Part shown: one piece after another, positions 1 through 64,000 of the stretch
Numbering within the stretch: the stretch's first letter is position 1
How the letters are laid out: each line of letters starts with the position of its first letter
Source: Armatimonadota bacterium
Lineage (GTDB): Bacteria; Armatimonadota; Fimbriimonadia; Fimbriimonadales; Fimbriimonadaceae
Assembly (NCBI GenBank): GCA_018268375.1
Contig: JAFDWS010000006.1
Coordinates: 479,115-543,114 of the forward strand
DNA length: 64,000 nucleotides
Direction: 5' to 3'
The notes under the pieces: generated by a model
Database searches by the model: none
Seen by the model: the letters and a program-made list of their open reading frames with translations, nothing else
Told to the model about the DNA's origin: nothing
Made by a program: the position numbers and the translations under genes

Positions 1-2
1 AG

Positions 3-554
3 GACAAGGACGCGGCCCTCTTTCCTCGCAGGTTCAAAGAAGGCTTCGCCCTGATCCATCGCCCGGTGACTTCTGAACACGCCGATATGTGGCTGTCCTA
101 CTCCCCCGACTTGAAGAACTGGGGACGTCCAAGCCGAATCCTCAAAGCAAGAAAGGGCGCATGGTGGGATGCTAACAAGATCGGCCTTTCGCCACCGCCG
201 GTCGAAACAGCTGAAGGGTGGCTGGTGTTCTATCACGGGGTTCGGAGGCACGCCTCAGGGAGCCTGTACCGCTTGGGGGTCGCCCTGCTCGACCTTGAAG
301 ATCCATCGAGGCTGGTCAGGCGTGGACAACACTGGATCATGGGCCCGATAGAGCCCTACGAAAGGGTTGGTGACGTGCCGAACGTCGTCTTTCCAACGGG
401 GGCGGTTCTCGCCGAGGACAAGGACACGATTGTCATGTACTACGGGGCTGCGGACTCGAGTATCTGCATAGCCACGACGACCGTCAAGCAGGTTCTGGAG
501 TTCCTCAACAGTAAGGAGAACGACTGCTCGTTGGAAACGGGCTCTGACCCTTAG
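3..554 (+). CDS. GH130-family glycoside phosphorylase, C-terminal part (5' end outside window)
   Basis: The open frame enters from the left edge, so only the last ~183 residues are visible. It shows the pattern of glycoside hydrolase family 130 enzymes, which phosphorolyse beta-mannosidic oligosaccharides: a KDAALFP and HRP segment near the edge, the metal-free five-bladed propeller strand SYSPDLKNW, the W-D-x-N-K-I-G-x-x-PPP segment, GWLVFYHGV, and the terminal VVFPTGAV / YYGAADSSICIAT strands. An internal GTG at 66 could be read as a start, but homology clearly continues upstream of it. The TAG stop overlaps the stop of the convergent typA gene in the four bases 551-554. Family assignment is good; the exact substrate (mannobiose, mannosyl-N-acetylglucosamine or another) cannot be read from this fragment. 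Confidence 0.85.
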   Translation, partial: DKDAALFPRRFKEGFALIHRPVTSEHADMWLSYSPDLKNWGRPSRILKARKGAWWDANKIGLSPPPVETAEGWLVFYHGVRRHASGSLYRLGVALLDLEDPSRLVRRGQHWIMGPIEPYERVGDVPNVVFPTGAVLAEDKDTIVMYYGAADSSICIATTTVKQVLEFLNSKENDCSLETGSDP

Positions 555-2377
555 ACAGCGGCGCCTCGGCGCTCTGAAACGCGCCGTTCGCTATGATCAA
601 GGATCTTCTTGCGGAAACGCAAGTGCTTTGGCGTGACTTCGAGAAGTTCATCGTCCCGGAGCCAAGAAAGCGCCTGCTCCAGTGAAAAGTCCTTGTGAGG
701 ATCAAGCACGGTCGTCGCCTCGGACGTCGCTGAGCGCATGTTGTTCGCCGCCTTTTGGAGGGTCGCGTTGACGACCATGTCCTCGTCGCGGGCGCACTGC
801 CCAACGATCATGCCGGGATAAACGTCCGTGCCGACCGGAAAGAAGAACGTCCCGCGCTCTTGTACATGCTCGTAGGCATACCGAGTGATCTTGCCCCCTT
901 CCTTGGAAATAAGAGAGCCAGCGGCCCGGCTTTGGACTTCGCCCCGAAAGACCTCGTACCCTTCAAAGATGGATGCCAGGATGCCCGAGCCACGGGTGAG
1001 AGTGAGGTAAATGCTCCGGAAACCGATGATCCCGCGGGTGGGAACGCTTGCCACGACCTTCGTCCGGCCGTTCCCCTGGCTCTGCATGTCCTCGATCTCT
1101 GCCTTCCGCCGACTGAGCTCTTCCATCACACCGCCGGTTGCCTCGTCAGGGAACTCGCAGGTGAGGAGTTCGATCGGCTCAAGGCGCTTGCCCATGTCGT
1201 TCTCCCTGAAGATGACCTCGGGGCGCGCAATCGCCATTTCGTAGCCTTCTCGGCGCATCGTCTCAATCAGCACGCTGAGCTGCATTTCGCCTCGGGCGGC
1301 GACTTTCACGGTGTCGGCGGAGGCGGTTCGATCGATCTTGAGCGATACGCTGACCTTTTCCTCCTTCTCCAACCGTTCTCGGATCTTGTGGATCGTGAGG
1401 AACTTGCCGCCGTCCTTTCCCGCTAAGGGTGAAGTGTTCGCATAGAAGTTCATCGTGAGCGTGCTCGGCTCGACTTCGATCCGGGGCAGAGCCTCCACGA
1501 ACTGCGAGTCGCAGACGGTGTCGCCGATGAGCACGTCGTCGAGACCTGAGAGCATGGCGATCTCGCCCGCCTCAACGACGTCCCTCTCGATCATCTTGAG
1601 TCCCTCGTAAACCCAGACCTTTGTGACGTTGAAGCCTTGTTCGCCATCCTCACCGACGCAAGTCAACCGGTCGTTGACATGGAGCCTGCCTCTCAACAAC
1701 TTGCCGCCGAACATCCGGCCGAGATAGTCGGAGTAATCGAGGTTGTTGATCTGGAGGCGAACCGGTCCATCCGGTTGGACCTTGGGGGACGGAACGTGCT
1801 TGATAATCGCCTCAAAAAGCAGACGCATGTCTGCTTCCCCACCATTTGGTTCGCTTCGAGCGAACCCACCCGATCCGCTGGCGAAGACGTAGGGGAAGAA
1901 GAGGTCCTCCTCGCTACAACCGAGGTCGATGAAGAGATCCAGGGTCTTGTCGTATGCATCCATTGGACGCGCGCCGTCACGATCGATCTTGTTGATCACG
2001 ACGATTGGCTTGAGTCCGTTGTCAAAAGCCTTCTTGAGCACGAACCGGGTTTGCGGCATCGGTCCTTCGCATGCGTCGATCACAAGCAAGACCCCGTCGA
2101 CCATGCTCAAGACCCGTTCGACCTCGCCACCAAAGTCGGCGTGGCCCGGTGTGTCGACGATGTTGATCTTTGTGCCTTGGAACTGGCAACTGGCGACCTT
2201 GCTCAGGATGGTGATGCCCCGCTCTCGCTCCAAGTCGTTGGAGTCCATGACGCGGTCTTTGACCGCCTCGTTCTCGCGGAAGAGTCCGGCCTGACGAAAT
2301 AGCGCGTCAACCAGGGTGGTCTTGCCGTGGTCGACGTGCGCAATGATGCCGACGTTGCGGATGGTCTCTGCCGACAT
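551..2377 (-). CDS. typA: Ribosome-associated GTPase TypA/BipA
   Basis: 608 residues, the usual length for TypA/BipA, a translational GTPase of the EF-G type that binds the 70S ribosome and matters for stress and low-temperature growth. All G motifs are visible: AHVDHGKT (G1, about residues 14-21), RERGITIL (switch I), DTPGHADF (G3) and NKID (G4). The domain II barrel, the EF-G-like domain ([13 protein letters not shown]) and the BipA-specific C-terminal domain follow. The ATG at 2377 begins the [20 protein letters not shown] stretch as in homologues. The gene is transcribed away from the PhyH-like gene at 2507, leaving a 129-bp divergent intergenic region, and its stop overlaps that of the GH130 gene by four bases. 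Confidence 0.96.
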
Positions 2378-2506
2378 GGGGAAGGTGCGAGTGTACCGGC
2401 GGGCCGGGTTTGGGCTCCGGGAAGGCGGGCCCCGAACGACACGGAGAAGTCATGGACAGGCGCCTGGGCTTTCTCGACCATGGTTCGGAGCGGCTAAAAT
2501 GAGCCT

Positions 2507-3439
2507 ATGTCAGGCGGTGTCAGGCGGTTCGAGTCATGGCCCGCCACGGGCCGTCCCGCGGGCTACTTCTCCTCACCCGTCGGTGAGGACGCCAGCCGCT
2601 TCTACAAGGACAACGGGTTCCTGGTCGTCGAAGGGTGCTTCGACCCCGTCGAGCTTGAAGCATTGAAGGCGGAGACCGTTCGCATTTGTCGAGGCGAGCG
2701 GGGCGAGATTTCAGGCTTGGAGCCAAGTTCAAGCGAGGAGTCCGACGACGACGTCATCAGAAAGACCCTCTGCATCCACTTCCCTGACAAGGTTTCGGAG
2801 GTCATGCGCGACCAGATCGTGCACCCCAGTCTCGTGAACATACTTCGGACCGTCATCGGCCCCGACGTCAAGTGCATGCAACAGATGCTCTTCGTCAAGA
2901 GCGCGGGAAAGCCGGGCCAGGCGTGGCACCAAGACGAAGACTACATCCCCACCCGTGACCGCAGCCTAACTGGCGCGTGGCTTGCCATGGACGACGCGAC
3001 CCTGGAAAACGGCTGCCTCTGGGTGATCCCCGGTTCCCACAGAACGGGCGTGCTCTGGCCAATGAAGTTCCACAACGACCGCCGCTTTGACTGCGCGTGG
3101 GAGTCTTACGACTTCCCTTACTCTGACCAGGATGCTGTTCCGGTCGAAGTGCGTGCGGGCACCGTAGTGGTCTTCAACGGATACCTGCTACATCGATCCA
3201 TGCCCAACGTCTCGTCGACCGGTTATCGCCGAGCGCTCGTCAATCACTACATGAGCGCGTCGAGCCTTCTTCCCTGGCTTTGGCCAGAAAAGCCGACCGG
3301 CATGGCCTGGCACGACCACCGCGACATCATCCTTGTGTGCGGCTCCGACCCTTACGCCTACATGGGCACGCAGGACATCATGAAGCCGCACGTTCGACCG
3401 GACGGCCAGGGCGGCTGCTATACGGGCGAAGAAGAGTAG
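2507..3439 (+). CDS. Phytanoyl-CoA dioxygenase (PhyH) family protein
   Basis: 310 residues with the jelly-roll Fe(II)/2-oxoglutarate oxygenase pattern of the PhyH family. The metal triad is visible: H141 and D143 in AWHQDED, and H229 in YLLHRSMPN, followed by the 2-oxoglutarate-binding Arg in the YRRALVNHY stretch (about 241-242). The LENGCLWVIPGSHRTG segment is typical of the family. The substrate is unknown; bacterial members hydroxylate varied small molecules and only some act on phytanoyl-CoA. The ATG at 2507 opens the gene divergently from typA. Its stop TAG is immediately followed by the ATG of the next gene with no gap, so the two are probably co-translated. Confidence 0.88.
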   Translation: MSGGVRRFESWPATGRPAGYFSSPVGEDASRFYKDNGFLVVEGCFDPVELEALKAETVRICRGERGEISGLEPSSSEESDDDVIRKTLCIHFPDKVSEVMRDQIVHPSLVNILRTVIGPDVKCMQQMLFVKSAGKPGQAWHQDEDYIPTRDRSLTGAWLAMDDATLENGCLWVIPGSHRTGVLWPMKFHNDRRFDCAWESYDFPYSDQDAVPVEVRAGTVVVFNGYLLHRSMPNVSSTGYRRALVNHYMSASSLLPWLWPEKPTGMAWHDHRDIILVCGSDPYAYMGTQDIMKPHVRPDGQGGCYTGEEE

Positions 3440-4189
3440 ATGACCGACCGGCTTGCATTCGCCATCGAGACCGCCGAAGAGGCGGCGAACAGCACTCTCC
3501 GTCACTTTCAGGGTGGCGGCGGCTTCGAACTCAAAGGAGACGACTCTCCGGTAACCACCGCTGACCGTGAAGCTGAATCGATCGTCCGCCGCCGGATTCA
3601 TGAACGCTTCCCAGGAGAAGCCGTGCTCGGCGAAGAGGAGGGGGGCGACGCCTCCAAAGCGACCCGTTGGGTCGTCGATCCCATTGATGGCACCAAGTCG
3701 TTCATCGCCGGAGTTCCACTCTACGGGACTCTTCTGGCTTTCGAGGAGGACAACACGCCGGTGCTGGGCGTGGCCTGTTTTCCTGCCCTTGGAGACGTCG
3801 TCTACGCCGAAGTCGGGAGCGGCGCCTTTTGGAACGGGCACCGCTGCCAGGTTCGGCGCAACGCTGAGTTGAAGAGGGCGATCATCTGCTGCTGCAGCAC
3901 CGTCACATTAGCCAAACAAGGCCGGCTGGAAGGCCTCCTCGAACTTGCCGAAGCGACGATGGCGACGAGGACTTGGTGCGACGCTTACGGGCACTCCTTG
4001 GTCGCTACCGGCCGTGCTGACGCGATGATCGACGCGTATGTCTCCCGTTGGGACATCAGCGCGATGTCGGTGATCGTCCGCGAGGCAGGTGGCCGGTTCA
4101 CTGACTTTCAGGGAGGCGGGGCACTGAGCGACGAAGCCATCTCTTGCACGTCCGATCTACAGTCCCAGATCCTTGGGGCCTTTGCGTGA
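3440..4189 (+). CDS. hisN: Inositol-monophosphatase superfamily phosphatase, HisN-type histidinol-phosphatase candidate
   Basis: 249 residues. Metal-binding residues of the IMPase superfamily are all present: E65/E66 in GEEEGG, D80 and D83 in DPIDGTKSF, and D205 in WDISAM followed by EAGG. The phrases PIDGTKSFIAGVPLYGTLLA and DAYGHSLVATGRADAM match the HisN subfamily, which dephosphorylates L-histidinol phosphate in histidine biosynthesis, better than inositol or CysQ-type members. No other his genes are in the window, so the substrate is inferred from sequence only. The gene starts at the base after the previous stop, and its own TGA overlaps the GTG start of ruvX. It is the second member of a long coupled run. 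Confidence 0.82.
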   Translation: MTDRLAFAIETAEEAANSTLRHFQGGGGFELKGDDSPVTTADREAESIVRRRIHERFPGEAVLGEEEGGDASKATRWVVDPIDGTKSFIAGVPLYGTLLAFEEDNTPVLGVACFPALGDVVYAEVGSGAFWNGHRCQVRRNAELKRAIICCCSTVTLAKQGRLEGLLELAEATMATRTWCDAYGHSLVATGRADAMIDAYVSRWDISAMSVIVREAGGRFTDFQGGGALSDEAISCTSDLQSQILGAFA

Positions 4190-4605
4190 GGTTGCTAGGA
4201 GTCGACTTCGGCAGCGTCCGGATTGGGCTCGCAGCTGGGTCGGATGACATCCGCCTGCCTCAACCCCTTAAGCCGCTGCAAGCAAGCGGAGCCCTGAAAC
4301 AGGACGCCGAAGCCATTCTGAAAGTCGCCAGCCAAGAAAAGGCGGAACGGATTGTGGTCGGACTGCCGTTGAGCCAGGGGGAGGAGACCAAGATGTCGCG
4401 AATTTGCAGGATGCTAGGCGATCACTTGAGCGCGATGGGTGCGGACGTGAGATACGTTGACGAATCGATGACGTCGTACGAAGCGGAAAGCGAGATGAGG
4501 CGACTGGGCGCAAAGGGAAGCGAGGTTCGAAAGGCCGTGGACGGGGAAGCCGCATGCCGTATCCTCCTCAGGTTCATGGAGGAGAATGGCGCGGACCAAG
4601 GTTAG
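4186..4605 (+). CDS. ruvX: RuvX/YqgF family Holliday-junction resolvase-like RNase (pre-16S rRNA processing)
   Basis: 139 residues, the usual size. YqgF/RuvX proteins have an RNase H fold and take part in maturation of the 16S rRNA 5' end and possibly junction resolution. The first acidic residue lies in LGVDFGSVRIGLA, followed by IVVGLPLS, then VDESMTS and the C-terminal VDGEAACRILLRFME helix carrying the last acidic residue. The start is the GTG at 4186, which overlaps the hisN TGA as GTGA and gives the family's normal N-terminus (MRLLGVDFGS). A longer frame from 4144 would overlap hisN by 46 bases and adds no homologous sequence. The gene overlaps mltG by 20 bases. Confidence 0.93.
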   Translation: MRLLGVDFGSVRIGLAAGSDDIRLPQPLKPLQASGALKQDAEAILKVASQEKAERIVVGLPLSQGEETKMSRICRMLGDHLSAMGADVRYVDESMTSYEAESEMRRLGAKGSEVRKAVDGEAACRILLRFMEENGADQG

Positions 4606-5581
4606 GGCCTGCTGCGGCTGCGTGACGGCCACGTTGATTGCCGCCCTTGGCGGGGCGTGGTTCGCTTGGACGGCTCTTTCGCCATCGCCGCCGGGATCGG
4701 TCGAGTACGTCCGGTTCAGCAAGCCAACTCGGCTGCACGAAGCCCTCGGCGTCCTCAGTTCGAAGGGCCTTGTTCGGTCGTCCTGGGTTACCGAGGCTTA
4801 CGCGCGCATCTCCCGGGGGCCGGTCGAAGTCAAGCCAGGCACGTACAAAGGACGGTCCGGCATGTCAGCGGCCGAAGCATTGGCCATGCTCAGGGAGCCG
4901 GTCAAGAAGCTCGTTCGCATCCCCGAAGGCTGGTGGATCGCCCGGACGGCGGCTCGGCTCGAGAAGGAGGGCGTCTGCAAGGCAGACGACTACGTCAAAG
5001 CCACACGAGACCCAAGCATCGGAAGCAAATTCAAGTTTCTTGCTGGGAGCACCGCTGAGGGCTTCCTCTTCCCTGACACCTACAACCTGCCTCCTTTGAC
5101 TCCAGCCTCTGACATTGTCCAGCTCCAACTCAAGACATTCGAGGGCAAGGTCGCGGCGATGGAGCTGAAGGATCAGCGAAGGACGGTCACGATCGCGTCT
5201 CTCGTTGAGTTAGAGGCGGCGAAGGACAGCGAACGAGCTCGGATCGCAGGAGTCATCGAAAACCGCCTGGCCCGAGGCATGAAGTTGGAGATCGACGCAA
5301 CCGTGCTTTATGCCTTGCAAGAATGGAAGCAGTTGTCGCCCGGTGTCGTCCGAACCGTCAAGAACCCCTACAACACGTATCTGAACCCGGGCCTCCCGCC
5401 CGGGCCGATCGGCTCTCCGAGCCTGAAGAGCATCGAAGCTGCCGCCCACCCCGAGAAGCACGGGTACCTTTATTACGTGGCGCGGCCCGACCGTACGCAC
5501 TACTTTTCGAGCACATATCCTGACCACCTCGCCAACATCCGCAAGGCAAGGGCCGAGTGGAAGGCGGCAGGCCATCCATGA
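4586..5581 (+). CDS. mltG: Endolytic murein transglycosylase MltG
   Basis: 331 residues. MltG is an inner-membrane lytic transglycosylase that terminates nascent glycan strands. A single membrane anchor spans about residues 8-30. The catalytic Glu is E208 in SLVELEAA, matching the conserved ASxVExE signature. The downstream YNTY, GLPPGPIGSPS, AAAHPEKHGYLYYVA and THYFS segments are diagnostic. The ruvX-mltG order is common in bacteria and supports both calls. Its TGA shares bases with the ATG of the next gene (ATGA), so translation is coupled. Confidence 0.95.
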   Translation: MARTKVRACCGCVTATLIAALGGAWFAWTALSPSPPGSVEYVRFSKPTRLHEALGVLSSKGLVRSSWVTEAYARISRGPVEVKPGTYKGRSGMSAAEALAMLREPVKKLVRIPEGWWIARTAARLEKEGVCKADDYVKATRDPSIGSKFKFLAGSTAEGFLFPDTYNLPPLTPASDIVQLQLKTFEGKVAAMELKDQRRTVTIASLVELEAAKDSERARIAGVIENRLARGMKLEIDATVLYALQEWKQLSPGVVRTVKNPYNTYLNPGLPPGPIGSPSLKSIEAAAHPEKHGYLYYVARPDRTHYFSSTYPDHLANIRKARAEWKAAGHP

Positions 5582-6747
5582 AACGATTTCGGACCGGTAG
5601 CTTTCAGCGTCACGGGATGCCGCGGCACCTCCGTCACTTCAGTCCGACCTCAGCCCTTGAGAACATCGAGTCCATCAACCTGGCTGGCCTATGGGCGGAC
5701 GGCAAGCGCCTGATCCTGCTCGACGTGGACAACACGCTCATACCCTGGCGCAGCCACGACATCCCGGAAACCGTCCATGCTTGGCTGGCCTCCGCCAGGC
5801 AAATCGGCTTCGACTTCTGTATCTTGAGCAACACGCGCAACCCGGAACGGTTGGCCAAACTCGCGGCCGCGATGGAAGTAGAGGCGATTCGCGACAAATT
5901 CAAGCCAAGTCGAGCGATGTACAACGCGGCTTTGGCCAAGTTCGGCCGTACGCCGTCTGAGGCCGTCATGGTCGGTGACCAGCTCTTGACAGACGTCTTG
6001 GGTGCGAACCGAGCTGGCATTGACGCGATCTGGATCAAGCCCATTGGTCAGCGCGAGTTCGTGGGGACGCGACTCCTTTCGCGCAACGTCGAACGGATCC
6101 TCGGCTCCTTCCTGTACCGCTACTTCCAGGCGGACGAAGACGAGGGGGAGCACCCCCCCGACAAGCCGGGAGTCTTCCAGCACGCGGTGGTCGGCCAGTT
6201 CGCCAAATTCATTGTGGTCGGCGCCAGCTCGACCATCATCGATGTCGGGCTGCTCTTCGTGCTGATGTTCTTCATCCGCGTGAACGGCGTCGAGCTCGGC
6301 ACAGTTGTCGGCCAATGGCTCATCGAATCCTTCCCCTCTCTCTTCGGCTGGGCGAAAGAGCCTTCGAAAGCAGCCGTGCCGGTCCTGGGAGCTGTTTCGA
6401 CCAGCTTGGCGATCGTCAACAGCTTTATCTGGAACAGGCTCTGGACCTGGGGCATCTCCGGAAGCACGGCGCGAGCCGCCCAGTTCCGCAAGTTCTTCAT
6501 TGTCTCGATCGTAGGATTTGCGCTCAACAACGGGCTCAAGACCTTCTTCAACAGCGTCATCCCTGGGCACGCAAAACTGAGTCTGGCCGTCGCGTCCGCG
6601 ATCGCCGTCGTCGTGGTGGCCTTCTGGAACTTCTTCGGACAAAAGCTCTGGGCGTTCAAACCCGAAGACGACGATTTTGAGGATGAAACTTCAGACTCGA
6701 CCGACGCTCTCCAGCCCGAGGAGCCCATGGAAGATCCAAAGCCATGA
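5578..6747 (+). CDS. Fusion of YqeG-type HAD IIIA phosphatase and GtrA-like membrane domain
   Basis: 389 residues starting at the ATG that overlaps the mltG stop. Residues ~15-185 form a YqeG-like HAD-superfamily domain: motif I DVDNT (D49, D51), motif II Ser84 in ILSNT, motif III Lys109 in DKFKPS and motif IV GDQLLTD (D134, D139). Residues ~200-375 contain four hydrophobic segments typical of GtrA-like proteins, with the QFAKFIVVG and QFRKFFIV membrane-entry motifs. GtrA proteins are thought to move polyprenyl-linked sugars or to partner glycosyltransferases. The C-terminus is acidic. YqeG of Firmicutes is normally a stand-alone ~170-residue protein. The fusion suggests a membrane-anchored phosphatase acting on a lipid- or sugar-phosphate, which is inference. 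Confidence 0.87.
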   Translation: MKRFRTGSFQRHGMPRHLRHFSPTSALENIESINLAGLWADGKRLILLDVDNTLIPWRSHDIPETVHAWLASARQIGFDFCILSNTRNPERLAKLAAAMEVEAIRDKFKPSRAMYNAALAKFGRTPSEAVMVGDQLLTDVLGANRAGIDAIWIKPIGQREFVGTRLLSRNVERILGSFLYRYFQADEDEGEHPPDKPGVFQHAVVGQFAKFIVVGASSTIIDVGLLFVLMFFIRVNGVELGTVVGQWLIESFPSLFGWAKEPSKAAVPVLGAVSTSLAIVNSFIWNRLWTWGISGSTARAAQFRKFFIVSIVGFALNNGLKTFFNSVIPGHAKLSLAVASAIAVVVVAFWNFFGQKLWAFKPEDDDFEDETSDSTDALQPEEPMEDPKP

Positions 6748-7538
6748 GCGAAAGCGTGCACTGGCAGGATGTCGAAGCGGCGGACTACGGCGTCATCGGC
6801 GACCCGGTAGCCCATTCCGCGTCACCTCGCATGCACGCTGCCGCCTACAAAGAGGCTGGCCTCTCCTACGACTATCGGGCTGTCCGCGTCCCTTCTGGCG
6901 AATTCGACCAGGCCATGCGGCATCTGGAATCCCTCGGCTATCGCGGCCTCAACGTGACCGTCCCCCTGAAGGAGTTGGCCTACTTGTGGGGCGAGGGGGG
7001 CGACCCGAGAATGGGCGCCGTCAACACGGTCCGGTTCGAAGACCACGCCTGCGTCAATACGGACGCACCCGGGTTCCTGCGCACACTGAGAGACCAAAGG
7101 GTCGGCCCCTGTCGCGTCCTCATGCTCGGGGCGGGCGGGTCAGCAAGAGCTCTGACGGTTGCGCTCGCTGACGCTGGCTTTGAAGTGGCCCTGTACAACC
7201 GAACGCTGACGCGCGCTCAAGAGTTGGTCCGAGCCGCAGGAGTGCGAGTTCAGATTGTCTCCTCGCCAAATGCCGCAGGGTGCGGTCTCATCGTCAATGC
7301 AACTTCGGCCGGCCTCCAGGGTGAGGCCCCCGCGATGGACTGGCAAAGCGTCGAGGAATCCGCCCTTGCTTACGACCTCCTGTACGGTAAGCCTTCGCTG
7401 TTCCTTGAGGAAGCCTCGGCTCATCGGCTGCGCGTACAAGATGGAAAGGCCCTGCTCGTGGCCCAGGGGGCACTCTCCTTCGAATGGTGGACGGGAGTCG
7501 CCGCACCGATTGAGGCTATGATGCGGGCCATAGCTTGA
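6744..7538 (+). CDS. aroE: Shikimate dehydrogenase
   Basis: 264 residues, normal for AroE, which reduces 3-dehydroshikimate to shikimate with NADPH. Shikimate-binding residues appear in GDPVAHSASP, in the catalytic Lys of NVTVPLKE, and in GAVNT and NTDAPGF. The Rossmann glycine loop is GAGGSARA followed by an NRT NADP-binding turn. The ATG overlaps the previous stop as ATGA, and its TGA overlaps the TTG start of the next gene. aroQ, the preceding step of the pathway, lies about 14 kb downstream in another coupled run rather than next to it. Confidence 0.94.
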   Translation: MSESVHWQDVEAADYGVIGDPVAHSASPRMHAAAYKEAGLSYDYRAVRVPSGEFDQAMRHLESLGYRGLNVTVPLKELAYLWGEGGDPRMGAVNTVRFEDHACVNTDAPGFLRTLRDQRVGPCRVLMLGAGGSARALTVALADAGFEVALYNRTLTRAQELVRAAGVRVQIVSSPNAAGCGLIVNATSAGLQGEAPAMDWQSVEESALAYDLLYGKPSLFLEEASAHRLRVQDGKALLVAQGALSFEWWTGVAAPIEAMMRAIA

Positions 7539-8461
7539 GCATTGTCCGCGCCACGACCGAGAACATTAGGGCAGCCGCCAGGATCATCCAGGCAGGTGGC
7601 GTCGTCGTCATGCCCACGGAGACGGTCTATGGGCTTGCCTGTAACGCCACAGACGACAAAGCTGTCCAACGCGTATTTGAGATCAAAGGCCGTCCCGCCG
7701 CAAACCCCTTGATCGTCCACGTGGCATCCGTTGAGGAGGTCGGCCGCGTTGCCGAGTCGGTGCCCGACATCCTTGGCGTGCTGGCTGCCCGGTTCTGGCC
7801 CGGCCCCTTGACAGTTGTGCTCGCCAAGAGGCCATCGATCCCCTACCGCACGACGGGAGGGCTGGACACTGTCGCGGTGCGAGTTCCAGCCCATCCCATA
7901 GCTCTGGCGCTGATTCGGGAGTCGCAGTGCCCCATCGCCGCCCCAAGCGCGAATTTGTTCTCCGAGCTGTCGGTCACAAAGGCCGAGAACATTGATCCGA
8001 GGATCGAAGCCGAGGTGGGCATGATCCTCGACGGCGGCCCTTGCGAAGTCGGGGTGGAAAGCACGGTTCTTGACCTGACCGGGGAGGAGCCAGAGATCCT
8101 CCGTCCAGGCGGCGTTTCGCGGGCCGACATCCAAGCCGTTCTTGGCAAGCCGCTCGGTATCGTCCCGCCTCCTACGGTGCGCAAGTCTCCTGGGCTCTAT
8201 CGGCGTCACTATGCTCCGAGAGCCAGCGTCCGTCTCGTTGATTCCATCCGTCCTGGCGAGCCTGGGCTCACGTTCCAGCAGCCCACATCAGATTCCCAGA
8301 TCAGAATGCCCCTCGACCCCCGAGCCTACGCCGCCAACCTCTACTCGTCCCTTAAGAAGCTTGACGACATGGGCTTCGACGAGTTCGGGGTCGAGCTTCC
8401 CCCCGATACCCAAGAATGGGAAGCCGTGCGCGACCGCCTTCGCAAAGCAAGCAGTACGTGA
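7535..8461 (+). CDS. L-threonylcarbamoyladenylate synthase, Sua5 type
   Basis: 308 residues. The YrdC-like domain (about 1-200) makes threonylcarbamoyl-AMP for the t6A37 modification of ANN-decoding tRNAs. Visible signatures are the PTETVYGLACNA, KGRPAANPLIVHV, KRPSIPYRTTGG, AAPSANLFSE and ILRPGGVS segments. The linker KSPGLYRRHYAPRA and a C-terminal region ending in an LPPDTQEWEAVRDRL motif mark the longer Sua5 form rather than the short TsaC. The C-terminal Sua5 domain looks shorter than usual. The start is a TTG that overlaps the aroE stop (TTGA). tsaB, tsaD and tsaE are not in the window. Confidence 0.92.
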   Translation: MSIVRATTENIRAAARIIQAGGVVVMPTETVYGLACNATDDKAVQRVFEIKGRPAANPLIVHVASVEEVGRVAESVPDILGVLAARFWPGPLTVVLAKRPSIPYRTTGGLDTVAVRVPAHPIALALIRESQCPIAAPSANLFSELSVTKAENIDPRIEAEVGMILDGGPCEVGVESTVLDLTGEEPEILRPGGVSRADIQAVLGKPLGIVPPPTVRKSPGLYRRHYAPRASVRLVDSIRPGEPGLTFQQPTSDSQIRMPLDPRAYAANLYSSLKKLDDMGFDEFGVELPPDTQEWEAVRDRLRKASST

Positions 8462-8537
8462 GAACCCTTTTGCCCTACCGGGCGCAACTCCATTGGCTCG
8501 ATCGCTGTTGTTACCGGTCAAGATTCAGCTAAGCGGC

Positions 8538-9458
8538 ATGGGCACCGTCGCATCGATTCAAAACCTCACGGTCCAATACGGCAACTTTGTCGCTTTGCGC
8601 GACTTCTCGGTCGAGATTCCCGAGGGGTGCGTCGGCTTGCTCGGGCCGAACGGGGCAGGCAAAACAACTCTCATCAAGACGCTTCTCGGGTTCGTCGACC
8701 CCGCCGCGGGCGGCGGAACCGTGCTGGGCCGCGAAATCGGAAAACACGACCTCCAGATCCGCCAAAACGTCGGCTACCTCCCGGAGCAGGACTGCCACAT
8801 ACCCGGCCTCAGCGCCGTCGAATATGTCGCGTATGCCGGCGAACTGGGCGGCTTGCCGACCAACCAGGCCCTGCGCCGTGCACACGAGGTTCTGGAGCAC
8901 TGTGGGCTCGGCGAGGCTCGATATCGACCGGTCGAGACCTATTCCACAGGCATGAAGCAGCGGATCAAGCTCGCCCAAGCCCTCGTTCATGGGCCCCAAC
9001 TGCTCCTGCTCGACGAACCCACGAACGGGCTTGACCCGCTCGGACGAGAAGAGATGATCAAGCTGGTCCGCTCGATTTCCCACGACAAAGGCGTGAACGT
9101 CCTCGTCAGTAGCCACCTTCTTCCGGACATCGAACGCACTTGTGACCAAGTCATCGTCCTCTTCAACGGCGAGCTGAGAGCTCAGGGGTTGATCGAGGAT
9201 CTGAAGCGAGTCGATGGCCACCCAATGGTCGTCGAGCTCCGTGAGCCGAACTCTGAGTTCGCTCGGTCGGCCGCTCAGGTGGGCCTGAACCTAATCGGCC
9301 CCCATGGCACAGGATTCCTGTTTGAAGGGCTCGATCGGCCAGAAGAGACGGCGACAGCCCTCTTCAAGGCAGCACGGCTCTCCGGCGCACAGATCCGGCG
9401 CCTTGATTTAGCTGAACGGTCCCTGGAGGACGCCTTCCTGGAGGCTGTCCATGCCTGA
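8538..9458 (+). CDS. ABC-2 type transporter ATP-binding protein (first pair)
   Basis: 306 residues from the ATG at 8538. A much longer in-frame extension back to 8142 only mirrors the preceding gene and is rejected. Walker A is GPNGAGKTT, the Q-loop region is YLPEQD, the signature is YSTGMKQR, Walker B with D-loop is LLLDEPTNGLD, and the switch His sits in SSHLL. The atypical STGMKQR signature and the C-terminal ~90-residue extension are typical of ABC-2 (CcmA-like) ATPases that pair with separate permeases. It overlaps the following permease by 8 bases and is clearly paralogous to the ATPase at 10407. Transported substrate unknown. Confidence 0.92.
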   Translation: MGTVASIQNLTVQYGNFVALRDFSVEIPEGCVGLLGPNGAGKTTLIKTLLGFVDPAAGGGTVLGREIGKHDLQIRQNVGYLPEQDCHIPGLSAVEYVAYAGELGGLPTNQALRRAHEVLEHCGLGEARYRPVETYSTGMKQRIKLAQALVHGPQLLLLDEPTNGLDPLGREEMIKLVRSISHDKGVNVLVSSHLLPDIERTCDQVIVLFNGELRAQGLIEDLKRVDGHPMVVELREPNSEFARSAAQVGLNLIGPHGTGFLFEGLDRPEETATALFKAARLSGAQIRRLDLAERSLEDAFLEAVHA

Positions 9459-10410
9459 GCCCATTGCTGATCTTTCCTACCGCGGCTACTCCGGCGAGCA
9501 TCTGAGCGAGAAGCGGCGGTGGCTCGTCGTTGCCAAGATGGCTTGGCGCAACGCGTTCAAGAAGCGCGCATTCTGGGTCTTTTCAGTCTTCGCTTGCTGG
9601 TACTACCTCGTGATGATCGCGTTCTTCTACGTGATCGAGCAGGTCGGGATCGCGCGAGGATCCGATGTGGTCACGCAATTGTTCGGGAGCATTTCTTGGA
9701 AGGACCAGTTCCTGACCGGCTTCACCTACTCCCAAATCGTTTGGCTTTCGCTCGGCCTGCTTGTTGGGGCAGGCAGCATTGCCAACGACAACGGCACGAA
9801 CGCCCTCCTGGTCTATTTGAGCAAGCCAGTGCGCAAGGTGGACTACCTTCTCGGCAAGTGGGCAGGACTCTTCCTTCCGCTCCTGGTTGGAATGGCCGTT
9901 CCGACGCTCTTCTTCTACTTGTACGGAGTGGTGAACTTCCGTGAGTACGGCTTCGTGTCTCAGGACTCGTACCTTCTCGTCAAGGTTCTGGCCATGATCC
10001 TCGGAGCTGCCTGCTTCCAGGCTTCGCTGATCCTCGGAGTGAGTTCCCTGTTCAATCAAGGCCGGATGGCGGGCGCCGCCTACGCCGCTTGCTTCTTCCT
10101 CCTCACCTTCTTTTCTAACCTGATGTGGATCGCCTTCCTGGTCGCCGAAGGCGGTCGCCGGGGGCACCGGAACGGCCCTTTGTCTGAAATTGCGAGCAGG
10201 CTGTACTACTTGTCGATCGACGGCCTGCAAATTGGATGGGCAAAGGTCGTGCTGGGAACGGACGGGTCGCCGCCCTTTGGCATGCCGAGCCGGACTCCAC
10301 AGATTCCAGCGCCGCCGCTGTTGTTGGCGCTCATCCCGATCCTGTTGGTTTCGGCGGGAGGCATGTTCCTCGCTTGGCGTCGGGTTCGGGCGGTGGAGGT
10401 CGTCAAGTGA
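9451..10410 (+). CDS. ABC-2 type transporter permease (first pair)
   Basis: 319 residues with about six hydrophobic segments: 40-60 after a basic stretch, 95-115, 135-165, 175-200, 205-230 and a final one near 285-305. This is the layout of ABC-2 permeases such as those of NatB or the gliding and copper-processing systems. The cytoplasmic N-terminus carries a WRNAFKKRAFW segment like many NosY-like proteins. It starts inside the end of its ATPase gene and its TGA overlaps the GTG start of the next ATPase. No substrate can be named. Confidence 0.85.
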   Translation: MPEPIADLSYRGYSGEHLSEKRRWLVVAKMAWRNAFKKRAFWVFSVFACWYYLVMIAFFYVIEQVGIARGSDVVTQLFGSISWKDQFLTGFTYSQIVWLSLGLLVGAGSIANDNGTNALLVYLSKPVRKVDYLLGKWAGLFLPLLVGMAVPTLFFYLYGVVNFREYGFVSQDSYLLVKVLAMILGAACFQASLILGVSSLFNQGRMAGAAYAACFFLLTFFSNLMWIAFLVAEGGRRGHRNGPLSEIASRLYYLSIDGLQIGWAKVVLGTDGSPPFGMPSRTPQIPAPPLLLALIPILLVSAGGMFLAWRRVRAVEVVK

Positions 10411-11324
10411 TCCAACTTCAAAATGCCAGCCGCTGGTACGGCCAGATCATTGGCGTCAACGATGTCACGTGCTCGATCGGGCCCGGTGTCACCGCCCTGT
10501 TGGGTCAGAACGGGGCGGGCAAAAGCACGCTCATGAGGCTCGTCACGGGCCAGCTTCGACCAACGACCGGCAGCGTCAAGGTACACGGCATCGACCCCTT
10601 TGCCAACCCCGAGGTCTATCGAAGGCTTGGTTACTGCCCGGACATGGACAGCTTCCCCGAGCACCTTACGGGCCGGGAGTTCGTCCACCGTATGGCGCGG
10701 CTTTGCGGCTTCGAGAACCAAGCTGCCCATAGGCGGGCAGACGAAGTCATCGAGCTAGTCGGAATGGAGGACCGGTGCGACAAGAAGCTGCGGGGATTCA
10801 GCAAGGGCATGCGCCAAAGGATCAAGCTGGCCCAAGCCATCGTTCATGACCCTGACATCCTACTTCTTGACGAACCGCTCAATGGACTCGATCCGATGGG
10901 CCGCAGGCAATTCATGGACGTCCTCGACCATCTTGCGGAGGCCGGCAAATCCATAATCGTCAGTTCCCATGTGCTCTTCGAAGTTGAGCAGATGACTCGT
11001 TCGATCATCCTTCTTCACCATGGAAGGCTCCTCGCAAGTGGCGACCTCTCCACAATTCGCGACCTGATCGACCAGCATCCCCACCGAATCAGACTGCGCA
11101 CCCCAGACCCTCGACTGCTCGCCGCGTTCCTCGTCTCGCTCCCGTTCGTCCTCAGCGTTCAAATCGACCCAGACGAAAGGGGTCTTGAGGTCCAAACCCG
11201 CGAACCCGACAAGTTTTATGCTGAGCTGCCCCGTCTTGCACTCGACGAGTCGTTGCCGATCACAAGCCTTGAGAGCCCTGACAACAACTTGGAAGCGGTC
11301 TTCCAGTACCTGGTGGTGGCATGA
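10407..11324 (+). CDS. ABC-2 type transporter ATP-binding protein (second pair)
   Basis: 305 residues from the GTG at 10407, which overlaps the preceding permease stop as GTGA. Upstream in-frame codons only shadow the permease gene. Walker A is GQNGAGKST, the signature GFSKGMRQR, Walker B/D-loop LLLDEPLNGLD and the switch His lies in SSHVL. Both ATPases share the phrase RIKLAQA(L/I)VH after the signature, so the two ATPase-permease pairs probably arose by tandem duplication. The C-terminal third is an ABC-2-type extension that may contact the permease. Confidence 0.92.
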   Translation: MIQLQNASRWYGQIIGVNDVTCSIGPGVTALLGQNGAGKSTLMRLVTGQLRPTTGSVKVHGIDPFANPEVYRRLGYCPDMDSFPEHLTGREFVHRMARLCGFENQAAHRRADEVIELVGMEDRCDKKLRGFSKGMRQRIKLAQAIVHDPDILLLDEPLNGLDPMGRRQFMDVLDHLAEAGKSIIVSSHVLFEVEQMTRSIILLHHGRLLASGDLSTIRDLIDQHPHRIRLRTPDPRLLAAFLVSLPFVLSVQIDPDERGLEVQTREPDKFYAELPRLALDESLPITSLESPDNNLEAVFQYLVVA

Positions 11325-12091
11325 CCCGTTACGTCTTCCAGACAGCCCTTCGCGACATGGTGCGGCCTCAACGGGTCGCTGCATGGGCGGCGGTGACGGG
11401 GATCGTGTTCCTGATCTCAAGGGTTTGGGCGATGCTCGCAGCGGACCTCGGCGCAGCCGAGAGCTTTGGCCGGGTGGAGCAGGTGGTCGTCCTCCGGGTC
11501 ATTGCTTTGGCGGCAGCAGTCTTCGGAACAATGGTGGTCAGCCAAGAGGTCGAGCAGAAGACGATCGTGTACCTCATCACTCGTCCGGTGCCAAGGTGGA
11601 GCCTTGCTCTCGGCCGGATGCTGGCGGCCACCGTCGTAGGCGGTGTTGTCGCGATCGCAGCCGAGTTCGCCGCGAGCCTCGCCGTGGTGGGGCCAGCCAA
11701 CGTCGTGGATCCTCGGTTCTGGCAGGATCTGCTCGTCCTGTTCGTCGGCGTGGCCGCCTACACTGGCTTCTTCGTGTTCCTCAGCCTAGTCGTAGCGCGG
11801 TCGCTCGTGCTCTCGTTGCTCTTCGCCTTCGGCTGGGAAACGTTCGTGCCGAACATGCCGGGCGACATGTATTACGTCTCGATCCTGACGTACCTCCGGT
11901 CTGCGACTCCTCACGCCGTGGTCGCTGGCAGCCCGAGTTTGGGGGACTTCTTGACCGGAGCCAGTTCGCCCAAGTCAGTCGCGGCGCCGGCCGCCTGGAT
12001 CGCTCTCTTAGTCCTCGTCATCGGGTTGTGGTGGCTTTGCCTGTGGTGGTTTGGACGATTTGAGTACTCGCCGCGGGAAGAGGCCGCGTAA
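11321..12091 (+). CDS. ABC-2 type transporter permease (second pair)
   Basis: 256 residues with roughly six hydrophobic segments (about 20-42, 60-80, 105-130, 140-165, 170-190 and 225-247). The QEVEQKTIVYLITRPVPR segment is the cytoplasmic motif commonly seen in ABC-2 permeases between the second and third segments. Its ATG overlaps the preceding ATPase stop as ATGA. It ends the rightward run that starts at 2507. The Y-family polymerase gene converges on it, leaving only 9 bases between stops, so any terminator would have to lie inside coding sequence. Confidence 0.85.
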   Translation: MTRYVFQTALRDMVRPQRVAAWAAVTGIVFLISRVWAMLAADLGAAESFGRVEQVVVLRVIALAAAVFGTMVVSQEVEQKTIVYLITRPVPRWSLALGRMLAATVVGGVVAIAAEFAASLAVVGPANVVDPRFWQDLLVLFVGVAAYTGFFVFLSLVVARSLVLSLLFAFGWETFVPNMPGDMYYVSILTYLRSATPHAVVAGSPSLGDFLTGASSPKSVAAPAAWIALLVLVIGLWWLCLWWFGRFEYSPREEAA

Positions 12092-12100
12092 GGGCTCAAT

Positions 12101-13396
12101 TTACTCGGCTGCCCCGCCTCGGAACGTATCGGGCCACTCGTTGTCGCCCTTTCCTTCGCTAAACAGCCAGGTCTTGTTGAAGGCGATCTTCTCTCCAGCC
12201 TTGTCCTTCGTTTTGTCGAGCGACGCCAGGAAAATGGAGTTCTTCCCGAATTTCTGATTCATGAGGTCGACAGCCTGGCTCAGTCGGGCCCGGCCAACGG
12301 TGTCGTCAAAGAGGCTCGGCGTGACTTCCTCTGGTTGCAACAAGCCGCTGAAGACAACACCGACGCTGAGCGGGTCGCGATAGTCGCGCCGCTCCCACAT
12401 CTCAAGGACCCGCTCTGTCACCGTCATGCTGTCTTGGGTCGGCGGAAGCGAACAGTGCGCGTGCCATTCTTGCCGTCCCGAAACGCGGATGCCCATATGG
12501 GTGGCCCACAGGCCTTTTGACCGAAGCCTCGCGGCTGCCTTGTGCGCGAGGCGAAGAAGGACGTCTCGACAACCTTTGTCGTTCCTGAGGGCGGGAGGGA
12601 GGACGTGCGAGTGTGAAAGAGTCTTGCCCTCCTCGATGTCGTAATTGACGTCGTAACCGCGCAGCATCGACCACCATCGCTCACCGTGATAGCCGCCAAA
12701 AGCGACCTTCAACTCCTTTGCGCTCCTTGCGATGAGGTCGTCACTGCAGAAGATCCCTCGGGCCTTGAGGCGCGCCTCCATGCGGCGGTTGATGCCAGGA
12801 AAGTCCGTCAGCTTGAGTCCTTGTAACCGACCGGGGAGTTCCTCGCCCTGGAGCACGACTAAGCCGTCCGGCTTCTGCATCTCAGTCGCAAGCTTGGCAA
12901 GGAACGAGTTGGGGGCAATGCCGATGCTGCACGTCATGGACTCTGCGACCTGCTCACGGATGGCCTTCTTCAGTTTCACCGCCAGCTCCCGCGCCATGGC
13001 AGGCTGCCGCTCGAGTCCAAGCAGTCGAAAGCGCATCTCGTCGATGCTGCAAACCCGGTCTACGGGGAGGATGCTCTCGGCCACCTCGATCACCCGGCGA
13101 TGATAGTGAACGTAGAGCGGAGGACGGCCCTCGACCAGGATGAGGTCAGGGCACCTACGCTTGGCTTCGTCCACCCTCATGACCGTCTTCACCCCGAAGC
13201 GCTTGGCCTCGTAGCTCGCCGCTATGACGAAGGTCGTGTCCGCCATGAGGGGCACCACCGCAACCGGCTTGCCCCGCAATTCGGGGCGCTCCGCCTGCTC
13301 GACGCTGGCGAAGTAGGAGTTGAGGTCCAAGAACAAGACCCTCAACGGCCGCAGGTCGCGGGCTTCGTCCGGCAGCGCCTCCGTTTGGGTGGACAC
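12101..13396 (-). CDS. Y-family DNA polymerase, DinB/Pol IV-like
   Basis: 431 residues. Error-prone translesion polymerases of this family carry catalytic acids that are visible here: D24 in FLDLNSYF and D119/E120 in CSIDEM. F29 occupies the steric-gate position that excludes ribonucleotides. The thumb and little-finger regions follow (DFPGINRRMEARL helix-hairpin-helix, then the palm-distal domain). Compared with E. coli DinB (351 residues) it is longer, with a ~17-residue N-terminal extension and a longer C-terminus without an obvious clamp-binding QxxLF motif. No SOS box could be confirmed upstream. An ATG at 13396 is used. It may be a UmuC-like rather than strict DinB member. Confidence 0.88.
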   Translation of the reverse strand: MSTQTEALPDEARDLRPLRVLFLDLNSYFASVEQAERPELRGKPVAVVPLMADTTFVIAASYEAKRFGVKTVMRVDEAKRRCPDLILVEGRPPLYVHYHRRVIEVAESILPVDRVCSIDEMRFRLLGLERQPAMARELAVKLKKAIREQVAESMTCSIGIAPNSFLAKLATEMQKPDGLVVLQGEELPGRLQGLKLTDFPGINRRMEARLKARGIFCSDDLIARSAKELKVAFGGYHGERWWSMLRGYDVNYDIEEGKTLSHSHVLPPALRNDKGCRDVLLRLAHKAAARLRSKGLWATHMGIRVSGRQEWHAHCSLPPTQDSMTVTERVLEMWERRDYRDPLSVGVVFSGLLQPEEVTPSLFDDTVGRARLSQAVDLMNQKFGKNSIFLASLDKTKDKAGEKIAFNKTWLFSEGKGDNEWPDTFRGGAAE

Positions 13397-13430
13397 GTGT
13401 CTATTATACTGCGAAGGCGCCGTGACGAAG

Positions 13431-14084
13431 TTAAGCTCGTTGCCGACGGCGACGGATGCCAGCGCAGCCTATGATGGCAAGAATCGACAGTGTGCAGGGC
13501 TCGGGAACTATTGTCAACACCCTGACCTGATCGCCGGGAGAACCGGCCGACAGCGCGAACTGGATGGTGTTCGATCCGACGATCACGCTGTCAATGTTGA
13601 TGCCCAGCTCAAGTCCACGGGCAGCAAAGTGGCCGGTGGGGATGTTCCCAGACGGCACGCTCGCCGGAATCAAGAAGTCCGAGGCCACAAATGGGTCGGT
13701 CGGAGCACCGTCGTCGACGATGACGCCGATGATGGTTCCGTCGAACTGGAAGCCGGCGGTCGTGCTCCCGCCGGCGGCCGGATCAAAGTAAAAGGCGTGG
13801 CTGTTCACGACCGTTCCAGCTGCGACGATCCCAGGCGTCAGCGAGCCAGGCGAATTGTAAGTTCCTGGCCCCGTGATGTCCACGGCCACGTTGGACGCCA
13901 GGGTGACGGACTGCTGCTCGTCCCAACCGTGGATCACAAGGGTGTGATCTCCGAAGAAGTCCGGCGTATAGCCGACTCCCGGGCCGGCAGTCAGGATGTC
14001 GCCGGAGCCGCCGACGTTGATGATCGAAGCCGATGAAAGTGCTGTCGTGAGGACGAGTCCGGCGAGAATGTTAAGGGACTTCAC
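13431..14084 (-). CDS. PEP-CTERM sorting-domain exported protein
   Basis: 217 residues. The N-terminus has a signal peptide (MKSLNILAGLVLTTALSSAS). The C-terminus ends in VPEPCTLSILAIIGCAGIRRRRQ, that is a Pro-Glu-Pro motif, a short hydrophobic helix and an Arg cluster, which is the PEP-CTERM tripartite signal recognised by exosortase. The middle is a Gly/Thr/Val-rich beta-sandwich-like region with no recognised enzymatic motif. No exosortase gene lies in the window. It sits between the polymerase gene (downstream, same strand, 34 bases away) and the divergent TPR gene, with 90 bases between starts. Confidence 0.85.
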   Translation of the reverse strand: MKSLNILAGLVLTTALSSASIINVGGSGDILTAGPGVGYTPDFFGDHTLVIHGWDEQQSVTLASNVAVDITGPGTYNSPGSLTPGIVAAGTVVNSHAFYFDPAAGGSTTAGFQFDGTIIGVIVDDGAPTDPFVASDFLIPASVPSGNIPTGHFAARGLELGINIDSVIVGSNTIQFALSAGSPGDQVRVLTIVPEPCTLSILAIIGCAGIRRRRQRA

Positions 14085-14174
14085 AAAGAGACATTGAAGC
14101 TAAGGGGCACAAATGTGACCTAACAAGATGGGGTCCGTCAGCGGTCGAACCCTGCCGGTACACTCGCCGCACAC

Positions 14175-16142
14175 ATGCAGATCGCCGTGCTCCCCTTGAA
14201 CGCGGGCCCGGACACCCGTCCAGCCCTGGCCCGACAGCTCTCCAACTTTGCTTGTGAGATCGCACGGAACGTGACGGGCAAGGAAGTCCACGCCGTGAAC
14301 TATATGGCGCAGTACCCCGACGACAGCGGGGCCACTCGCTTTGCGATGGTCAATCCGAACGAAGCGTTGAACGAGCACGAGATCATTCAGCAGTTCTTCT
14401 CCCAAGCCCAAATGGAGCGGTTGGTCGATGGCCTCCTGACCGAGCGTCAGGGCGGCGGCGGGAACGTCACCCTGAGGGTTTTCAAGCAAGGCGTCAACGA
14501 GCCCGAGGCTTCAGAGGACTTCACCTACCTCCCCGGTGGCATCTTCACCCCTGTTCGTGGTTTTGTGACCATGCTCGTCAAGCAGATCGATGGCGTGATG
14601 CCAGCGGAGATGGAGGACGATGTCAATCTCTTCGGCACCAGCAACCCAGAGGCTTTCGAGCAGTTCTTGATCGGTTTTGACGCCGTGCAGTACATCGAGA
14701 AGGCTCAGGGCATGGTCGCTCTCGAATTCGAACCTGGGCTCGCAATCGAGGCTCTTCAGAAAGCCTTGGCGCTTGACTCGGGGTGGGAGGCGCCGTTCGT
14801 CGCACTGTTGAACCTGACACGGCTTTGCACCCAATACCGCATCGGCAACCCGGAGACCCTCGAGAAGACGATCAAAGACCTGACCGAGTCAGAGCCCGAC
14901 GACCCCCGAGGCTGGTTCGCCCTGGGCGACTTCTACGGAGTGGTCGGGAACGCCCAAGGCGCCGCCGACAACATGGAGAAAGCGATCGTCAAGCTCCAGA
15001 TGAGGGCCGCGAAACTCCACAAGGATGCCGAGGAGGCCCGTAAGGCGGGCGATACGGCCGGTGCGGAGTCCCTCGAATCCGAGGCGCAGCGGACGGCCAA
15101 CGACGAGGCTCCGATCTTGTCTCGGCTCGGAATGGCCCAAATGAACATGGGCATGCCTGCCAATGCCGAACGGAACTTCAAGCGGGCGGTCGAGTTGGAA
15201 GGGCCGGACAAGCCCTCCCTCGGACTGCTGTCCCAGGTTTTGGCGCAGACCGGTCGCTCCCATGAGATCCCCCCGCTCTGGAAGTCTGTCGTCGACTCAA
15301 GCCCACAGAATCCACAAGCCTGGGTCAACTACGCGATGTCGCTCTTGCAGTCGGGCAAGGACGACGAAGGCGTCCAGGCCTTTGAGAGCGCGTTGACGAC
15401 ACTTGAAGAGCCGACCTTCGCCAAGAGGTTTTACGCCGCCTATCTCGCCCAGAAGGGAGACCTCGACCGGGCAATGGACCTCTACGAAGACGTGCTTGAA
15501 GTGGCGCCGACCGAGGTGCCGGTCCTTTGGGAGTACGCCCAGACCCTGACTGCTGCGAAGCGAGCGTTCGAAGCGCCCAAGCCACTGCGAGAGATGCTCA
15601 ATCAAAACCCTGAGCCGAACCTACGGGCCAATGCGCAGGCGATGCTTCTCAAGATCGAGCAACCCAAGCGTGTTGAAGGTGTCGACAATGCAGCAAAGAA
15701 GCTGGCGGAAGGGGACGCAGAAGGCGCCCTTAAGGAGCTCAAGCCGCTGAAGAACTGGCTCGGCGACTACTGGGAGCTTTGGATGCACCTGGCCGACGCC
15801 CACAACAGGCTTGGCGAGTATAAGGAGGCCGAAGAGGCTTGCGCCCAGCTCTTGAACATGTTCCCAGGTTGCGAACCTGCCTATGCCTTGCTTGCTGCAT
15901 CCCTCCACGGCCAAGATCGCGACGAGGACGCCTACAACTTCTTGCGCAACGCGATGATGAACATGCAAGGGTCGCTCACCGTCGGCTTGAACCTGGCCCA
16001 AGCGTGCAAGTGGTCGGGTCGCGATGACGAAGCCCGCGATCTCATTCGTCAAATGCGAGAGGCGACGGGCAACAACCCCGAGATCGGGGAGATCCTCGAC
16101 CAGATCGAGCATGGCGACGGGCCGCGAATCGAGCTGGCCTAA
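14175..16142 (+). CDS. Tetratricopeptide-repeat protein
   Basis: 655 residues, no signal peptide, acidic overall. Residues ~1-170 form a distinct N-terminal domain with the phrase MQIAVLPLNAGPDTRPALARQ. From ~175 to the end the protein is built of helical pairs with TPR spacing, for example the DPRGWFALGDFYGVVGNAQGA, EAPILSRLGMAQMNMGMPANA and GDYWELWMHLADAHNRLGEY segments, each followed by A-x-x-x-(F/Y)-x-x-A. A charged Lys/Glu/Ala helix near 275-310 interrupts the repeats. TPR arrays mediate protein-protein contacts; nothing points to a specific partner. It stands alone between the PEP-CTERM and exporter genes. Confidence 0.85.
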   Translation: MQIAVLPLNAGPDTRPALARQLSNFACEIARNVTGKEVHAVNYMAQYPDDSGATRFAMVNPNEALNEHEIIQQFFSQAQMERLVDGLLTERQGGGGNVTLRVFKQGVNEPEASEDFTYLPGGIFTPVRGFVTMLVKQIDGVMPAEMEDDVNLFGTSNPEAFEQFLIGFDAVQYIEKAQGMVALEFEPGLAIEALQKALALDSGWEAPFVALLNLTRLCTQYRIGNPETLEKTIKDLTESEPDDPRGWFALGDFYGVVGNAQGAADNMEKAIVKLQMRAAKLHKDAEEARKAGDTAGAESLESEAQRTANDEAPILSRLGMAQMNMGMPANAERNFKRAVELEGPDKPSLGLLSQVLAQTGRSHEIPPLWKSVVDSSPQNPQAWVNYAMSLLQSGKDDEGVQAFESALTTLEEPTFAKRFYAAYLAQKGDLDRAMDLYEDVLEVAPTEVPVLWEYAQTLTAAKRAFEAPKPLREMLNQNPEPNLRANAQAMLLKIEQPKRVEGVDNAAKKLAEGDAEGALKELKPLKNWLGDYWELWMHLADAHNRLGEYKEAEEACAQLLNMFPGCEPAYALLAASLHGQDRDEDAYNFLRNAMMNMQGSLTVGLNLAQACKWSGRDDEARDLIRQMREATGNNPEIGEILDQIEHGDGPRIELA

Positions 16143-16259
16143 GGCAAGCACTGCAAGGGCCGCTTTGTCGTCAATCCGGCCTTCAAAGGTAGTTTGTGCC
16201 GCCCTAAGCAGCGTGGCCCGAGGTCGACGATCGACGGGCGCGTAAAATCGGCAGGCCGC

Positions 16260-18254
16260 ATGAGGCTGTTCCGCTCGCTTGACCAGCGCATCGTCGCAGA
16301 GCTCCGAACCCAGAAGAGGACGATCTGGAAGGGGCTGCTCTGTGTCGGCCTGACGAGCCTACTGACAGCAGCCATGGTGCCGATGACAAAGCTCGCCATC
16401 CAGAGCATCGAGGAGGCGGCACCGGTCCGAGTGGACATCTCGGCCCAAGTTCCCTTCGAAAAGGATCTCTCTGACGAGTTGGGAGTCTCGGTAGAGCGAG
16501 TCCGGGAGGCTCTGAACAAACTTCGGCCGATGCCGGCCGCAGCCGACCTCGCGCGGGAGATCGGCGTCACGACCGAGAGTGCCCAGGTCGCCATAGACCA
16601 CGTTAAAGCGCGAGGCAAGACCTTGGAGACACAAGCCCAAATCGGGCGGCGGCAAGACGACGCCCTCGTCAAGCTAGGTGTCCTTTGCCTCGGCGTCGTG
16701 TTCATTTTCGGTGCCAAGTACTTCTTCACCCGCGGGCAGTTCTTCTATCTGAGCAAAGCTTCCGCCGCGCTCGCCAGCGACCTCCGGGTTCGGTTGTTCA
16801 ACAAGCTCCAACGCCTGCCGATCAGCTACTTCAACGACAAGCGGGTGGGCGGCATCCAAAGCGTCCTGACGAACGACATCAACGTCTACCAGAACGCCGT
16901 TTCAGTGATCCGCGACAGCATCGACGGCCCGACGAAGGGAATCCTCGCGCTGGCCAGCATTATTTGGATCAACTGGCAGCTCGCAGTGGTGGCGATGCTG
17001 TTCATCCCGGTGATGGCGTGGTTCGTAAACCGAAATGGCAGACGGATGAAGGCCGCCCAAGCCCAGGTCCAAGAAGACCTCGCCGACCTCAGCGCGATGT
17101 CCCAGGAGGCGTTGAACGGGACGCGCATCGTCAAGGCCTTTGGCGCGGAAGACCGGGTCGGCGGGTTGTTCAAGAAGCTCGTGGACAGGCAATACGAGAG
17201 CCAATTGCGTGCGAACAGGCGTTTCGCGCAGTTGAGGCCCATGGTCGAGTTCATCGGAGCAGTCTCTTTGGCCGCGATCCTCTATATCTGCGGCCACCTT
17301 GCGCGGGCCGGCGCTCTCAGGATCAGCGATATCATTGCGCTGACCTTCGCACTCGACATCATTAACCAGGGCGCAAGGAGCCTCGCCAACGTCAATAACA
17401 CCTACAACCAGGTGCAAGCCGCAGCGGACAGGATCTATGCGGAGGTGCTCGCGGTGCCCGAGGAGAGCCAAGTCGACGACGGGCTCACACTGACAAGCCC
17501 CCAGGGGAGAATCGAGTTCAAGGATGTCTCGTTCAGTTACCCTGACGGGACGAAAGCGCTTGAAAACGTGAGCTTCGTGATCGAGCCAGGAACTTCGCTC
17601 GCCCTTGTCGGCCCAAGCGGGGCGGGCAAGAGCACGATCGCAGATCTTGTGCTCCGGTTCTATGACCCGACTGAAGGGCACGTTCTTTTCGACGGGAAAG
17701 ACATTCGAAAACTGAAGACCTCCTGGTACCGAAGCCAATTTGGAGTGGTTCCCCAGCAAACGTTCTTGTTCGCTGGCTCGATCGCAGAAAACCTCCGTCT
17801 AGGCATGCCGGACGCGAGTGACCAAGACTTGGAGAAGGCCGCGAAGATGGCTCACGCAGAAGCCTTCATTGAGTCCACTTCCGAGGGCTACCGCACGGAA
17901 CTTGGCGAGCGCGGAGTGCGGCTCAGCGGTGGCGAAGGGCAACGCTTGGCCATCGCCCGTGCGCTTGTTCGAAATCCCCTCGTCCTGCTATTGGACGAGG
18001 CGACCAGCAACCTCGACGCACACAGCGAGAAGGCGGTCACCGAAGCCCTGACAGAGCTGATGCAGCAGAAGACCACCCTTTTCATCGCGCACCGGCTGAC
18101 CACCGCCGCAAGGGCCGACCGAATCCTGGTTCTCCGCAGGGGCCAGATTGTCGAAGAGGGGTCGCACGCAAGCCTCATGGGATCAAAAGGCACATACGCG
18201 GCGATGTACGAGGCGTTCTCAAGCGGCTTGCTGGGGGAAGAGGGCCTTGGCTGA
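16260..18254 (+). CDS. MsbA-like ABC exporter (fused membrane and ATPase domains) with enlarged first loop
   Basis: 664 residues from the ATG at 16260. TM1 lies at about 22-45, and TM2 only at about 136-155, so the first extracytoplasmic loop is ~90 residues instead of the usual 10-30. That loop holds two similar helical segments (69-88 and 96-115). TM3-TM6 follow up to ~400. The nucleotide-binding domain has Walker A GPSGAGKST, Q-loop VPQQTF, signature LSGGEGQR, Walker B LLLDEATSNLD and switch His in IAHRL. Such homodimeric exporters flip lipids or export drugs. An extension upstream of 16260 has no homology. It overlaps the next ATPase gene by 8 bases. Confidence 0.9.
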   Translation: MRLFRSLDQRIVAELRTQKRTIWKGLLCVGLTSLLTAAMVPMTKLAIQSIEEAAPVRVDISAQVPFEKDLSDELGVSVERVREALNKLRPMPAAADLAREIGVTTESAQVAIDHVKARGKTLETQAQIGRRQDDALVKLGVLCLGVVFIFGAKYFFTRGQFFYLSKASAALASDLRVRLFNKLQRLPISYFNDKRVGGIQSVLTNDINVYQNAVSVIRDSIDGPTKGILALASIIWINWQLAVVAMLFIPVMAWFVNRNGRRMKAAQAQVQEDLADLSAMSQEALNGTRIVKAFGAEDRVGGLFKKLVDRQYESQLRANRRFAQLRPMVEFIGAVSLAAILYICGHLARAGALRISDIIALTFALDIINQGARSLANVNNTYNQVQAAADRIYAEVLAVPEESQVDDGLTLTSPQGRIEFKDVSFSYPDGTKALENVSFVIEPGTSLALVGPSGAGKSTIADLVLRFYDPTEGHVLFDGKDIRKLKTSWYRSQFGVVPQQTFLFAGSIAENLRLGMPDASDQDLEKAAKMAHAEAFIESTSEGYRTELGERGVRLSGGEGQRLAIARALVRNPLVLLLDEATSNLDAHSEKAVTEALTELMQQKTTLFIAHRLTTAARADRILVLRRGQIVEEGSHASLMGSKGTYAAMYEAFSSGLLGEEGLG

Positions 18255-19020
18255 GGCGATCGTTCGTGTCAAGGGCTTGAGCGTCGGATATTGGGGTCAG
18301 GATGTACTCCACGATGTGAGCTTTGAACTCGGGGAAGGGGAGATCATCGGTCTCCTAGGCCCCAATGGAAGCGGAAAGACGACCTTACTCAAAGCCGTCT
18401 GCGGAGCCCTGCCCGCGTCAAGAGGCAACGTCGAGATCCAGGGTCAGGATGTTCGAAAGCTCGCCGCTCAGGCACGGGCCCGGCTCGCGGCGTACGTCCC
18501 GCAACAAGAGGCCCACATCTATGACATCACGGTTCTAGACCTCGTCCTGATGGGCCGGCTGTGTCGCTCCGACGGCTTGTTCGAGACACAAGAGGACGTC
18601 CGGGCCGCCGAGAACGCGATGGAAGAGACCGATTGTTTGCGCTTTAGCGACCGGTTCGTTTCGACCCTCAGCGGCGGGGAGGCCCAGAGGGCGCTGATCG
18701 CGAGGGCCTTAGCACAGGAGACCCCCGTGTTGCTGTGCGACGAGCCGACGACACACCTGGATCCTCGCCACCAAATCGAGACGATGAACCTGCTGCGACG
18801 CCTGAGGGACGCCGGAAAGGCGGTCATTGCCAGCTCGCACGACCTCAACTGGGCGCTGGGCGGTTGTGACCGCTGCGTCTTGCTCGATAGGGGGAGAATC
18901 GCCTTCGCTGGCGATCTCCTTGACGCCTGCAGACAAGGGATCCTTGACGACGTGTACGAAAGCCGGTTCATAGCCGGTTCAATCGATGGGCGCCCGGTGT
19001 TGCAGCCAGTCTCGAACTAG
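18247..19020 (+). CDS. FecE/BtuD-like ABC transporter ATP-binding protein
   Basis: 257 residues from a TTG start that overlaps the end of the exporter gene; no ATG or GTG is available nearby in frame, and the TTG gives the normal family N-terminus (short strand, then the A-loop GYWGQ). Walker A is GPNGSGKTT, Q-loop VPQQEAH, signature LSGGEAQR, Walker B LLCDEPTTHLD and switch His in SSHDLNW. The THLD(P)RHQ phrase after Walker B is typical of ATPases for iron-siderophore, haem or cobalamin importers. No cognate FecCD-type permease or binding protein lies nearby, so it is an orphan subunit here. Its TAG shares CTAG with the convergent gene's stop. Confidence 0.87.
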   Translation: MAEAIVRVKGLSVGYWGQDVLHDVSFELGEGEIIGLLGPNGSGKTTLLKAVCGALPASRGNVEIQGQDVRKLAAQARARLAAYVPQQEAHIYDITVLDLVLMGRLCRSDGLFETQEDVRAAENAMEETDCLRFSDRFVSTLSGGEAQRALIARALAQETPVLLCDEPTTHLDPRHQIETMNLLRRLRDAGKAVIASSHDLNWALGGCDRCVLLDRGRIAFAGDLLDACRQGILDDVYESRFIAGSIDGRPVLQPVSN

Positions 19021-19451
19021 TCCCGGCTCTTCTCGTTCTCTTCCGCGAGCTTGGCTGCGCGGGACGCACCGTCGTACCAATGCGTCATCGTGGTCGAGTC
19101 GTTTGGCTTGGGCTTGTAGATGTCGTACTTCGGAAGAAGAATGGTTGGCTCCTTCGCGAGCTCCATGGAGGCTCCCGGGGCTTCCTCAGGCATAACGCCG
19201 ACCAACTTGCCGTTCGGTCCCCGACGCCCATTGTTGTCTGAGCTCTTCTGGGGAAGGGCCTTCAGGAGGTCGTTGCGGGTCTGCGCCTTCTCTTCGTCTG
19301 TCACAGCGTGCTGGCTGACACCTTCTTTGTCCTTCTCCATGCTGTTGATCCGCTCCTCCATCGGTTTGAGGGACGCGTTCCAAACTGTGACCGCGGCTAG
19401 TGCGACGACCACGACTCCAAATAGGAACACGGGTGCCTTTCGGTTCTTCAT
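19017..19451 (-). CDS. Hypothetical single-pass membrane protein
   Basis: 144 residues. One N-terminal hydrophobic segment (about 8-25, FLFGVVVVALAAVTVW) follows a basic start (MKNRK), so the rest should lie outside the cytoplasm. The remainder is charged and low in hydrophobics, with a Glu/Lys-rich helix (about 30-65), a Gly/Asn/Arg stretch and a THWYDGASRAAKLAEENEK tail. I do not recognise the family. The gene is convergent with the FecE-like ATPase and the two stops share the palindrome CTAG. It is divergent from the glycosyltransferase at 19509, with 57 bases between starts. Confidence 0.6.
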   Translation of the reverse strand: MKNRKAPVFLFGVVVVALAAVTVWNASLKPMEERINSMEKDKEGVSQHAVTDEEKAQTRNDLLKALPQKSSDNNGRRGPNGKLVGVMPEEAPGASMELAKEPTILLPKYDIYKPKPNDSTTMTHWYDGASRAAKLAEENEKSRD

Positions 19452-19508
19452 AATTGCTTTCCTCTATTGTGATCGGACTCGACTTGCTTCGGTACGGTTT
19501 CTTCGACT

Positions 19509-20567
19509 ATGGGTCTGACGGTCGCTCTTGACGCTCGACTGGTCGGTCGCCAGATGACCGGCGACACCAGTTATTGGACGGGACTCGTTTCAGCCCTGGC
19601 CAAGAACCAAGGTGACTGCCGGTTTCTGCTCTATTCCAACACGGCGCGGCCGCCCGGGATTCCCGACCGTCAAGACTTTCGCTGGATCCAACTTCCCGGC
19701 CCAGACCGGTGGTGGAGCCTCGTCAGGTTCCCGCTAGCGGCGAGGCGCGCCGGGGCGGACGTCTTCCACACCCAGTACAACCTGTCACCCCTCGCCGGAT
19801 CCTGTGGCGTCACGACTGTACACGACGTCTCGTTCCTGATCGGCCCCGAATGGTTCAACCTGCGGGACCGCTTGTTGCTCCAGTGGCAGATCCCCGCCTC
19901 TTGTCGCCGGGCGGCTCGGGTCATTACTGTCTCCGAAACAAGCAAGAAAGAAATCGAGAGGCTTATTCCGGGCGCGGCCGGAAAGGTGCGCGTCACCTAC
20001 AATGCGCTGGGCTCGAACGTCCAACCCATGCCTGCCAAAGAGGCCCTTGCACGGGTCAAGACGATGGGCGTGTCGCAGCCCTACCTGCTCACGGTCGGCA
20101 CCAGGTGGCCACGGAAGAACATGGGTCTTGCGTTGGAAGCAGCGAGAATGGCCGATAGGCGGCTGGTGGTCACTGGAAAGCCTGGTTGGGGCGACGATTT
20201 GGCCGGTGCCTTGCTCACGGGTTACGTTCCGGACGAAGATCTGACCGCCCTGTACCAGTGTGCAGACCTCTACTTAGCTCCCTCGTACCACGAGGGCTTC
20301 GGTATTCCCTTGCTCGAAGCTTTCGCCTGCGAGTGCCCAGTGCTCTGCTCTCAGGGCGGGGCTTTGCCCGAGGTTGCCGGTGGAGCAGCAGAACTAGCCC
20401 CATCGTTTGACGCCGCGGATTGGGCCTCCTGTATCGAACGCCTCCTGGCTGATTCGAGTAAATTGGACGCGATGCGGCGAAGGGGTGCCGACCGCGTCAA
20501 GGACTTCAGTTGGGAGCAGACGGCGGCGAAGACCCTGGAAATCTATCGGGAAGCGGCAAACAGATAA
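19509..20567 (+). CDS. Glycosyltransferase family 4 (GT-B fold)
   Basis: 352 residues. The N-terminal half has the ADVFHTQYN and TTVHDVSF strands typical of GT4 acceptor domains. The C-terminal half has the nucleotide-sugar signature: LTVGTRWPRKN, LYLAPSYHEGFGIPLLEAF with the E-x7-E pair, and GGALPEVAGGAA. Retaining GT4 enzymes transfer sugars such as mannose or GlcNAc from nucleotide donors; acceptor and sugar are unknown. No membrane segment is seen. It heads a coupled run with a Trm112-like protein, aroQ and an M24 peptidase. Confidence 0.9.
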   Translation: MGLTVALDARLVGRQMTGDTSYWTGLVSALAKNQGDCRFLLYSNTARPPGIPDRQDFRWIQLPGPDRWWSLVRFPLAARRAGADVFHTQYNLSPLAGSCGVTTVHDVSFLIGPEWFNLRDRLLLQWQIPASCRRAARVITVSETSKKEIERLIPGAAGKVRVTYNALGSNVQPMPAKEALARVKTMGVSQPYLLTVGTRWPRKNMGLALEAARMADRRLVVTGKPGWGDDLAGALLTGYVPDEDLTALYQCADLYLAPSYHEGFGIPLLEAFACECPVLCSQGGALPEVAGGAAELAPSFDAADWASCIERLLADSSKLDAMRRRGADRVKDFSWEQTAAKTLEIYREAANR

Positions 20568-20746
20568 GTAGCGACCTGCTCGCCGTTTTAGCCTGTCCCC
20601 GTTGTGACCAGAGGCCGCCCCTGGAGTGCAAGGGAGAAACGCTGGTTTGCACCTTGTGCGGAACGAGTTACGCCGTAATCGATGGGATTCCGCGGTTGTT
20701 GCCGGAAGACGGCACGCCGCCCGAAGCAGAGCACCATGGAACGTAA
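20510..20746 (+). CDS. Trm112/UPF0434-like zinc-ribbon protein
   Basis: A short protein whose core runs [11 protein letters not shown]...[23 protein letters not shown]: two Cys-x-x-Cys pairs followed by the conserved YPI(R)DGIP-like segment of Trm112/YcaR proteins, which in eukaryotes and archaea activate methyltransferases. Homologues begin a few residues before DLLAVLACP, which would place the start at about 20564 where only ATA (overlapping the glycosyltransferase TAA) or CTG at 20576 is available. The nearest conventional start is the TTG at 20510, used here, giving 78 residues and a 58-base overlap. Family call is good, start is uncertain. The gene overlaps aroQ by 11 bases. Confidence 0.75.
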
Positions 20747-21185
20747 GAAAGTCTTGATCCTGCATGGGCCGAACCTAAACCTCACGGGTTTTCGGGAGCC
20801 CGAGCTTTACGGCCGCAAGCCGCTGGCCGAGATCGACGAGGACATCGGCACCGCCGCCGACGAGTTCGGCTTTGAGGTGCGGATCCTGCAGTCAAACCAC
20901 GAAGGCGTCCTGATCGACACGATCCAGGAACACCGAAAGTGGGCCGATGCAATCGTGGTGAACCCAGGTGCTTTGACCCACTACTCCTACGCTTTGCGCG
21001 ACGCGCTGGCCAGCGTCCGTCTTCCCATCATCGAAGTCCATATGTCCAACGTGATGGCGCGGGAGGAGTTCCGACACCAGTCTGTGGTCGCGCCCGTCTG
21101 CGTTGGGACGATCACCGGGTTCGGCAGTCACAGTTACATTCTCGCCCTTCAAGCTCTCAAGTCCAGAGAGGTCGGATCCCTATGA
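20736..21185 (+). CDS. aroQ: Type II 3-dehydroquinate dehydratase
   Basis: 149 residues from the ATG at 20736, the standard size of this dodecameric shikimate-pathway enzyme, which dehydrates 3-dehydroquinate to 3-dehydroshikimate. Conserved elements: [17 protein letters not shown] with the lid Arg and catalytic Tyr, [22 protein letters not shown] with the catalytic Asn and substrate His, the EVHMSN segment, and FRHQSV plus TGFGSHSY. A longer frame from 20682 only duplicates the upstream gene. Its TGA overlaps the ATG of the peptidase gene (ATGA). aroQ next to an M24 peptidase is a frequent arrangement, often with efp following; efp is absent here. Confidence 0.95.
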
Positions 21186-22249
21186 ACAATGTCTCTCGCC
21201 TCCAAACAGCCCTCGCCGAGCAGAATGTGCCGGCTATTCTCGTCAGCGACATCACGAACGTCCAGTGGCTCACCGGCTTTACCGGTAGCTCCGGGTTTGT
21301 GCTCCTGACGCCGGCTGCAGGTCGGTTCATCACCGACAGCCGCTACACCATCCAAGCCGGCGAAGAAGTTAAATCCTTGGCTGTCGCGTCATACGCCAGC
21401 CCCGTCAAGTTCACCGAGTTCCTGAGTTCGAACGTTACGGAAATGGGGATCGATCAGCTTGCGTTCGAGAAGACCATCACGTACGGGACGTGGGACGACT
21501 GGCGCAAGGGCGTCCCGACCGTGGAGTGGATTCCCGCTCCAGAAGTGATCAAACCGCTGCGGATGGTGAAGACAGCCGATGAGGTCGAAAAGATCCGCAA
21601 GGCGTGCGAGTTGGCCGATGCTTGCCTCGGGCACGTTCAGCGCATGCTGCAGCCGGGAGTGAGCGAGTACGACATTTCGCTCGAGATCGAGTTCTTCTTC
21701 CGAAGGAACGGTGCCGAGGTCGGCTTCGCTCCGATCGTGGCCAGCGGCCCGAACAGCGCCCGTCCCCATGCCCGACCGTCAGAACGCAAGCTGGAGTCGG
21801 GCGACTTCGTCACGCTGGACATTGGCGCCCAGCTCAACGGATACAACAGCGACATCACCCGGACGTTCGTGATCGGCAAGGCAAGCGACCGCCACAGGGA
21901 GGTGTACGACCAGGTCCTCAAGAGCCAAATCGCTTCGATCGAGGCTCTTCGACCCGGAAAAACGGGAGTCGAGGTCGATGGTGTCGCTAGGACGATCTTG
22001 GACGAGAAACAACTCGCTCAGTACTTCGGACACGGCCTCGGCCACGGCTTGGGCAAGGCTGTCCACGACCTTGGCAGTCTCAGCACTCGGTCCGAAGACA
22101 CGATTGCTCCGGGTCAAGTCTGGACGATCGAGCCTGGCGTGTATATCGAGGGCTTTGGAGGGGTCAGGATCGAGGACGACGTGCACGTGACGACGAGCGG
22201 CCCGGAGGTGCTCACCCACTTCCCCAAGGAGCTGATCGAACTCAATTGA
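21182..22249 (+). CDS. M24-family aminopeptidase P / Xaa-Pro peptidase
   Basis: 355 residues from the ATG overlapping the aroQ stop. Residues ~1-120 form the creatinase N-terminal domain ([19 protein letters not shown]). The pita-bread catalytic domain carries all five dinuclear-metal ligands: Asp in LDIGA, Asp in NSDITRTF, His in GHGLGHGLG, Glu in TIEPGVYI and Glu in GGVRIEDD. It should remove N-terminal residues preceding proline. Location is cytoplasmic, no signal peptide. It is followed with TTGA overlap by an odd ABC-like gene. Confidence 0.93.
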
Positions 22250-23079
22250 GCCTTTCGCCGGTACTGAACCTGGAGAACTTGGTGCTGGCGGCAGGCGGCC
22301 GAGCCCTTTCGCTTGAGTTGTTTGCCGGCGAAGGCTATGCCGTCATGGGTCCGAGCGGGTCGGCCAAACAGGGCCTAATCAACGCGGTTTGCGAGCGGGA
22401 AAAGCCGGCGAGCGGTGCCATCGGCCGACAGGCTCAGGTCGTAGCTGCGTTGGAGCGGGATTATTCCCGGCGGGACACGCCGCAATCCTTGGCGAAGAAG
22501 TACTCGAGAAGGGTCTCCGGCGCGAAGATGACCGACGTGCTCACCGCCTTGGGGCTATGGGAGATGCGCCAGGCGCCAACGATGACGATGGAGCCTGCCC
22601 TTGCCGCAGCCTGCGACCTGATTCCGCTGCTGCTTGACGACTCGCCGATCGGCGTCATCGACGGTCAACTGGACGCTCTCGACCCCTGGGCCCGCGAAGC
22701 CACGCTAGACGTCATGGAGGCTGACCTCAAGGCCGGCCGCGCGTTCTTGGTGAAGACGAACTTGACGACCATTGCGGCCCGTCTCGGCAACCTTGTCGTC
22801 TTTCGTGGCGACTCGCCGGTCTTTGCCGGGCCTGTGGCCACCCTCCTTCGCAGCGTGGCCCGAACCGAGGTCTGGATCGAGACCGACGACCCGACCACCG
22901 TTTCGACGATGGTCGAACCTTTCACCGTCTCGGTCAGGATCCTTGAAGGCGGTGTCCTGATTGAAGCAGACAAGGGTCAAGAAATCGCGGCCCGTCTGTT
23001 GACGATCGGTTACGGCAAGGTCAAGTCGCTCGTGATCAAAGAGCCGACGGTGGCGGACGCGCTCCGTCAACTTTATTGA
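22246..23079 (+). CDS. ABC-ATPase-like protein with degenerate active-site motifs (probable pseudo-ATPase)
   Basis: 277 residues from a TTG overlapping the previous stop. The order of elements is that of an ABC nucleotide-binding domain, but the key residues are changed. The P-loop reads GPSGSAKQG (residues 35-43): the invariant third Gly is Ala40 and the Ser/Thr after Lys41 is Gln42. No LSGGQ-like signature can be found before the Walker B region. There, D139 is kept but the catalytic Glu is Gly140 (VIDGQLDALDPWA). The D-loop LDALD and a C-terminal region like the ABC-2 ATPase extension remain. Probably a regulatory or structural relic of an ABC-2 ATPase; no permease adjoins it. It overlaps the convergent selB end by 7 bases. 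Confidence 0.7.
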   Translation: MSLSPVLNLENLVLAAGGRALSLELFAGEGYAVMGPSGSAKQGLINAVCEREKPASGAIGRQAQVVAALERDYSRRDTPQSLAKKYSRRVSGAKMTDVLTALGLWEMRQAPTMTMEPALAAACDLIPLLLDDSPIGVIDGQLDALDPWAREATLDVMEADLKAGRAFLVKTNLTTIAARLGNLVVFRGDSPVFAGPVATLLRSVARTEVWIETDDPTTVSTMVEPFTVSVRILEGGVLIEADKGQEIAARLLTIGYGKVKSLVIKEPTVADALRQLY

Positions 23080-24908
23080 TTAAAGACCCGGAGCTCGCCC
23101 TGCCGAAAGGTGACTCCCCTGGCGTCCGCATATTCCAAAAGGGGAATCGCGTACTTGCGGCTTGTGCCAAGTGCTTCCCGAAACTGTGAGACTGAAAACC
23201 TCTCGCCCCCCAACTTAGCCTTCGCCGTCGCCAGAAGGCCCTGGATTTGAGCGGGTGTGTACCAGACAAGGTCGGCGAGCCTGACGAGCTCGCCAGCTTT
23301 CAACCCCATGTCGAGCATGGCGTTCACGGCTTGAACAGGCACCCCCAAGGCGAGTGCGGTTTCACTCGGGGAAGGGACGTTGACTCCAGACGATTCGAGC
23401 AGGGACGTGACTCGCTCGAGCAATTGTCTTTGCGCGGCGTTCAAAGTCGCCCCCCGGCCGGGAAAGGCGAGCAAACCACCGGACACGCGCAATTTTGATT
23501 GCTCACCCAAAAAGGTGATAATTCTGTCCAAAGGCTTTCCTTGCCATTCAAGGCCCGCGGCGGCAGCCACTTTCTCCCGTGAGAAGGCGGCCTTCGCGGG
23601 CTCCCGGTCGTGAAGGGCTTCCAGGGCTGAAAGGAATGCCACTGCACATTTTTTGAACGCCTCGGGAGAAAACCAGAGGCCGGCGAAGCCGACGATCCGC
23701 CGTGTCTGAACCAGCGATTGGAACGTGTCGCCAAGCGCCTGCCTGTCCCTTCCGACCGTTCGACAGACCTCGTCAGTAGCAATCCCGGCCTTTGAGTCCG
23801 CAATGAGGTTGGCTACAGATTCGCTGATGTCCCCGCCGGGGGCTAGCGCCAGGAGTTTCCGCTTACGAACACCTTGCGGCACCGTGACGGTGCCGCCGCC
23901 GAGCACGTCGGGGGGGCTGTATCGCCTGAGAACGAAAGGCTGGCCCTTCACCACGGCAACCGGGCGCTCCAGGCGAACTTGAGCTCGCGACGAGCCCTGA
24001 CCTTCCCGGCGCACACGTCCCACGACTTCATCCGCTCCGATCGAGAGTCGAATCCTTGCGCCCTTGGGAGGAGCCGTCACCCAATGAACTTCCAGGTCGA
24101 CCGTGTCGCTGGCAAAGACCGTTCCCGGGGAGGCCGCCACCATTCCCCGAACCAAATCCTCAGCCTTGATTCCGCTCAGGTTGAGGGCCACCCTCTGTCC
24201 CCGTTCAGCCTCAGGGACAGAGGTGTCGTGGGACTGGATTTGCCTGACCCGCACACGGTGGCCGCCTGGCTCGATCCAAGCCTCCCCGCCTTCGCGCACA
24301 GTACCGGCCATCAACGTGCCAGTCACCACCGCCCCATGCCCCTTCACAGTGAAAACGCGGTCAACGGGTAGGTACCAATCCTGAGAGCCAGAAGGGCGTT
24401 GAGCAGCCAAAGCCTCGGCAAGACGCCCTTTGAGCGCCTCGAGCCCTTCGCCGGTCACCGACGAAACCGGGAGAATCGAAGAATCCGCGAACCGGCCCGC
24501 GGCCAGAATCTCGCGCACGTCTTCGTGGGCAGCTTCGAGAGCGATAGAATCGACCAGATCGGCTTTTGTCAGCGCGACGATCAGACGCTCGACTGGCAGC
24601 AGTTCCAGGATTTGCAAATGCTCGCGGGTCTGCGGTTTGACCGATTCGTCAGCGGCGACGCAAAGGACCGCCACGTCTACGCCGAGCGCACCGACCAGCA
24701 TGTTCGACAGGAACCGCTCGTGGCCGGGTACGTCGACAATCGAGACCCGACCGATCTCAGGAAGCTCGACGAAAGCGAAACCGATGTCGATCGTAAGCCC
24801 GCGCTTCTTCTCTTCCGGCAGGCGGTCGGCATCGATACCCGTCAAGGCCTTGATCAAGGAGGTCTTTCCGTGGTCGACGTGGCCAGCGGTGCCGATAAGT
24901 CTGGCCAT
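23073..24908 (-). CDS. selB: Selenocysteine-specific elongation factor SelB
   Basis: 611 residues, the usual length. SelB is an EF-Tu-like GTPase that brings Sec-tRNA(Sec) to UGA codons marked by a SECIS hairpin. The GTPase domain shows AGHVDHGKTSL, the KKRGLTIDIGFA switch I typical of SelB, DVPGHE and TKAD. Domains II and III follow (GAVVTGTLMAG), and the C-terminal ~250 residues form the winged-helix repeats that bind SECIS RNA, ending in the RKYAIPLLEY wing that is conserved in SelB. No selA, selD, selC or UGA-containing gene was recognised in the window. The gene lies upstream of (same strand as) nothing coupled; PGI/PMI starts 74 bases beyond the preceding gene's end. Confidence 0.94.
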   Translation of the reverse strand: MARLIGTAGHVDHGKTSLIKALTGIDADRLPEEKKRGLTIDIGFAFVELPEIGRVSIVDVPGHERFLSNMLVGALGVDVAVLCVAADESVKPQTREHLQILELLPVERLIVALTKADLVDSIALEAAHEDVREILAAGRFADSSILPVSSVTGEGLEALKGRLAEALAAQRPSGSQDWYLPVDRVFTVKGHGAVVTGTLMAGTVREGGEAWIEPGGHRVRVRQIQSHDTSVPEAERGQRVALNLSGIKAEDLVRGMVAASPGTVFASDTVDLEVHWVTAPPKGARIRLSIGADEVVGRVRREGQGSSRAQVRLERPVAVVKGQPFVLRRYSPPDVLGGGTVTVPQGVRKRKLLALAPGGDISESVANLIADSKAGIATDEVCRTVGRDRQALGDTFQSLVQTRRIVGFAGLWFSPEAFKKCAVAFLSALEALHDREPAKAAFSREKVAAAAGLEWQGKPLDRIITFLGEQSKLRVSGGLLAFPGRGATLNAAQRQLLERVTSLLESSGVNVPSPSETALALGVPVQAVNAMLDMGLKAGELVRLADLVWYTPAQIQGLLATAKAKLGGERFSVSQFREALGTSRKYAIPLLEYADARGVTFRQGELRVFNQ

Positions 24909-24917
24909 GGGGGCCGC

Positions 24918-25982
24918 CTAAGGCACGTTCGCCAGTTCGGCCTTCAGGATGTTGATAGAGTCGATGTTCTCGGGATCGACCCCGTTCAAGGCCGCAAGGT
25001 AGATCGAGACAAAGTCCCCGTACAGAGTGAGCGAGAGCATTTTCTCAAGGAGACTTTCTCCTCGCGCTTGAACTCGAACAGTCTTCGCGGTGCCTTCGAT
25101 GAGCCGGGCCGTCACCTCGGCGCGCTTCTTCATTTTTGCGCTCTCCGTTCCGTCCTCAAGGACGACTGACACCCAGTGGGAGACACCCTGCTCGCCAGCC
25201 TTGACCCAGCCGAGCACTTCGTTGTGGCAGAGTTCGGGATAGGTATGGGCAAACGTCATGTTCTTGGCGTTCTCGTCGATCTGGCCCTTCCAGCGTCCTG
25301 CGACAAGGCCCTGCCAATGCCCGAGGCCGTACAGGACGGACAGTTTGCCGTGGAGAAGGTCGGCCAATTGCTTCGTCGGATTGGAAGCCAACGGCGTCTC
25401 GACTCCCCAATCATTCACGCACCGTTCGAGCAAAGCGACGGCCGAGCCCCAGTCCTGTTGGGGAAGTAGGCCGAGCTTCTCACAAGCAACGACCACGGGC
25501 GCAAAGAGGTATCCGAGAGCGGTGCGAGGAGGCTGTCCGGCTGGGATCAGGACGAGAGGGTCGCCGTTAGCCCCCGCAAGTTCGGCGAGCTTGCCTCCGC
25601 TGGTCACGCAAATGATTGGGCATTTGCGAGCACGCGCATCGGCGTATGCGCTCAGAGTCTCTTCGGTGTTCCCTGAGTAGCTCGTCGCGAACACGAGTGT
25701 CTGGCCGTCTGCCCAGTTAGCGAGGGAGTAGTCCCGGTTGACTTGGAAGGGCACGGTCCCGAAGGCGTCAAAGAGGGCGCGGGTGAAGTCGCCCCCGGCC
25801 GCCGAGCCGCCGAGCCCGGTTAGGACCACGCTGGTCGGCTTAGCCCAATCGCCGGGCAAGGCGGAGGCCTCCGCCGTCGAGACGGCTTTGGCCACTTGCG
25901 CCGGAAAGTCGACCGTGAGTGCGTACATGCCCTTCGGATCGAGCCGAAGGACGAACTCGCGGTCGTCGAGAAGGTGGGTCAT
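24918..25982 (-). CDS. Bifunctional phosphoglucose/phosphomannose isomerase
   Basis: 354 residues. Signatures of the PGI/PMI family, first known from archaea and hyperthermophiles, are clear: GLGGSAAGGDF for the sugar-phosphate SIS fold, NRDYSLANWADGQTLV, SYSGNTEETLSAY, GQPPRTALGYLF, and the catalytic region QIDENAKNMTFAHTYPELCHNEVLGW with the conserved Glu and His. It interconverts fructose-6-phosphate with glucose-6-phosphate and mannose-6-phosphate. It starts four bases inside the end of ssb, so it is translated as the third gene of the rpsF-ssb operon. Confidence 0.92.
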   Translation of the reverse strand: MTHLLDDREFVLRLDPKGMYALTVDFPAQVAKAVSTAEASALPGDWAKPTSVVLTGLGGSAAGGDFTRALFDAFGTVPFQVNRDYSLANWADGQTLVFATSYSGNTEETLSAYADARARKCPIICVTSGGKLAELAGANGDPLVLIPAGQPPRTALGYLFAPVVVACEKLGLLPQQDWGSAVALLERCVNDWGVETPLASNPTKQLADLLHGKLSVLYGLGHWQGLVAGRWKGQIDENAKNMTFAHTYPELCHNEVLGWVKAGEQGVSHWVSVVLEDGTESAKMKKRAEVTARLIEGTAKTVRVQARGESLLEKMLSLTLYGDFVSIYLAALNGVDPENIDSINILKAELANVP

Positions 25983-26404
25983 TCGTCCGCGAAGGGATCG
26001 TATTCGTCTTCCGCCGGCGCGCTGGGTCCAGATCCTGCGGGCACCGCGGCGTAGGCGCTACCACCGCCCCCACCCTGCTCGTCTCGCGGCCGGTCGAGGC
26101 CCTGAAGGTTCTCTGCCACCACTTCCGTGACTTCACGTTGGGCGCCTTCCTGAGTCGTGTACTTCCGCGTTTGCAGGCGACCCTCGACAAGCACGAGGCG
26201 GCCCTTGCCCAGGTAGTTGGCGGCAAAATCGGCCGAGTTGCCCCAGGCCGAGACGTTAAAGAAGTCGACGTCTTGCCCGTCCGTTTTGAAGCGACGGTCG
26301 ACAGCGATGCCGAAGTTGGCGACCTGCTTGCCGGTGTTCGTTGTCCTGATTTCCGGGTCTCTGGTCAACCGACCGACCAGGATGACTTTGTTATAGCTGC
26401 TCAT
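25979..26404 (-). CDS. ssb: Single-stranded DNA-binding protein
   Basis: 141 residues. The N-terminal ~105 residues are an OB fold with the usual N-terminal KVILVGRLTRDPEIR, the WGNSADFAANYLGKGRLVLVEGRL central segment and a YTTQEG strand. A Gly/Ser/Ala/Pro-rich linker follows, ending in the acidic tip DEYDPFADE, a variant of the partner-binding DDIPF tail with PF kept. It overlaps the rpsF stop by four bases (ATGA on the minus strand). Confidence 0.96.
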   Translation of the reverse strand: MSSYNKVILVGRLTRDPEIRTTNTGKQVANFGIAVDRRFKTDGQDVDFFNVSAWGNSADFAANYLGKGRLVLVEGRLQTRKYTTQEGAQREVTEVVAENLQGLDRPRDEQGGGGGSAYAAVPAGSGPSAPAEDEYDPFADE

Positions 26405-26694
26405 GCGATGTCCTCACGGAGCAAGATCTGGTGACGGATGACGTCGTCGTTGATCCGCATCAGGCGGTTCAACTCTGCGGGCACCTGTGGCGGCGCCTCG
26501 AAGTTCATCAAGATGTAGTTGCCTTCGCGGTGGCCATTGATCTCGTACGCCAGCTTCCGTTTCTCCCACTTGCTAGCCGATTCTACCGAGCCTCCGTTCT
26601 TCTCGACAATGCTCTTGAAGTTGTCGGCGACCTTCTGAACCTCGTCGTCGGTCATGGCCGCCGGAACAATATAAAACGCTTCGTACTTCTTCAT
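26401..26694 (-). CDS. rpsF: Small-subunit ribosomal protein bS6
   Basis: 97 residues, standard for bS6. It starts MKKYEAFYIVPAAM and contains the KWEKRKLAYEINGHREGNYILMNFE region of the family with the conserved aromatic and basic residues that contact 16S rRNA and bS18. First gene of a minus-strand operon with ssb and PGI/PMI. In many bacteria rpsR (bS18) and rplI follow ssb; neither is present here. The 5' region to the divergent gene at 26877 is 182 bases and would hold the operon promoter. Confidence 0.96.
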   Translation of the reverse strand: MKKYEAFYIVPAAMTDDEVQKVADNFKSIVEKNGGSVESASKWEKRKLAYEINGHREGNYILMNFEAPPQVPAELNRLMRINDDVIRHQILLREDIA

Positions 26695-26876
26695 GGGCTC
26701 CCTCTGGACCAGTTCGGTGCCGCCAAGGCGGCACAGAGAGTCCGATTACTTTACCCTTGCGGGGGATGGGGACAAGGGACGAGGCCAGTCCCTCGTCCCC
26801 ACTCCCCGTCTCCAGTCCCAAACATCCCGGAACCCTTTTGAAAGCTCCAACGTATCGGCCCCTGAAGGAGCCTACA

Positions 26877-28103
26877 ATGAGGACGAAAGCTCTCGCGATC
26901 TCTGGAATTCTCGTGGTGGCAATGGCCGCCACGGTTGCGACTGGTCAACTCACCATGCCTTGGGCGGTCCCGCTTTCTGTGGACCAAGACAAGAACGTCA
27001 CGATGGACTTCACAAACGCGCCAGCCCAGCAAGTGCTGGATTGGCTGAAGAAGTCAGGCGTCAACTTTGTCGTCGAGACAACGACGATCCCCAAGGACAA
27101 GCGACTCACCGTGCACGTGAAAAGTCAGCCGATGGATAAGGCTGTCGCCGCTGTGGCCGACGCGCTCGGACTCGGCATGACGAAGAAGGGCGATATCTAC
27201 ACGTTGCGAAACGGCGGCTCTCTTTGGACCTCTGAGGCCATGCCCGAGGGCCAATGGGCGCGGATGAAGGAGCTGCCTGGCCTCGAGGGCAAGGAAAAGG
27301 AGGAACTGCTCCAGGAACTCGGGAAAATTCACAATTTCGAATGGAAAGAGGGCCAAGAGCTCTCTCCCCAGCAGAAGGAAGAACTCGAAAAGAGGATGGA
27401 GCTCTTCGGCGAGAAGATGGGCGAGTTCGGCGAAAAATTCGGCAAGGGCTGGCGGGACGGCCAGGAAATGAGCCCCGAAGAGCGCGCCAAGTTCGAGAAG
27501 GAAATGCAGCTCTTCGGCGAGAAGATGGGCAAGTTCGGCGACCAGTTCGGCAAGGGCTGGCGGGACGACAAGAAGATGAGCCCGGAGGAGCGCGCCAAGT
27601 TCGAGAAGGAGATGCAGCTCTTCGGCGAGAAGATGGGCAAGTTCGGCGAGGACCTTGGCAAGGAACTCGGCAAGATGCCCAAGGACGGCTGGCACTTCAA
27701 GGAGCTGCCCGGTGGGGATTGGCAACTGAAAGAGATGCCCGAAATGGACGCCAAGATGAAGGAACTGCTCCAGAAGCACTTGAAGGACATGCCGGACATG
27801 AACTTCAAGTTCAAGGAGATGCCCGGGTTCGACGGCGAGAAGCTCAAAGAAGAGATTCAGAAGAGCATGAAGGACATCCCGGACATGAAGAACTTCAAGT
27901 TCGAGAAGGGCGAGTTCGCCGACATCGGCAAACTGGTGGACAGCCTCACGCCCGCTCAGCTTGAGAAAGCCAGGTCCAAGGGCTATCTGACGCCGGGCGA
28001 CCTAACCCCAGAACAGAAGAAGATGTTCGGGAAGATCGGCGACGGCGAGTTCACGGTCACATTCGAGAAGGGCGGCAAGAGCGTCACGTTCAAGAACAAG
28101 TAG
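26877..28103 (+). CDS. Exported STN-domain protein with 36-residue charged repeats
   Basis: 408 residues from the ATG at 26877, preceded by a good ribosome site (GAAGGAG, 7-8 bases away). A signal peptide covers about 1-23 (ISGILVVAMAATVATG). Residues ~38-115 look like a secretin/TonB short N-terminal (STN) domain: VTMDFTNAPAQQVLDWLKKS, then a strand-rich segment ending in DIYTLRN. Residues 156-263 are three near-identical 36-residue repeats starting with Trp and containing a LFGEKMG(K/E)FG core. A second Lys/Met/Glu/Phe-rich repeat type follows (DMPDMNFKFKEMP, DIPDMKNFKFEKGE). The C-terminus ends in FTVTFEKGGKSVTFKNK. Function unknown; likely periplasmic and mostly helical. Confidence 0.75.
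   Translation: MRTKALAISGILVVAMAATVATGQLTMPWAVPLSVDQDKNVTMDFTNAPAQQVLDWLKKSGVNFVVETTTIPKDKRLTVHVKSQPMDKAVAAVADALGLGMTKKGDIYTLRNGGSLWTSEAMPEGQWARMKELPGLEGKEKEELLQELGKIHNFEWKEGQELSPQQKEELEKRMELFGEKMGEFGEKFGKGWRDGQEMSPEERAKFEKEMQLFGEKMGKFGDQFGKGWRDDKKMSPEERAKFEKEMQLFGEKMGKFGEDLGKELGKMPKDGWHFKELPGGDWQLKEMPEMDAKMKELLQKHLKDMPDMNFKFKEMPGFDGEKLKEEIQKSMKDIPDMKNFKFEKGEFADIGKLVDSLTPAQLEKARSKGYLTPGDLTPEQKKMFGKIGDGEFTVTFEKGGKSVTFKNK
27342..27665 (+). repeat. Three in-frame 108-bp tandem repeats inside the STN-domain gene
   Basis: Units start at 27342, 27450 and 27558. Each encodes 36 residues beginning with W and holding SPxxxAKFEKE-type and FGEKMG cores. Units 2 and 3 are nearly identical at the DNA level; unit 1 has diverged more. 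All changes keep the frame, so the array is coding. Confidence 0.85.
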
Positions 28104-28124
28104 TCGCCGCAAGCGGTGGCGAGG

Positions 28125-28154
28125 GCGGGGTCCGATCTTTGGGCCCCGCTTTGT
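28125..28154 (+). terminator. Rho-independent terminator
   Basis: A 9-bp stem, GCGGGGTCC (28125-28133) with GGGCCCCGC (28141-28149) including one G-U pair, a 7-base loop and a T-rich tail (TTTGTTG). It lies 22 bases after the stop of the STN-repeat gene and between convergent genes. Confidence 0.8.
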
Positions 28155-28184
28155 TGTTCGTCTCGCTCCTCAATTGCGAAACGC

Positions 28185-30527
28185 CTACCCACCCGTTTGG
28201 GGCCTTGGGAGCGGAATCTTGTCGATCCGCCTCCTCCAAATGCCCCTTCCGTAGGTCGAGACAACAAGAGTCCTTGTGGCAGTGTGGGCCACCATGTCCG
28301 TCACCGCGACCCCGGGGAACTGTCCCGTAGGAGTGAAATCGTCCCAGGTTGCGCCGCCGTCCCTCGTCATGTAGACGCCTGCCTCGTTGCCGACGAACCA
28401 CACCGTGGTCGGGCTGTTCGGAAGTCGGGCAATCGAGGTCGCAGGAGCGACCGGCAGTTGCTTGCCCACGATGTTCCCTGTCTTGTCCTCCCAGACTCGG
28501 GGGTTCGCAAGTGTGTCCTTGCACTCCCATAGCTTCCCGAAGAGCCCGGTTCCCTCGAAAGCGACCAAGATGCGGCTGGGATTGGCAGGGTCGATCGAGA
28601 CGCGACCAATCGACTCAGCCGGCAGCCCTGGGCTTCCCTTCTGGATTGGCGCCCAGGAAGAACCGCCGTTTTGTGTCATCCAAACCTCACCGTCCTGCGA
28701 GACCGTATAGATCCGGTTGGCATCGGAGGGAGCGACCGCCAAGTGCCGCACGTGCTTGTCAGTTGAGAGAATCTGGCCGCCCAGCCTCACCGACCAGGTG
28801 TCGCTCACAGGATCGTAGCGGTGCAGGTAGTTGGTGGCCGTGTAGAGGTAGCGGTTATTGACCGGTTCGATGACCAGCGGAGGGCTGGAACGGTGCTTCT
28901 CGCCCAGTGTGTTGAGGGGAAGTTCCCGGCGGTCGGCCCAAGCGTTGCCGGTCGCCAAGACATAGCCGTCCCCGTTGTCGTCTTTGTCGAAGTTCGGCGG
29001 GACGATGTATTGGATGCCGGGCACGACCTGGTTCCGTGCCGAGTGTCCGCAATCGCCGAGCAGGATATTGTCCCACTTGGAAATGTCCGTTCCGCAGACC
29101 GCATAGCCGTTGTCCTGCAAGCCGGCGATGATTCCCGTGTTCACATCCTTGTCCACCGAAATTCGGGTGACCAGGCAACAGCCGAGGTTCTTGCTCAGCT
29201 GCGTCATCGCGAACGTGTTCGTGACGGGATTGTAGATCGTCCTCAAGACGCCGCCGTCGGTCGACAGCAGGAATTGATTGGGATCGCTTGGGTGCGGACC
29301 GAGGTTGTGGTGGTCAACGTGGGAAAGATCAGCGTGAGAGTACGAACCGGCCACAGAGGCCCAGGTGCCGGAGACGTCCTTGGCGATGTACGAGTCCACG
29401 TTTTGGACAACCAGTGAATCGTGGGCACCACCAAAGTTGTTGAGGAAGCAAGTCAGGCCGTTGTTGAAGAACGACTGAGCCCAGTTGCCGCCAGCCACGG
29501 TCTTGAGATTGCCGGTAATGTCGATCCATGCACCGAGGAAGGCGCCACCTTTGTAGACTTTCTGTGAGTCGGTGTAGTAGATGTAGGGCTTGCTTGGGTC
29601 GACCTTCGAAGCGGCCACAAAAACGCGGTCGGAGGACAATCCCCTCAGCGGGAGCGGAACGTTCGTCCAGCTCGCACCGTGGTTCGTGCTGACGCGAAGA
29701 ACGAGTGTCTGGTCCGTCAGCCTGCCCGTCACCCAGACATAGGGAAATTGAGATGCGCTGGCGGCGTCCAAGTCGTACCAATAAGCGAACGTGTTGATCG
29801 CCAACTGCCAGGTTTGACCTTCGTCTGGCGACATGTAGAGCTTGTTGTAGTAAGAGTTGCCTCCGCCCGATGCTACAAAGAGCCGCGAAGGATCCTGAGG
29901 GTCCGTGACTATGTCAGAGACAAGGACGTCGTCGAACTGCACCACGCCACGTTGGGCCCAAGTCAGGCCGCCGTCCTTTGTGACCATGACGCCGATCCCT
30001 GCCCCGTAGTTGTAAGCCCCGTTGCCTGGCTCGTCGCCGGTACCGACATAGACGTGGTTTGGAAAGACGGGGCTAGCGAGGACGGAAGAGCAAGACGCGT
30101 GGAGCCAATTGTCTGAGAGCGGTGTCCAATTCACCCCATTGTCAACGGTCTTCCAGAGTCCGCCCCGGCCCGAGGCAGCGTACATCTTGTTGGGGTCGAA
30201 CGGATCGAACACGGCCACGTTGATCCTGCCGTTTATGGGAGGAGGGCCATAGCCGTACGGGCCCTGATAGGTCTGGAGGTTCGTCGGCCCGAGGTACTCC
30301 CACGGCCCGAGCGCAGGGAATTGGTCGCCGCCTCCGGTCGCGAGCGCCATGGCCGCCTTCATCTTAAATGCGGTCCGGATCGTTCCGTAGTTCGGCCGCT
30401 CGTTGGGATAGGCCAGAACTTCATACTGCTCGCGAAGCGTGCCCTCTTCTTCAAGGCCGTCCTTTTCGAGCACACATGGCGACTGAGGGCCCGCAAGCAA
30501 CAGTGACAGTGCAAAAAACATACTCAT
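28185..30527 (-). CDS. Exported BNR/VPS10-like beta-propeller protein
   Basis: 780 residues from the ATG at 30527, preceded by TTGGAG nine bases upstream. An upstream in-frame ATG at 30554 would put ten polar residues before the signal peptide and is less likely. The signal peptide is MSMFFALSLLLAG with a Cys nearby. The body has repeated propeller blades with Asp-box-like turns: S-x-D-x-G-x-x-W appears in TKDGGLTWA, SPDEGQTWQ, TQNGGSSWA, TRDGGATWD and TVDNGVNWT. This is the layout of sialidase/sortilin-type (VPS10) propellers, with two fused propellers likely at this length. No catalytic sialidase residues are recognised. Probably secreted; the ligand is unknown. Confidence 0.82.
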   Translation of the reverse strand: MSMFFALSLLLAGPQSPCVLEKDGLEEEGTLREQYEVLAYPNERPNYGTIRTAFKMKAAMALATGGGDQFPALGPWEYLGPTNLQTYQGPYGYGPPPINGRINVAVFDPFDPNKMYAASGRGGLWKTVDNGVNWTPLSDNWLHASCSSVLASPVFPNHVYVGTGDEPGNGAYNYGAGIGVMVTKDGGLTWAQRGVVQFDDVLVSDIVTDPQDPSRLFVASGGGNSYYNKLYMSPDEGQTWQLAINTFAYWYDLDAASASQFPYVWVTGRLTDQTLVLRVSTNHGASWTNVPLPLRGLSSDRVFVAASKVDPSKPYIYYTDSQKVYKGGAFLGAWIDITGNLKTVAGGNWAQSFFNNGLTCFLNNFGGAHDSLVVQNVDSYIAKDVSGTWASVAGSYSHADLSHVDHHNLGPHPSDPNQFLLSTDGGVLRTIYNPVTNTFAMTQLSKNLGCCLVTRISVDKDVNTGIIAGLQDNGYAVCGTDISKWDNILLGDCGHSARNQVVPGIQYIVPPNFDKDDNGDGYVLATGNAWADRRELPLNTLGEKHRSSPPLVIEPVNNRYLYTATNYLHRYDPVSDTWSVRLGGQILSTDKHVRHLAVAPSDANRIYTVSQDGEVWMTQNGGSSWAPIQKGSPGLPAESIGRVSIDPANPSRILVAFEGTGLFGKLWECKDTLANPRVWEDKTGNIVGKQLPVAPATSIARLPNSPTTVWFVGNEAGVYMTRDGGATWDDFTPTGQFPGVAVTDMVAHTATRTLVVSTYGRGIWRRRIDKIPLPRPQTGG

Positions 30528-30654
30528 AGCGCAACTCCAATAATAAGAGTGCACTTATTGTAACAACGCTTTGTCCGATGAGGGCAGAAGTTTGTTGACT
30601 TGGCAGAGACTCTCCCACCGTCGCCAAGCCAGTTTCTTCAGCCGATCCGGTTCC

Positions 30655-31524
30655 TCAGTTGAGGGGCTTTGAGATTGTCTTGGAAGTGATCTTGGAGGAG
30701 AAAGTGGACTCTTGCCTTTTGCCCTGGCTTTCGGCCACGACCGTCCCTGACATTGTCATAAGCAGGTTTTGCTCCTTCATCCAGCCCCTGGCCGTGTCGA
30801 ACGTGTAGGTACCGCCCACGTTCACCTGCTTCGTCTTCAGCGACACGTTGGCACCACTCACTCCGGCGAATTGTGCCGTGCCGGTTCCCTTGATGCTGAC
30901 AAAGGCGAAGTTGCCCGAGACCTTGTCCAGGTGCATCTTCATTTTCAGCGAAATCTTCATCGGTTGCTGGCCCATCGTGACGGCGGACGTCCACGAGTCA
31001 CCGACCTTGATGGGCTTGCCCGGGGCCATACCGCTGAGGCCGGTGGCCCACATCTGTTTGATCGACTCTTCGTTTAACAACTGCTGCAGGACGGCCTTGC
31101 CTTGTGGCGAGAGTTTGTTCGAGTTCACGAGCTCGGTGAGCCCGTTGACCTTTTTGAGTTTTGAATCCGGACCAAAGACGAGACTGATGGACTTTCCTTT
31201 CATGGCCTTTTGTGCTTCCGAGCCTTGATCAATCTTCGTGCCGTTGACGGTCATCGCGGATCTGATCTCCTCGTAGGTCATCTTCATCGTCGCACCCTGT
31301 GAATTGGCACTCACAACCTTCACCAGCAGCCCGATCGACTGATCCAAGGTCATCTGCGCAGGGTTGTTCGTCCCCGGGATAGAAAAGCTCTGCACCACGT
31401 GGGTCACAGTCGTCACCCGATCAGTCCGGCCTAAGGGGAACTTGGGTTGCAGTTTGACGGTCTGGGCCGTTGCCAGAACCCCCGCACAGAGAAAGGCGGC
31501 GATGAGCGACGCTCGCATCCGCAC
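30655..31524 (-). CDS. Exported hypothetical protein (DUF6263-like)
   Basis: 289 residues. Signal peptide MRMRASLIAAFLCAGVLATAQ with an A-x-A-like cleavage site. The mature part alternates beta strands and has the phrases VGDSWTSAVTMGQQPM and FDTARGWMKEQNLLMTMSG, which resemble DUF6263-type proteins of unknown function that share a domain repeated around a GDSW motif. Rich in Lys, Ser and Thr, no Cys, no membrane segment beyond the signal. It starts 26 bases after the end of the GyrI-like gene on the same strand and may be cotranscribed with it. Confidence 0.65.
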   Translation of the reverse strand: MRMRASLIAAFLCAGVLATAQTVKLQPKFPLGRTDRVTTVTHVVQSFSIPGTNNPAQMTLDQSIGLLVKVVSANSQGATMKMTYEEIRSAMTVNGTKIDQGSEAQKAMKGKSISLVFGPDSKLKKVNGLTELVNSNKLSPQGKAVLQQLLNEESIKQMWATGLSGMAPGKPIKVGDSWTSAVTMGQQPMKISLKMKMHLDKVSGNFAFVSIKGTGTAQFAGVSGANVSLKTKQVNVGGTYTFDTARGWMKEQNLLMTMSGTVVAESQGKRQESTFSSKITSKTISKPLN

Positions 31525-31550
31525 ATTATGCGCCCCTTAGACTCTGGAAG

Positions 31551-32006
31551 CTATTCAACAGGGAAGTACACGAGCGTTCGCGGGGGTGTCGTGCCGTCCG
31601 GGCTACCTGGCCCGACGTAGTGCTCATGGATCGGACCGGCCTGGGTCAGTCCTTCTTCCTCAAGATGAGCCTGCCCAGCATCATAGGCATCGCCGAGCCG
31701 GCCGTAATCACCGACGTGCTCGGCCGATACGGCCCGAAACCCTCCGAAGGAGCCAGCTTTGACGCCATCGGGGCCATCCATCGGCGAGTCAACCGGGAAA
31801 CCCACTTCGACGGTGCACTCGCTCCCATGACATGCGGTGTAGCGGGCGAAGGGGGCGCCCTTACCCCCGCCACAGGCGGCGGCGTGCTTCCACGCTTTGT
31901 CCATGGCAGGTCGCATGTTCGATGGAATTTCCGACCGCTGGCAAGTGAAGCTGGCGTAGACACACTTCGTCTCGGGCACATCGAGAATCTCAACTTTGCC
32001 GGCCAT
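31551..32006 (-). CDS. GyrI-like small-molecule-binding domain protein
   Basis: 151 residues, about the size of one GyrI/AraC-effector-binding domain. The repeated SH2-like motif is visible: an N-terminal strand KVEILDVPETKCVYASFTC, a central VEVGFPVD with the usual Asp, GGFRAVSAEHVGDYGRLGDAY and the terminal PRTLVYFPVE. Stand-alone members bind hydrophobic cations or hydrolyse small molecules, and some inhibit gyrase. There is no DNA-binding domain. The next upstream gene (HD phosphohydrolase) ends 22 bases before it on the same strand. Confidence 0.82.
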   Translation of the reverse strand: MAGKVEILDVPETKCVYASFTCQRSEIPSNMRPAMDKAWKHAAACGGGKGAPFARYTACHGSECTVEVGFPVDSPMDGPDGVKAGSFGGFRAVSAEHVGDYGRLGDAYDAGQAHLEEEGLTQAGPIHEHYVGPGSPDGTTPPRTLVYFPVE

Positions 32007-32028
32007 GACGCGATTCTGGCAGGAGGCG

Positions 32029-32718
32029 CTATTCCAGATATGTGCCGTTGGCCTCGAGCGTGAACCTATAGCCGAAGAACTGCGCCGCCTTCCTGCACAT
32101 CACCATTCGGGACAAGAAAATCTCGAAGTACTCCATCACGGTCGCGAATTGGGGATCGATTTCTAACTTGAGCGCAATGGTCTTGGTAGTGGAGTCCATA
32201 TCGACCCGGCTCTTCGTGACGGCGTAGTTCACCCGGTCGTGGATGTCGAAGGTCTCCAAGATCGGATTCTGGACCCTTGACCTGTGGACGTCGCTCTTGT
32301 CAGCGATGATGACAGCTGCGCCCATAAGGCTGATCGGTGCACCCGCCAACTCTTCGTGGTTCCCGATCGCGCCAAGGATCGGCGAGATTTCGTCCGCTGG
32401 CATCCCCATGCCGTCAAGGATCCGAAAAGCGATCCCGGCACCGGATATCGGGTGGTCGATGCGGTTGATCACGTTGCCGATGTCGTGCATGTGGGCGGCG
32501 ATCATGCCGAGCTCGACATATCGCGCGTCCGACTCGAGGCGCTCAAGGATGAACCGCGTGATGCCTGCGACGATCTCCACGTGGCGGTGGCCGTGCTCCG
32601 TGTAGCCCATCGCCTTCATGAGTTCGTTCGCGCCATCGATCAATTGGCGCACCTTGAGGCTGGACTTGACGTCCTTCAGCGTGACGGGGCGTGGAACGGG
32701 CTTGGATTCGACGGCCAT
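32029..32718 (-). CDS. HD-domain metal-dependent phosphohydrolase
   Basis: 229 residues. The HD-superfamily metal ligands are visible in order: His46 in EHGHRHVEIV, His78-Asp79 in AAHMHDIGN, His121 in IGNHEE and Asp140 in IIADKSDVHRS. Such proteins hydrolyse nucleotides or cyclic nucleotides, and the layout with a downstream His and ADKSD resembles a widespread uncharacterised subfamily of predicted HD hydrolases rather than dGTPase or RelA. The C-terminal ~60 residues have mixed strands and end in YRFTLEANGTYLE. No substrate can be assigned. Confidence 0.85.
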   Translation of the reverse strand: MAVESKPVPRPVTLKDVKSSLKVRQLIDGANELMKAMGYTEHGHRHVEIVAGITRFILERLESDARYVELGMIAAHMHDIGNVINRIDHPISGAGIAFRILDGMGMPADEISPILGAIGNHEELAGAPISLMGAAVIIADKSDVHRSRVQNPILETFDIHDRVNYAVTKSRVDMDSTTKTIALKLEIDPQFATVMEYFEIFLSRMVMCRKAAQFFGYRFTLEANGTYLE

Positions 32719-32751
32719 CGGTCTAGAGGTTAGCGCATGCGGGTCGAATAA

Positions 32752-33651
32752 CTACGGCACGACGAGCGGTTTGCTCTTGCCCGCCTGTACTCGATCTAGC
32801 CAAACAGTGAGCCCTCCAGCCTTTTCGCTCGCCTCGACACGCGGCACTTGGTAGAGGTCGCACTGTGGGTCCGCAGTGCTTCTCGCCGGCCATGCTCCCG
32901 CAAAAGCAACCGCGCGGAAACGGAACGTCTGGCCCTTCCATTTGAAGCCCTTGAACACGCTTTGATCCCGAGGCGGGACACCGTACGGGAGGGCGACGGT
33001 CGTCGCCTCCACGCCGAACTTACGGAGCCACTCGATGCTGCCAGCAAGTTCGCGCTTGACGTTGTCTCCAGACAGTTTGTTCAAGAACGGATGGGTGAGG
33101 GTGTGGCTGGCCAGTTCGCAGCCCCAATCCTTTAGCGCCTTCACTTTGGCCTTTCCCGTCTTCTTCGAGCCGAAGGGTCCATTAGGAAGCATGAAGAACG
33201 TGCCCTTCACGGGAAAGTCGGCATGGGTCTTGGCGAACTCCTTCCACATCCCCACCATGCAGTCGGGATCGATGCTGCCGTCCTTTCTCAGCTGGAACTG
33301 GCTGTCTCGCGAATCGTCGAAAGTCATCACCACCGGGGACGAGCCAGGAGGAATGTCGTACTTGCTGTTCGCGTACTCGGCCAGGGTAATCGGGCGGTAA
33401 CCCATGTCGTACAGCCGCTGGAGGTCTTTCTTGAAGTTCTTCCTCGAGCGGACCATGTACTTCTCCTCCGGTCCAGTGGCGTGGTACATGACGATGAGGA
33501 CGCGGCCCCTGGGGTTAGCCTTTCTGTTCGTGACCCGGTTGCCAGCGCTCCTCGGCGCATGAGCGGGGCCGGGTTCGGCAATGCCGGTCAAAGCGGCGCA
33601 TAGGCACAGCCCCGCCGCGACCAGTGTCCTCAACCGTGATGCAAAGGTCAT
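32752..33651 (-). CDS. Polysaccharide deacetylase (NodB/CE4 fold), exported
   Basis: 299 residues from the ATG at 33651, which gives a clean signal peptide (MTFASRLRTLVAAGLCLCAALTG). The frame remains open to 33969, but that extension crosses the serS start on the other strand and has no homology. CE4 motifs: MTFDD (motif 1, metal and base Asp), SHTLTHP (motif 2, two His), and ALPYG (motif 3). These Zn-dependent enzymes de-N-acetylate chitin, peptidoglycan or biofilm polysaccharides; the substrate here is unknown. A segment of about 40 residues between motifs 1 and 2 carries an SIDPDCMVGMWKEFAK insertion. Confidence 0.88.
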   Translation of the reverse strand: MTFASRLRTLVAAGLCLCAALTGIAEPGPAHAPRSAGNRVTNRKANPRGRVLIVMYHATGPEEKYMVRSRKNFKKDLQRLYDMGYRPITLAEYANSKYDIPPGSSPVVMTFDDSRDSQFQLRKDGSIDPDCMVGMWKEFAKTHADFPVKGTFFMLPNGPFGSKKTGKAKVKALKDWGCELASHTLTHPFLNKLSGDNVKRELAGSIEWLRKFGVEATTVALPYGVPPRDQSVFKGFKWKGQTFRFRAVAFAGAWPARSTADPQCDLYQVPRVEASEKAGGLTVWLDRVQAGKSKPLVVP

Positions 33652-33777
33652 CGCAATGAAACCAAGAAGATGAAATGATACAGGGACCTGGAGCCATTCG
33701 TGCCGGATTCCCTTTGACGACGCCCGCGCGTTCTCCGATCCCCGGCCCGCATTGTCCGTGAGTGGTACAACAATTCG

Positions 33778-35061
33778 ATGCTCGACCGCCAGTTCATCCG
33801 ACAAAACCCCGATGCTGTGCGTGCCGGAGCAGCACGAAAGGGAGTGAAGGCTCCCGTCGACGAGTTCCTCCAAACGGACGCGGCGTGGCGGACGGCCACC
33901 CACGAATGGGAGACGGTGCAAGCCCAAGCGAACACAGTCAACAAAAGTATCGGCGCATTGATGGGCCAAGGCAAGAAGGACGAAGCCGAAGCCGCAAAAC
34001 GAGAAGCAGCGGAACTCAAATCCAAGGTCGGAGACCTCGAAGGCGCAGCCAAAGAACTCGAAGCGAAGTTAAGGGAGATCGAACTTCTGTTCCCGAACCT
34101 TCCTCACGATTCCGTCCCTGACGGGACGACACCGGACGAAAACGTCGTCATTCGGGAATGGGGAGAGAAGCCGACCTTCGCCGAGGCACCCAAGAAGCAT
34201 TTCGACATCGCCTTGGAGCATGGACTGATTGATTTCGACCGCGCCACCAAGGTGAGCGGGAGCGGGTTTGCCGTCTACACGGGAATGGGGGCGAAACTCC
34301 ACCGTGCGCTCATCCAGTTCATGCTGGACTTCCAAACTCGCGAGAACGGCTACGACGAGGTATATCCTCCGGCTCTCGTCCTCAGCAGTTCGCTCGTCGG
34401 CACCGGAAACTTGCCCAAGTTCGAAGAGGATCTCTACAGTACAAAGGACGACCTCTACCTGATCCCGACCGCCGAGGTGCCGGTGACCAACCTCTACCGA
34501 GACGAGATTCTGGACGCCACGGACCTTCCGCTCAAAGTCGGCGCCTTCACACCATGTTTTCGGCGCGAGGCAGGTGCAGCCGGTCGCGACACGCGAGGAA
34601 TCCTTCGCACCCACCAGTTTGAGAAAATCGAACTGGTCAAGTACGTGCTCCCTGAGGAGTCGTACAACGAACTTGAGCTCCTGGTCACGGACGCAGAGGA
34701 CATCTTGCAAGCGCTCGGCTTGCACTATCGCGTCGTTTTGCTCTGCGCAGGCGACATGGGCGAGAAAGGCTGTAAGTGCTACGACCTTGAGGTCTACGCG
34801 CCGGGCGAGGACAGGTACCTCGAGGTCTCAAGCTGCACGAACTTCGAGGCTTACCAAGCGAGACGGGCCAACATCCGCATGAGAAGGGGGCCCGGCGAGA
34901 AGCCCGAGTTTGTCCACATCTTGAACGGGTCTGGCCTCGCCGTGCCGCGTTTGTTGGTGGCCCTGATCGAAACTTACAGGCTCTCGGACTCGGGGGACAT
35001 TGTCATCCCCGAGCCCTTGAAGCCATATATGGGCGTAGATGTCCTGAAGAATCCCGACTAG
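33778..35061 (+). CDS. serS: Seryl-tRNA synthetase
   Basis: 427 residues. The N-terminal ~105 residues are the long antiparallel coiled coil that grips the tRNA(Ser) variable arm. Class II core motifs: motif 2 FTPCFRREAGAAGRDTRGI and motif 3 NGSGLAVPRLLVALIE; TAEVP and the SSCTNFEAYQARR serine-pocket segment are also in place. The ATG at 33778 matches the usual N-terminus (MLDRQFIRQNPDAV). The stop shares a CTAG palindrome with the convergent lipoprotein gene. Confidence 0.97.
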   Translation: MLDRQFIRQNPDAVRAGAARKGVKAPVDEFLQTDAAWRTATHEWETVQAQANTVNKSIGALMGQGKKDEAEAAKREAAELKSKVGDLEGAAKELEAKLREIELLFPNLPHDSVPDGTTPDENVVIREWGEKPTFAEAPKKHFDIALEHGLIDFDRATKVSGSGFAVYTGMGAKLHRALIQFMLDFQTRENGYDEVYPPALVLSSSLVGTGNLPKFEEDLYSTKDDLYLIPTAEVPVTNLYRDEILDATDLPLKVGAFTPCFRREAGAAGRDTRGILRTHQFEKIELVKYVLPEESYNELELLVTDAEDILQALGLHYRVVLLCAGDMGEKGCKCYDLEVYAPGEDRYLEVSSCTNFEAYQARRANIRMRRGPGEKPEFVHILNGSGLAVPRLLVALIETYRLSDSGDIVIPEPLKPYMGVDVLKNPD

Positions 35062-36092
35062 GCGCCGAAGCGGGAATTGCCGCCCGCACCACCGCCAGGG
35101 CCACCACGGCCGCCTTGCCGGAACTCGAACTTCTTGCCCTGCATCTGCTGCCACTTTGACTTTTGAGCCGGGGTCAGGAGGGCGATGACTTTGTCGTTGA
35201 TCTCATCGCGCATCTTCCGGATTTCGTCAAAGTTCGGACGGCCCCCGCCACCTCCACCTGGGGCACCAACGGAGGGCGGAGCGCCACCTCCGCGGTTCTC
35301 ACCACCAGCCGGAGGCGGCCCGCCCTGACCGCGACCCTGGCCGCCATTCTGGTTGCCAAACGCCTCCCGCATCTTCTCCATCATCTTTTGTTGCAGGTCT
35401 TCCATCTGCTTCTTCTGAGCGTCCGTGAGGCCGAGCTCCTTGGCGACCTCCGGTCGTGCCAGCGCCGCGACGCCCTCGCGTTGCAGGCGGAGCTCCTCAA
35501 GGCGCTTAGCCTGATCGGGCTTGAGGATTTTGTCGACTTCCTCCTCTGCCTTCTTCATCCGCTCCTGCATCGCTTGGAAGTCGGGCCGCTCTCCTTGGCC
35601 GCCACCTTGCCCGCCCTGGCCACCTTGACCACCAGAAGGACGCATTGACTGCGCCAAATCGTCCAGCTTCTTCTTCTGATCGTCGGTGAGCTTCAACTCG
35701 GATTGGACGTCGGTGTTGCGAAGAAGTCCAAACGAACCACCTCGGTTCATGCCGAACCCACGTTGGCCGCTCTGTCCGCCTTGGCCTTGGGGGCGCCCTT
35801 GGCCCTGCGGGTTAGGATTCGGGTTCGTTCCTGGGCCGCCACCGGGGTTCGGGTTCGCCGGGCGCACGCCCGGAGCCCCTGTGCTCGGTGCGGGACTCGT
35901 CTGCCCAGGTTGAGAGTCTTGGACAGCGGGCCCACCCCCGTCCGGCGCCTGTCCCGAATTGGAACCGGGCGCATTGGGGGGATTGTTGCTCGATGAGGGA
36001 ACGTTGATGGCGTACTCCTTTTGAGGAGTGCAACCCACCACGAAAGCGGCAAAAAACGCCACCATGATCAGTGCCGAACCAAGTGGTCTCAT
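35058..36092 (-). CDS. Gly/Pro/Gln-rich lipoprotein with LTxxQ (Spy/CpxP-like) motifs
   Basis: 344 residues. A lipobox (FVVGC, Cys about 21) follows a hydrophobic signal sequence, so the protein should be a lipoprotein. Residues ~25-120 and two internal stretches are low-complexity Gly/Gln/Pro/Asn. Three LTxxQ motifs are separated by these linkers: LTDDQKKKL, LTDAQKKQM and LTPAQKSKW, each followed by an amphipathic Lys/Glu-rich helix. The motif is that of Spy/CpxP periplasmic chaperone-like or envelope-stress proteins. The function is inferred only from this motif. It diverges from the DprE1-like gene. Confidence 0.75.
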   Translation of the reverse strand: MRPLGSALIMVAFFAAFVVGCTPQKEYAINVPSSSNNPPNAPGSNSGQAPDGGGPAVQDSQPGQTSPAPSTGAPGVRPANPNPGGGPGTNPNPNPQGQGRPQGQGGQSGQRGFGMNRGGSFGLLRNTDVQSELKLTDDQKKKLDDLAQSMRPSGGQGGQGGQGGGQGERPDFQAMQERMKKAEEEVDKILKPDQAKRLEELRLQREGVAALARPEVAKELGLTDAQKKQMEDLQQKMMEKMREAFGNQNGGQGRGQGGPPPAGGENRGGGAPPSVGAPGGGGGGRPNFDEIRKMRDEINDKVIALLTPAQKSKWQQMQGKKFEFRQGGRGGPGGGAGGNSRFGA

Positions 36093-36202
36093 TTATTGAA
36101 TTCTCCTAAGACGAAACAGTGTCACAGTTCATACACGGGATGCAAGCCCAAAGATTCCAGGATTCAGACGATGTGAGCGCGAGCGGATACACTCCGACGC
36201 GC

Positions 36203-37561
36203 ATGCAGGAAGCACGTCCCTCGGTGAAGAAGCTGGAGGGCTTGAGCGGATGGGGCCGGTATCCGACGGCCGACACGGCCGGAATCCGGCCGGAGAAGGC
36301 CAGGGACTTGGCTCCTGTCGAGGGGCGTTGCCTGGCGCGTGGTCTCGGCCGTGCCTACGGGGACGCGGCCCTTCTCTCGATGGGGACGATGCTGTTGACA
36401 GAGCGTCTGAACCGGTTTCTCGACTTTGATGACCAGACCGGTGTCCTACGTGCCGAGGCGGGAACCTCGTTGAAGGACATCCTCGACGCGATGGTTCCTC
36501 AGGGCTGGTTCGTTCCCGTGACGCCGGGAACAAAGCACTGCACGCTCGGCGGCTGCATCGCGTCCGACGTCCACGGAAAGAACCACCACCGTGACGGCAC
36601 CTTCAGTGCCCATGTCCCCCGGTTCTCCATGGTGCTGGCGGACGGGACGATCGTACAGGCAAGTCCAATCGAGAACCCTGAGTTGTTTTGGGCGACCTGC
36701 GGCGGCATGGGGCTGACGGGGGTCGTCACGGAAGCAGAACTCAAGCTTGTGCCAGTCGAGACCGCGTACATGAAGGTTTGGCACGTTCGGTCGCAGAACC
36801 TCGACAAAACCGTCGCCTTGTTGACCGACCCAGGCTACGACGCTCAGTACACCGTGGCATGGATCGACTGTCTTGCGGGCGGCAGCCGTCTCGGCCGCGG
36901 CATCTTCATGGCAGGAGAACACGCCAAGAAGTCTGAACTCTCTCTCCGCATTCTCAACCCGCTCAACCCTCCTGCTAAGGGGACGAAGCCCTTCCCTGTC
37001 GACTTGCCAGGCTGGGCCCTGAACCCGATGTCAATCAAGTCCTTCAATTGGCTCTACAACTGGATCCAGGGCAGCCGGAAGGAGTTCATTTGTAGCTACG
37101 ACCAGTTCTTTTATCCCCTTGACGGAATTCACGATTGGAACCGCATGTACGGCAAGAGGGGCTTCCTCCAGTATCAGTTTGTTTTGCCGATGCGGACTGC
37201 TTTTCAAGGCACCAAAGAAATCCTGGAACGCCTCTCGAAGAACAGGAAAGCGTCCTTTCTCGCCGTGCTCAAGCGGTTTGGGCCGCAGGGGCAGGGCATG
37301 CTTTCGTTCCCCATGGAAGGGCTGACGCTTGCCCTCGACATCCCGTTCACCGAAGACCTCCTGCCGTTCCTCGATGGACTCGACGACATCGTGATGCGGC
37401 ACGGCGGGCGAATCTATCTCGCGAAGGACGCCCGTATGAAGCCAGAGGCGTTCAGAGCCGGTTATCCGCGCATCGACGAGTTTTGCGATATCCGGAAGCG
37501 CTACGACCCGGAGGGTAAGTTCGACTCGAACCTCGCAAGCCGCTTGGGGTTGTGCAGGTGA
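36203..37561 (+). CDS. FAD-binding oxidase of the DprE1 (decaprenylphosphoryl-ribose 2'-oxidase) type
   Basis: 452 residues from the ATG at 36203, which places the start 14 residues before LSGWGRYP just as in DprE1. In-frame GTG 36119 and ATG 36140 give longer versions that crowd the divergent promoter. The VAO-type FAD domain has ARGLGRAYGD and the near-invariant HGKNHH (124-129). FLQYQF (321-326) and YLAKDAR with Lys408, the DprE1 active-site Lys, are present. The Cys targeted by benzothiazinones in Mycobacterium (Cys387) corresponds to Ala378 here. With the SDR that follows, it should epimerise a polyprenyl-phospho-pentose for cell-wall sugar synthesis; the native lipid-sugar is unknown. 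Confidence 0.88.
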   Translation: MQEARPSVKKLEGLSGWGRYPTADTAGIRPEKARDLAPVEGRCLARGLGRAYGDAALLSMGTMLLTERLNRFLDFDDQTGVLRAEAGTSLKDILDAMVPQGWFVPVTPGTKHCTLGGCIASDVHGKNHHRDGTFSAHVPRFSMVLADGTIVQASPIENPELFWATCGGMGLTGVVTEAELKLVPVETAYMKVWHVRSQNLDKTVALLTDPGYDAQYTVAWIDCLAGGSRLGRGIFMAGEHAKKSELSLRILNPLNPPAKGTKPFPVDLPGWALNPMSIKSFNWLYNWIQGSRKEFICSYDQFFYPLDGIHDWNRMYGKRGFLQYQFVLPMRTAFQGTKEILERLSKNRKASFLAVLKRFGPQGQGMLSFPMEGLTLALDIPFTEDLLPFLDGLDDIVMRHGGRIYLAKDARMKPEAFRAGYPRIDEFCDIRKRYDPEGKFDSNLASRLGLCR

Positions 37562-38301
37562 GCAAGGGGCCTGTGCTGATTGCTGGCGCGACCAGCGGCA
37601 TCGCCCGTGCGATCAGTAACGAATTGGCGAAGGAGGGGCATCCTATCGTGCTCGCCGGCAGGGACGAGTCCGAGTTGCAGCGCCTCGCCAGCGACCTTTC
37701 GATCCGGACGGGGACCGAAGTCCACACCGCCCTGTTCGACGCGTCGGATCCGGCAACGCATCCCTTGCTCCTGATGGAGGCCAGTGCGAAAGCTGGCAAA
37801 TTGGAGGGCGCCGTGCTCGCCTTTGGCTATCTTGGTGACCAGCAGCTCGCCCAAACCGACTGGCAGGAGGCTCGGAAGATCCTGGAACTGAATTTCGTTT
37901 CCGCCGCTTCATTGCTCCACGTGCTGGCAAGCGACATGGAGACGAGGCAGACGGGCTGGATCACGGTGCTGTCCTCCGTCGCAGGCGACCGGGGCCGGAT
38001 GAGCAACTATGTCTACGGCTCGGCCAAAGGCGGCCTCACGGTCTTTCTCCAGGGGCTCCGTGCCAGGCTGCAGAAGTCGGGAGTCCATGTGATGACGGTC
38101 AAGCCAGGCCCGGTCGACACCGCCATGACTTTCGGGAGCGACAAGTTGCCGCTTCTTGCTGACCCCGGAGATGTCGGCGCGGCCATTGTCAAGGCTCTCA
38201 AGAGACGAAAGGACGTCGTCTACGTCCCTTCGCCATGGCGCTTGATCATGTTCGTCCTACGCACGGTTCCTGAGAAAGTCTTTAAGAAGACGTCCCTATG
38301 A
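37558..38301 (+). CDS. Short-chain dehydrogenase of the DprE2 type
   Basis: 247 residues from the GTG at 37558 (GTGA overlap with the previous stop); a GTG at 37552 is equally possible. The NAD(P) loop is GATSGIARA, the catalytic Ser lies in LSSVAG and the Tyr/Lys pair in YVYGSAKG. The C-terminal VYVPSPWRLIMFVLRTVPEKVFKK segment is like DprE2 proteins, where it touches the membrane. Together with the DprE1-like gene it completes a two-step oxidation-reduction (epimerisation) of a lipid-linked pentose. The coupling of the two genes strongly supports the assignment of both. Confidence 0.87.
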   Translation: MSKGPVLIAGATSGIARAISNELAKEGHPIVLAGRDESELQRLASDLSIRTGTEVHTALFDASDPATHPLLLMEASAKAGKLEGAVLAFGYLGDQQLAQTDWQEARKILELNFVSAASLLHVLASDMETRQTGWITVLSSVAGDRGRMSNYVYGSAKGGLTVFLQGLRARLQKSGVHVMTVKPGPVDTAMTFGSDKLPLLADPGDVGAAIVKALKRRKDVVYVPSPWRLIMFVLRTVPEKVFKKTSL

Positions 38302-38341
38302 CCGCAACCGACACCCGGCTGAAGTCGTCAAAGGCAAATGA

Positions 38342-38569
38342 ATGCAAAACACTCCTGCCCTCCGGCGGACGCCCTGGGGCGCAGTCCTCTCCGTCCTTTT
38401 TGCACTTGTCTATGGCGCATCGCCCATTGACTTGATCCCTGACGTCATTCCGCTCATCGGTTGGCTTGATGACGGCGTCGTGCTGATCCTCTGTATCGTC
38501 CTGGCGGCGGTCAGCCTGCATCGGCGCAACAAGGCGATCCGGCGGTCTACGGTGCTCGAGACCCGCTAG
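38342..38569 (+). CDS. DUF1232 (YkvA-like) small membrane protein
   Basis: 75 residues. It contains the DUF1232 signature [18 protein letters not shown] followed by a hydrophobic helix ([15 protein letters not shown]) and a basic tail. A second hydrophobic stretch precedes it. Family function is unknown. It begins 40 bases after the DprE2-like gene and may be in the same transcript. Its TAG shares the palindrome CTAG with the convergent oxidoreductase stop. Confidence 0.85.
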
Positions 38570-40755
38570 ACCGGTCGTCGCTTCGACGGCGACAGCGTGA
38601 CGATCACCGCCTTATAAGCCGGAGTCTTTGAGCGCGGGTCGGCGGTTCTTGGCACAAGGACGTTAGCCTCCGGGTAGTACATCAATGCACAACCCTCGGC
38701 GATGTCGAACGGGCGGGCGAGCACGAATTCGAGCGAACCAGTGCCGTTCTCGACCTTGACCCATGAGTCAGGCTCGAGGCCAAATCGAGCCATGTCTCGT
38801 TCGTTCAGGAGGATGACGTCCCGCCGCTCTTGTCCGCGGTAGATGTCCTCCTCCTCATAGACGACCGTGTTGAATTGGCCCTCCGACCGAACCGTCATCA
38901 TCATCACCTGGCGATGGCCAAGTGGCGCCTGAACAGGAATCGGATCAGCATGCATGACGGCCTTCCCTGACGGCGTCTCGAATTCGGGCGTGTGCAGGAT
39001 CCGGCCGGGAATGACGAACTCCCGTTTGGTCTGCCCGATGTTTTGAATGGACGCAAGGTTCGGAACGAGAACGGGGATCAGGGCGCGCACCGCGTCATGG
39101 TCCTTCAGCGAAGACCAGTCCAGTGCCCCCTGACTCCCAAGGGAAAGGTCGGCGATGTCGCAAAGGACGTCCACCTCTGCCCTTGGTCCATCGTGGCGCC
39201 GTGGGCCGCCTTCGCTCAACCGGACATAGCTGAACATGGACTCCTGAGTGGTCGCCTGAGGGTCTTCGTCCCTTGCCAGCACGGGCAAGACAATGGTGCG
39301 CTCGGCCAAACCATGGACGTGACCGGTGTTCAACGTGGTGCTGAGGTAGACGAGAGTCTTGACTTTGCCCAATGCACGGCCAGCGAAATCGGCGTCGGGA
39401 GTCGCGCCGAAGAGATTGCCGCCAAGGCAGAAACCGGTGTCGAGCTCCGAACGGTCAGCCGCTTCGACGGCCGCGATCGTGTCGTGGCCCCGGAACTGGG
39501 GAACCTCCACTCCAAGAGCGGCAAGGCCCTCCACTGCGGCCTTTGCCAATTGGGGCGAGACGCCCGTAGAGCCCATACCTTGGACGTTGCTGTGCCCGCG
39601 GATCGGAAGTAGTCCCGCCCCCGGTCTGCCCACCATGCCGCGAAGCAAAGCCAGGTTGGCGATCCAGTGGACGTTCTCAACACCATGGACGTGGTGGGTC
39701 ACCCCCATCGTCCAAGCAATCACTGCCTTCTTCGCAGTGCTGAAAAGCTGAGCCGCCCTCTCGATTTCGGGCCCAGTGACGCCGCTTGCTGCCTCGATTT
39801 CCCCCCAAGCTAACTCATCCAGATAGGATCTAACGGCTTCAAATCCTTCCGTGCTCTGATCCAAAAAGCTCTGATCGTGGGCGCCCGATTCGAGCACGTG
39901 CTTGGCGACGCCGCACAGAAAGGCGATGTCGCCTCCGATCTTGGGCTGAATGTAGACGGAGGCGATCTCAGAGCCGAAGAACAGACTCTTCATTTTCGAG
40001 GGCACCCTGAAATTGACAAGCCCCGTCTCTTTCACCGGGTTAACCACGATGACGTGCCCGCCCCGCTCTCTCAGGTTCACCAACGTGGTCATCAATCGAG
40101 GGTGGTTCGACGCCGGGTTGCCGCCAATCAGAATGACAAGGTCTGATTGCTCAAGGTCGGACAGGTCGATGGTCGCAGTGCCCGTGCCTAAAGCGTCCTT
40201 GAGCCCTACGCCGCTCGCCTGGTGGCAGTAGTAGGAGCAGTTGCTGACGTGGTTCGTGCCGAGCGCCCTCGCGAAAAGCTGGAGGAGAAAGCCCGCTTCG
40301 TTCGAGCTCCTGCCGCTGGCGTAGAAAAATAGTCTTTCGGGGCTTGTTGCCTTGATCGCAGAGGCGCTGGCCTCAAGGGCTTCCTCCCAGGTCGCTTCGC
40401 GGTAGTGGCTCGACCCCTTTTCGTACACGATGGGCACCGTCAGCCGGCCTAGGCTCTCTAGCTCTCGCGAAGTCAGGGATTTCAACTGGTCGATGCTCAA
40501 GTCTTTGAACAATTGAGGATTGATAGCCCCCTGCATGTCGGCGGTCATCGCTTGAAGCGACTTCTTGCAAACTTCGGGGAAATGGCCAGCCTCGTTCCTC
40601 ATGCCTCCCGACTGCCCACCCATCCCAAGGGCACAGGTCTTGCAGGCGTTGCGGGATGTCATCGCCTTCCAGAGGCGGCCGGGGCCAACTTCGCGCGCCT
40701 TGCGCAACGTGTAACCGATGGCTTGCCAACCGCCGCCGCTTTCGGGCATCTCCAT
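38566..40755 (-). CDS. YdeP/FdhA-like molybdopterin oxidoreductase
   Basis: 729 residues, like YdeP and other 'FdhA-like' enzymes that resemble formate dehydrogenase alpha subunits. Three Cys near the N-terminus (C38, C41, C63) could bind a cluster, one fewer than the four of typical FDH. The presumed Mo ligand is Cys177 in NCSYYCHQ, at the place of Sec/Cys-His in formate dehydrogenases. bis-MGD binding segments follow: [27 protein letters not shown] and the C-terminal [16 protein letters not shown] domain. In E. coli YdeP contributes to acid resistance; substrate unproven. Sec is not used although selB is in the window. The gene stands alone, and fdhD/mob genes are not seen nearby. Confidence 0.88.
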
Positions 40756-40833
40756 CTCTCAGTTGATTGTACTGGCGGACACCAAAGTGGAACCGGTCGC
40801 AGGTGAATCTCGTCTCGAAGTTCAGGAACTGGC

Positions 40834-41265
40834 ATGAACCGTAAGCAAATCGAGCAGGCCACTTTGCTTCTCCTGCGTCTGGTCGCGGCGTTGCTGATAT
40901 TCCAGCCCGGGGCGAAGAAGATCTTCGGATGGTTTGACGGCCAACCAAACGGTGGGACAATAGCTATCGGGAGCCAGCCGTGGGTCGGTGGCTGGATCGA
41001 AGTCATCGGCGGCGTCCTGGTCTTTGCTGGACTCTGCACGAGGCCCGTCGCGTTCTTGCTTTCCGGCGAGATGGCAGTGGCCTATTGGCAATTTCACGCC
41101 CCCAAGGGGGCGTGGCCCGTACAAAACCAGGGCGCACCAGCGGTGCTCCTGTGCTTCATCTTCCTGTACTTCGCCGCGTGTGGCGGAGGCCCATGGAGCC
41201 TTGACGCTTTGCTCAAAGGCAAGAGGAGCAGTACTGATCCAGAAAGCGAAGAGTCAGCGGGATGA
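40834..41265 (+). CDS. DoxX family membrane protein
   Basis: 143 residues with four hydrophobic segments (about 9-27, 50-66, 72-90, 102-118). It carries the LRLVAALLIFQPGAKKIFGWF segment and GGWIEVIGGVLVFAGLCTRPVAF typical of DoxX/DoxD-like proteins, which are linked to thiosulfate:quinone oxidoreductases or to oxidative-stress membrane complexes. The Lys/Arg/Ser-rich C-terminus is cytoplasmic. It converges on the ankyrin gene and overlaps its end by 12 bases. It diverges from the YdeP-like oxidoreductase with 78 bases between starts. Confidence 0.87.
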   Translation: MNRKQIEQATLLLLRLVAALLIFQPGAKKIFGWFDGQPNGGTIAIGSQPWVGGWIEVIGGVLVFAGLCTRPVAFLLSGEMAVAYWQFHAPKGAWPVQNQGAPAVLLCFIFLYFAACGGGPWSLDALLKGKRSSTDPESEESAG

Positions 41266-42528
41266 GTCCGCGCCGTGTTTGGTGAGCACGTCCAGGACTT
41301 CTTGGCTGCCGGTCGAGCTTTTCGGAAGGCCTGAACCGGCGTTCATCAACTCATCGACGGTCTCGGCGTAACGTCCCCGGCCAGCCTCCCAGCCGTGGAC
41401 TGAGCCGTAACACGCCCATTCGACAGGAGTGCCGTCGAAATCGTTGGCATGGTCGGCGAGGTCAGGGCCATGGGCCAGCAGGGCTCGGGTCATGTCCGCA
41501 TTGCCGTGAAAGCCCGACCAGTGGAGACACGTCGCGCCATGCTGGCTGCGAGCATTGACTGGGAAACCGGCGGCAAGAAAGAGTTCGACTGCAGCCAAGT
41601 CGTTGTTCCTCGCCGCATGGGCGATTTGGCTCGTACCGTCCGGTGTTGCGGAGGCCGCTAACCCCGGGTTTTCAGCGACCAACCTCGACACTTCTTTGGA
41701 GTCGCCAAGCCAGCATGCATTGATCAGGCGCTCATCGGCAGGGGATGCTTCAACCAAAAGGTCAAAAATATCTTGGTGACCAAAACGCTTCGCTACTTGG
41801 GCAGCGGAGACATACCAGCCGAGCGTCCACTGGTAAATCGTCCCTCCGCTCCTACCACCGATCATCGGAAAGTACTCGTTACTCACGCGGACGCGTACGG
41901 CTTCGGGGGCGTCGTGGACAATCCGGCGCGCCAACTCTGTGTCACCGAGAGCGGCTGTCATAAGAATATCGGTGTCGCAGCCTCTCTCCACCAAGTAGCG
42001 AGCCACCTCCTGCCGTTCGGCCACCATCCATTGTGCGGCGGTCGACTCATGGTCAAGGTCGCGGGCGTTGATGTCTGCACCGCGGTCCAACAGCAAGGCC
42101 GCGATCTCGACGTTCGCGGCAAAGTGGAGGGGGTATTGGCCGTCGCCACCTCGGGCGTGAACGAGCGACGGATCCTTATCGAGCAGGTCGCGGAGGTGCG
42201 CCGTCATCCCCAGCCGGGCCGCGGCATGGACGTCGATGCTGGCCCCCCGTTCGATCGCGGCTTGGGCAATTGGAGGCTCAGCCACGTGCAAGATGCCGAA
42301 GCCGCCGGCCCACCAGTCGCTCTTGAGGTCGATGTCTGCACCAGCCTCCAAGAGAACATCGAGCATGGCCACGCTTCGAACGTTTGTGATCGCAGGCGAA
42401 CCAAACGGACCGGATCTTTCATTGATCCTTGCCCGGAGATCCGGCTCGCCCGCCAATATCGACTTCACTGACGCGGCATCGTCATCTTGAAACGCCCTAT
42501 GGATCGCGAGTAGTTGCTGCTCAGCCAC
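41254..42528 (-). CDS. Ankyrin-repeat protein
   Basis: 425 residues if started at the GTG at 42528 (MAEQQLLAIHRAFQ), which begins 7 bases after the upstream gene's stop. The frame is open to 42609, but that part overlaps the DUF72 coding sequence. Ankyrin units are seen as G-x-x-LH-x-A and A-x-LLL-x-(G/R)-GAD-(I/V)-(D/N)-A, for example DGQYPLHFAANVEIAALLLDRGADINARD and QHGATCLHWSGFHGNADMTRALLA, in a ~12-repeat array. Role is probably protein binding; partner unknown. It follows a DUF72 gene on the same strand. Confidence 0.85.
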   Translation of the reverse strand: MAEQQLLAIHRAFQDDDAASVKSILAGEPDLRARINERSGPFGSPAITNVRSVAMLDVLLEAGADIDLKSDWWAGGFGILHVAEPPIAQAAIERGASIDVHAAARLGMTAHLRDLLDKDPSLVHARGGDGQYPLHFAANVEIAALLLDRGADINARDLDHESTAAQWMVAERQEVARYLVERGCDTDILMTAALGDTELARRIVHDAPEAVRVRVSNEYFPMIGGRSGGTIYQWTLGWYVSAAQVAKRFGHQDIFDLLVEASPADERLINACWLGDSKEVSRLVAENPGLAASATPDGTSQIAHAARNNDLAAVELFLAAGFPVNARSQHGATCLHWSGFHGNADMTRALLAHGPDLADHANDFDGTPVEWACYGSVHGWEAGRGRYAETVDELMNAGSGLPKSSTGSQEVLDVLTKHGADSSR

Positions 42529-42535
42529 AGAAAGA

Positions 42536-43252
42536 TTATGCAGTGAGTTCGAGAAGGCGGTCTGCCCAGCGCCAAGGTGCCTCCACGTCAGTGTGGCGCA
42601 CGTAGACATGGCAGTCCTTGTTCAAAGTACGGAGGATCCCCGCCCAGTCTCTGAGTTGGACGTCGTCGTAATCCGTCTTTCGCAAGCGGACATACACGTT
42701 GTCTGCAGTGTCACGAACAACCGCATCAGCCTCGTCGGTGTCGTCCGCGACCCGCGCCGCCCCGAACTCTCGGAGAAGCTCTTCTGTGTCGGTGTCTTGC
42801 CAGGAAGGATGACGGAACTCGAACGCCCACTTCACGCTCGATCGATGCGGTATGGCGACGAGAAAGTCTTTCAGGCGATCCAGGTCGCGCTTGAAGTTGG
42901 GTGGCAGTTGCACCAAGACCGGGCCCATCATCCCGGCCGTCTCAAGCTTGGTCAGGGCTTGGAGAAAGGACTCGACGATCTCGATGCTCTCGGGCTTGAG
43001 CCTTTTGAAGTGGGTCACGCTTTGGTGCATCTTCGGCGAAAGGTGGAAATGCCCGGGGCATTCCTTGATCATGCGTTCAGCGGTGGATTCGGAGGGCATC
43101 CGCGTGAACATTCCCACACCTTCGACGGTCGCATAGCGGGTCGCGTAATAGCCAAGGAATTTGGACTTGGCCAACTTAGGCGGATAGAAGAGCCCCTCCC
43201 CCTGCCATTCGGGATAAGCATAACCGGAGAGACCAATCCGGATGTTCGCCAT
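42536..43252 (-). CDS. DUF72 (YecE-like) TIM-barrel protein
   Basis: 238 residues. The DUF72 pattern is clear: the start IRIGLSGYAYPEWQGEGLFYPP, the YATVEGVGMFTRMPSEST segment, the FHLSPKMHQSVTHFKRL helix-strand, GPVLVQLPPNFKRDLDRL, AFEFRHPSW and the VYVRLRKTDY strand. The fold is a TIM barrel related to sugar-phosphate isomerases; biochemical activity is not established. Stop codon lies 8 bases before the ankyrin start, so the two form an operon. Confidence 0.93.
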   Translation of the reverse strand: MANIRIGLSGYAYPEWQGEGLFYPPKLAKSKFLGYYATRYATVEGVGMFTRMPSESTAERMIKECPGHFHLSPKMHQSVTHFKRLKPESIEIVESFLQALTKLETAGMMGPVLVQLPPNFKRDLDRLKDFLVAIPHRSSVKWAFEFRHPSWQDTDTEELLREFGAARVADDTDEADAVVRDTADNVYVRLRKTDYDDVQLRDWAGILRTLNKDCHVYVRHTDVEAPWRWADRLLELTA

Positions 43253-43392
43253 GGAAGCCTATCTTGCCTCAAAGCACGGGCCGCTCACCGCAGCAGGCTC
43301 GTGGTCAAGTATCTCTTGGAGCCTGGGCGAGGTTGGCTCGTTGCAAAATCCTTGTCTTAGCCGGCCGGCCGACGAAGCATAATCCTCTTGAC

Positions 43393-45270
43393 ATGCTCTT
43401 CTTCCGGCCCTCGCGCATTGCCCGCTGGATCATCGCGTCCTCGGCCCTACTACCGGTCTGGGTGCCGGCTCAAAGCGAGCCCGCCAAGCCTGTTTTCGTG
43501 GACGGACAGGCGCAGGTCGTCGAAGCGTTTTCGAAGTCCAGTGACTGGATCCGGGAGCATCTTTGGGTGGAGACCGAGTTCGACTCCGATCACGACGGGA
43601 AGAAGGACCGCGTCCATGTCGACGTCACTCGGCAAAAGCAGACCGAGAGCGAAGGCCTCAAGGTGCCGGTCATTTATGAGTCCTCGCCTTACTTTGCAGG
43701 CACCGGCGGGGGCAACATCAATTGGGACGTCCACCAGGAAGTGGACTCCACTCCCCCTCCACGGACTTTCCACCCGGACATCGCTTTTAACCCGAACCGG
43801 ACGCGGATATCCAACTCGCTGGTAGGAACATGGGTACCCCGAGGATTTGCCGTCGTCCACTCAGAAGCTCCGGGAACCGGTCTCTCCACGGGCAGCCCAA
43901 CGGTGGGTGGGGCGCCCGAGCGGCTCGCTCCCAAAGCCGTGATCGACTGGCTGAACGGCCGCGCAAAGGGCTTCAAGTCCGTCGACGGTGACGAACAGGT
44001 GACAGCGACGTGGTGCACGGGCAAGGTGGGCATGACGGGGACCTCGTACAACGGCACCATTCCCATCGCCGCGGCCACGACGGGTGTCAAAGGCTTGGAG
44101 TGCATCATCCCGGTCTCACCGAACACGTCCTACTACCACTACTACCGTTCGAACGGGCTTGTGCGCCACCCGGGCGGCTATCTGGGAGAGGACATCGACT
44201 CCCTTTACGACTTCATTGATAGCGGCAACCCTGCGGGGCGAGCGAACAGCGACCGGCTCTATCGGGATGGCGAGTTTGCGAAGGGGCGGAGCAGAGAGAC
44301 CGGCGACTACAACGCCTTTTGGGCCGAACGAGACTTACTGCCCTTAGCCAAGAACATTAAGTGCGCGGTCATGATCGCGCACGGTCTGAACGATTGGAAC
44401 GTAGTGCCAGAGCACAGCGTCCGAATCAGCCAGGCGGTGAAGGGCCACGTGCCGCTCATCCAGTACTTCCATCAAGGCGGCCACGGAGGTGACCCGCCCA
44501 TGGATCTGATGAACAAGTGGTTCACGAGGTTCCTCTATGGGGTCAAGAACGGCATCGAAGACGGCCCCAAGGCCTACATCGTCCGCGAGAGGACGGCCGG
44601 CGCGCCCCGCAGCGGCGGTAACACGCCGACACCTTATGCCGACTACCCCAATCCCGGGGCTGCCCCTGTCACGCTGTACGTAGGGAAAGGCGGGAACACG
44701 ACCGGCCGTATCTTCGAGCGACCGCAGACGAAGCAGGGTACCGAGCGACTGACTGACGACGTTTCTATCGGGGCTCCTGCGCTGGCCGCCGCCAGCACGT
44801 CACCCAACAGGCTCCTCTATGCCACCCCAGAATTGACGCACTCGGTCCACATTTCTGGAACCGCACGCGTGACGCTCCGGCTCGCCTCAAGCAAGAGGGC
44901 TGCGAACCTATCCGTGTATTTGGTGCAACTGCCTTGGACGGAAGGGCCGGTCAACAGTTCGAACCTCATCACCCGGGGCTGGGCCGATCCCCAGAACGCG
45001 GCATCATTGACGAAGGGCGGCGACTATCACTCAATGGCGCCCGGTAAGCCCTTGATGCCCGGCCAGTTTGTCACCATGACGTTTGACCTTCAGCCGGACG
45101 ACCAGATCGTGCAGGCAGGCAAGCGCATCGGCCTCATGATCCTCTCCAGTGACAAGGACTTCACTGTCTGGCCGAAGCCTGGCACGCTGCTGACTTTGGA
45201 TCTCGACGCCGTGCGCCTCGTCCTACCTGTCGTCGGCGGCGCCACAAGCTTCGATCTGGCAACGAAGTGA
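43393..45270 (+). CDS. Exported Xaa-Pro dipeptidyl-peptidase-like S15 serine hydrolase
   Basis: 625 residues from the ATG at 43393, which provides a signal peptide (RWIIASSALLPVWVPAQS). Upstream in-frame codons to 43264 add no signal or homology. The catalytic triad fits the S15/CocE family: Ser218 in TGTSYNG, Asp334 in HGLNDWNV and His364 (or His360) in FHQGGHGG. A C-terminal jelly-roll (about 450-625) ends the protein as in PepX. A D-x-D-H-D-G-K-K-D loop after the first ~60 residues could bind Ca2+. It should cleave X-Pro dipeptides or esters outside the cytoplasm. The gene stands alone between DUF72 and PD40 genes. Confidence 0.9.
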   Translation: MLFFRPSRIARWIIASSALLPVWVPAQSEPAKPVFVDGQAQVVEAFSKSSDWIREHLWVETEFDSDHDGKKDRVHVDVTRQKQTESEGLKVPVIYESSPYFAGTGGGNINWDVHQEVDSTPPPRTFHPDIAFNPNRTRISNSLVGTWVPRGFAVVHSEAPGTGLSTGSPTVGGAPERLAPKAVIDWLNGRAKGFKSVDGDEQVTATWCTGKVGMTGTSYNGTIPIAAATTGVKGLECIIPVSPNTSYYHYYRSNGLVRHPGGYLGEDIDSLYDFIDSGNPAGRANSDRLYRDGEFAKGRSRETGDYNAFWAERDLLPLAKNIKCAVMIAHGLNDWNVVPEHSVRISQAVKGHVPLIQYFHQGGHGGDPPMDLMNKWFTRFLYGVKNGIEDGPKAYIVRERTAGAPRSGGNTPTPYADYPNPGAAPVTLYVGKGGNTTGRIFERPQTKQGTERLTDDVSIGAPALAAASTSPNRLLYATPELTHSVHISGTARVTLRLASSKRAANLSVYLVQLPWTEGPVNSSNLITRGWADPQNAASLTKGGDYHSMAPGKPLMPGQFVTMTFDLQPDDQIVQAGKRIGLMILSSDKDFTVWPKPGTLLTLDLDAVRLVLPVVGGATSFDLATK

Positions 45271-45395
45271 ACCGTCCTAGGGGCAGCTGGCGTGCTCTTG
45301 GGAATCGACTTTGAACCTGAGGGGCACCATTTTAGTCGATTCACAGAAAAGTCACACTTGTGTCCGTAACCTTTGCTCTGAGGGCTCAAAGCCAC

Positions 45396-46322
45396 ATGGA
45401 ACACAGGAACGAACAAAGGAGCAGACTGCGCCGCTTCGCGGTTGGCGCAACGACACTGTTGGCTGGCGGATTGATTGTGGGGTTTACCAACCCGCCTGCA
45501 CTGACACAGATCATCTTTGTGAGCAACCGCAGCGGCGTTGTCAACGGCACACCGAACGGCAACGAGGTCTGGACGATGAACCCGGACGGTTCGAACCCGC
45601 AGCGCATCACGAACAACACCTGGGCTGAATGGGAACCGCAATGGAACCCGGCCGCGACCAAGATCGCGGTCACGAGCAATGAGACCGGCAACTATGACGT
45701 CTACACGATGAACTCGGACGGCTCAGGGAGAGTGAACCTGACGAACAATCCTGCCGACGACTTTGGCGCAAGCTGGTCCCCGGACGGCAGCCGCATTGCA
45801 TTTGACAGCGACCGGGACGGAAACCACGAGATCTATGTCATGAACTCGGACGGATCGAACGCGATCAATCTCTCCAACACGCCAGGAGCGATCGAGGGGC
45901 ATCCAGCGTGGTCTCCGGACGGCTCGAAGATCGCCTTTTTCAGCTCTCGAGACGGGAACAACGAGATCTACACAATGAACGTCGACGGGACTGCCCAGAC
46001 GAGGCTGACCAATAACTCGGCTGTCGACTTCCTTCCTTGCTGGTCTCCAGACGGAAGCAAGATTGCCTTCACGAGCACTCGGGACGGCAACTACGAAGTG
46101 TACGTGATGAACGCGAACGGCTCGAGTGTGAAGCGCCTCACGAACAACCAAGCAGACGACAGCGAGCCGGCTTGGTCGCGGGACGGTACGAAGATCTTGT
46201 TTAGCAGCAACCGGAGCGGCAACTACGAGATCTACAGCATGAATGCGGACGGCAAGGGCAACGCGACGAGGTTGACGAACAACTCGTTCGGCGATTGGGA
46301 CGCTACTTGGAAGACTCAATGA
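45396..46322 (+). CDS. TolB-like beta-propeller (PD40 repeats) membrane-anchored protein
   Basis: 308 residues from the ATG at 45396 (MEHRNEQRSRLRRF); an earlier GTG at 45360 only adds an unlikely tail. One hydrophobic signal/anchor segment (about 15-38) precedes six-seven PD40 blades: W-S-P-D-G-(S/T)-(K/R)-I-A-F... S-x-R-D-G-N-x-E-I-Y-x-M-N-x-D-G-x-x-x-x-L-T-N-N. The DNA shows the matching ~129-bp periodicity. TolB-type propellers bind peptides or lipids at the envelope; no Tol operon is near. The PD40 blades are unusually regular, suggesting recent internal amplification. Confidence 0.84.
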   Translation: MEHRNEQRSRLRRFAVGATTLLAGGLIVGFTNPPALTQIIFVSNRSGVVNGTPNGNEVWTMNPDGSNPQRITNNTWAEWEPQWNPAATKIAVTSNETGNYDVYTMNSDGSGRVNLTNNPADDFGASWSPDGSRIAFDSDRDGNHEIYVMNSDGSNAINLSNTPGAIEGHPAWSPDGSKIAFFSSRDGNNEIYTMNVDGTAQTRLTNNSAVDFLPCWSPDGSKIAFTSTRDGNYEVYVMNANGSSVKRLTNNQADDSEPAWSRDGTKILFSSNRSGNYEIYSMNADGKGNATRLTNNSFGDWDATWKTQ

Positions 46323-46434
46323 ACTCGTCCTCTGCCCGGCCGGCGTTTCTTTGACCCCGGAGCGCTTGATCGGGCCAAGGTGGCCTGTACGCGGGCCGAA
46401 TAAAGAACGCTTTTCCGCTAGGGCAGTGGTTCGA

Positions 46435-46462
46435 CGGGCCGCCGTCAGTTGACGGCGGCCCG
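46435..46462. terminator. Hairpin between convergent genes
   Basis: A 12-bp perfect inverted repeat, GGGCCGCCGTCA (46436-46447) and TGACGGCGGCCC (46450-46461), extended by one C-G pair, with a 2-base loop. It sits in the 199-bp gap between the PD40 gene and the convergent repeat protein gene and may stop transcription from both sides. No clear T-run follows, so it is not a textbook terminator. Confidence 0.6.
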
Positions 46463-46521
46463 CGTCCAACTGATGCGTTTCAGTTAGTCCGCCTGAGCGA
46501 GACGGCGGAGCCTCGACATGG

Positions 46522-48651
46522 TCAGGGGCGACCACCACCCTTCTCCGCGTTGTCACGGTAGCTCAGCGCCATTCGCGCTGGAGCGTTGTACAACTCCGGA
46601 TGCTGATATGTGCCCCGCTCGTTTCCTTCCTTGTCCATCTCTACGGGGGCTCCATACTTTCGTACCCACTTGTCGTTTCTTACCGCTTCGACCCGCCAGG
46701 AAACCTTCTTCCCCGGCACGCCACCAACAATCCGGAACGAACAGATCGGGGCAGCAACGCCGGGACCTGCCTGCTCTCCTACCCGCAGCGCCTGTTCGTC
46801 GATCTCGGTTCCGACATGGAGCATCGGCATGGCCGCGCCAACAGGAGTCAACTGATAGCTCGGAGACTTGTTGATCTTCGCGAAGTACCCGGGCAACTCG
46901 ACAAGTGCTTCGCCCGACGCGTTCAGGACAACATTTCCTCGGTAGAAGTTGATGACCTCCGGACTCTCCGACGAATAATGGAGCAGGTACCTGTTGGTCG
47001 GATCGTCAGGGTGGTCGATTCGAAACGGTTTGACGCCGGTCGCACCCATGTGGCCGAGCGCGAACACTGCCCATCCACCGTTGTAACACTCTCCTAGAAC
47101 GCCGTAGCCGAAGGAGCCGGCTTGGGCAGCGGAGAGCGCATAGATGCCACGGCCACTGGTCGCGTCGCTCTTAAAGTAGCCACCGAAGGGAGTTCCGCCG
47201 CCTGTGCTCGTCGAGTATCCGAACACTCCAATTCCGTTCGCCCCATCGGCCTGGCCATGGAGTGCGGCGTTGGTTGAATTGGGAACCCATGCGAACACCC
47301 CCCTGCCGACCGAACTGTTGCTCTTGAAGTAGCCACCATAGGCAAGGCCGGTTGTTGAAGCTCCGAGACCGTAAACGCCGACCCCGCTCGTTCCCCCTGA
47401 TACACCGTAGACCCCCCGACCGGTCGCACCGTTGCTGCTGAAGATCCCGCCGTAGTTATCACCGCTAAACGAGGAAGCATAACCGTAAACGCCGCACCCG
47501 GTCGCGCCGTCAGCCTGGAAGAAGCCACCAAAGTTGGCGCCGGTAGTGGAGCTCGCATAGCCCTCCACACCGCTGCCACTCAAGGTGCTGGTCTGACCCC
47601 TGAGGCCGGATCGAGTGGAACTCACGCTTTCGAGACCAGCCGACGGTGTCGCTGTACCGATCCCCACGCGAGGATCGGCATCGTCCGCGACGAACGAGGC
47701 GACGTTCGTTCCCCCTGAGGCCGTGATCTGGAACGTTTTGGCCCCAATCGTCGAATAGAGCTGCAGCCCCGTATTGGCGCCTGTCTGCGACTGCCGGAGC
47801 ACCCAAGGCCTCTCGGTCGAGAGGCGCAGGAGCTGGGCTCCATCGCCGATGGCAGCAATGTCGAGCTTTGACGAAGGGGTCAGCGTGCCGATGCCGATGT
47901 TCGTGTTGGGATTGACGGTCAAGAGCGGCCCCGAGTCGTTCGCGAACAGGTGCAAAGAGTGGTTCGACTTCGTGCCGATGTACCCGCCATTGCCGCCTCC
48001 ACCAATGTAAGTGGCCAATGTCCTCGTCCCATCGGTGTGCAAGAGGCCATACCGATTGGTGGGAGTCTGGACTGTCAGGATTTCGGCAGGAGTGGTCGTA
48101 CCGATGCCGACGTTCCCCGTATTGGTGTTCGAGATGTTTGCGCCGTTCGCGACCCACATGCCCGCTGGAGACACCTGCCATGAACCGTTGCCAGCACCGT
48201 CGGACGTCAAAACCCTACCGGCGGCAGCACCTGGCGTAAGAGCAAATGCGCTCGTAGTCAGACCTAAGGAAAAGGACTTGGTGCCGGTGAACGTCTGCGG
48301 GCTGTTCAGCAGGGCGACGTTGGAGGAGAGGCGTGCATCCGCGACCGTGCCCGTATCGATGCTCGAGGCATTCAACCCCGTCAGCCCAGCTCCGCCGCCC
48401 ACGAACTGCCCTGCGATCGAGGTTCCCGAAATGTTCGAGTGACCGGTCTGCTTGACCCCTGGCGTCAAGTCCTGAAGGCGAACCATGAATATCTTTGCCG
48501 TCTGAGCGACCGCGGGGCCCGCTTGGGCGAGGGCCCAGAAGGCGGCTGCGCCGACAAATCCATAGGCCATCGCGGCCCTTGGACTGGACATGCCAACGAC
48601 GCCCTCGCGGACTCTATCGACGGCTTTGCTCGGTTTGTTCCTGCGTTTCAC
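46522..48651 (-). CDS. Large exported Gly/Ser/Thr-rich repeat protein
   Basis: 709 residues from the GTG at 48651, which has a GAGGA ribosome site six bases upstream; an ATG at 48711 lacks one. Signal peptide is near 28-50 (AYGFVGAAAFWALAQAGPAVAQ). Then come strand-rich regions: SGTSIAGQFVGGGAGLTGL, a TGTKSFSLGLT, NVGIGTTTPAEILTVQ/NIGIGTLTPSSKLDI (as in many tail-fibre-like proteins), and about seven units of G-V-Y-G-x-x-x-x-G-x-x-Y-GG-x-F (about 370-560). The last ~130 residues form a mixed domain ending in MALSYRDNAEKGG. Repeats resemble bacteriophage tail or haemagglutinin-type trimeric stalks; surface display is inferred. No matching chaperone seen. Confidence 0.7.
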   Translation of the reverse strand: MKRRNKPSKAVDRVREGVVGMSSPRAAMAYGFVGAAAFWALAQAGPAVAQTAKIFMVRLQDLTPGVKQTGHSNISGTSIAGQFVGGGAGLTGLNASSIDTGTVADARLSSNVALLNSPQTFTGTKSFSLGLTTSAFALTPGAAAGRVLTSDGAGNGSWQVSPAGMWVANGANISNTNTGNVGIGTTTPAEILTVQTPTNRYGLLHTDGTRTLATYIGGGGNGGYIGTKSNHSLHLFANDSGPLLTVNPNTNIGIGTLTPSSKLDIAAIGDGAQLLRLSTERPWVLRQSQTGANTGLQLYSTIGAKTFQITASGGTNVASFVADDADPRVGIGTATPSAGLESVSSTRSGLRGQTSTLSGSGVEGYASSTTGANFGGFFQADGATGCGVYGYASSFSGDNYGGIFSSNGATGRGVYGVSGGTSGVGVYGLGASTTGLAYGGYFKSNSSVGRGVFAWVPNSTNAALHGQADGANGIGVFGYSTSTGGGTPFGGYFKSDATSGRGIYALSAAQAGSFGYGVLGECYNGGWAVFALGHMGATGVKPFRIDHPDDPTNRYLLHYSSESPEVINFYRGNVVLNASGEALVELPGYFAKINKSPSYQLTPVGAAMPMLHVGTEIDEQALRVGEQAGPGVAAPICSFRIVGGVPGKKVSWRVEAVRNDKWVRKYGAPVEMDKEGNERGTYQHPELYNAPARMALSYRDNAEKGGGRP

Positions 48652-48737
48652 GATGATCCTCTTTCTCGTTTGAGAATGGGGATCATGATAACGGCCTACA
48701 CAAGAATCCAATTGGCGCAGAACCGCAATCAGTGGTC

Positions 48738-48820
48738 ATGATCAGCATTAGAATTTGCGAAATTTTGCTCGGTTTTCAATATTATGATCAGCAGTGGGGC
48801 TCGCCTATATTGGTTATAAT
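48738..48820 (+). promoter_or_regulatory. Divergent regulatory region of the AraC-type gene: repeated TGATCA site and TATAAT
   Basis: ATGATCAGCA occurs twice (48738-48747 and 48784-48793), 46 bases apart, each containing the palindrome TGATCA, in the 180-bp gap between the divergent repeat protein gene and the AraC gene. A TATAAT (48815-48820) ends 11 bases before the ATG, so transcripts may be nearly leaderless. Regulator binding to these sites is inferred from position only. Confidence 0.4.
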
Positions 48821-48831
48821 CAGAACCACAG

Positions 48832-49596
48832 ATGCCCTACGTGCGAGCGGGCCTTGGCGACCCTCCCCGGAAGATGTTCTTCTACTGGGGGGACTTCTAC
48901 GACGAGTTGCAGGACTGGATCCAGCCGCTGGATAGTTGGCGCCTGATCCTCTACGATCACCCCGGAGTCACCATTCAGAACGCGCGGGCTATCGAACACG
49001 TCAGGTTCTCAGGCGCCCTCTTTTCTCCTGGCTCGCGCGGGGGGCACATTGGCGTCAAACCGCCCGCCCAGTACGTGGTCGCAACCTTCGAACTCTCGGG
49101 CTCTGATGCGAGGCCCGTCGCGCTTCCTACCTACTTCGAGACAAGTGAAGAGACGTTCGAAGAGTTGAAGTCAGCCGGTGAACGAGGCATCGAGGGCCCC
49201 GAAATGGGGCGCGCGGTCGTTTGGCGGTTGCTCTGGAAGATCTCCAAGCACGTGAGCGTCATCAGAACCGAGCACCGGATTTACGAAGTCGAGGACCGCA
49301 TTCGCAAGGGAATCGGGGGCCCGCTCTCGATTCGGGCTTTGGCAGAAGAGGCGGACGTTTCACAGCGAACGCTCCTGGGATGGTTTCAAGCCGAACACGC
49401 CACCACAGTCCAAGGGTATGTGCGGCAGACGCGGGCAAGAGAGGCGTGCCGCCTTCTCTTGAACACGGACCTCCCGATCAAGGCGATCGCGACGAGGGTC
49501 GGCATCCCCGACCTTCACCAATTCAACAAACTTGTGCGAGGGCATGTCGGGCTCTCTCCGAGGCAGTACCGGCTCGCGCAAAGTGATCGCTTTTGA
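48832..49596 (+). CDS. AraC-family transcriptional regulator
   Basis: 254 residues. The C-terminal ~95 residues are the double helix-turn-helix: SIRALAEEADVSQRTLLGWFQAEH, then DLPIKAIATRVGIPDLHQFNKLVRGHVGLSPRQYR. The first ~150 residues do not match the usual cupin domain and contain the motifs WRLILYDHPGV and GGHIGVKPPAQYVVATFE, so the ligand is unknown. It is divergent from the surface repeat protein gene and is the last chromosomal-looking gene before the mobile region. Confidence 0.88.
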   Translation: MPYVRAGLGDPPRKMFFYWGDFYDELQDWIQPLDSWRLILYDHPGVTIQNARAIEHVRFSGALFSPGSRGGHIGVKPPAQYVVATFELSGSDARPVALPTYFETSEETFEELKSAGERGIEGPEMGRAVVWRLLWKISKHVSVIRTEHRIYEVEDRIRKGIGGPLSIRALAEEADVSQRTLLGWFQAEHATTVQGYVRQTRAREACRLLLNTDLPIKAIATRVGIPDLHQFNKLVRGHVGLSPRQYRLAQSDRF

Positions 49597-49676
49597 CTCT
49601 GCTTGTGGGCGGGCCTCAAGGGCCAGCACGCATCGAAGGCTGGCCATTGACTCGATCCGGACGGTTAAGCCATCCC

Positions 49677-49757
49677 TCGCCAAGGCTACGGCGGGCAGTC
49701 TTCGCCAAGGCTTACCAACTCTAACCCTCAAGGCGAAGCCAGACGTAGCCTTGGCGA
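49677..49757. repeat. REP-like palindromic repeat
   Basis: TCGCCAAGGCTACG at 49677-49690 is the exact reverse complement of CGTAGCCTTGGCGA at 49744-49757. A near copy of the left arm (TTCGCCAAGGCT, starting near 49699) sits between them, so the right arm can pair with either. Size and structure fit a small non-autonomous palindromic element. Confidence 0.6.
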
Positions 49758-49761
49758 AGTC

Positions 49762-49800
49762 TGGTGGAGATTACAGGACGCGTTTCGAACGGTTTTGAAC
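49762..49800 (+). repeat. Direct repeat copy 1 flanking the DUF695-like pseudogene
   Basis: Thirty-nine bases starting TGGTGGAGATTACAGGACG and ending in GTTTTGAAC. The copy at 50480-50518 matches at 37 of 39 positions. The shared first ten bases TGGTGGAGAT recur at 56831-56840. Candidate recombination or attachment core. Confidence 0.6.
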
Positions 49801-49976
49801 CTGGTGCCAAGGGCCGCCCGATCTGCAACAGACTGAAATCCAAATTCGAGCAGTAGTGACTGCTCGTGATTATTGGACGGGTCTCGATCTTCGAGTTCGC
49901 TGGTACTGCTTTACTTACCGACCTGAAGATTATCTGTTCGGGGTGGCCAAACGCCGGCTAACGTGTCGCAGACCGG

Positions 49977-50454
49977 TCAGAATGTTCGAATCGTGCGAAA
50001 CTGAGACCAATTGGGATCGCTCTGGTACTCCATTTGAGGGCCAAACTGGGATAATTCCAACTGAAGTTCACCCATCAGCTTTGCCCCGTCCCTCGCATAG
50101 AGGATCCAGTCCCGCTTGCCGTTCAGCATGATGATTGCGGGTTGATAGAAGTCGAGCTTGTCAGAGAGCTCGTCAAGCCTATTCTGGGCTTCGTCGAACA
50201 TGTCCATCTCGGCCGACGACGGTAACGGAGAAGAGGCGTAAAACAGCGAGAAGTAGACGAGGTCCGGGTGGCTCCTCTCGATGGGATGGTTCTTCGTCAG
50301 GACACGAGTACCAATCGTCTGACCCGAAGCGTCAAGAATGCGTGAAAGTGTCGTAATCCGGCGCCAGGTTCCACTGCGCTTCCAAAAGGGTCGCATCCGT
50401 TGATAAGTATGAACGGTAGGCGGCGAGTGGTTGAACGGAAATCGGAACCACCAT
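49977..50454 (-). pseudogene. DUF695-like gene with a frameshift
   Basis: The C-terminal part (49977-50396 frame) has DUF695 features: RSHPDLVYFSLFYASSP, DEAQNRLDELSDKL, a GKRDWILYARDG strand and the end SDPNWSQFRTIRTF. The expected N-terminal part is in another frame (MVVPISVQPLAAYRSYL...QWNLAPDYDTFT, ATG at 50454, stopping at 50332). The two join if one base is skipped near 50335-50350, so the gene is probably broken by a one-base change, although programmed frameshifting cannot be excluded. Function of DUF695 is unknown; it often occurs near mobile genes. It is flanked by the two 39-bp direct repeats. Confidence 0.5.
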
Positions 50455-50479
50455 AGTTCGAGTCCAGTGATCTATCAAG

Positions 50480-50518
50480 TGGTGGAGATTACAGGACGCG
50501 TTTCGAAGCGTTTTGAAC
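50480..50518 (+). repeat. Direct repeat copy 2 flanking the DUF695-like pseudogene
   Basis: Same orientation as the copy at 49762-49800, differing at two adjacent positions. Starts with the shared ten bases TGGTGGAGAT. It lies just upstream of the pseudogene start, so the pair brackets that gene. Confidence 0.6.
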
Positions 50519-50719
50519 TTGGGCAGGATGAGTAGGGTGGTCGAAGACAACTCAGGCACGCGTTCGAACAATGGTCGTTGCACATGATCAGAGGACGCCT
50601 CTCGAACATATCTGCTTCCCTAATTCCAACATCAAAGCAGACTTTGTTCGAACCGTTGCGCCCATGCTGAGAGTCTGGTGGTGACAGCCAAGTGTCGTCA
50701 CGGGTGTATATTGGCTGCC

Positions 50720-51643
50720 ATGCAACCAATCGAAATTGGACTCGCCCTGGTTGCGGTGCCTGCGTGCAAGATTCGGCAATCGGACCTTGCCACCTGGGAA
50801 CAAATGGCCAAGGACGAGAATAGTCAGTACAACCTCTATTTCATCGTTAGGCAGCCGCGTGTGACCCTGATTCCAAAGGATGGCCCAAAAGGCACGACGG
50901 AGAGCTTGCTCCTGGCCATGCAGACTCCGACAGGGACGGAGCAAGAGGAAGTCGAGTTAAAGGTGCAGGGGGCTCCGGCCAACAGCTATTTTGTCAGCGA
51001 CCCGCCCCACTCAAAATTTCGATTGATTTCAAATGGAAAAACGTATCCAGACATAAATGTTGCCGATTACGCTCTAGGTGTGTTTGAAGAACTAAGTAAG
51101 CTTGAGTTGGTCTACGTGGGGCAAACGTTTGGCGAAGACGGTGAACGAACTATCCAGCAACGATTAGAACAACACGCAACATTTCAAAAAATCCTCGCGG
51201 ACACGAGCGAAAATGCTCCGCACTTAGAGGTTTGGATAATGCCTGTGAGACTGGTACCTTCTGGACTCGCTATGCTGCGAATTGGAAAGGATTCGGAGTC
51301 CGTGTCAGCTGAAGCGATATTGCGAATGTCCGAGTTTCTGCTAGAGTACAAGTTTCCAAGGAAAGAAGAGGTGAACCTTGGCGAAGCTGCTCTCATTCGA
51401 TACTTTCAACCGCGTTACAACATTAAGTTTAAGGCTAGTTTTCCGGACAAGAGCCACACGTCATATGCTACTGTATTTGCCGATGACTACAATTGTGTTG
51501 CGGCAGAAGTTGGGCTTGAAGGGACAGGTTATGAAATCTTTTCGGATGTGGTCGAACCATCCGCGCATCCTATTGCCGAGTTCCCCCTTATTGCCGATGA
51601 AGACCGTTTCCAGATGCTCGATGCTTCGACCTGGTCTCAGTAA
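50720..51643 (+). CDS. GIY-YIG-nuclease-like protein
   Basis: 307 residues from the ATG at 50720. The N-terminal ~125 residues are an unrecognised domain (LALVAVPACKIRQSDLATWEQM). Residues ~126-240 match the GIY-YIG layout: LVYVGQT (132-134 as the YxG core), then ERTIQQRLEQHATFQKIL with Arg148 and His152, and NLGEAALIRYFQPRYN with the metal-binding Glu222 and Asn234. Between R/H and Glu lies a ~65-residue insertion. The C-terminal part (about 240-307) is another unknown region. GIY-YIG domains are endonucleases in repair, homing or restriction. First gene of the cargo run; 131 bases separate it from the next gene. Lower G+C than its surroundings. Confidence 0.65.
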   Translation: MQPIEIGLALVAVPACKIRQSDLATWEQMAKDENSQYNLYFIVRQPRVTLIPKDGPKGTTESLLLAMQTPTGTEQEEVELKVQGAPANSYFVSDPPHSKFRLISNGKTYPDINVADYALGVFEELSKLELVYVGQTFGEDGERTIQQRLEQHATFQKILADTSENAPHLEVWIMPVRLVPSGLAMLRIGKDSESVSAEAILRMSEFLLEYKFPRKEEVNLGEAALIRYFQPRYNIKFKASFPDKSHTSYATVFADDYNCVAAEVGLEGTGYEIFSDVVEPSAHPIAEFPLIADEDRFQMLDASTWSQ

Positions 51644-51774
51644 GTCGGCTTCTCTTCGACTCTTGCCTGCGTTCCGCCATTGAAGGATCACGCTCCCATG
51701 ACAAGGTAACACATGTCTACCTTAGAATGGTAGACTTCTTGTTGGGCGCTGACCCAGCACGAGGACTATGGACT

Positions 51775-52818
51775 ATGTTTGAAAATCTGCTGAGAGAGCT
51801 TCGAAAATTTGAGCATGGCGTGCGAATCGAAGTTCGGGTCGAGACCGACGAGAAGGGCTTCCTCGACCGAAAATGCCCGCATGAAAACTGTGGGGAGCAT
51901 TTCAAGGTCCTGCTTAAGGACTGGAAAGACAAGGTGCCTGACGCGAAGGCGTACTGCCCGATCTGTGGCGGTAGTGCTCGTAGCACTGAGTGGAACACTC
52001 CTGAGCAGGAGCGATCCTTCTCCGATCAGGCGCACAACCATGTCTCGCAGCTCATCGCGGATGCGAACGAGAAAGACGTTAGCGCGTTCAATTCAAGGCA
52101 ACCTTCTGGGGGGTTCATATCTATGCGGATGGAGCATAGGAGAGGGTTGCTCCTTCCGACACTTCCAAGTCGGGCTAGAGATGCCTTTGAACAGGAGTTC
52201 CAATGTGAACAGTGTGCTTGCCAATACTCTTCCGTTGGGGCAGCATTCTTTTGCCCAGCGTGCGGCCACAATTCGGCTGGCTCCCAGTACTGGGCCGCTC
52301 TTGAGGCCGTTCGCAAGCTCTTGGACGGAGTCGAGGAACTTAGAGCCCACCTGGAGCAGTCGGTCGGTCGCGACGGTGCCCGCGACATCGTCCGCCTGTT
52401 GGTCGAGAACACTGCCACAAAACTCGTTGGATCATTCCAGCGGTTTGCAGAGGTCAGATACTCTGAAATTGCAGGCCAGATTCCTAGACGAAACGTCTTT
52501 CAAGGGGTCGCAGCTGGATCTGACCTCTGGCTCGCAGTGACGGGTTCCAGCTACGAATCCCTCATTGGCCCAACTGACCTTGCAACCATTTCGCGCTTAT
52601 TCCAGCAACGACACCTGTTCGCTCATCGAGACGGCATCGTTGACCAGGATTATGTCGACCGCTCCGGCGACCGCAGGTTCTCACCGGGGCAACGGCTCAT
52701 AGTAAGTGTTGACGAGGTACGTCGTGTTCTGGATGTCCTCGACCGCCTTGCGCGGGGGATGAGCAATGGGCCCGAAAATGCGAATTCCGGGCACGACCCG
52801 TCCTTACCTCTAACATGA
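51775..52818 (+). CDS. Zinc-ribbon protein with C-terminal HEPN-like RX4H motif
   Basis: 347 residues from the ATG at 51775, with GAGGA nine bases upstream; an in-frame ATG at 51727 lies without such a site. Two cysteine clusters: CPHENCG...CPICGG (34, 39, 61, 64) and CEQC...CPACGHN (144, 147, 160, 163), two zinc ribbons. Residues ~175-335 are helical and contain LFQQRHLFAHRDG, that is Arg279-x4-His284, the active-site pattern of HEPN RNases, within the common RHxxxHxxG-type stretch. Such proteins cut RNA in toxin-antitoxin and abortive-infection systems. The gene overlaps the next by four bases (ATGA). Function is inferred, not shown. Confidence 0.62.
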   Translation: MFENLLRELRKFEHGVRIEVRVETDEKGFLDRKCPHENCGEHFKVLLKDWKDKVPDAKAYCPICGGSARSTEWNTPEQERSFSDQAHNHVSQLIADANEKDVSAFNSRQPSGGFISMRMEHRRGLLLPTLPSRARDAFEQEFQCEQCACQYSSVGAAFFCPACGHNSAGSQYWAALEAVRKLLDGVEELRAHLEQSVGRDGARDIVRLLVENTATKLVGSFQRFAEVRYSEIAGQIPRRNVFQGVAAGSDLWLAVTGSSYESLIGPTDLATISRLFQQRHLFAHRDGIVDQDYVDRSGDRRFSPGQRLIVSVDEVRRVLDVLDRLARGMSNGPENANSGHDPSLPLT

Positions 52819-53804
52819 TTGATCAAAAGCGACGCATCGCATTGGCTGCGGCGGCCCTCAGGCGAGAAGAGGAGCGGCTTCGAGACAATGTCAACCACGG
52901 GCTCATGGAGGAGCATTTGGGCAAGGATCAAGCCCTCTTCAACCGAGTTTGCGCCGTTATGGACAATGTTGGCGACACCACGCTGGCGCTCGCTCACCTG
53001 CCAAATAGTGGTGGCGAGGAAAAGGGAATGGCCTACCTGGTGACACATGGAGCCTTTCAGAGCATGGAAATCCTTGTGAGTGCATGCCGACTCATCGGTG
53101 CTGACCTTGGAGTGTCGTACTCGAAGGAACTCGACGCGGAGATCGACAGGATCAAGGACGTGCGAGTTCGGGTGACGGGCCATCCCTACGACTTCAAGAG
53201 CAACAAGAAGACCGGGCGCAGAGCCGGCACTAGCGGCATCAGTCGGATCACCCTTGGTATTAGCGGGTTTAGCCTTCACGAATGGACCGAGGACGGTAAA
53301 TGCATGATCACCGGGGTCAGCACGTTCGACTATGCAGTTAAGAGTCTGAGGATCGCACGCCGCTGCCTCCGATATGTCAATGAAGCGCTCTCAGTCCGTG
53401 TCAAAGACTTAGAACGAGAGTGGGTTGCTCGCCCACTTTATGACCATGTAGCGCAGCTCACCTATTGGTGCGGCAAGCTCAACGAGGCCGTGCGTACCGG
53501 AGCCGCGCCCGTTGGCATCCTGCAAACCATCGAGGAAACTTTGGTGCAACTTCGTGCTGACAAGCGCGTGGCAGGCGGAAATGGTGAGGGGCTCAGATAC
53601 CACCTGGACTTCACAGACGAGGCGATTCGCCTGCTCAAGTGCGCATGGAGCGACCCTCAGCAACCGTCAGCGGATCTGCAGCAGGAGCGTGTAAATTCTC
53701 GGTTTCTTGCCGACCAATGTAACGACATCGTGTCCGCGTGCCAAAGTCTTGACCGGGCATTTGACCCTGATGCGGGTCTGCCGGTTGTACTGGTCGCAGA
53801 CTAA
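52815..53804 (+). CDS. HEPN-like helical protein, partner of the preceding gene
   Basis: 329 residues, all-helical, cytoplasmic. Residues 109-123 read EIDRIKDVRVRVTGHP: Arg117-x5-His123 in the context (I/L)(R/K)DxRxxxxGHP that recurs in HEPN-fold proteins. The stop of the previous gene and this ATG overlap, so the two are made in fixed proportion. I do not recognise a family. A second possibility is that it is an antitoxin-like or inactive HEPN relative. It is separated from the DpdA-like gene by 61 bases. Confidence 0.5.
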   Translation: MIDQKRRIALAAAALRREEERLRDNVNHGLMEEHLGKDQALFNRVCAVMDNVGDTTLALAHLPNSGGEEKGMAYLVTHGAFQSMEILVSACRLIGADLGVSYSKELDAEIDRIKDVRVRVTGHPYDFKSNKKTGRRAGTSGISRITLGISGFSLHEWTEDGKCMITGVSTFDYAVKSLRIARRCLRYVNEALSVRVKDLEREWVARPLYDHVAQLTYWCGKLNEAVRTGAAPVGILQTIEETLVQLRADKRVAGGNGEGLRYHLDFTDEAIRLLKCAWSDPQQPSADLQQERVNSRFLADQCNDIVSACQSLDRAFDPDAGLPVVLVAD

Positions 53805-53865
53805 GGGCCAGTCCGAGTAACGCATGCGTGCGGTACCCTCGCCTTGACAGCCAGCGGTAGACTAA

Positions 53866-55566
53866 TTGAAGCGAGTGAGCAGGCAGTTGCTGGTGCTCGG
53901 ATGTTCCCAGACGAAGCGCGAGACGCCAGGGGAACTCCCGGCGATAGACAGATATGACGGGCCCCCGTACCGAGTTCTGAGAGGGTTCCTGCGGCATCGT
54001 GCCTGGCCTCAGGATTTGTCCGTGGCGATCCTTTCGGCGGAGCACGGTCTTTTCGGTGGACTCAAACCAATCGCGCACTACGACCAACGGATGAACGCTG
54101 CGGGCGTGCTCAAACATAAGGACACCTGCCGAACGACCTTAGCTGCCTGGTCCAAGTCACATTCCAGCATCCATTTTTCACTCGGGAAGGATTACCTGCC
54201 CGCTGTAAAGGACTCCATCGAGCACGATTTGAAGGGTAAAGCCGAGGTCTTTGAGGGACCGATTGGCATGAAACTTCACCAAATCAAAGGTTTTCTGGAA
54301 TCTACGAAGTCGCCACATAGATCAAAGCCAACTGTAGTTCCCGGTGCAGGAAAGATTACATATTTCCTGCCCGACTGGGACGACCTTCTTGACGGTGATT
54401 TTGATTTCGCAAACGATTCCTTTTCCGGCTCTTCGAGAAGCCTGAGACATGATCAGCATTGCTGCATTCTGATGAAGCCGAAACGGATGTGCGACGGGGT
54501 CTTGGTTAGCCTTGCACAGCACGTAACATCCAAGGGTCCCCTTCGACGCATCATCGGCACCGAGGAAGGCTCTCTTGCACCTAGGCACCTCAGAAACCAA
54601 TTTGGCCTTCAGGATGACCAATGGCTTTTCGGAGATTGCGGTGCCTTCAGCTACCTCAACGAGGATCGGCCAGCAATTGAAGTCGAACAGGCAGTTGCCC
54701 TCTACGAACTTCATGGATTCGACTTTGGTGCCTCAGTGGATCACATTCCGGTCAAGGCTGTGGTGCGCGACGGCAAGTCCATCGATTTGACCGAAGAGCA
54801 GCGGCAGGAGCGTGTCAATACGACCAAGAGGAATGCGGAGCGCTTCCTAGGCTTGGTTAGGTCGCGGAACCTCGGCTTCACTCCGGTAGGAACGATCCAG
54901 GCGCTCAGCCCATCGGCTTACGGTGAAACCGTCCGACACTACTGCGACCTGGGCTACGAGCATATCGCCGTCGGTGGTCTGGTGCCGCTACAAGATTCGC
55001 TTGTTGAGCAAATCGTGACAGCGGTCACTGCTGCAGCAAATGACATGAAGAGCCGCCCCTGGATTCACTTATTTGGCGTGTTCCGACCGAAACTCCAATC
55101 GAAGTTCCGCGAGCTGGGAGTAGACAGTTTCGACAGCGCAACCTATTTCAGAAAGGCGTGGCTCCGGTCGGACCAAAACTATCTCGCAGCCAATGGGAAG
55201 TGGTATTCGGCCCTTCGTATTCCAATGACCAGTGATGGCAGGACGCGGAAGAAACTCGAGGCAAATGGAGCCAACATCATCGAACTGGAGCTCGAAGAAG
55301 CACACGTACTGAAGCTATTATCGGAATTTGAAAGTGGAGGGGTCGCAGTTGATACCGTGGTCGAAGCGCTCCTTTCGTATGATGAGCACCTGACAAGGTC
55401 AAGTGAGTCGAGGTCGCTTCGTGACAAATACCGCAAGACGCTTGAAGACCGACCGTGGGAGGATTGTGACTGCCCGTTTTGTTCGAAGGCGGGGATTCAC
55501 GTCCTCGTATTTCGCGGAGCAAATCGAAACAAACGACGTGGTGCGCATAACACACTCATGCTCTAA
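53866..55566 (+). CDS. DpdA-like tRNA-guanine-transglycosylase fold protein with N-terminal YaaA/DUF6884-like domain
   Basis: 566 residues (TTG at 53866; GTG at 53875 is an alternative). N-terminal ~130 residues: LVLGCSQTKRE, PAIDRYDGPPYRVLRG, VAILSAEHGLFG, HYDQRM, as in DUF6884/YaaA-like domains. From ~250 the protein follows the DpdA pattern, a TGT relative that exchanges a base in DNA for preQ0: FGDCGAFSY (Asp257), DFGASVDHI, LGFTPVGTIQ, YEHIAVGGLV, HLFGVFRP, SFDSATYFR (Asp423, nucleophile position) and the zinc site Cys534-x-Cys536-x2-Cys539 plus His561 in NKRRGAHN. All catalytic and zinc positions are thus kept. The protein ends 5 residues after the zinc His, maybe cut short by the adjoining recombinase remnant. 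No preQ0-synthesis or other dpd genes are nearby. Confidence 0.8.
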   Translation: MKRVSRQLLVLGCSQTKRETPGELPAIDRYDGPPYRVLRGFLRHRAWPQDLSVAILSAEHGLFGGLKPIAHYDQRMNAAGVLKHKDTCRTTLAAWSKSHSSIHFSLGKDYLPAVKDSIEHDLKGKAEVFEGPIGMKLHQIKGFLESTKSPHRSKPTVVPGAGKITYFLPDWDDLLDGDFDFANDSFSGSSRSLRHDQHCCILMKPKRMCDGVLVSLAQHVTSKGPLRRIIGTEEGSLAPRHLRNQFGLQDDQWLFGDCGAFSYLNEDRPAIEVEQAVALYELHGFDFGASVDHIPVKAVVRDGKSIDLTEEQRQERVNTTKRNAERFLGLVRSRNLGFTPVGTIQALSPSAYGETVRHYCDLGYEHIAVGGLVPLQDSLVEQIVTAVTAAANDMKSRPWIHLFGVFRPKLQSKFRELGVDSFDSATYFRKAWLRSDQNYLAANGKWYSALRIPMTSDGRTRKKLEANGANIIELELEEAHVLKLLSEFESGGVAVDTVVEALLSYDEHLTRSSESRSLRDKYRKTLEDRPWEDCDCPFCSKAGIHVLVFRGANRNKRRGAHNTLML

Positions 55567-56842
55567 GGTGGACCGCTTGTACCGAAACTTCGCCGACTAC
55601 GTGAAGGTGGACAGTCTCAAAGTCGAGCTGCACTTCGTGAAAGAGGGCATGGTCGTCTCCGAGTCCTCCAAGAGCCAAGACAAGTTCATGCACGGAATCC
55701 GTGTGCTGATGGCGAAGAACTATGTCGACAACCTGTCCGAGGAGATTCGCAAGGGCTTGGACGAGAAGGCCGCTCAAGGCATCTATCCGACCCATGCGCC
55801 GCTCGGCTATCTCAACTCGCTCGAGCCCGGTACTAGAAGGAAGATCATCGTGCCCGATCCGGCAAGAGCGGTGCTGGTGAAGGAACTGTTCGAGGTCTAC
55901 GGAAGCGGAGGCTCCTCGCTCGAGGTCTTGACCAAGCACGCTCAAAAGATTGGGCTGACCAGCAAGAAGGGACGGCCGTTGCCGCGGAGCGGCGTTGCCC
56001 AACTCCTGAAACACCCTGTTTACTGCGGCGTCGTCCGTTGGTCTGGAAAGGAGACGAAAGGAGTCCACGAACCTCTGGTCAGCCGCGACCTGTGGGAACA
56101 GTGCCAGGCAGTGATGTCTGGGCGCAAGAACAACAACAGCGGTTACGGTGTTAAAGACTTCGCTTACCGTGGCCTCGTCCGTTGCAAGTGTGGTGGCGTC
56201 ATGACCGGAGAAGTCAAGCAAGGGAAGTTCGTGTACTACCACTGCGCGGGCAGAAAGAAGCATGTCTGTGGTCAGCCGTTCGTGAGGGAAGAAAAACTGA
56301 CGGAGCAGTTCGCCGCGCGCCTCGACGAGATACTTCTCGACCCTTGTGACATGGAATGGCTCGTTTACGGATTGGACGAATTCACAGTAGACCGAACCGC
56401 GAGGCGCGATAACAGGGAGGCCGAGATAACGGCGGAGGTCGCCTCGCTCAAGGTTAGGCTCGAAACTCTCTACCTCGACAAACTCTCCGGCGACGTCAGT
56501 CCCGCGTTCTATTCAGAGACCCGCCAGAAGTGGGAAGCCAAGGTCACAGACCTTGAGCTTGAACTGGCCGCGCTCGACCGGGCAGAGGCGGTTGCAGGAT
56601 GGGAGGTCGCCCGGGTGCTCGAAGTGGCGTCCGAGGCATCGAGTAGGTTCAAAAGCCTGAATTCTGCCGAGCGCCGGACAGTCGTCGAAGAAGTGTGCTC
56701 GAACTGCCGATGGGAGGACGGCGAGCTAAAGATCGAATTCAATCCCCTTTGGGATTTGATGCTGAACGCTCTGGTGTCCAAACGATCCGATGCCGATCCC
56801 AAGGGGCGTCAAGCGGCGAAATCTGTAGATTGGTGGAGATGA
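55565..56842 (+). pseudogene. Large serine recombinase, N-terminal catalytic domain missing
   Basis: The recombinase similarity begins abruptly at KVDRLYRNFADYV (55565), which lies ~80 residues into a normal large serine recombinase, so the resolvase domain with the active-site Ser is absent. What remains is the E-helix region, the recombinase domain (GIYPTHAPLGYLN), the zinc beta-ribbon (RCKCGGVMTG...YHC...HVCGQP) and the coiled-coil motif (ITAEVASLKVRLETLYLDKL). The frame stays open upstream to 55403, but that part overlaps dpdA out of frame and is not recombinase-like. The remnant starts at the base where the DpdA-like gene ends, so a deletion or recombination joined the two. It should be inactive. 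Confidence 0.75.
56831..56840 (+). repeat. Third copy of the ten-base TGGTGGAGAT at the recombinase 3' end
   Basis: The last codons of the recombinase remnant (Trp-Trp-Arg-stop) are encoded by TGGTGGAGATGA. The first ten bases equal the start of both 39-bp repeats at 49762 and 50480. Large serine recombinase genes usually lie next to one attachment site, so this may be an att half-site. Confidence 0.35.
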
Positions 56843-56871
56843 TGGGGTGCGAATTTGTAGCTAAAACTCTC

Positions 56872-56895
56872 CTATACTGACATCTATACTGTCAT
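56872..56895 (+). promoter_or_regulatory. 12-bp tandem repeat upstream of the integrase
   Basis: CTATACTGACAT (56872-56883) is followed at once by CTATACTGTCAT (56884-56895), one mismatch. Each holds a TATACT box that could act as a -10 element. The array ends 19 bases before the integrase ATG and could be an operator or an arm-type site for integrase/excisionase. Confidence 0.45.
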
Positions 56896-56914
56896 TTTCG
56901 GGTACACTGGGGCC

Positions 56915-58114
56915 ATGAAATTGAAAGCAGTGATGCCCCGCGATAGAAGCGCCAATCTTCGTTTCAATGAGCGTACCCAACGATGGGATTATTTGGTTCG
57001 GCTGGTACGCCCCGACGGTAGCCTATTTAGGCGCGCAGGATCGGCAGTCTCAGAAGCCGAGTCGCGCGAGAAACGCAACGCGGCCTATCGCGAATTCAAT
57101 AACGATCTTGGTGTGGCCAAAGAAGAGAAGAAGCGCACACGGCGCGAAGGTGCGAATGACCTTCGAGGATGGACCGAGCGGGTTATGCCACTAATCAGGC
57201 ACGACTGCGCCCCGACGACCTTCGAAGCCTATTGCCACAGTTTGGAGAACCACGTATTGCCAGCACTTGGGTTGCTCCCACTCGAAGAAGTGCGTTCACT
57301 GGTCATTACCGAGCACTTGCAGAAGTTGAGCAAGGAGTTGAGTCCTGGTGTCGCCTCGCAGGCCCGGTCAGCGCTGTCCAGAGTCTTGCAGATAGCCGCT
57401 TCGGACGGACGCATTCCAGCCAATCCGGTCTCAAGTGTTCGGATCGGTGCAAGAGAGCGAAAGCTCAACCGGATCGAACGAGCCAAAAGCGGCGAGACGG
57501 GCAAGCGTTGGCTATCCCTCAGCGAGGGAAAGCACCTGCTCGTCAAGTCCAAGGGCACAGCAGCCTATATGCCTATACTGCTTGGGCTACGTTTCGGCCT
57601 ACGCTCCGGCGAAGCTTTGGGCTTGCGCTGGAGCGATGTGGACATCGCTAAAGGCGTCATGAGGATACAACAGCAAGCGGTTTGTCTCAAGGGCGTTGCT
57701 CGCCAGATTGTGCCGCCAAAGAGTGCAGCCGGTGTCCGCGATATGCCGATCCCAACCGACATTCTTGAGGAACTCACCCTCTGCAAGGCAAATGCCGAGG
57801 CAACGGGAATCGAATGGGTCTGCGTCGATGCAGGCGGCGCGCCGTTGCATCCTAAGCATGTCTCGCGGATTATCAAGGATGCTGTCACAAGCGCAGGCTT
57901 TGACGGCTCTGACGGAAACGAAGTTCCAACTAGTCACGACTTCAGATCGAGTTACCTAAGTTGGCTAGCGAACCACGCGAACAATGGAGCCGGTGTAAAG
58001 CCGCACGTTTTAATCGCTCTGGCAGGACACACCGACATCAACGTGGCGATGACTTATTATGTCAAGGCAGGAGCGGAGGACTTAGCTTCGGCGGTAAATT
58101 CGTTGTCCTTATAG
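56915..58114 (+). CDS. Tyrosine recombinase/integrase
   Basis: 399 residues, intact. N-terminal arm-binding region (~1-80, basic), SAM-like core-binding domain (~84-175, TTFEAYCHSLENHVLPALG) and catalytic domain with Arg230 in FGLRSGEALGLRW, Lys269 in PPKSAAG, His341 and Arg344 in SHDFRSS, His372 in LAGHTD and Tyr381/382 in AMTYY. It should integrate the element into and excise it from the chromosome. The start is the ATG at 56915. It converges on the excisionase-like gene, with 8 bases between stops. Confidence 0.92.
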   Translation: MKLKAVMPRDRSANLRFNERTQRWDYLVRLVRPDGSLFRRAGSAVSEAESREKRNAAYREFNNDLGVAKEEKKRTRREGANDLRGWTERVMPLIRHDCAPTTFEAYCHSLENHVLPALGLLPLEEVRSLVITEHLQKLSKELSPGVASQARSALSRVLQIAASDGRIPANPVSSVRIGARERKLNRIERAKSGETGKRWLSLSEGKHLLVKSKGTAAYMPILLGLRFGLRSGEALGLRWSDVDIAKGVMRIQQQAVCLKGVARQIVPPKSAAGVRDMPIPTDILEELTLCKANAEATGIEWVCVDAGGAPLHPKHVSRIIKDAVTSAGFDGSDGNEVPTSHDFRSSYLSWLANHANNGAGVKPHVLIALAGHTDINVAMTYYVKAGAEDLASAVNSLSL

Positions 58115-58122
58115 CTGGCGCT

Positions 58123-58422
58123 CTAACGCGCCTTGCGCTTGAACGGATTCTCCCCGTCAAAGTCGCGAATGTACTCTTCCAGCATGGCGCGGCTAACACG
58201 TCGCGAGCGCTCGGTGCCTGGCGGCACCGCTGAGCGTAAATGCCCCTGGGCCACCAATGCCTCGACCGTCCTTTCGCTAAGCGAAAGGATCGTCGCGCAC
58301 TCGGCCAGCGTGAATAACTCCTTTTGGAGCGGTGCTTCCCGCAGCGAGAAATTCACTTCTGGAGCTTTGTCTTGCATAAAGCCCTTCAAAGATTGTTCGC
58401 GAGCAGATGGCCTTTCAGACAT
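58123..58422 (-). CDS. Excisionase-like helix-turn-helix protein
   Basis: 99 residues from the ATG at 58422; the frame is open to 58755, but that part is opposite another gene and lacks homology. Residues ~35-85 form a MerR-like winged-helix of the excisionase type: LFTLAECATILSLSERTVEALVAQGHL, ending in RRVSRAMLEEYI. Such proteins choose between integration and excision. Placement tail-to-tail beside the integrase supports this. The N-terminal 30 residues are charged and probably unfolded. Confidence 0.75.
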   Translation of the reverse strand: MSERPSAREQSLKGFMQDKAPEVNFSLREAPLQKELFTLAECATILSLSERTVEALVAQGHLRSAVPPGTERSRRVSRAMLEEYIRDFDGENPFKRKAR

Positions 58423-58495
58423 TCCTTCACTAATTCCTGTCGTATCGGAATACCTACAAACTACGGATACGTTGCCTAACTTGATTGTGTTGACG

Positions 58496-58942
58496 TCAAT
58501 GTGTCGGATTACTTCCGGGTTTGTTCTCTTGCCTTGACTTTGGCTCCTCGGATAGCCTCTGTACGTGCACCTCGATTGATTCGACAAACGGCGCATTCTC
58601 ATCACTTGGCATGGGCCACCGAGATGCGTCGTACTCCTGAACGAAGTCGCAGCGCTCTTCCGCAATCGCTTCAGCGATCGGTGTGAGGTTTCGACCGAGA
58701 ATGACGAAGACCGCGAAAGTGTACACGAGGCAGAGCTCGGTCCCATAAATCCCATCTTCTACAACTCGAAGCAAATAGCCGTAGGGGACCCGCTCCCAAG
58801 CGTGGCTAGTCGGCCTCACCGCCAGGCGGATTTGCCGCCGGTCCACAGCCTTGAACGCCTGATACTCATCGCTGGCAGTAGGAGAATCTGCCCCGCTTTG
58901 GGAGCCTCTATCTCTTCGAAACTGTGCTAGCGGATCGCTCAT
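58496..58942 (-). CDS. Hypothetical protein of the mobilization region
   Basis: 148 residues from the ATG at 58942 (a GTG five codons upstream at 58957 is possible). It is acidic with mixed helices and strands; recognisable phrases are EYQAFKAVDRRQIRLAV, GYLLRVVEDGIYGTELCLVYTFAVFVILGRNL and VESIEVHVQRLSEEP. No family recognised, no membrane segment, no DNA-binding motif. It lies between the excisionase-like gene and the small gene beside the relaxase, all on the minus strand. Confidence 0.6.
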   Translation of the reverse strand: MSDPLAQFRRDRGSQSGADSPTASDEYQAFKAVDRRQIRLAVRPTSHAWERVPYGYLLRVVEDGIYGTELCLVYTFAVFVILGRNLTPIAEAIAEERCDFVQEYDASRWPMPSDENAPFVESIEVHVQRLSEEPKSRQENKPGSNPTH

Positions 58943-59009
58943 CGAAGCACCTTGCACCTAACCCTCTGGTAGAAGATTAACATGAATTTACAATTCGGGA
59001 AAGCAGAAT

Positions 59010-59255
59010 CTACTCTCCAGGAGCCTCTGGACCCCGCAGTTTCCCTTGGATTTCTTGTACCAGCGCCTCCCGGCTCCGCTCGTGGCGTAACTGTTCTACG
59101 AAGGGTAGCTCGGGAGCTTCGGGCAGAGGCTGAAAACGCGGCTGCCCGAACACATCGTATCCGGTCGTTCCATACGTTATGACCCGATGAATATCGTCCC
59201 TAACGGCGGCGACAGCCGATACAGCGCGCCTCTTTGCGTCTTCGTCTAGTGCCAT
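59010..59255 (-). CDS. Small hypothetical protein downstream of the relaxase
   Basis: 81 residues from the ATG at 59255; a start at 59336 would overlap mobA. Helical, with the phrases DEDAKRRAVSAVAAVRDDIHRVI and FVEQLRHERSREALVQEIQG. No family recognised. The distance of 17 bases from the mobA stop suggests it is translated from the same message and may be a relaxase accessory protein. Confidence 0.5.
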   Translation of the reverse strand: MALDEDAKRRAVSAVAAVRDDIHRVITYGTTGYDVFGQPRFQPLPEAPELPFVEQLRHERSREALVQEIQGKLRGPEAPGE

Positions 59256-59272
59256 GTTCGTTATTCTAGTCC

Positions 59273-60277
59273 TTACCCGGGCATGTCCGGCCCGGCTTGA
59301 TTTCGGTCCCGACGACTCTCCACATACTTCCGCCATCCGTCCCCGCCCGATGATTCATCGTTCAGAAACTCAAGGGAGCGGTCATAGAGACGCCCAAGGG
59401 CGACCGCCGCCCGGTCTCTCCACGTCTTGCCGAGGCCCTCTTGACGGACCTCTCCAGACCGTTCCACGTCTCGAATCGCCGGTAATACTACATTACGCAT
59501 TCTAACCCGGCGTGCGTTGCGCACCCTGTCAGGATCATGCAGCTTCCCTAACCGCTGCATATTAGTCGCGGAAACGCCGATTTTTGGTTCGGGAAGGCGG
59601 TCGATCCCCTGATCGGCCAGCGACCGGTGATCGACGCGCGACGCACTGCCAGCCGAGGCAAGTGCGTCATTTTCAGCTTTGGCCCAGGATTCGCGCCAAT
59701 GGTCAAGATCGCTTATCGCGCCCTTTCCCACAGCACCGCGCCCGTAGAATTTGCCGTCCGTGCTTGGCTTAAGCCCAAAGCCATGCTCATCCACGGGGCG
59801 TAGCGAACAAAGCACGTGCGCGTGCGGATTCTTGCCGTCCTTTGAGCGATGGACGGCAAAATCGACGACGAACCCCTTGGAAACTATCTCTTTGTTGCAC
59901 CACGTCTTCACCGCCTCAATCTGCTGGTTGAGACTAAGTTCGACCGGCAGCGCAATGACGAACTCGCGAGCAAGCTGAGAATCCTTGCGTTTCTCAACGC
60001 GCTCGATCTCGTTCCAGAGTTGCTGGCGCTTTTCTTTTGATTCAGGGGCTTGCAGCCAAACCGGAGCGTTATCGTTAGCAAGGATTTCCCGGTGTACTAC
60101 TTCTTGGCTACGCGAGCGATAATCGAACGTCTGCTCGATCCGCTCATCGCGTAGTCGTTCGCCAGCGCGGTACGCGGCTCTGGCGACCGCAGAAACCTGT
60201 TTGCCGGCAATTGCCTTGCCCGCCTTGTCTTTCGCCTGGCGGCAGATCAATTTTGCTTCTAGCCTATATAGGGCCAC
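59273..60277 (-). CDS. mobA: MOBQ-family relaxase (MobA/MobL)
   Basis: 334 residues. The relaxase cleaves one strand at oriT and leads the DNA to the recipient cell. Motif I Tyr36 lies in AAYRAG, and the metal-binding motif III has His143, His152 and His154 in FAVHRSKDGKNPHAHVL, the layout of MobA/MobL proteins. The C-terminal ~150 residues are helical and charged; no primase domain follows, unlike RSF1010 MobA. Its upstream region contains the oriT candidate at 60381, in the position normal for this family. Confidence 0.88.
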   Translation of the reverse strand: MALYRLEAKLICRQAKDKAGKAIAGKQVSAVARAAYRAGERLRDERIEQTFDYRSRSQEVVHREILANDNAPVWLQAPESKEKRQQLWNEIERVEKRKDSQLAREFVIALPVELSLNQQIEAVKTWCNKEIVSKGFVVDFAVHRSKDGKNPHAHVLCSLRPVDEHGFGLKPSTDGKFYGRGAVGKGAISDLDHWRESWAKAENDALASAGSASRVDHRSLADQGIDRLPEPKIGVSATNMQRLGKLHDPDRVRNARRVRMRNVVLPAIRDVERSGEVRQEGLGKTWRDRAAVALGRLYDRSLEFLNDESSGGDGWRKYVESRRDRNQAGPDMPG

Positions 60278-60624
60278 GTTCTTTACTACCCTCGGGCGCT
60301 TCGCCCAGTTGCAAGAAAGAGTCTTGTGAGCACTTGCGAACTCAACAGCCCCTTACGAACGAATTGAAAAATTTTTGAGTAAGGGCGCGGTTATATGTTG
60401 CGATGCAACATCCGCGCCGGGAAGCTCAAACGCCGCTTCCTGGACCTAGGCTTATCGTACCAAAACCATGTGTTTTGGTCAAGGGATCTCCGTTCCCTTG
60501 AACCCTAGGACAACGAGCGATTCCGCCCCTTGCAGCCCGAACAAACCGTATGCCGATTGGATGCGCAATACCCGGAGAAGCTCCTCCTCAAAAGGAGGCT
60601 TGGACCGTGGCTTGTCGTTCTCGA
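60278..60624. other. Intergenic region upstream of the relaxase
   Basis: No gene. It contains several inverted repeats: GGGCG/CGCCC with a 3-base loop (60294-60306), CAAGA/TCTTG (60312-60326), an A/T-rich GAAAAATTTTTG stretch (60365-60377), the oriT-like hairpin (60381-60418), and CCTCCT/AGGAGG (60583-60598) just beyond the end of the small gene at 60625. This layout is that of a transfer origin. Confidence 0.6.
60381..60418. other. Candidate oriT (nic region) of the MOBQ relaxase
   Basis: AAGGGCGCGGTTATATG (60381-60397) resembles the conserved nic region of RSF1010/Ti-type MOBQ plasmids, whose reverse strand reads AGGGCGC-xx-TTA. The bases fold into a 7-bp stem GGCGCGG (60384-60390)/CCGCGCC (60412-60418), a 4-base TTAT bulge, and a second 7-bp stem ATGTTGC (60395-60401)/GCAACAT (60405-60411) with loop GAT. 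It lies 104 bases before the mobA start. Good circumstantial evidence; the nick position is not shown. Confidence 0.7.
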
Positions 60625-60849
60625 CTACCTCTCAGGCGGCGACTTCTTCGCCTTATACCGTTCTCGCCTTAGTTTGTTCCGGTGTTCCCGCGCCAGGAGT
60701 TCGTCAGAGGCGCAAAACTCGGCGTCGGTAGCAATTTCGTAATCATCGAATTCGGTGAAGATTGCGTCGGGCGACTCGCCTCGCCCGCGTTTCGTATTGG
60801 AGCGAGCTTTCGCATCGTCAGGATTCTTTCCCTCGCTCTCCCCGGCCAT
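60625..60849 (-). CDS. Small charged hypothetical protein
   Basis: 74 residues, no hydrophobic segment, rich in Asp, Glu, Arg and Lys, ending in a basic helix (HRNKLRRERYKAKKSPPER). It overlaps the end of the upstream gene by 32 bases in another frame. Its position between an unknown gene and the oriT region suggests a small DNA-binding auxiliary such as MobC, but no family is recognised. A hairpin (60583-60598) follows it. Confidence 0.45.
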   Translation of the reverse strand: MAGESEGKNPDDAKARSNTKRGRGESPDAIFTEFDDYEIATDAEFCASDELLAREHRNKLRRERYKAKKSPPER

Positions 60850-61891
60850 CCGGCATACCTTTCGTGCTGAGCCTCAACCCCTCCGAATAGTAGCGGAGCG
60901 CCCTACGCGCGTCAACGAGAAAGCTGCAACCCCTTGACTTCTCAATCCAATCGCACCTGCTGGTGAGATGCTTCATGACCCGCTTCGCTTCTTCGGGCGA
61001 AGCAAAATTGAGATACCAAGCGATGGTTTCATAGGACGTGGAAACACGCCTTTCGCTGTCTGGCGTACGCCCCGGTCTCTTCGGATACTTGCGCCGCAAG
61101 TAATCGTGGAGGTGGCGTGCGACTAAGCGATCATGCATCCCAATCGCCCGCAGGTAGTCGTGGTTGTATCTAAGCGCTTGACGCAACAGGAACTCATCGC
61201 GACAACGCACTTGGAAGGGAAGAACCGGAGTGTCTGCACCCTTTACCCCCATGTAGGGCCGAAGCACAGCCTGAAATTCCTCAGCAGGAATGGCAACATA
61301 GTGCGTGTTGGGAGTCACAAACGCTGAAACGAAATGTAATCTGGAGATCGTTTCGAGGTTGGCTAACTTGACCGCCTGATTGCTTCGGACAAAGTCGCGA
61401 GCTTTCTTCGATAGCAACCGTTTCAGGAACAGTCCCAACAGCCCCCCTAGCTCCCCAGGCCCGATGTAGTACGAGAAATTGCAATTGCGATGCAAATAGT
61501 CCATGTCAATGGGCTCAAATGCTGGCGGCATATCTGGCAACGCAGAGACGGCGACGCCGCTGAAAGGGCTCGACTTGGGCTGAAAGACAACGAGAAGCCC
61601 GTCGAGCGGGATGTGAAAAGTCTCGAACGCATCACGTTGACGAAAGAGCACAATCCCCTCGCAACCAAGATCGTTGCCGCGCGCCTCCGTTCGACAAAGC
61701 AAAGCTCCGGCATTGGTCAGGCACTCCATGACCAAGTTTGGCGGGAACCCAGAGAGAGGACTTCGCGGATTCCTCCAAATGCACTCAAGCCGCGCGGCGT
61801 CATCTAGCCTCAGCTTCCTGGACGAGACCCCTCCTTCTCGGACCCACGACGATTGTGACATGGCAGGAAATGGTACCGCCTCGACCTCCAT
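60818..61891 (-). CDS. Hypothetical protein (unrecognised, possible replication/mobilization function)
   Basis: 357 residues from the ATG at 61891 (a TTG at 61963 would add 24 residues). Mixed helices and strands. Notable stretches are CNFSYYIGPGELGGLLGLFLKRLLS, ISRLHFVSAFVTPNTHYVAIP, CRDEFLLRQALRYNHDYLRAIG and YETIAWYLNFASPEEAKRVMKHL, which might be a winged-helix-like C-terminus. It does not match a replication initiator or any other family I know. It is the upstream gene of a minus-strand pair with the small charged protein. Seen only in this mobile context. Confidence 0.55.
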   Translation of the reverse strand: MEVEAVPFPAMSQSSWVREGGVSSRKLRLDDAARLECIWRNPRSPLSGFPPNLVMECLTNAGALLCRTEARGNDLGCEGIVLFRQRDAFETFHIPLDGLLVVFQPKSSPFSGVAVSALPDMPPAFEPIDMDYLHRNCNFSYYIGPGELGGLLGLFLKRLLSKKARDFVRSNQAVKLANLETISRLHFVSAFVTPNTHYVAIPAEEFQAVLRPYMGVKGADTPVLPFQVRCRDEFLLRQALRYNHDYLRAIGMHDRLVARHLHDYLRRKYPKRPGRTPDSERRVSTSYETIAWYLNFASPEEAKRVMKHLTSRCDWIEKSRGCSFLVDARRALRYYSEGLRLSTKGMPDGRGERGKES

Positions 61892-62063
61892 TTTTTGAAC
61901 CTGCCAGCTAGGTATGCGCCCCAGTTTCAGGTTCAAAAACGGCGAATCTGCAAGTGCTGCCAACCTGTATAGCCATCCGTATTCTGAGACAGGGACGGAT
62001 TCACTTTTTCAGCCAAGCAGCTAAATTGCTTTCCGTCTCAAGGAACAAGCAACGGAGGAAAGC

Positions 62064-62321
62064 ATGAAGTGCCCGAAGTGTACACGAGAAAACTTGAGCG
62101 CTGACAAGAACGAGACTAGCCTTCCCTCGAAGGTGCAGGCAAGTCGCTGGCACCATAACCTCGCGAAGAACGGACATCCTTTGGCTGCGGGCTTAGTTGG
62201 CGCAGGCCAAGCGGCGGTGGCTATTCACGAAACGTTCTACATCACTTACACATGTCGTGACTGCGGACACAAGTTCAACAAGGCGCAGGCGATGGCCGCT
62301 TCGGTCAAGCGCTGGTTGTAG
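62064..62321 (+). CDS. Small protein with two Cys-x-x-Cys pairs
   Basis: 85 residues starting MKCPKC and ending near CRDCGHKFNKAQ, so two CxxC pairs flank a ~50-residue insert (KVQASRWHHNLAKNGHPLAAGLVGAGQAAV) and may form a zinc ribbon. A strong ribosome site (GGAGGA) precedes the ATG by 6 bases, the best in the region. It starts 17 bases before the coupling-protein gene on the same strand, suggesting a common transcript. Function unknown. Confidence 0.6.
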   Translation: MKCPKCTRENLSADKNETSLPSKVQASRWHHNLAKNGHPLAAGLVGAGQAAVAIHETFYITYTCRDCGHKFNKAQAMAASVKRWL

Positions 62322-62338
62322 GGGTTCTCGAATTGCCG

Positions 62339-63793
62339 ATGTTTCTCCGAAGAGTTCGACATCCAGAGGAACACCTCCCGATCCACCACCCCACCAATCT
62401 CATCCGAGACTGGGGTGGTGGTGAGGGTTTCCGCCTGTCCGACGCGCTGACCGGCGTGGCCGTTTTCGGAGCCACCGGCTCCGGCAAAACCAGCGGTCCT
62501 GCCAAGCACTTAGCCTACGGCTACCTAGCCAACGGCTTTGGCGGCTTGGTGCTTTGCGCCAAGAAGGAAGAGCGCCGCCAGTGGGAAGAATGGGCTCGCG
62601 AGACTGGTCGTACACCGGACCTTATCGTTGTGGACGAAACGGCCAATTGGCGTTTCAACTTCCTTGACTGGGAAGCCGCCCGACCAGGCGAAGGTGGCGG
62701 CCTCACCATTAACATCGTCGCTCTGCTAGACGAGGTTGCCGGAGCCATCGCCGGTACGACCGCACGGCATGAGACCGGAAGCACTAAGTTCTTCCAAGAC
62801 GCCTTGCATCACATGAATACCAACCTAGTGGACTTGCCCATCTTCGCAGGACTCCCCGTGTCTCTGCCGCTCATGCGCTCTATCGTTAGCTCGGCCCCAC
62901 TTTCGTTTGCGGAGATCGAAAGTGAAGAGTGGCAGGCGCGAAGCGCTTGCCATGCGATCTTGCGCGAAGCAGACCACGCGACTTTACTCGCCGACCCAGA
63001 TACCAGGTCCGATTTCGAGGAGTGTCGCAACTATTGGCTCGTGGAGTACCCGGCTCTATCCGAGAAGACAAGAAGCATCATCGCGTTGAGCTTCTCCATG
63101 CTCGCCAGACCCTTCATTACCCGGCCTTTGAAAACGATCTTCTCCACCGATACCAATGTGACTCCAGAGGATGCGTTCGAAGGCCGTGTCATCTTGATTG
63201 ATTTACCGATACAGGAGTTTCGTCTTGCAGGCAAAATCGCCCAACTCGCATTCAAGTATTGTTTCCAAGTTTCGCTCCTCCGCCGAATGCAGCCCCTCGG
63301 AGGCTATTTGCGCCCGGTCTTCCTCTGGGCCGACGAAGCCCAGAACTTCGTGAGCGAATTCGACTCAGAGTATCAAGCCGTTGCTAGATCGGCGGGCGGC
63401 TGCACCGTGTACCTGACGCAGAACCGTGAATCTTACAAGCGGGTTCTCGGCAATGACGACGCAGTCGATTCGCTTCTCGGGAATCTTCAGTGCAAGTTCT
63501 TCTGCCAAAACGCGGGCGATACAAACCAGTGGGCGGCCAAGTTGCTCGGCGAGCACTACGTGAGCATCAGCGGCACCAACGTCAGCCGGGGCGAGCGCGG
63601 CGGCCAACATGCCGGAATCTCAACTCACGAGCAGCGACGATTCTTCATCGAACCCTCAGCTTTCACGACTTTGAAGCGCGGCGGCTACGCGAACGCCTGC
63701 CAAGTCGAGGCCATCGTCTACAACGGTGGCAAACAGTTCCAAACGCCAAACGGTGAATTACTGCCGTACAAACTCTTGACCTTTAACCAATAG
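62339..63793 (+). CDS. TraG/VirD4-like coupling-protein ATPase
   Basis: 484 residues from the ATG at 62339 (a TTG six bases upstream is possible). Walker A is GATGSGKT (44-51) and Walker B lies in PVFLWADEAQN (about 328-338), followed by the QxxxxYKRVLGN and LGNLQCKFFC segments, as in type IV coupling proteins of the VirD4/TraG/TraD group that bring the relaxase-DNA complex to the secretion channel. Unlike VirD4 it lacks N-terminal membrane helices, so it is soluble or depends on a membrane partner, perhaps the next protein. Upstream is the small CxxC gene; no other secretion genes are seen before the window ends. Confidence 0.78.
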   Translation: MFLRRVRHPEEHLPIHHPTNLIRDWGGGEGFRLSDALTGVAVFGATGSGKTSGPAKHLAYGYLANGFGGLVLCAKKEERRQWEEWARETGRTPDLIVVDETANWRFNFLDWEAARPGEGGGLTINIVALLDEVAGAIAGTTARHETGSTKFFQDALHHMNTNLVDLPIFAGLPVSLPLMRSIVSSAPLSFAEIESEEWQARSACHAILREADHATLLADPDTRSDFEECRNYWLVEYPALSEKTRSIIALSFSMLARPFITRPLKTIFSTDTNVTPEDAFEGRVILIDLPIQEFRLAGKIAQLAFKYCFQVSLLRRMQPLGGYLRPVFLWADEAQNFVSEFDSEYQAVARSAGGCTVYLTQNRESYKRVLGNDDAVDSLLGNLQCKFFCQNAGDTNQWAAKLLGEHYVSISGTNVSRGERGGQHAGISTHEQRRFFIEPSAFTTLKRGGYANACQVEAIVYNGGKQFQTPNGELLPYKLLTFNQ

Positions 63794-63803
63794 GTGAGTG
63801 ACC

Positions 63804-64000
63804 ATGCCCAGGTACGCCCAATCGCAACCCAACTTTATGACCGGACTGGAAGAGGTCTTCTATTTTCCGGCCCTAACCTTGATGGTCTTTATGCGCCGCC
63901 GAATCGGATTGCGCCTTCTCAGCCCGGCTCGAATCATTCGCACCTTTGTGCTGATCCAACTCTACGCGGTCTTCGCAGTATTTCTACTCGGTGGATCGGC
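63804..64000 (+). CDS. Membrane protein, partial (cut by window end)
   Basis: The frame opens with ATG at 63804, ten bases after the coupling-protein stop, and is still open at 64000. The 65 visible residues have two hydrophobic stretches (FYFPALTLMVFM and FVLIQLYAVFAVFLL) separated by a basic loop (RRRIGLRLL). Being next to a coupling ATPase without membrane helices, it may be its membrane anchor. Too short for a family call. Confidence 0.55.
   Translation, partial: MPRYAQSQPNFMTGLEEVFYFPALTLMVFMRRRIGLRLLSPARIIRTFVLIQLYAVFAVFLLGGS

Follow-up and report, generated by a model that had tools for sequence, protein, structure and literature searches.

A DUF6884-DpdA enzyme in an Armatimonadota mobile defence island as the probable remnant of a DpdA-UvrD-RecB restriction-like system

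Genes at the locus and their grouping

The window analysed here is a 64,000-nucleotide stretch of an Armatimonadota genome. It contains four closely spaced genes (here g1 to g4), a truncated recombinase gene and genes of the carrying mobile element (Table 1). As described in the first-pass annotation, g1 to g4 share one strand with small gaps or overlaps (83 bp between g1 and g2, a 4-bp overlap of g2 and g3, and 61 bp between g3 and g4).

Table 1. Coordinates of the genes, domains and junction discussed in the text
Feature	Position in window	Strand	Remarks
g1, GIY-YIG-like protein	50720..51643	+	alternative GTG start possible at 50678
g2, double zinc-ribbon and HEPN-motif protein, PDC-M14A-like	51727..52818	+	
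g3, protein with R-x5-GHP motif	52815..53804	+	overlaps g2
g4, DUF6884-DpdA ORF	53866-55566	+	TTG start
g4 N-terminal domain, DUF6884 (YaaA/DpdC superfamily)	53866..54315	+	CxxxK and LSAxxG motifs kept
g4 C-terminal domain, DpdA DNA-guanine transglycosylase core	54342..55566	+	ends early, NTLML-stop
Probable deletion junction	55563..55567	.	dpdA stops; serine-recombinase coding sequence starts mid-resolvase domain
Large serine recombinase, 5'-truncated	55567..56842	+	PF00239 matched from position 69 only; L061 comparison
Tyrosine integrase of carrying element	56915..58114	+	PF00589, E 4e-15
MobA/MobL relaxase of carrying element	59273..60277	-	PF03389, E 3e-65

The first three genes were characterized individually. 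g1 was compared with Eco29kI and GIY-YIG models (E 0.005 and 0.19, both below the curated cut-offs); the better of these matches, at E 0.005, scored 17.1 bits (cut-off 30.8). The pattern YVG..R..H..E..P.YN is common to g1 and its plasmid relatives, which are 32-34% identical. These relatives are found alone, close to transposase or integrase genes, and none was found near any DpdA in the DpdA loci that were fetched. g1 is probably an independent cargo gene of a defence island or mobile element. In g2, the zinc ribbon and RX4H motif noted earlier were borne out, as the cysteine pairs and R295-H296-x3-H300 are invariant in nine sequences. This motif has the form of the HEPN RNase motif (R-x4-6-H, conserved and with a polar residue after the arginine), and g2 is a candidate HEPN RNase. 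It matches the PADLOC candidate PDC-M14A (E 4e-15); a search of its profile against PDB sequences returned nothing significant, and PDC-M14 was not found in a literature search. Elsewhere, members of the g2 family neighbour an OLD-UvrD (Gabija-like) pair, a KAP NTPase, a large NTPase and a PLD protein. g2 is thus an accessory of many unrelated defence loci. The RX5H motif of g3 also withstood comparison (R117-x5-H123-P is invariant in five sequences). No match to g3 was found in domain libraries, and HEPN is an unproven, candidate assignment for it. The phylum holds three distant homologues of g3, none of which is accompanied by g2 or g4; viral contigs yielded none.

The search for all four genes covered plasmids and 291 genomes of the phylum; phages were searched for g4 as well, and viral contigs for g2, g3 and g4. 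Among the 291 genomes, two or more of the genes occur together only in the window's own genome, and in plasmids, phages and viral contigs never two together. Likewise, relatives of g1 to g3 were found at none of 89 DpdA loci fetched by collection scans. The conserved four-gene synteny that the first-pass annotation had looked to is therefore not seen. g1 to g4 are real genes, yet they are not a conserved module, which corrects the grouping proposed earlier for the window. Most likely, the HEPN and GIY-YIG genes are separate passengers of the defence island that also carries g4.

The DpdA enzyme and the partners of its relatives

Judged by sequence, g4 is a DpdA beyond doubt. It scores 319.5 bits against NCBIfam NF041059 in a profile search (curated cut-off 200) and matches PDB 7ui4 over the full core in a PDB sequence search (E 1e-61, residues 153-564). 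The catalytic aspartates and the CxCx2C...H zinc site are present, and D257, D423, C534, C536, C539 and H561 are invariant in alignments of 9 and 25 members. The structural model of g4 agrees with the TGT active-site geometry, matching DpdA 7ui4 with a Foldseek E value of 1e-31 over 407 columns. The earlier reading of g4 as DpdA-like, with its catalytic and zinc residues kept, is confirmed by these data. So is its location on a mobile element where the classical dpd partners are missing: among the cluster genes PADLOC recognised DpdA, and found neither DpdB (DGQHR/ParB-like) nor any other Dpd match.

Two features of g4 had been overlooked. The final residues and the expected downstream genes are absent, and residues 1-150 form a distinct DUF6884 domain. 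In the literature, DUF6884 is described as YaaA-like, a putative DNA-binding family marked by CxxxK and LSAxxG motifs. The domain in g4 matches the N-terminal half of DpdC only (hhalign E 3e-9), and the C-terminal half of DpdC is absent. PADLOC DpdC models did not match it; an archaeal relative was matched at 7e-7. Its AlphaFold model (pLDDT 96) has no significant Foldseek match in the PDB, and its profile found nothing significant among PDB sequences. The domain may bind DNA, or may convert the inserted base as DpdC does. Since only the N-terminal half of DpdC is matched, with no significant PDB match, base conversion by DUF6884 is a guess.

The closest full-length DUF6884-DpdA relatives of g4 lie at 21 loci in at least nine bacterial phyla, with 41-65% identity. 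Nearby genes for a UvrD helicase (PF00580) and a RecB-like PDDEXK_1 nuclease (PF12705) were taken as the partner criterion, and both were found near DpdA in 21 of 21 loci; DpdB was found in none of the 21. The UvrD and RecB pairs were already visible using queries from locus L042 alone. Across 30 DUF6884-DpdA loci, DpdA, UvrD and RecB are the only universal families, followed by families that include QueD (5 loci), QueC (4), QueE (2) and a VUT transporter (2). A preQ0 gene occurs at 9/30 DpdA-UvrD-RecB loci, against 0/22 loci outside the DpdA table. None of dpdD-K was found among the neighbour families that g4 relatives share. In a tree, the window DpdA nests within the UvrD-RecB-linked clade (21 tips, support 0.999). 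In archaea, the parts of the system are encoded as separate genes.

The linkage was also seen from the nuclease side. In 2.9 million viral contigs, the RecB profile matched two contigs, both with DpdA. In 72,556 plasmids, three matches had at least ~40% identity, and all three lie on DpdA plasmids within ~10 kb (hypergeometric p ~1e-11). Nearly all the UvrDs retain the Walker A and DExQD motifs, and every long RecB has a DYK motif. The UvrDs and RecBs fall into two subfamilies that are exchanged jointly, with UvrD and RecB distances correlated at r 0.95. For instance, the DpdAs of L066 and L067 are 94% identical and their UvrD-RecB pairs differ. Weighing against a restriction-like role, UvrD-RecB pairs also act in repair, and one short-subfamily pair adjoins DISARM without DpdA.

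The first-pass annotation had proposed a restriction-like system of modification plus nucleases. That idea holds for the g4 family, with UvrD and RecB as the partners, but not for g1 to g4 as the system. A tRNA-modifying role for g4, with the UvrD-RecB neighbours of its family being coincidental, could be suggested from the tRNA enzymes within the TGT superfamily. It is highly implausible, given that the DNA-guanine transglycosylase 7ui4 is by far the best match of g4, that a canonical TGT is already encoded in the same genome, and that linkage to a DNA helicase and a nuclease extends throughout the g4 clade.

DUF6884-DpdA, UvrD and RecB thus apparently form a widespread, DpdB-free, 7-deazaguanine restriction-like system. 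It is apparently undescribed as well: no report of a DpdA or TGT paired with UvrD or RecB was found in the literature, and older Dpd papers might describe the pairing. On balance, a broader proposal is also favoured, in which a DpdB-free restriction class spans bacteria and archaea. A two-domain DUF6884-DpdA would mark DNA, and an exchangeable UvrD-RecB cassette would destroy unmarked DNA. Near-identical DpdAs occur with cassettes of different subfamilies, in rhizobia the same cassettes adjoin synthesis clusters of the classical DpdB type, and the window would represent the state after cassette loss.

The junction downstream of dpdA

Where the window dpdA stops, the sequence of its relatives runs on into uvrD. 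The stop codon of g4 coincides exactly with the start of the truncated serine recombinase, from which the first ~68 positions of the Resolvase domain are missing, presumably including the catalytic serine. At one locus only (L061), the gene order dpdA-uvrD-recB-serine recombinase is found, which is the presumed ancestral order. No UvrD or RecB remnants were found within the window, and the UvrD-RecB pair of the DpdA-linked family was found on no contig of the genome. A phylum-wide RecB profile search matched nowhere, which confirms the absence in the window's own genome only. The junction is a probable deletion scar from which the UvrD-RecB genes were cut out.

Could the junction be an assembly artefact, with an intact operon present in the organism? 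With 92.6% completeness and 12 contigs, the genome leaves some room for this. The junction, however, lies within a 573-kb contig and the UvrD-RecB search of the contigs came back empty, so misassembly is improbable; we infer that the deletion is real.

The best explanation, held at a probability of roughly 60%, is that g4 is the orphaned DNA-modifying component of a compact restriction-like system based on 7-deazaguanine and made up of DUF6884-DpdA, UvrD and a RecB-like PD-(D/E)XK nuclease, with its effectors lost by deletion. In such a system, the DpdA domain would swap guanine in DNA for a base that is presumably host-made preQ0. UvrD and RecB would unwind and degrade unmarked DNA, if the system distinguishes self from non-self in this direction and serves in defence. 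A deletion would then have joined the 3' end of dpdA to an internal part of the serine recombinase gene, with loss of the helicase-nuclease pair, so that the writer stayed behind without its partners in a mobile defence island.

Is the orphan still in use? QueC, on the chromosome, and an ordinary TGT are both present in the genome, and the catalytic and zinc residues and reading frame of g4 are intact. On its own, an expressed phage DpdA was shown to insert dPreQ0, and the modification protects phage DNA against restriction (PMC6884629). A solitary g4 could thus still modify DNA and be retained for the protection that 7-deazaguanine gives the element against other restriction enzymes, an idea already put forward for phage DpdAs. 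This account is rather unlikely, as the C-terminus of g4 is shortened; it is also compatible with recent effector loss and does not exclude it.

A different outcome would be replacement of the effectors. The UvrD-RecB pairs are exchangeable in this DpdA family, so another replacement by HEPN and GIY-YIG nucleases is conceivable. The four closely spaced genes would then be one compact module, with DpdA marking DNA and the nucleases attacking the unmarked invader. The odds of this are low: not even two of the genes were found together at another locus, g2 occurs beside many different systems, and the 3' end of dpdA is cut by the junction, which fits loss and not orderly replacement.

Relation to known systems

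The usual hallmarks of a Dpd system are DpdA, DpdB and a long restriction operon. A published Dpd search requires dpdAB (PMC11888242), and a DpdB-free family is therefore invisible to it. Compared with the canonical Dpd system of the S. Montevideo dpdA-K type, the DpdA core is shared (g4 is 31% identical to an Enterobacter homologue), as are preQ0 genes nearby or in the host and a DpdC-superfamily domain. The DpdA-UvrD-RecB family differs in having neither DpdB nor dpdD-K. Its DUF6884 domain is fused to DpdA and lacks the C-terminal half of DpdC, and UvrD and RecB-like proteins are found in place of the SNF2/YprA-type helicases and PLD nuclease. If true, few 7-deazaguanine restriction systems would be simpler than the three-gene version, and the minimum marking step (one chain, no DpdB ATPase) and the mark-reading effector would become testable. 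Cassette exchange beside near-identical DpdAs offers a natural experiment on how modification is coupled to the nuclease.

Gabija (GajA-GajB) shares a UvrD-family helicase partner, and PADLOC GajB models match the family UvrD at E 1e-31. The nuclease here, however, is PDDEXK_1 (PF12705) and not the OLD/TOPRIM GajA, and all loci studied also encode a base-modifying enzyme. The published defence systems BRIGADE (PMC12458937) and BRC (PMC12839542) combine 7-deazaguanine or TGT genes with other helicases or translocases. In the parts of these descriptions consulted, the cores are YprA-like helicases or PglZ-DUF6079-HerA-type genes, and no mention of UvrD-RecB partners of a DpdA was found.

The cyanobacterial-type DpdA (~690 aa; L035, L036, L091 and L102) also has an N-terminal DUF6884-like domain followed by the DpdA core. 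It differs in its separate tree branch and in its partners, which are DEAD helicases and a second TGT. One plasmid with a DpdA of this type (L036/L146) also has a RecB-long and helicase pair ~9 kb away.

DpdA identity and domain architecture of gene 4

The four genes that the first-pass annotation grouped were all confirmed as open reading frames on one strand, with distances of 83, -4 and 61 bp between genes 1 and 2, 2 and 3, and 3 and 4, respectively.

Coordinates of the features in the window
Feature	Position	Strand	Remark
DUF695 protein gene	49977-50396	-	left edge of low-GC region
Gene 1	50720-51643	+	ORF confirmed
Gene 2	51727-52818	+	ORF confirmed
Gene 3	52815-53804	+	ORF confirmed
Gene 4	53866-55566	+	ORF confirmed; DpdA

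Gene 4 had been described as DpdA-like with catalytic and zinc residues kept, and its sequence and predicted structure both identify it as a DpdA. The protein scored 319.5 bits against NCBIfam NF041059 (cut-off 200) and E 2e-89 against the PADLOC DpdA model, and residues 153-564 matched the solved DpdA 7ui4 (E 1e-61). Its AlphaFold model (pLDDT 89) was also matched to 7ui4 by Foldseek (E 1e-31). Alignments with relatives show no variation at the aspartates D257 and D423 or at the zinc ligands C534, C536, C539 and H561.

Residues 1-150 make up a DUF6884 domain of their own, which was absent from the earlier account. DUF6884 is a YaaA-like family with the motifs CxxxK and LSAxxG (PMC11701544), and it is the domain detected in DpdC according to the GATOR-GC paper (PMC11888242). 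In a profile-versus-profile comparison, 22 gene 4-type DUF6884 domains aligned over the N-terminal half of DpdC (E 3e-9). The DpdC profile was built from 16 proteins encoded at the DpdC position upstream of dpdA/dpdB; PADLOC confirmed four of these as DpdC. Gene 4 has no counterpart of the C-terminal half of DpdC, and so its N-terminal domain is best classed by sequence as DpdC-superfamily rather than as DpdC.

Linkage of the gene 4 family to UvrD and RecB

Gene 4 alignments were used to scan GTDB species-representative genomes and IMG/VR. The same DUF6884-DpdA fusion was found at 21 loci (41-65% identity), in hosts including Nitrospira, Pelotomaculum, Ammonifex, Latescibacteria, SAR202, Dehalococcoidia, Planctomycetota, Acidimicrobiales, Marinicaulis, Thiosymbion, Thermoanaerobaculia and Desulfobacterales. 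At all 21, dpdA is accompanied, directly or within a few genes, by a helicase of the UvrD type (assigned to PF00580 where scanned) and a RecB-like nuclease (PF12705), and DpdB was found at none. DpdA, UvrD and RecB also occur together at four loci from archaea (L071, L074, L078, L081) and at L075 from a bacterium; a separate DUF6884 gene was detected in each except L081. Across 30 loci with the UvrD-RecB pair, only these three proteins are universal. The commonest further neighbours include the preQ0 genes QueD and QueC; QueE, also a preQ0 gene, and a VUT transporter each occur at two loci. In a tree of 92 DpdA cores, the window protein groups with 20 relatives inside a UvrD-RecB clade (support 0.999) that is separate from the DpdB-associated branch.

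The association was also recovered from the RecB side. Among 2.9 million viral contigs, the RecB search returned two loci on two contigs, both of which also carry DpdA, at a distance of 18 kb on one. Three of 72,556 plasmids carry this RecB with at least about 40% identity, with DpdA within about 10 kb in all three (p ~1e-11). Specificity is lower for the short RecB subfamily: one of its three best plasmid matches lies beside DISARM. UvrD and RecB covary tightly (r 0.95), whereas DpdA is only loosely tied to the choice between the two UvrD-RecB subfamilies (r 0.24). In two Thiosymbion species (L066, L067), DpdAs that are 94% identical accompany cassettes of different subfamilies. That the linkage survives such partner exchange argues for function. 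The pair can apparently also work with classical synthesis genes, since in Bradyrhizobium 41S5 and Rhizobium WYJ-E13 it is found next to a DpdB-DpdA-DpdB-Que cluster. The Bradyrhizobium stretch shown has no annotated dpdD-K operon, and the Rhizobium record carries no annotation.

In the proposed mechanism, the DpdA domain would insert preQ0 into DNA, the DUF6884 domain may bind DNA or convert the base, and UvrD-RecB would degrade unmarked DNA. This scheme draws on homology, linkage and residue conservation only; by analogy with Dpd systems (PMC6884629, PMC11888242), we infer which base is inserted, what the target is, which way discrimination runs and that there is protection from phage. PADLOC named the UvrD partner only as GajB-like UvrD and the RecB partner only, and weakly, as Cas4-like. 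BRIGADE (PMC12458937) and BRC (PMC12839542) also contain Dpd/TGT proteins, but their helicases are different. No report of DpdA paired with UvrD-RecB was found in the literature searched, outside which several key older papers lie.

Other arrangements were seen around related DpdAs. At L053, L055, L070, L072, L073, L089 and L090, DpdA lies near a HerA-type (DUF87) ATPase or near a shared neighbour from that family; of these, the three Poribacteria loci (L070, L072, L073) are without UvrD-RecB. On the 86-kb viral contig IMGVR_UViG_3300006094_000039 (L048, L148), the two UvrD-RecB subfamilies occur together, about 18 kb from each other, along with one DpdA and a stand-alone DUF6884 gene. On another viral contig (L042, 13551-16394), a methyltransferase-like protein of 947 aa is encoded after DpdA, UvrD and RecB; a distant relative lies near DpdA in L076.

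Independent occurrence of genes 1 to 4

The first-pass annotation had proposed that the four genes form one modification-plus-nuclease system. Among 291 genomes of the phylum, relatives were found in five other genomes for gene 2, three for gene 3 and four for gene 4 (two of them DUF6884 domain only), and in none for gene 1. No genome but the window's own holds two of the four, and relatives of genes 1 to 3 are absent from all 89 loci fetched by DpdA scans of genomes and viral contigs. Genes 1 to 4 do not make up a unit. The proposal keeps a low weight, since effector exchange does take place in the DpdA family of gene 4.

Gene 2 encodes a double zinc-ribbon protein in which the RHxxxH motif is invariant. 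Among the neighbours of its relatives are a KAP-type NTPase, a large NTPase, a PLD protein and a Gabija-like pair (OLD-UvrD), as is typical of a general defence-island accessory. On a viral contig (L141, 1892-6963), a gene 2 relative lies directly downstream of an OLD-TOPRIM and UvrD (Gabija-like) pair, which suggests that HEPN proteins of this type are add-ons to known systems. Plasmid relatives of gene 1 lie near transposases and one integrase.

Probable deletion junction and surrounding defence island

In close relatives, the sequence reads ...RRGAHNTLMLYGSL... and continues into uvrD. Gene 4 of the window ends ...RRGAHNTLML-stop, directly followed in another frame by AAG GTG GAC CGC TTG TAC, the inside of a serine recombinase that lacks the first 68 positions of its Resolvase domain. 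The gene order in a Planctomycetales locus (L061) is dpdA-uvrD-recB-serine recombinase. An approximately 4-kb deletion that took out uvrD, recB and the recombinase start is the simplest history. No UvrD-RecB of this family was found elsewhere in the window's genome. Since QueC and an ordinary TGT are both present in the host, the orphan DpdA should have preQ0 at its disposal. This copy may act in solitary modification or may be in decay.

Just right of the window (L032, 1405-11168; G000:C9:544404-554167) lies a complete Hma system (HmaA 1700 bits, HmaB 1343, HmaC 1132). After it come a pair of type II REase-like and methyltransferase genes and a second tyrosine-recombinase-like gene. From about 49 kb of the window rightwards, the DNA forms a defence island. 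The DUF695 gene possibly lies near the island boundary.

Follow-up and report, generated by a model that had tools for sequence, protein, structure and literature searches.

The window analyzed here, meaning the whole 64,000-nucleotide stretch, carries a forward-strand gene in which a DUF6884 domain is joined to an apparent transglycosylase. It raises the questions of which nucleic acid this enzyme modifies, what the attached domain contributes, and with which partners the protein works. The mechanical open reading frame runs for 566 codons from TTG 53866 (53866-55566), but the dpdA fusion gene probably begins at GTG 53875 instead (53875..55566), because that is where the homology to the relative L002 starts (tblastn 53875-55569). 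The N-termini of the relatives read MSKQLL or similar in an alignment of 21 sequences.

The two domains of the fusion protein

The larger part of the protein, residues 165-565 (54358..55560, forward strand), scores 319.5 bits against the NCBIfam equivalog model for DpdA, NF041059 (cut-off 200), and PADLOC DpdA matches the window protein with an E-value of 1.9e-89. The E-values (2.9e-95) exclude a chance match. The nearest solved protein is 7ui4, a DNA-guanine transglycosylase (E 9.9e-62). An AlphaFold2 model of the fusion, built from 21 natural sequences (pLDDT 87, pTM 0.86), compares to 7ui4 with a Z of 36.2 and 3.2 Å over 374 residues, versus a Z of about 22 to tRNA TGTs. By profile and predicted fold, this half is a DpdA, a DNA preQ0 insertase. 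The original prediction of a DpdA-type transglycosylase is borne out by the equivalog and PADLOC matches and by 7ui4 being closest in both sequence and fold, and the profile search placed residues 250-566 in DpdA rather than in some non-TGT family. The catalytic and zinc-site residues that it named are all there: D257 (GDCGAF), D423 (FDSATYF), C534/C536/C539 and H561 are invariant in 21 of 21 full-length sequences aligned. These motifs align with GDCGAF, SIDS, CECNIC and GFHN in 7ui4; the archaeosine TGT 1iq8 too has FDSAxY. The window protein differs from the family-invariant columns at four positions only, all of them conservative.

Reading the sequence alone, the original prediction held that nothing decided between tRNA and DNA as the substrate, and this part does not stand. 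We strongly favor DNA, on the strength of the match to the DpdA equivalog, the solved structure that comes nearest, and the helicase and nuclease genes that constantly neighbor the fusion (see below). A tRNA-modifying TGT bearing an accessory domain would have the TGT fold and zinc site in common with what we see. Set against it, the DpdA equivalog exceeds its cut-off, whereas tgt_general and TgtA fall far short of theirs (tRNA models TIGR00449, 26 versus 47.6 bits, and TIGR00432, 36 versus 350 bits), the closest structure is that of a DNA enzyme, and a DNA helicase and nuclease always adjoin. Model scores and structure comparison led us to reject a tRNA TGT identity, and we hold it to be very improbable. 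The fusion enzyme probably swaps DNA guanine for a 7-deazaguanine base.

The N-terminal part, residues 10-121 (53893..54228, forward strand), is a DUF6884, YaaA-like and DpdC-related domain as judged by Pfam, alignment and hhalign. The window copy scores 26 bits against Pfam DUF6884 (PF21818), which is below the 30-bit cut-off. The family motifs given for DUF6884 are CxxxK and LSAxxG (PMC11701544). Both are found here, as C13-K17 and S57-G64, and the invariant residues of the domain over the 21 sequences are C13, S14, K17, S57, G64, Y72, G107 and Y110. The CSxxK and LSAxxG motifs noticed from the sequence are thereby confirmed, and the predicted fusion to a DUF6884/YaaA-like domain is clear from these motifs and from profile comparison, even with the window copy under the Pfam cut-off. 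For the putative YaaA-like fold of the N-domain, a fold search with the full-length model returned a match list filled by TGTs.

Relation of this domain to DpdC is supported because a bona fide DpdC (L031:13857-14708, PADLOC E 6e-142) itself matches DUF6884 at 23.6 bits and because hhalign links them. The fusion N-domain aligns to DpdC directly with P 61% and E 8e-5, and to the N-domains of four fusions situated among or close to classical Dpd genes (L032, L033, L037, L042) with P 94%; those N-domains in turn align to DpdC with P 97%. Helicase and nuclease controls gave P below 0.5%. The PADLOC DpdC models do not match the window copy and match the relative L002 weakly (E 4e-4). The GATOR-GC paper gives DUF6884 as the dpdC domain, and dADG formation requires DpdC, which is reported to convert inserted preQ0 into ADG (PMC11888242). 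The original suggestion that the fused domain processes the base is strengthened, because DpdC, the maker of dADG, shares the DUF6884 domain; the processing itself is still presumed, and the chemistry may be identical. The N-domain could carry out a different chemistry or serve purely to bind DNA, because it has only about 155 residues and is nearer to generic stand-alone DUF6884 proteins (P 99.9%, its closest matches) than to DpdC (61%).

The two halves also occur as separate genes. In L021, the DUF6884 frame (39.4 bits) overlaps the DpdA frame by four bases, and on a Haladaptatus plasmid, a DUF6884 gene lies before a TGT gene. On a Shinella plasmid, a DUF6884 gene (L030:6838-8561) follows immediately on a PAPS-reductase-family gene and is itself followed by a ParB-like gene; several Shinella plasmids carry similar DUF6884 matches.

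A cassette with exchangeable partners

The search that the original prediction proposed, for other proteins of this two-domain layout, was productive. Genome and viral collections yielded 20 complete relatives (L001-L020) at 48-65% identity, all 20 keeping both domains. No full-length fusion was found among deposited phages. The hosts are spread over many phyla and include Nitrospira, Pelotomaculum, Latescibacteria, SAR202 and other Dehalococcoidia, Planctomycetota, Acidimicrobiales, Thiosymbion, Ammonifex and Desulfobacterales, among others. In every one of the 20 loci, there is also a UvrD-type helicase of about 790 residues and a PD-(D/E)XK nuclease of 300-390 residues. The usual order of the cassette is fusion, helicase, nuclease, with the genes nearly touching. 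In L007, the helicase and nuclease are on the opposite strand and convergent with the fusion, and in L014, they are upstream of it. In the two Latescibacteria loci, a HerA ATPase and an unknown protein of 633-694 residues are inserted between fusion and helicase (L004:9451-13365; L006:9646-13370). The helicase reading frame is interrupted in L004 and L005, and elsewhere the helicase motifs are intact. D208 and K210 of the nuclease (a D-x-K motif) and four cysteines (C27, C364, C367 and C373) are invariant, and its structural model finds the Cas4-family ACE1, AddB and Dna2 as fold matches. The cassette nuclease is a Cas4/AddB-like Fe-S PD-(D/E)XK nuclease.

The remaining Dpd genes are absent from these surroundings. 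By tblastn, with control loci positive, there is no DpdB or separate DpdC around the 20 fusions or in the window, and DpdD-K gave no convincing match in the fusion loci, the only hits being weak, generic helicase ones in L008 and L054. QueC or QueD adjoins 6 of the 20 loci (L002, L003, L007, L009, L015 and L020). A conserved unknown protein of about 320 residues adjoins the cassette at L012:6976-7929, L013:14834-15913 and L016:6761-7723; the one in L012 matches nothing in Pfam or PADLOC.

Two types of helicase and nuclease, about 27% identical to each other, can be told apart: type A in 16 loci and type B in L003, L014, L017 and L020. Three pairs of relatives bear on how they move. The fusion gene is 87% identical in DNA between the Pelotomaculum loci L003 and L005, and the sequences cannot be aligned beyond it. 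Between the Thiosymbion loci L017 and L018, the fusion is 92% identical and is followed by B and A, respectively, and the same is seen at 69% identity in the Planctomycetota loci L020 and L015. In all three, the breakpoint coincides with the 3' end of dpdA or lies close to it, which is also where the window has its joint. In a tree of DpdA proteins, from which the Deinococcus L032 was left out, the cassette DpdAs cluster in a single group that is separated with a support of 1.00 from the classical DpdAs and the fusions of classical clusters, and type B is scattered inside that group. The writer stays constant while the helicase and nuclease are exchanged as a unit, as expected if the writer and the pair cooperate. 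Both types are present on one IMG/VR contig (IMGVR_UViG_3300006094_000039; L051/L052), where a stand-alone DUF6884 gene goes with one pair and a DpdA that is not fused goes with the other; the split-form L052 falls on the classical side of the 1.00 branch. The L003 genome has a second nuclease match, which is split between two neighboring frames.

The window copy, its joint and its island

In the window, no helicase- or nuclease-like gene is found. Instead, the native dpdA codons run into a serine recombinase coding sequence at 55564..55567 (blastn, unstranded), and the TAA stop is made at that joint. A genus-mate (L057) has an intact serine recombinase of 519 residues, to which the window is 82% identical over 1289 bases starting at 55565, and that position falls in the dpdA stop codon (55564-55566). 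What follows in the window is a recombinase pseudogene (55565..56842, forward strand) without the first ~94 codons, which encode the catalytic N-terminus. The C-terminal end of the window DpdA is evidently non-native, because the relatives extend about 5-25 residues beyond HNTLML, and because the joint at 55564/55565 supplies the stop codon. A deletion or insertion appears to have fused the dpdA end to about codon 95 of the recombinase, and thereby the stop codon was created and the last 5-25 residues of dpdA, the helicase and the nuclease were lost. In principle, the joint at 55565 may be an artifact of assembly. The missing recombinase N-terminus was not found by blastn in window positions 1-61000, L054 or L055.

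The cognate nuclease is absent from the window's own genome by a profile model that was positive in 5 of 5 control genomes, and the only UvrD-type matches there are weak (at most 90 bits) and taken as housekeeping. We therefore rejected the idea that the partner genes reside elsewhere in the genome. Searches of that genome did not find a stand-alone DpdC or a DpdB, the DpdB search having been run without a positive control. The earlier reading was thus right about the enzyme and its fusion, while it overlooked the absence of the usual partner genes.

The window dpdA is on an acquired, mobilizable island, because the fusion is rare (in the family it occurs in 1 of 85 genomes, and in the phylum in 1 of 291), G+C drops from about 0.60 to 0.51-0.58 from about 49 kb onward, and the gene is followed by a tyrosine integrase (56915..58114, forward strand; PF00589), a MobQ-family relaxase (59273..60277, reverse strand; PF03389, NF041496) and a TraD/VirD4-like gene identified by sequence inspection. 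A supply of preQ0 is plausible because the host genome carries QueC and QueD-type genes elsewhere.

Three forward-strand genes upstream (50678..53804) encode a GIY-YIG/Eco29kI-like protein (PHROG 15714), a PADLOC PDC-M14A protein with a C-terminal, HEPN-like RxxxxH motif, and an unknown protein of 329 residues; the last two frames overlap by 4 bases. They are possibly a defense operon, and probably a separate module, because they are absent from the other dpdA-fusion loci. We rejected them as part of the system, as they are common to no relative. Right of the window (contig C9), there is a complete Hma defense system (HmaA, HmaB and HmaC; PADLOC E = 0) at L054:4290-14053, and the gene after it has weak REase_II matches.

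Proposed function and comparison with known systems

We propose, with a probability of about 0.6, that the gene encodes the writer, orphaned here, of a compact modification-restriction system based on 7-deazaguanine in DNA. The DpdA half would exchange DNA guanine for preQ0, using D423 as nucleophile, D257 as acid/base and CxCxxC...H as a structural zinc site. The DpdC-related DUF6884 half would act on the flipped base, most simply through hydration of the nitrile, giving the amide (dADG). One polypeptide would then stand in for both DpdA and DpdC, with no need of DpdB. In the intact loci, the UvrD-type helicase and Cas4/AddB-like nuclease would unwind and degrade unmarked DNA, distinguishing non-self from self; that they attack unmarked rather than marked DNA is our assumption. 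In the window, the loss of both at the joint would have left the writer orphaned and shortened at its C-terminus, on a mobilizable island.

The same gene content fits equally well if the fused enzyme puts its label on DNA that is invading or damaged, for the helicase and nuclease to degrade. In addition, the DUF6884 protein YfjM is among DNA-lesion interactors and has been modeled flipping a base (PMC11701544). The characterized Dpd systems point the other way, since there self DNA bears dPreQ0 and dADG as marks and DNA without the modification is restricted (PMC11888242; PMC12707154), and we consider a label on foreign DNA unlikely. An isolated writer without its nuclease, as in the window, fits a self mark and a foreign mark alike. 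A modification-only complex, in which the helicase opens DNA and the nuclease trims or repairs it with no restriction, would make sense of the missing DpdB by letting the helicase provide an ATP-driven step, and a similar reading has been given to a BREX-related TGT system (PMC12839542). A Cas4/AddB-like nuclease would be an odd subunit for such a complex, though; the helicase and nuclease are swapped as a pair while the writer stays; and on the IMG/VR contig, one pair persists next to a stand-alone DUF6884 gene with no DpdA adjoining it. We think such a complex quite unlikely.

For the window copy only, it has also to be asked whether it is a dead remnant with no current function, which is compatible with a writer of a modification-restriction system as the best explanation of the family. 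Its partners are lost, its C-terminal tail is replaced, the neighboring recombinase is a pseudogene, and it is the sole copy among 85 genomes of the family. Yet its frame is open, every catalytic residue is intact, and the few departures from family-invariant columns are conservative. We give the dead remnant somewhat less than an even chance; the window writer is either a solitary modifier, if active, or a decaying remnant.

Already known are DpdA, the Dpd systems, and DUF6884-DpdA fusions in annotated classical clusters. DNA-modification systems were reportedly surveyed by Iyer and colleagues in 2013. The literature searched, whose coverage is incomplete so that an earlier mention is possible, describes no DUF6884-DpdA with UvrD and PD-(D/E)XK partners. 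We see about an even chance that this is a previously undescribed, phylum-spanning three-gene immune system, in which a DpdB-free DpdC-like/DpdA writer of a 7-deazaguanine mark is coupled to an exchangeable, two-type UvrD helicase/Fe-S nuclease effector. If true, it would be among the smallest modification-restriction systems with a non-methyl DNA mark, with the writing and base-finishing steps in one protein and DpdB dispensed with. DUF6884, a family without an assigned function, would gain a testable chemistry, and effector modules would be seen to be exchanged behind a constant writer. Orphan writers like the window copy could account for 7-deazaguanine in genomes without dpd islands.

The nearest comparison is to the Dpd system itself (dpdA-K; S. 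Montevideo and other genomic islands), which likewise has DpdA, a DpdC-related domain, a link to preQ0 genes, helicase and nuclease partners and horizontal mobility. The cassette differs in having one fused writer, no DpdB and no DpdD-K, and in pairing a UvrD-type helicase with a Cas4-like nuclease, whereas the Dpd system has DpdE/F/J helicases and the PLD-type DpdK. Fusions that lie among or close to classical Dpd genes (Paenibacillus L033, Picosynechococcus L037, Allocoleopsis L042) have the same domain order, as does the divergent fusion of Deinococcus L032, but the classical-cluster fusions differ in their separate DpdA clade (1.00), longer N-domain and DpdE/F/J-type neighbors. These proteins are plasmid-borne and annotated as dpdA or DUF6884 (L033:7023-9092, L037:1074-3149, L042:753-2849, L032:6975-8945). 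YprA Dpd-like systems also combine 7-deazaguanine genes with a helicase and a nuclease, sometimes PD-(D/E)XK, but in the accessible part of their description, the helicases are of the YprA family, the nucleases are mostly PLD, and no UvrD-type/Cas4-like pair appears (PMC12458937). BREX-related capture (BRC) systems similarly recruit a TGT into a defense operon, but with HerA, PglZ, DUF6079 and GNAT and no DpdC-like domain (PMC12839542). AddAB and Gabija share a UvrD-type helicase with a nuclease partner, and AddB shares the Fe-S PD-(D/E)XK fold, but neither has a base-modifying enzyme, and the Gabija nuclease GajA is unrelated. Placed among these, the cassette looks like a compact and apparently undescribed variant of Dpd modification-restriction.
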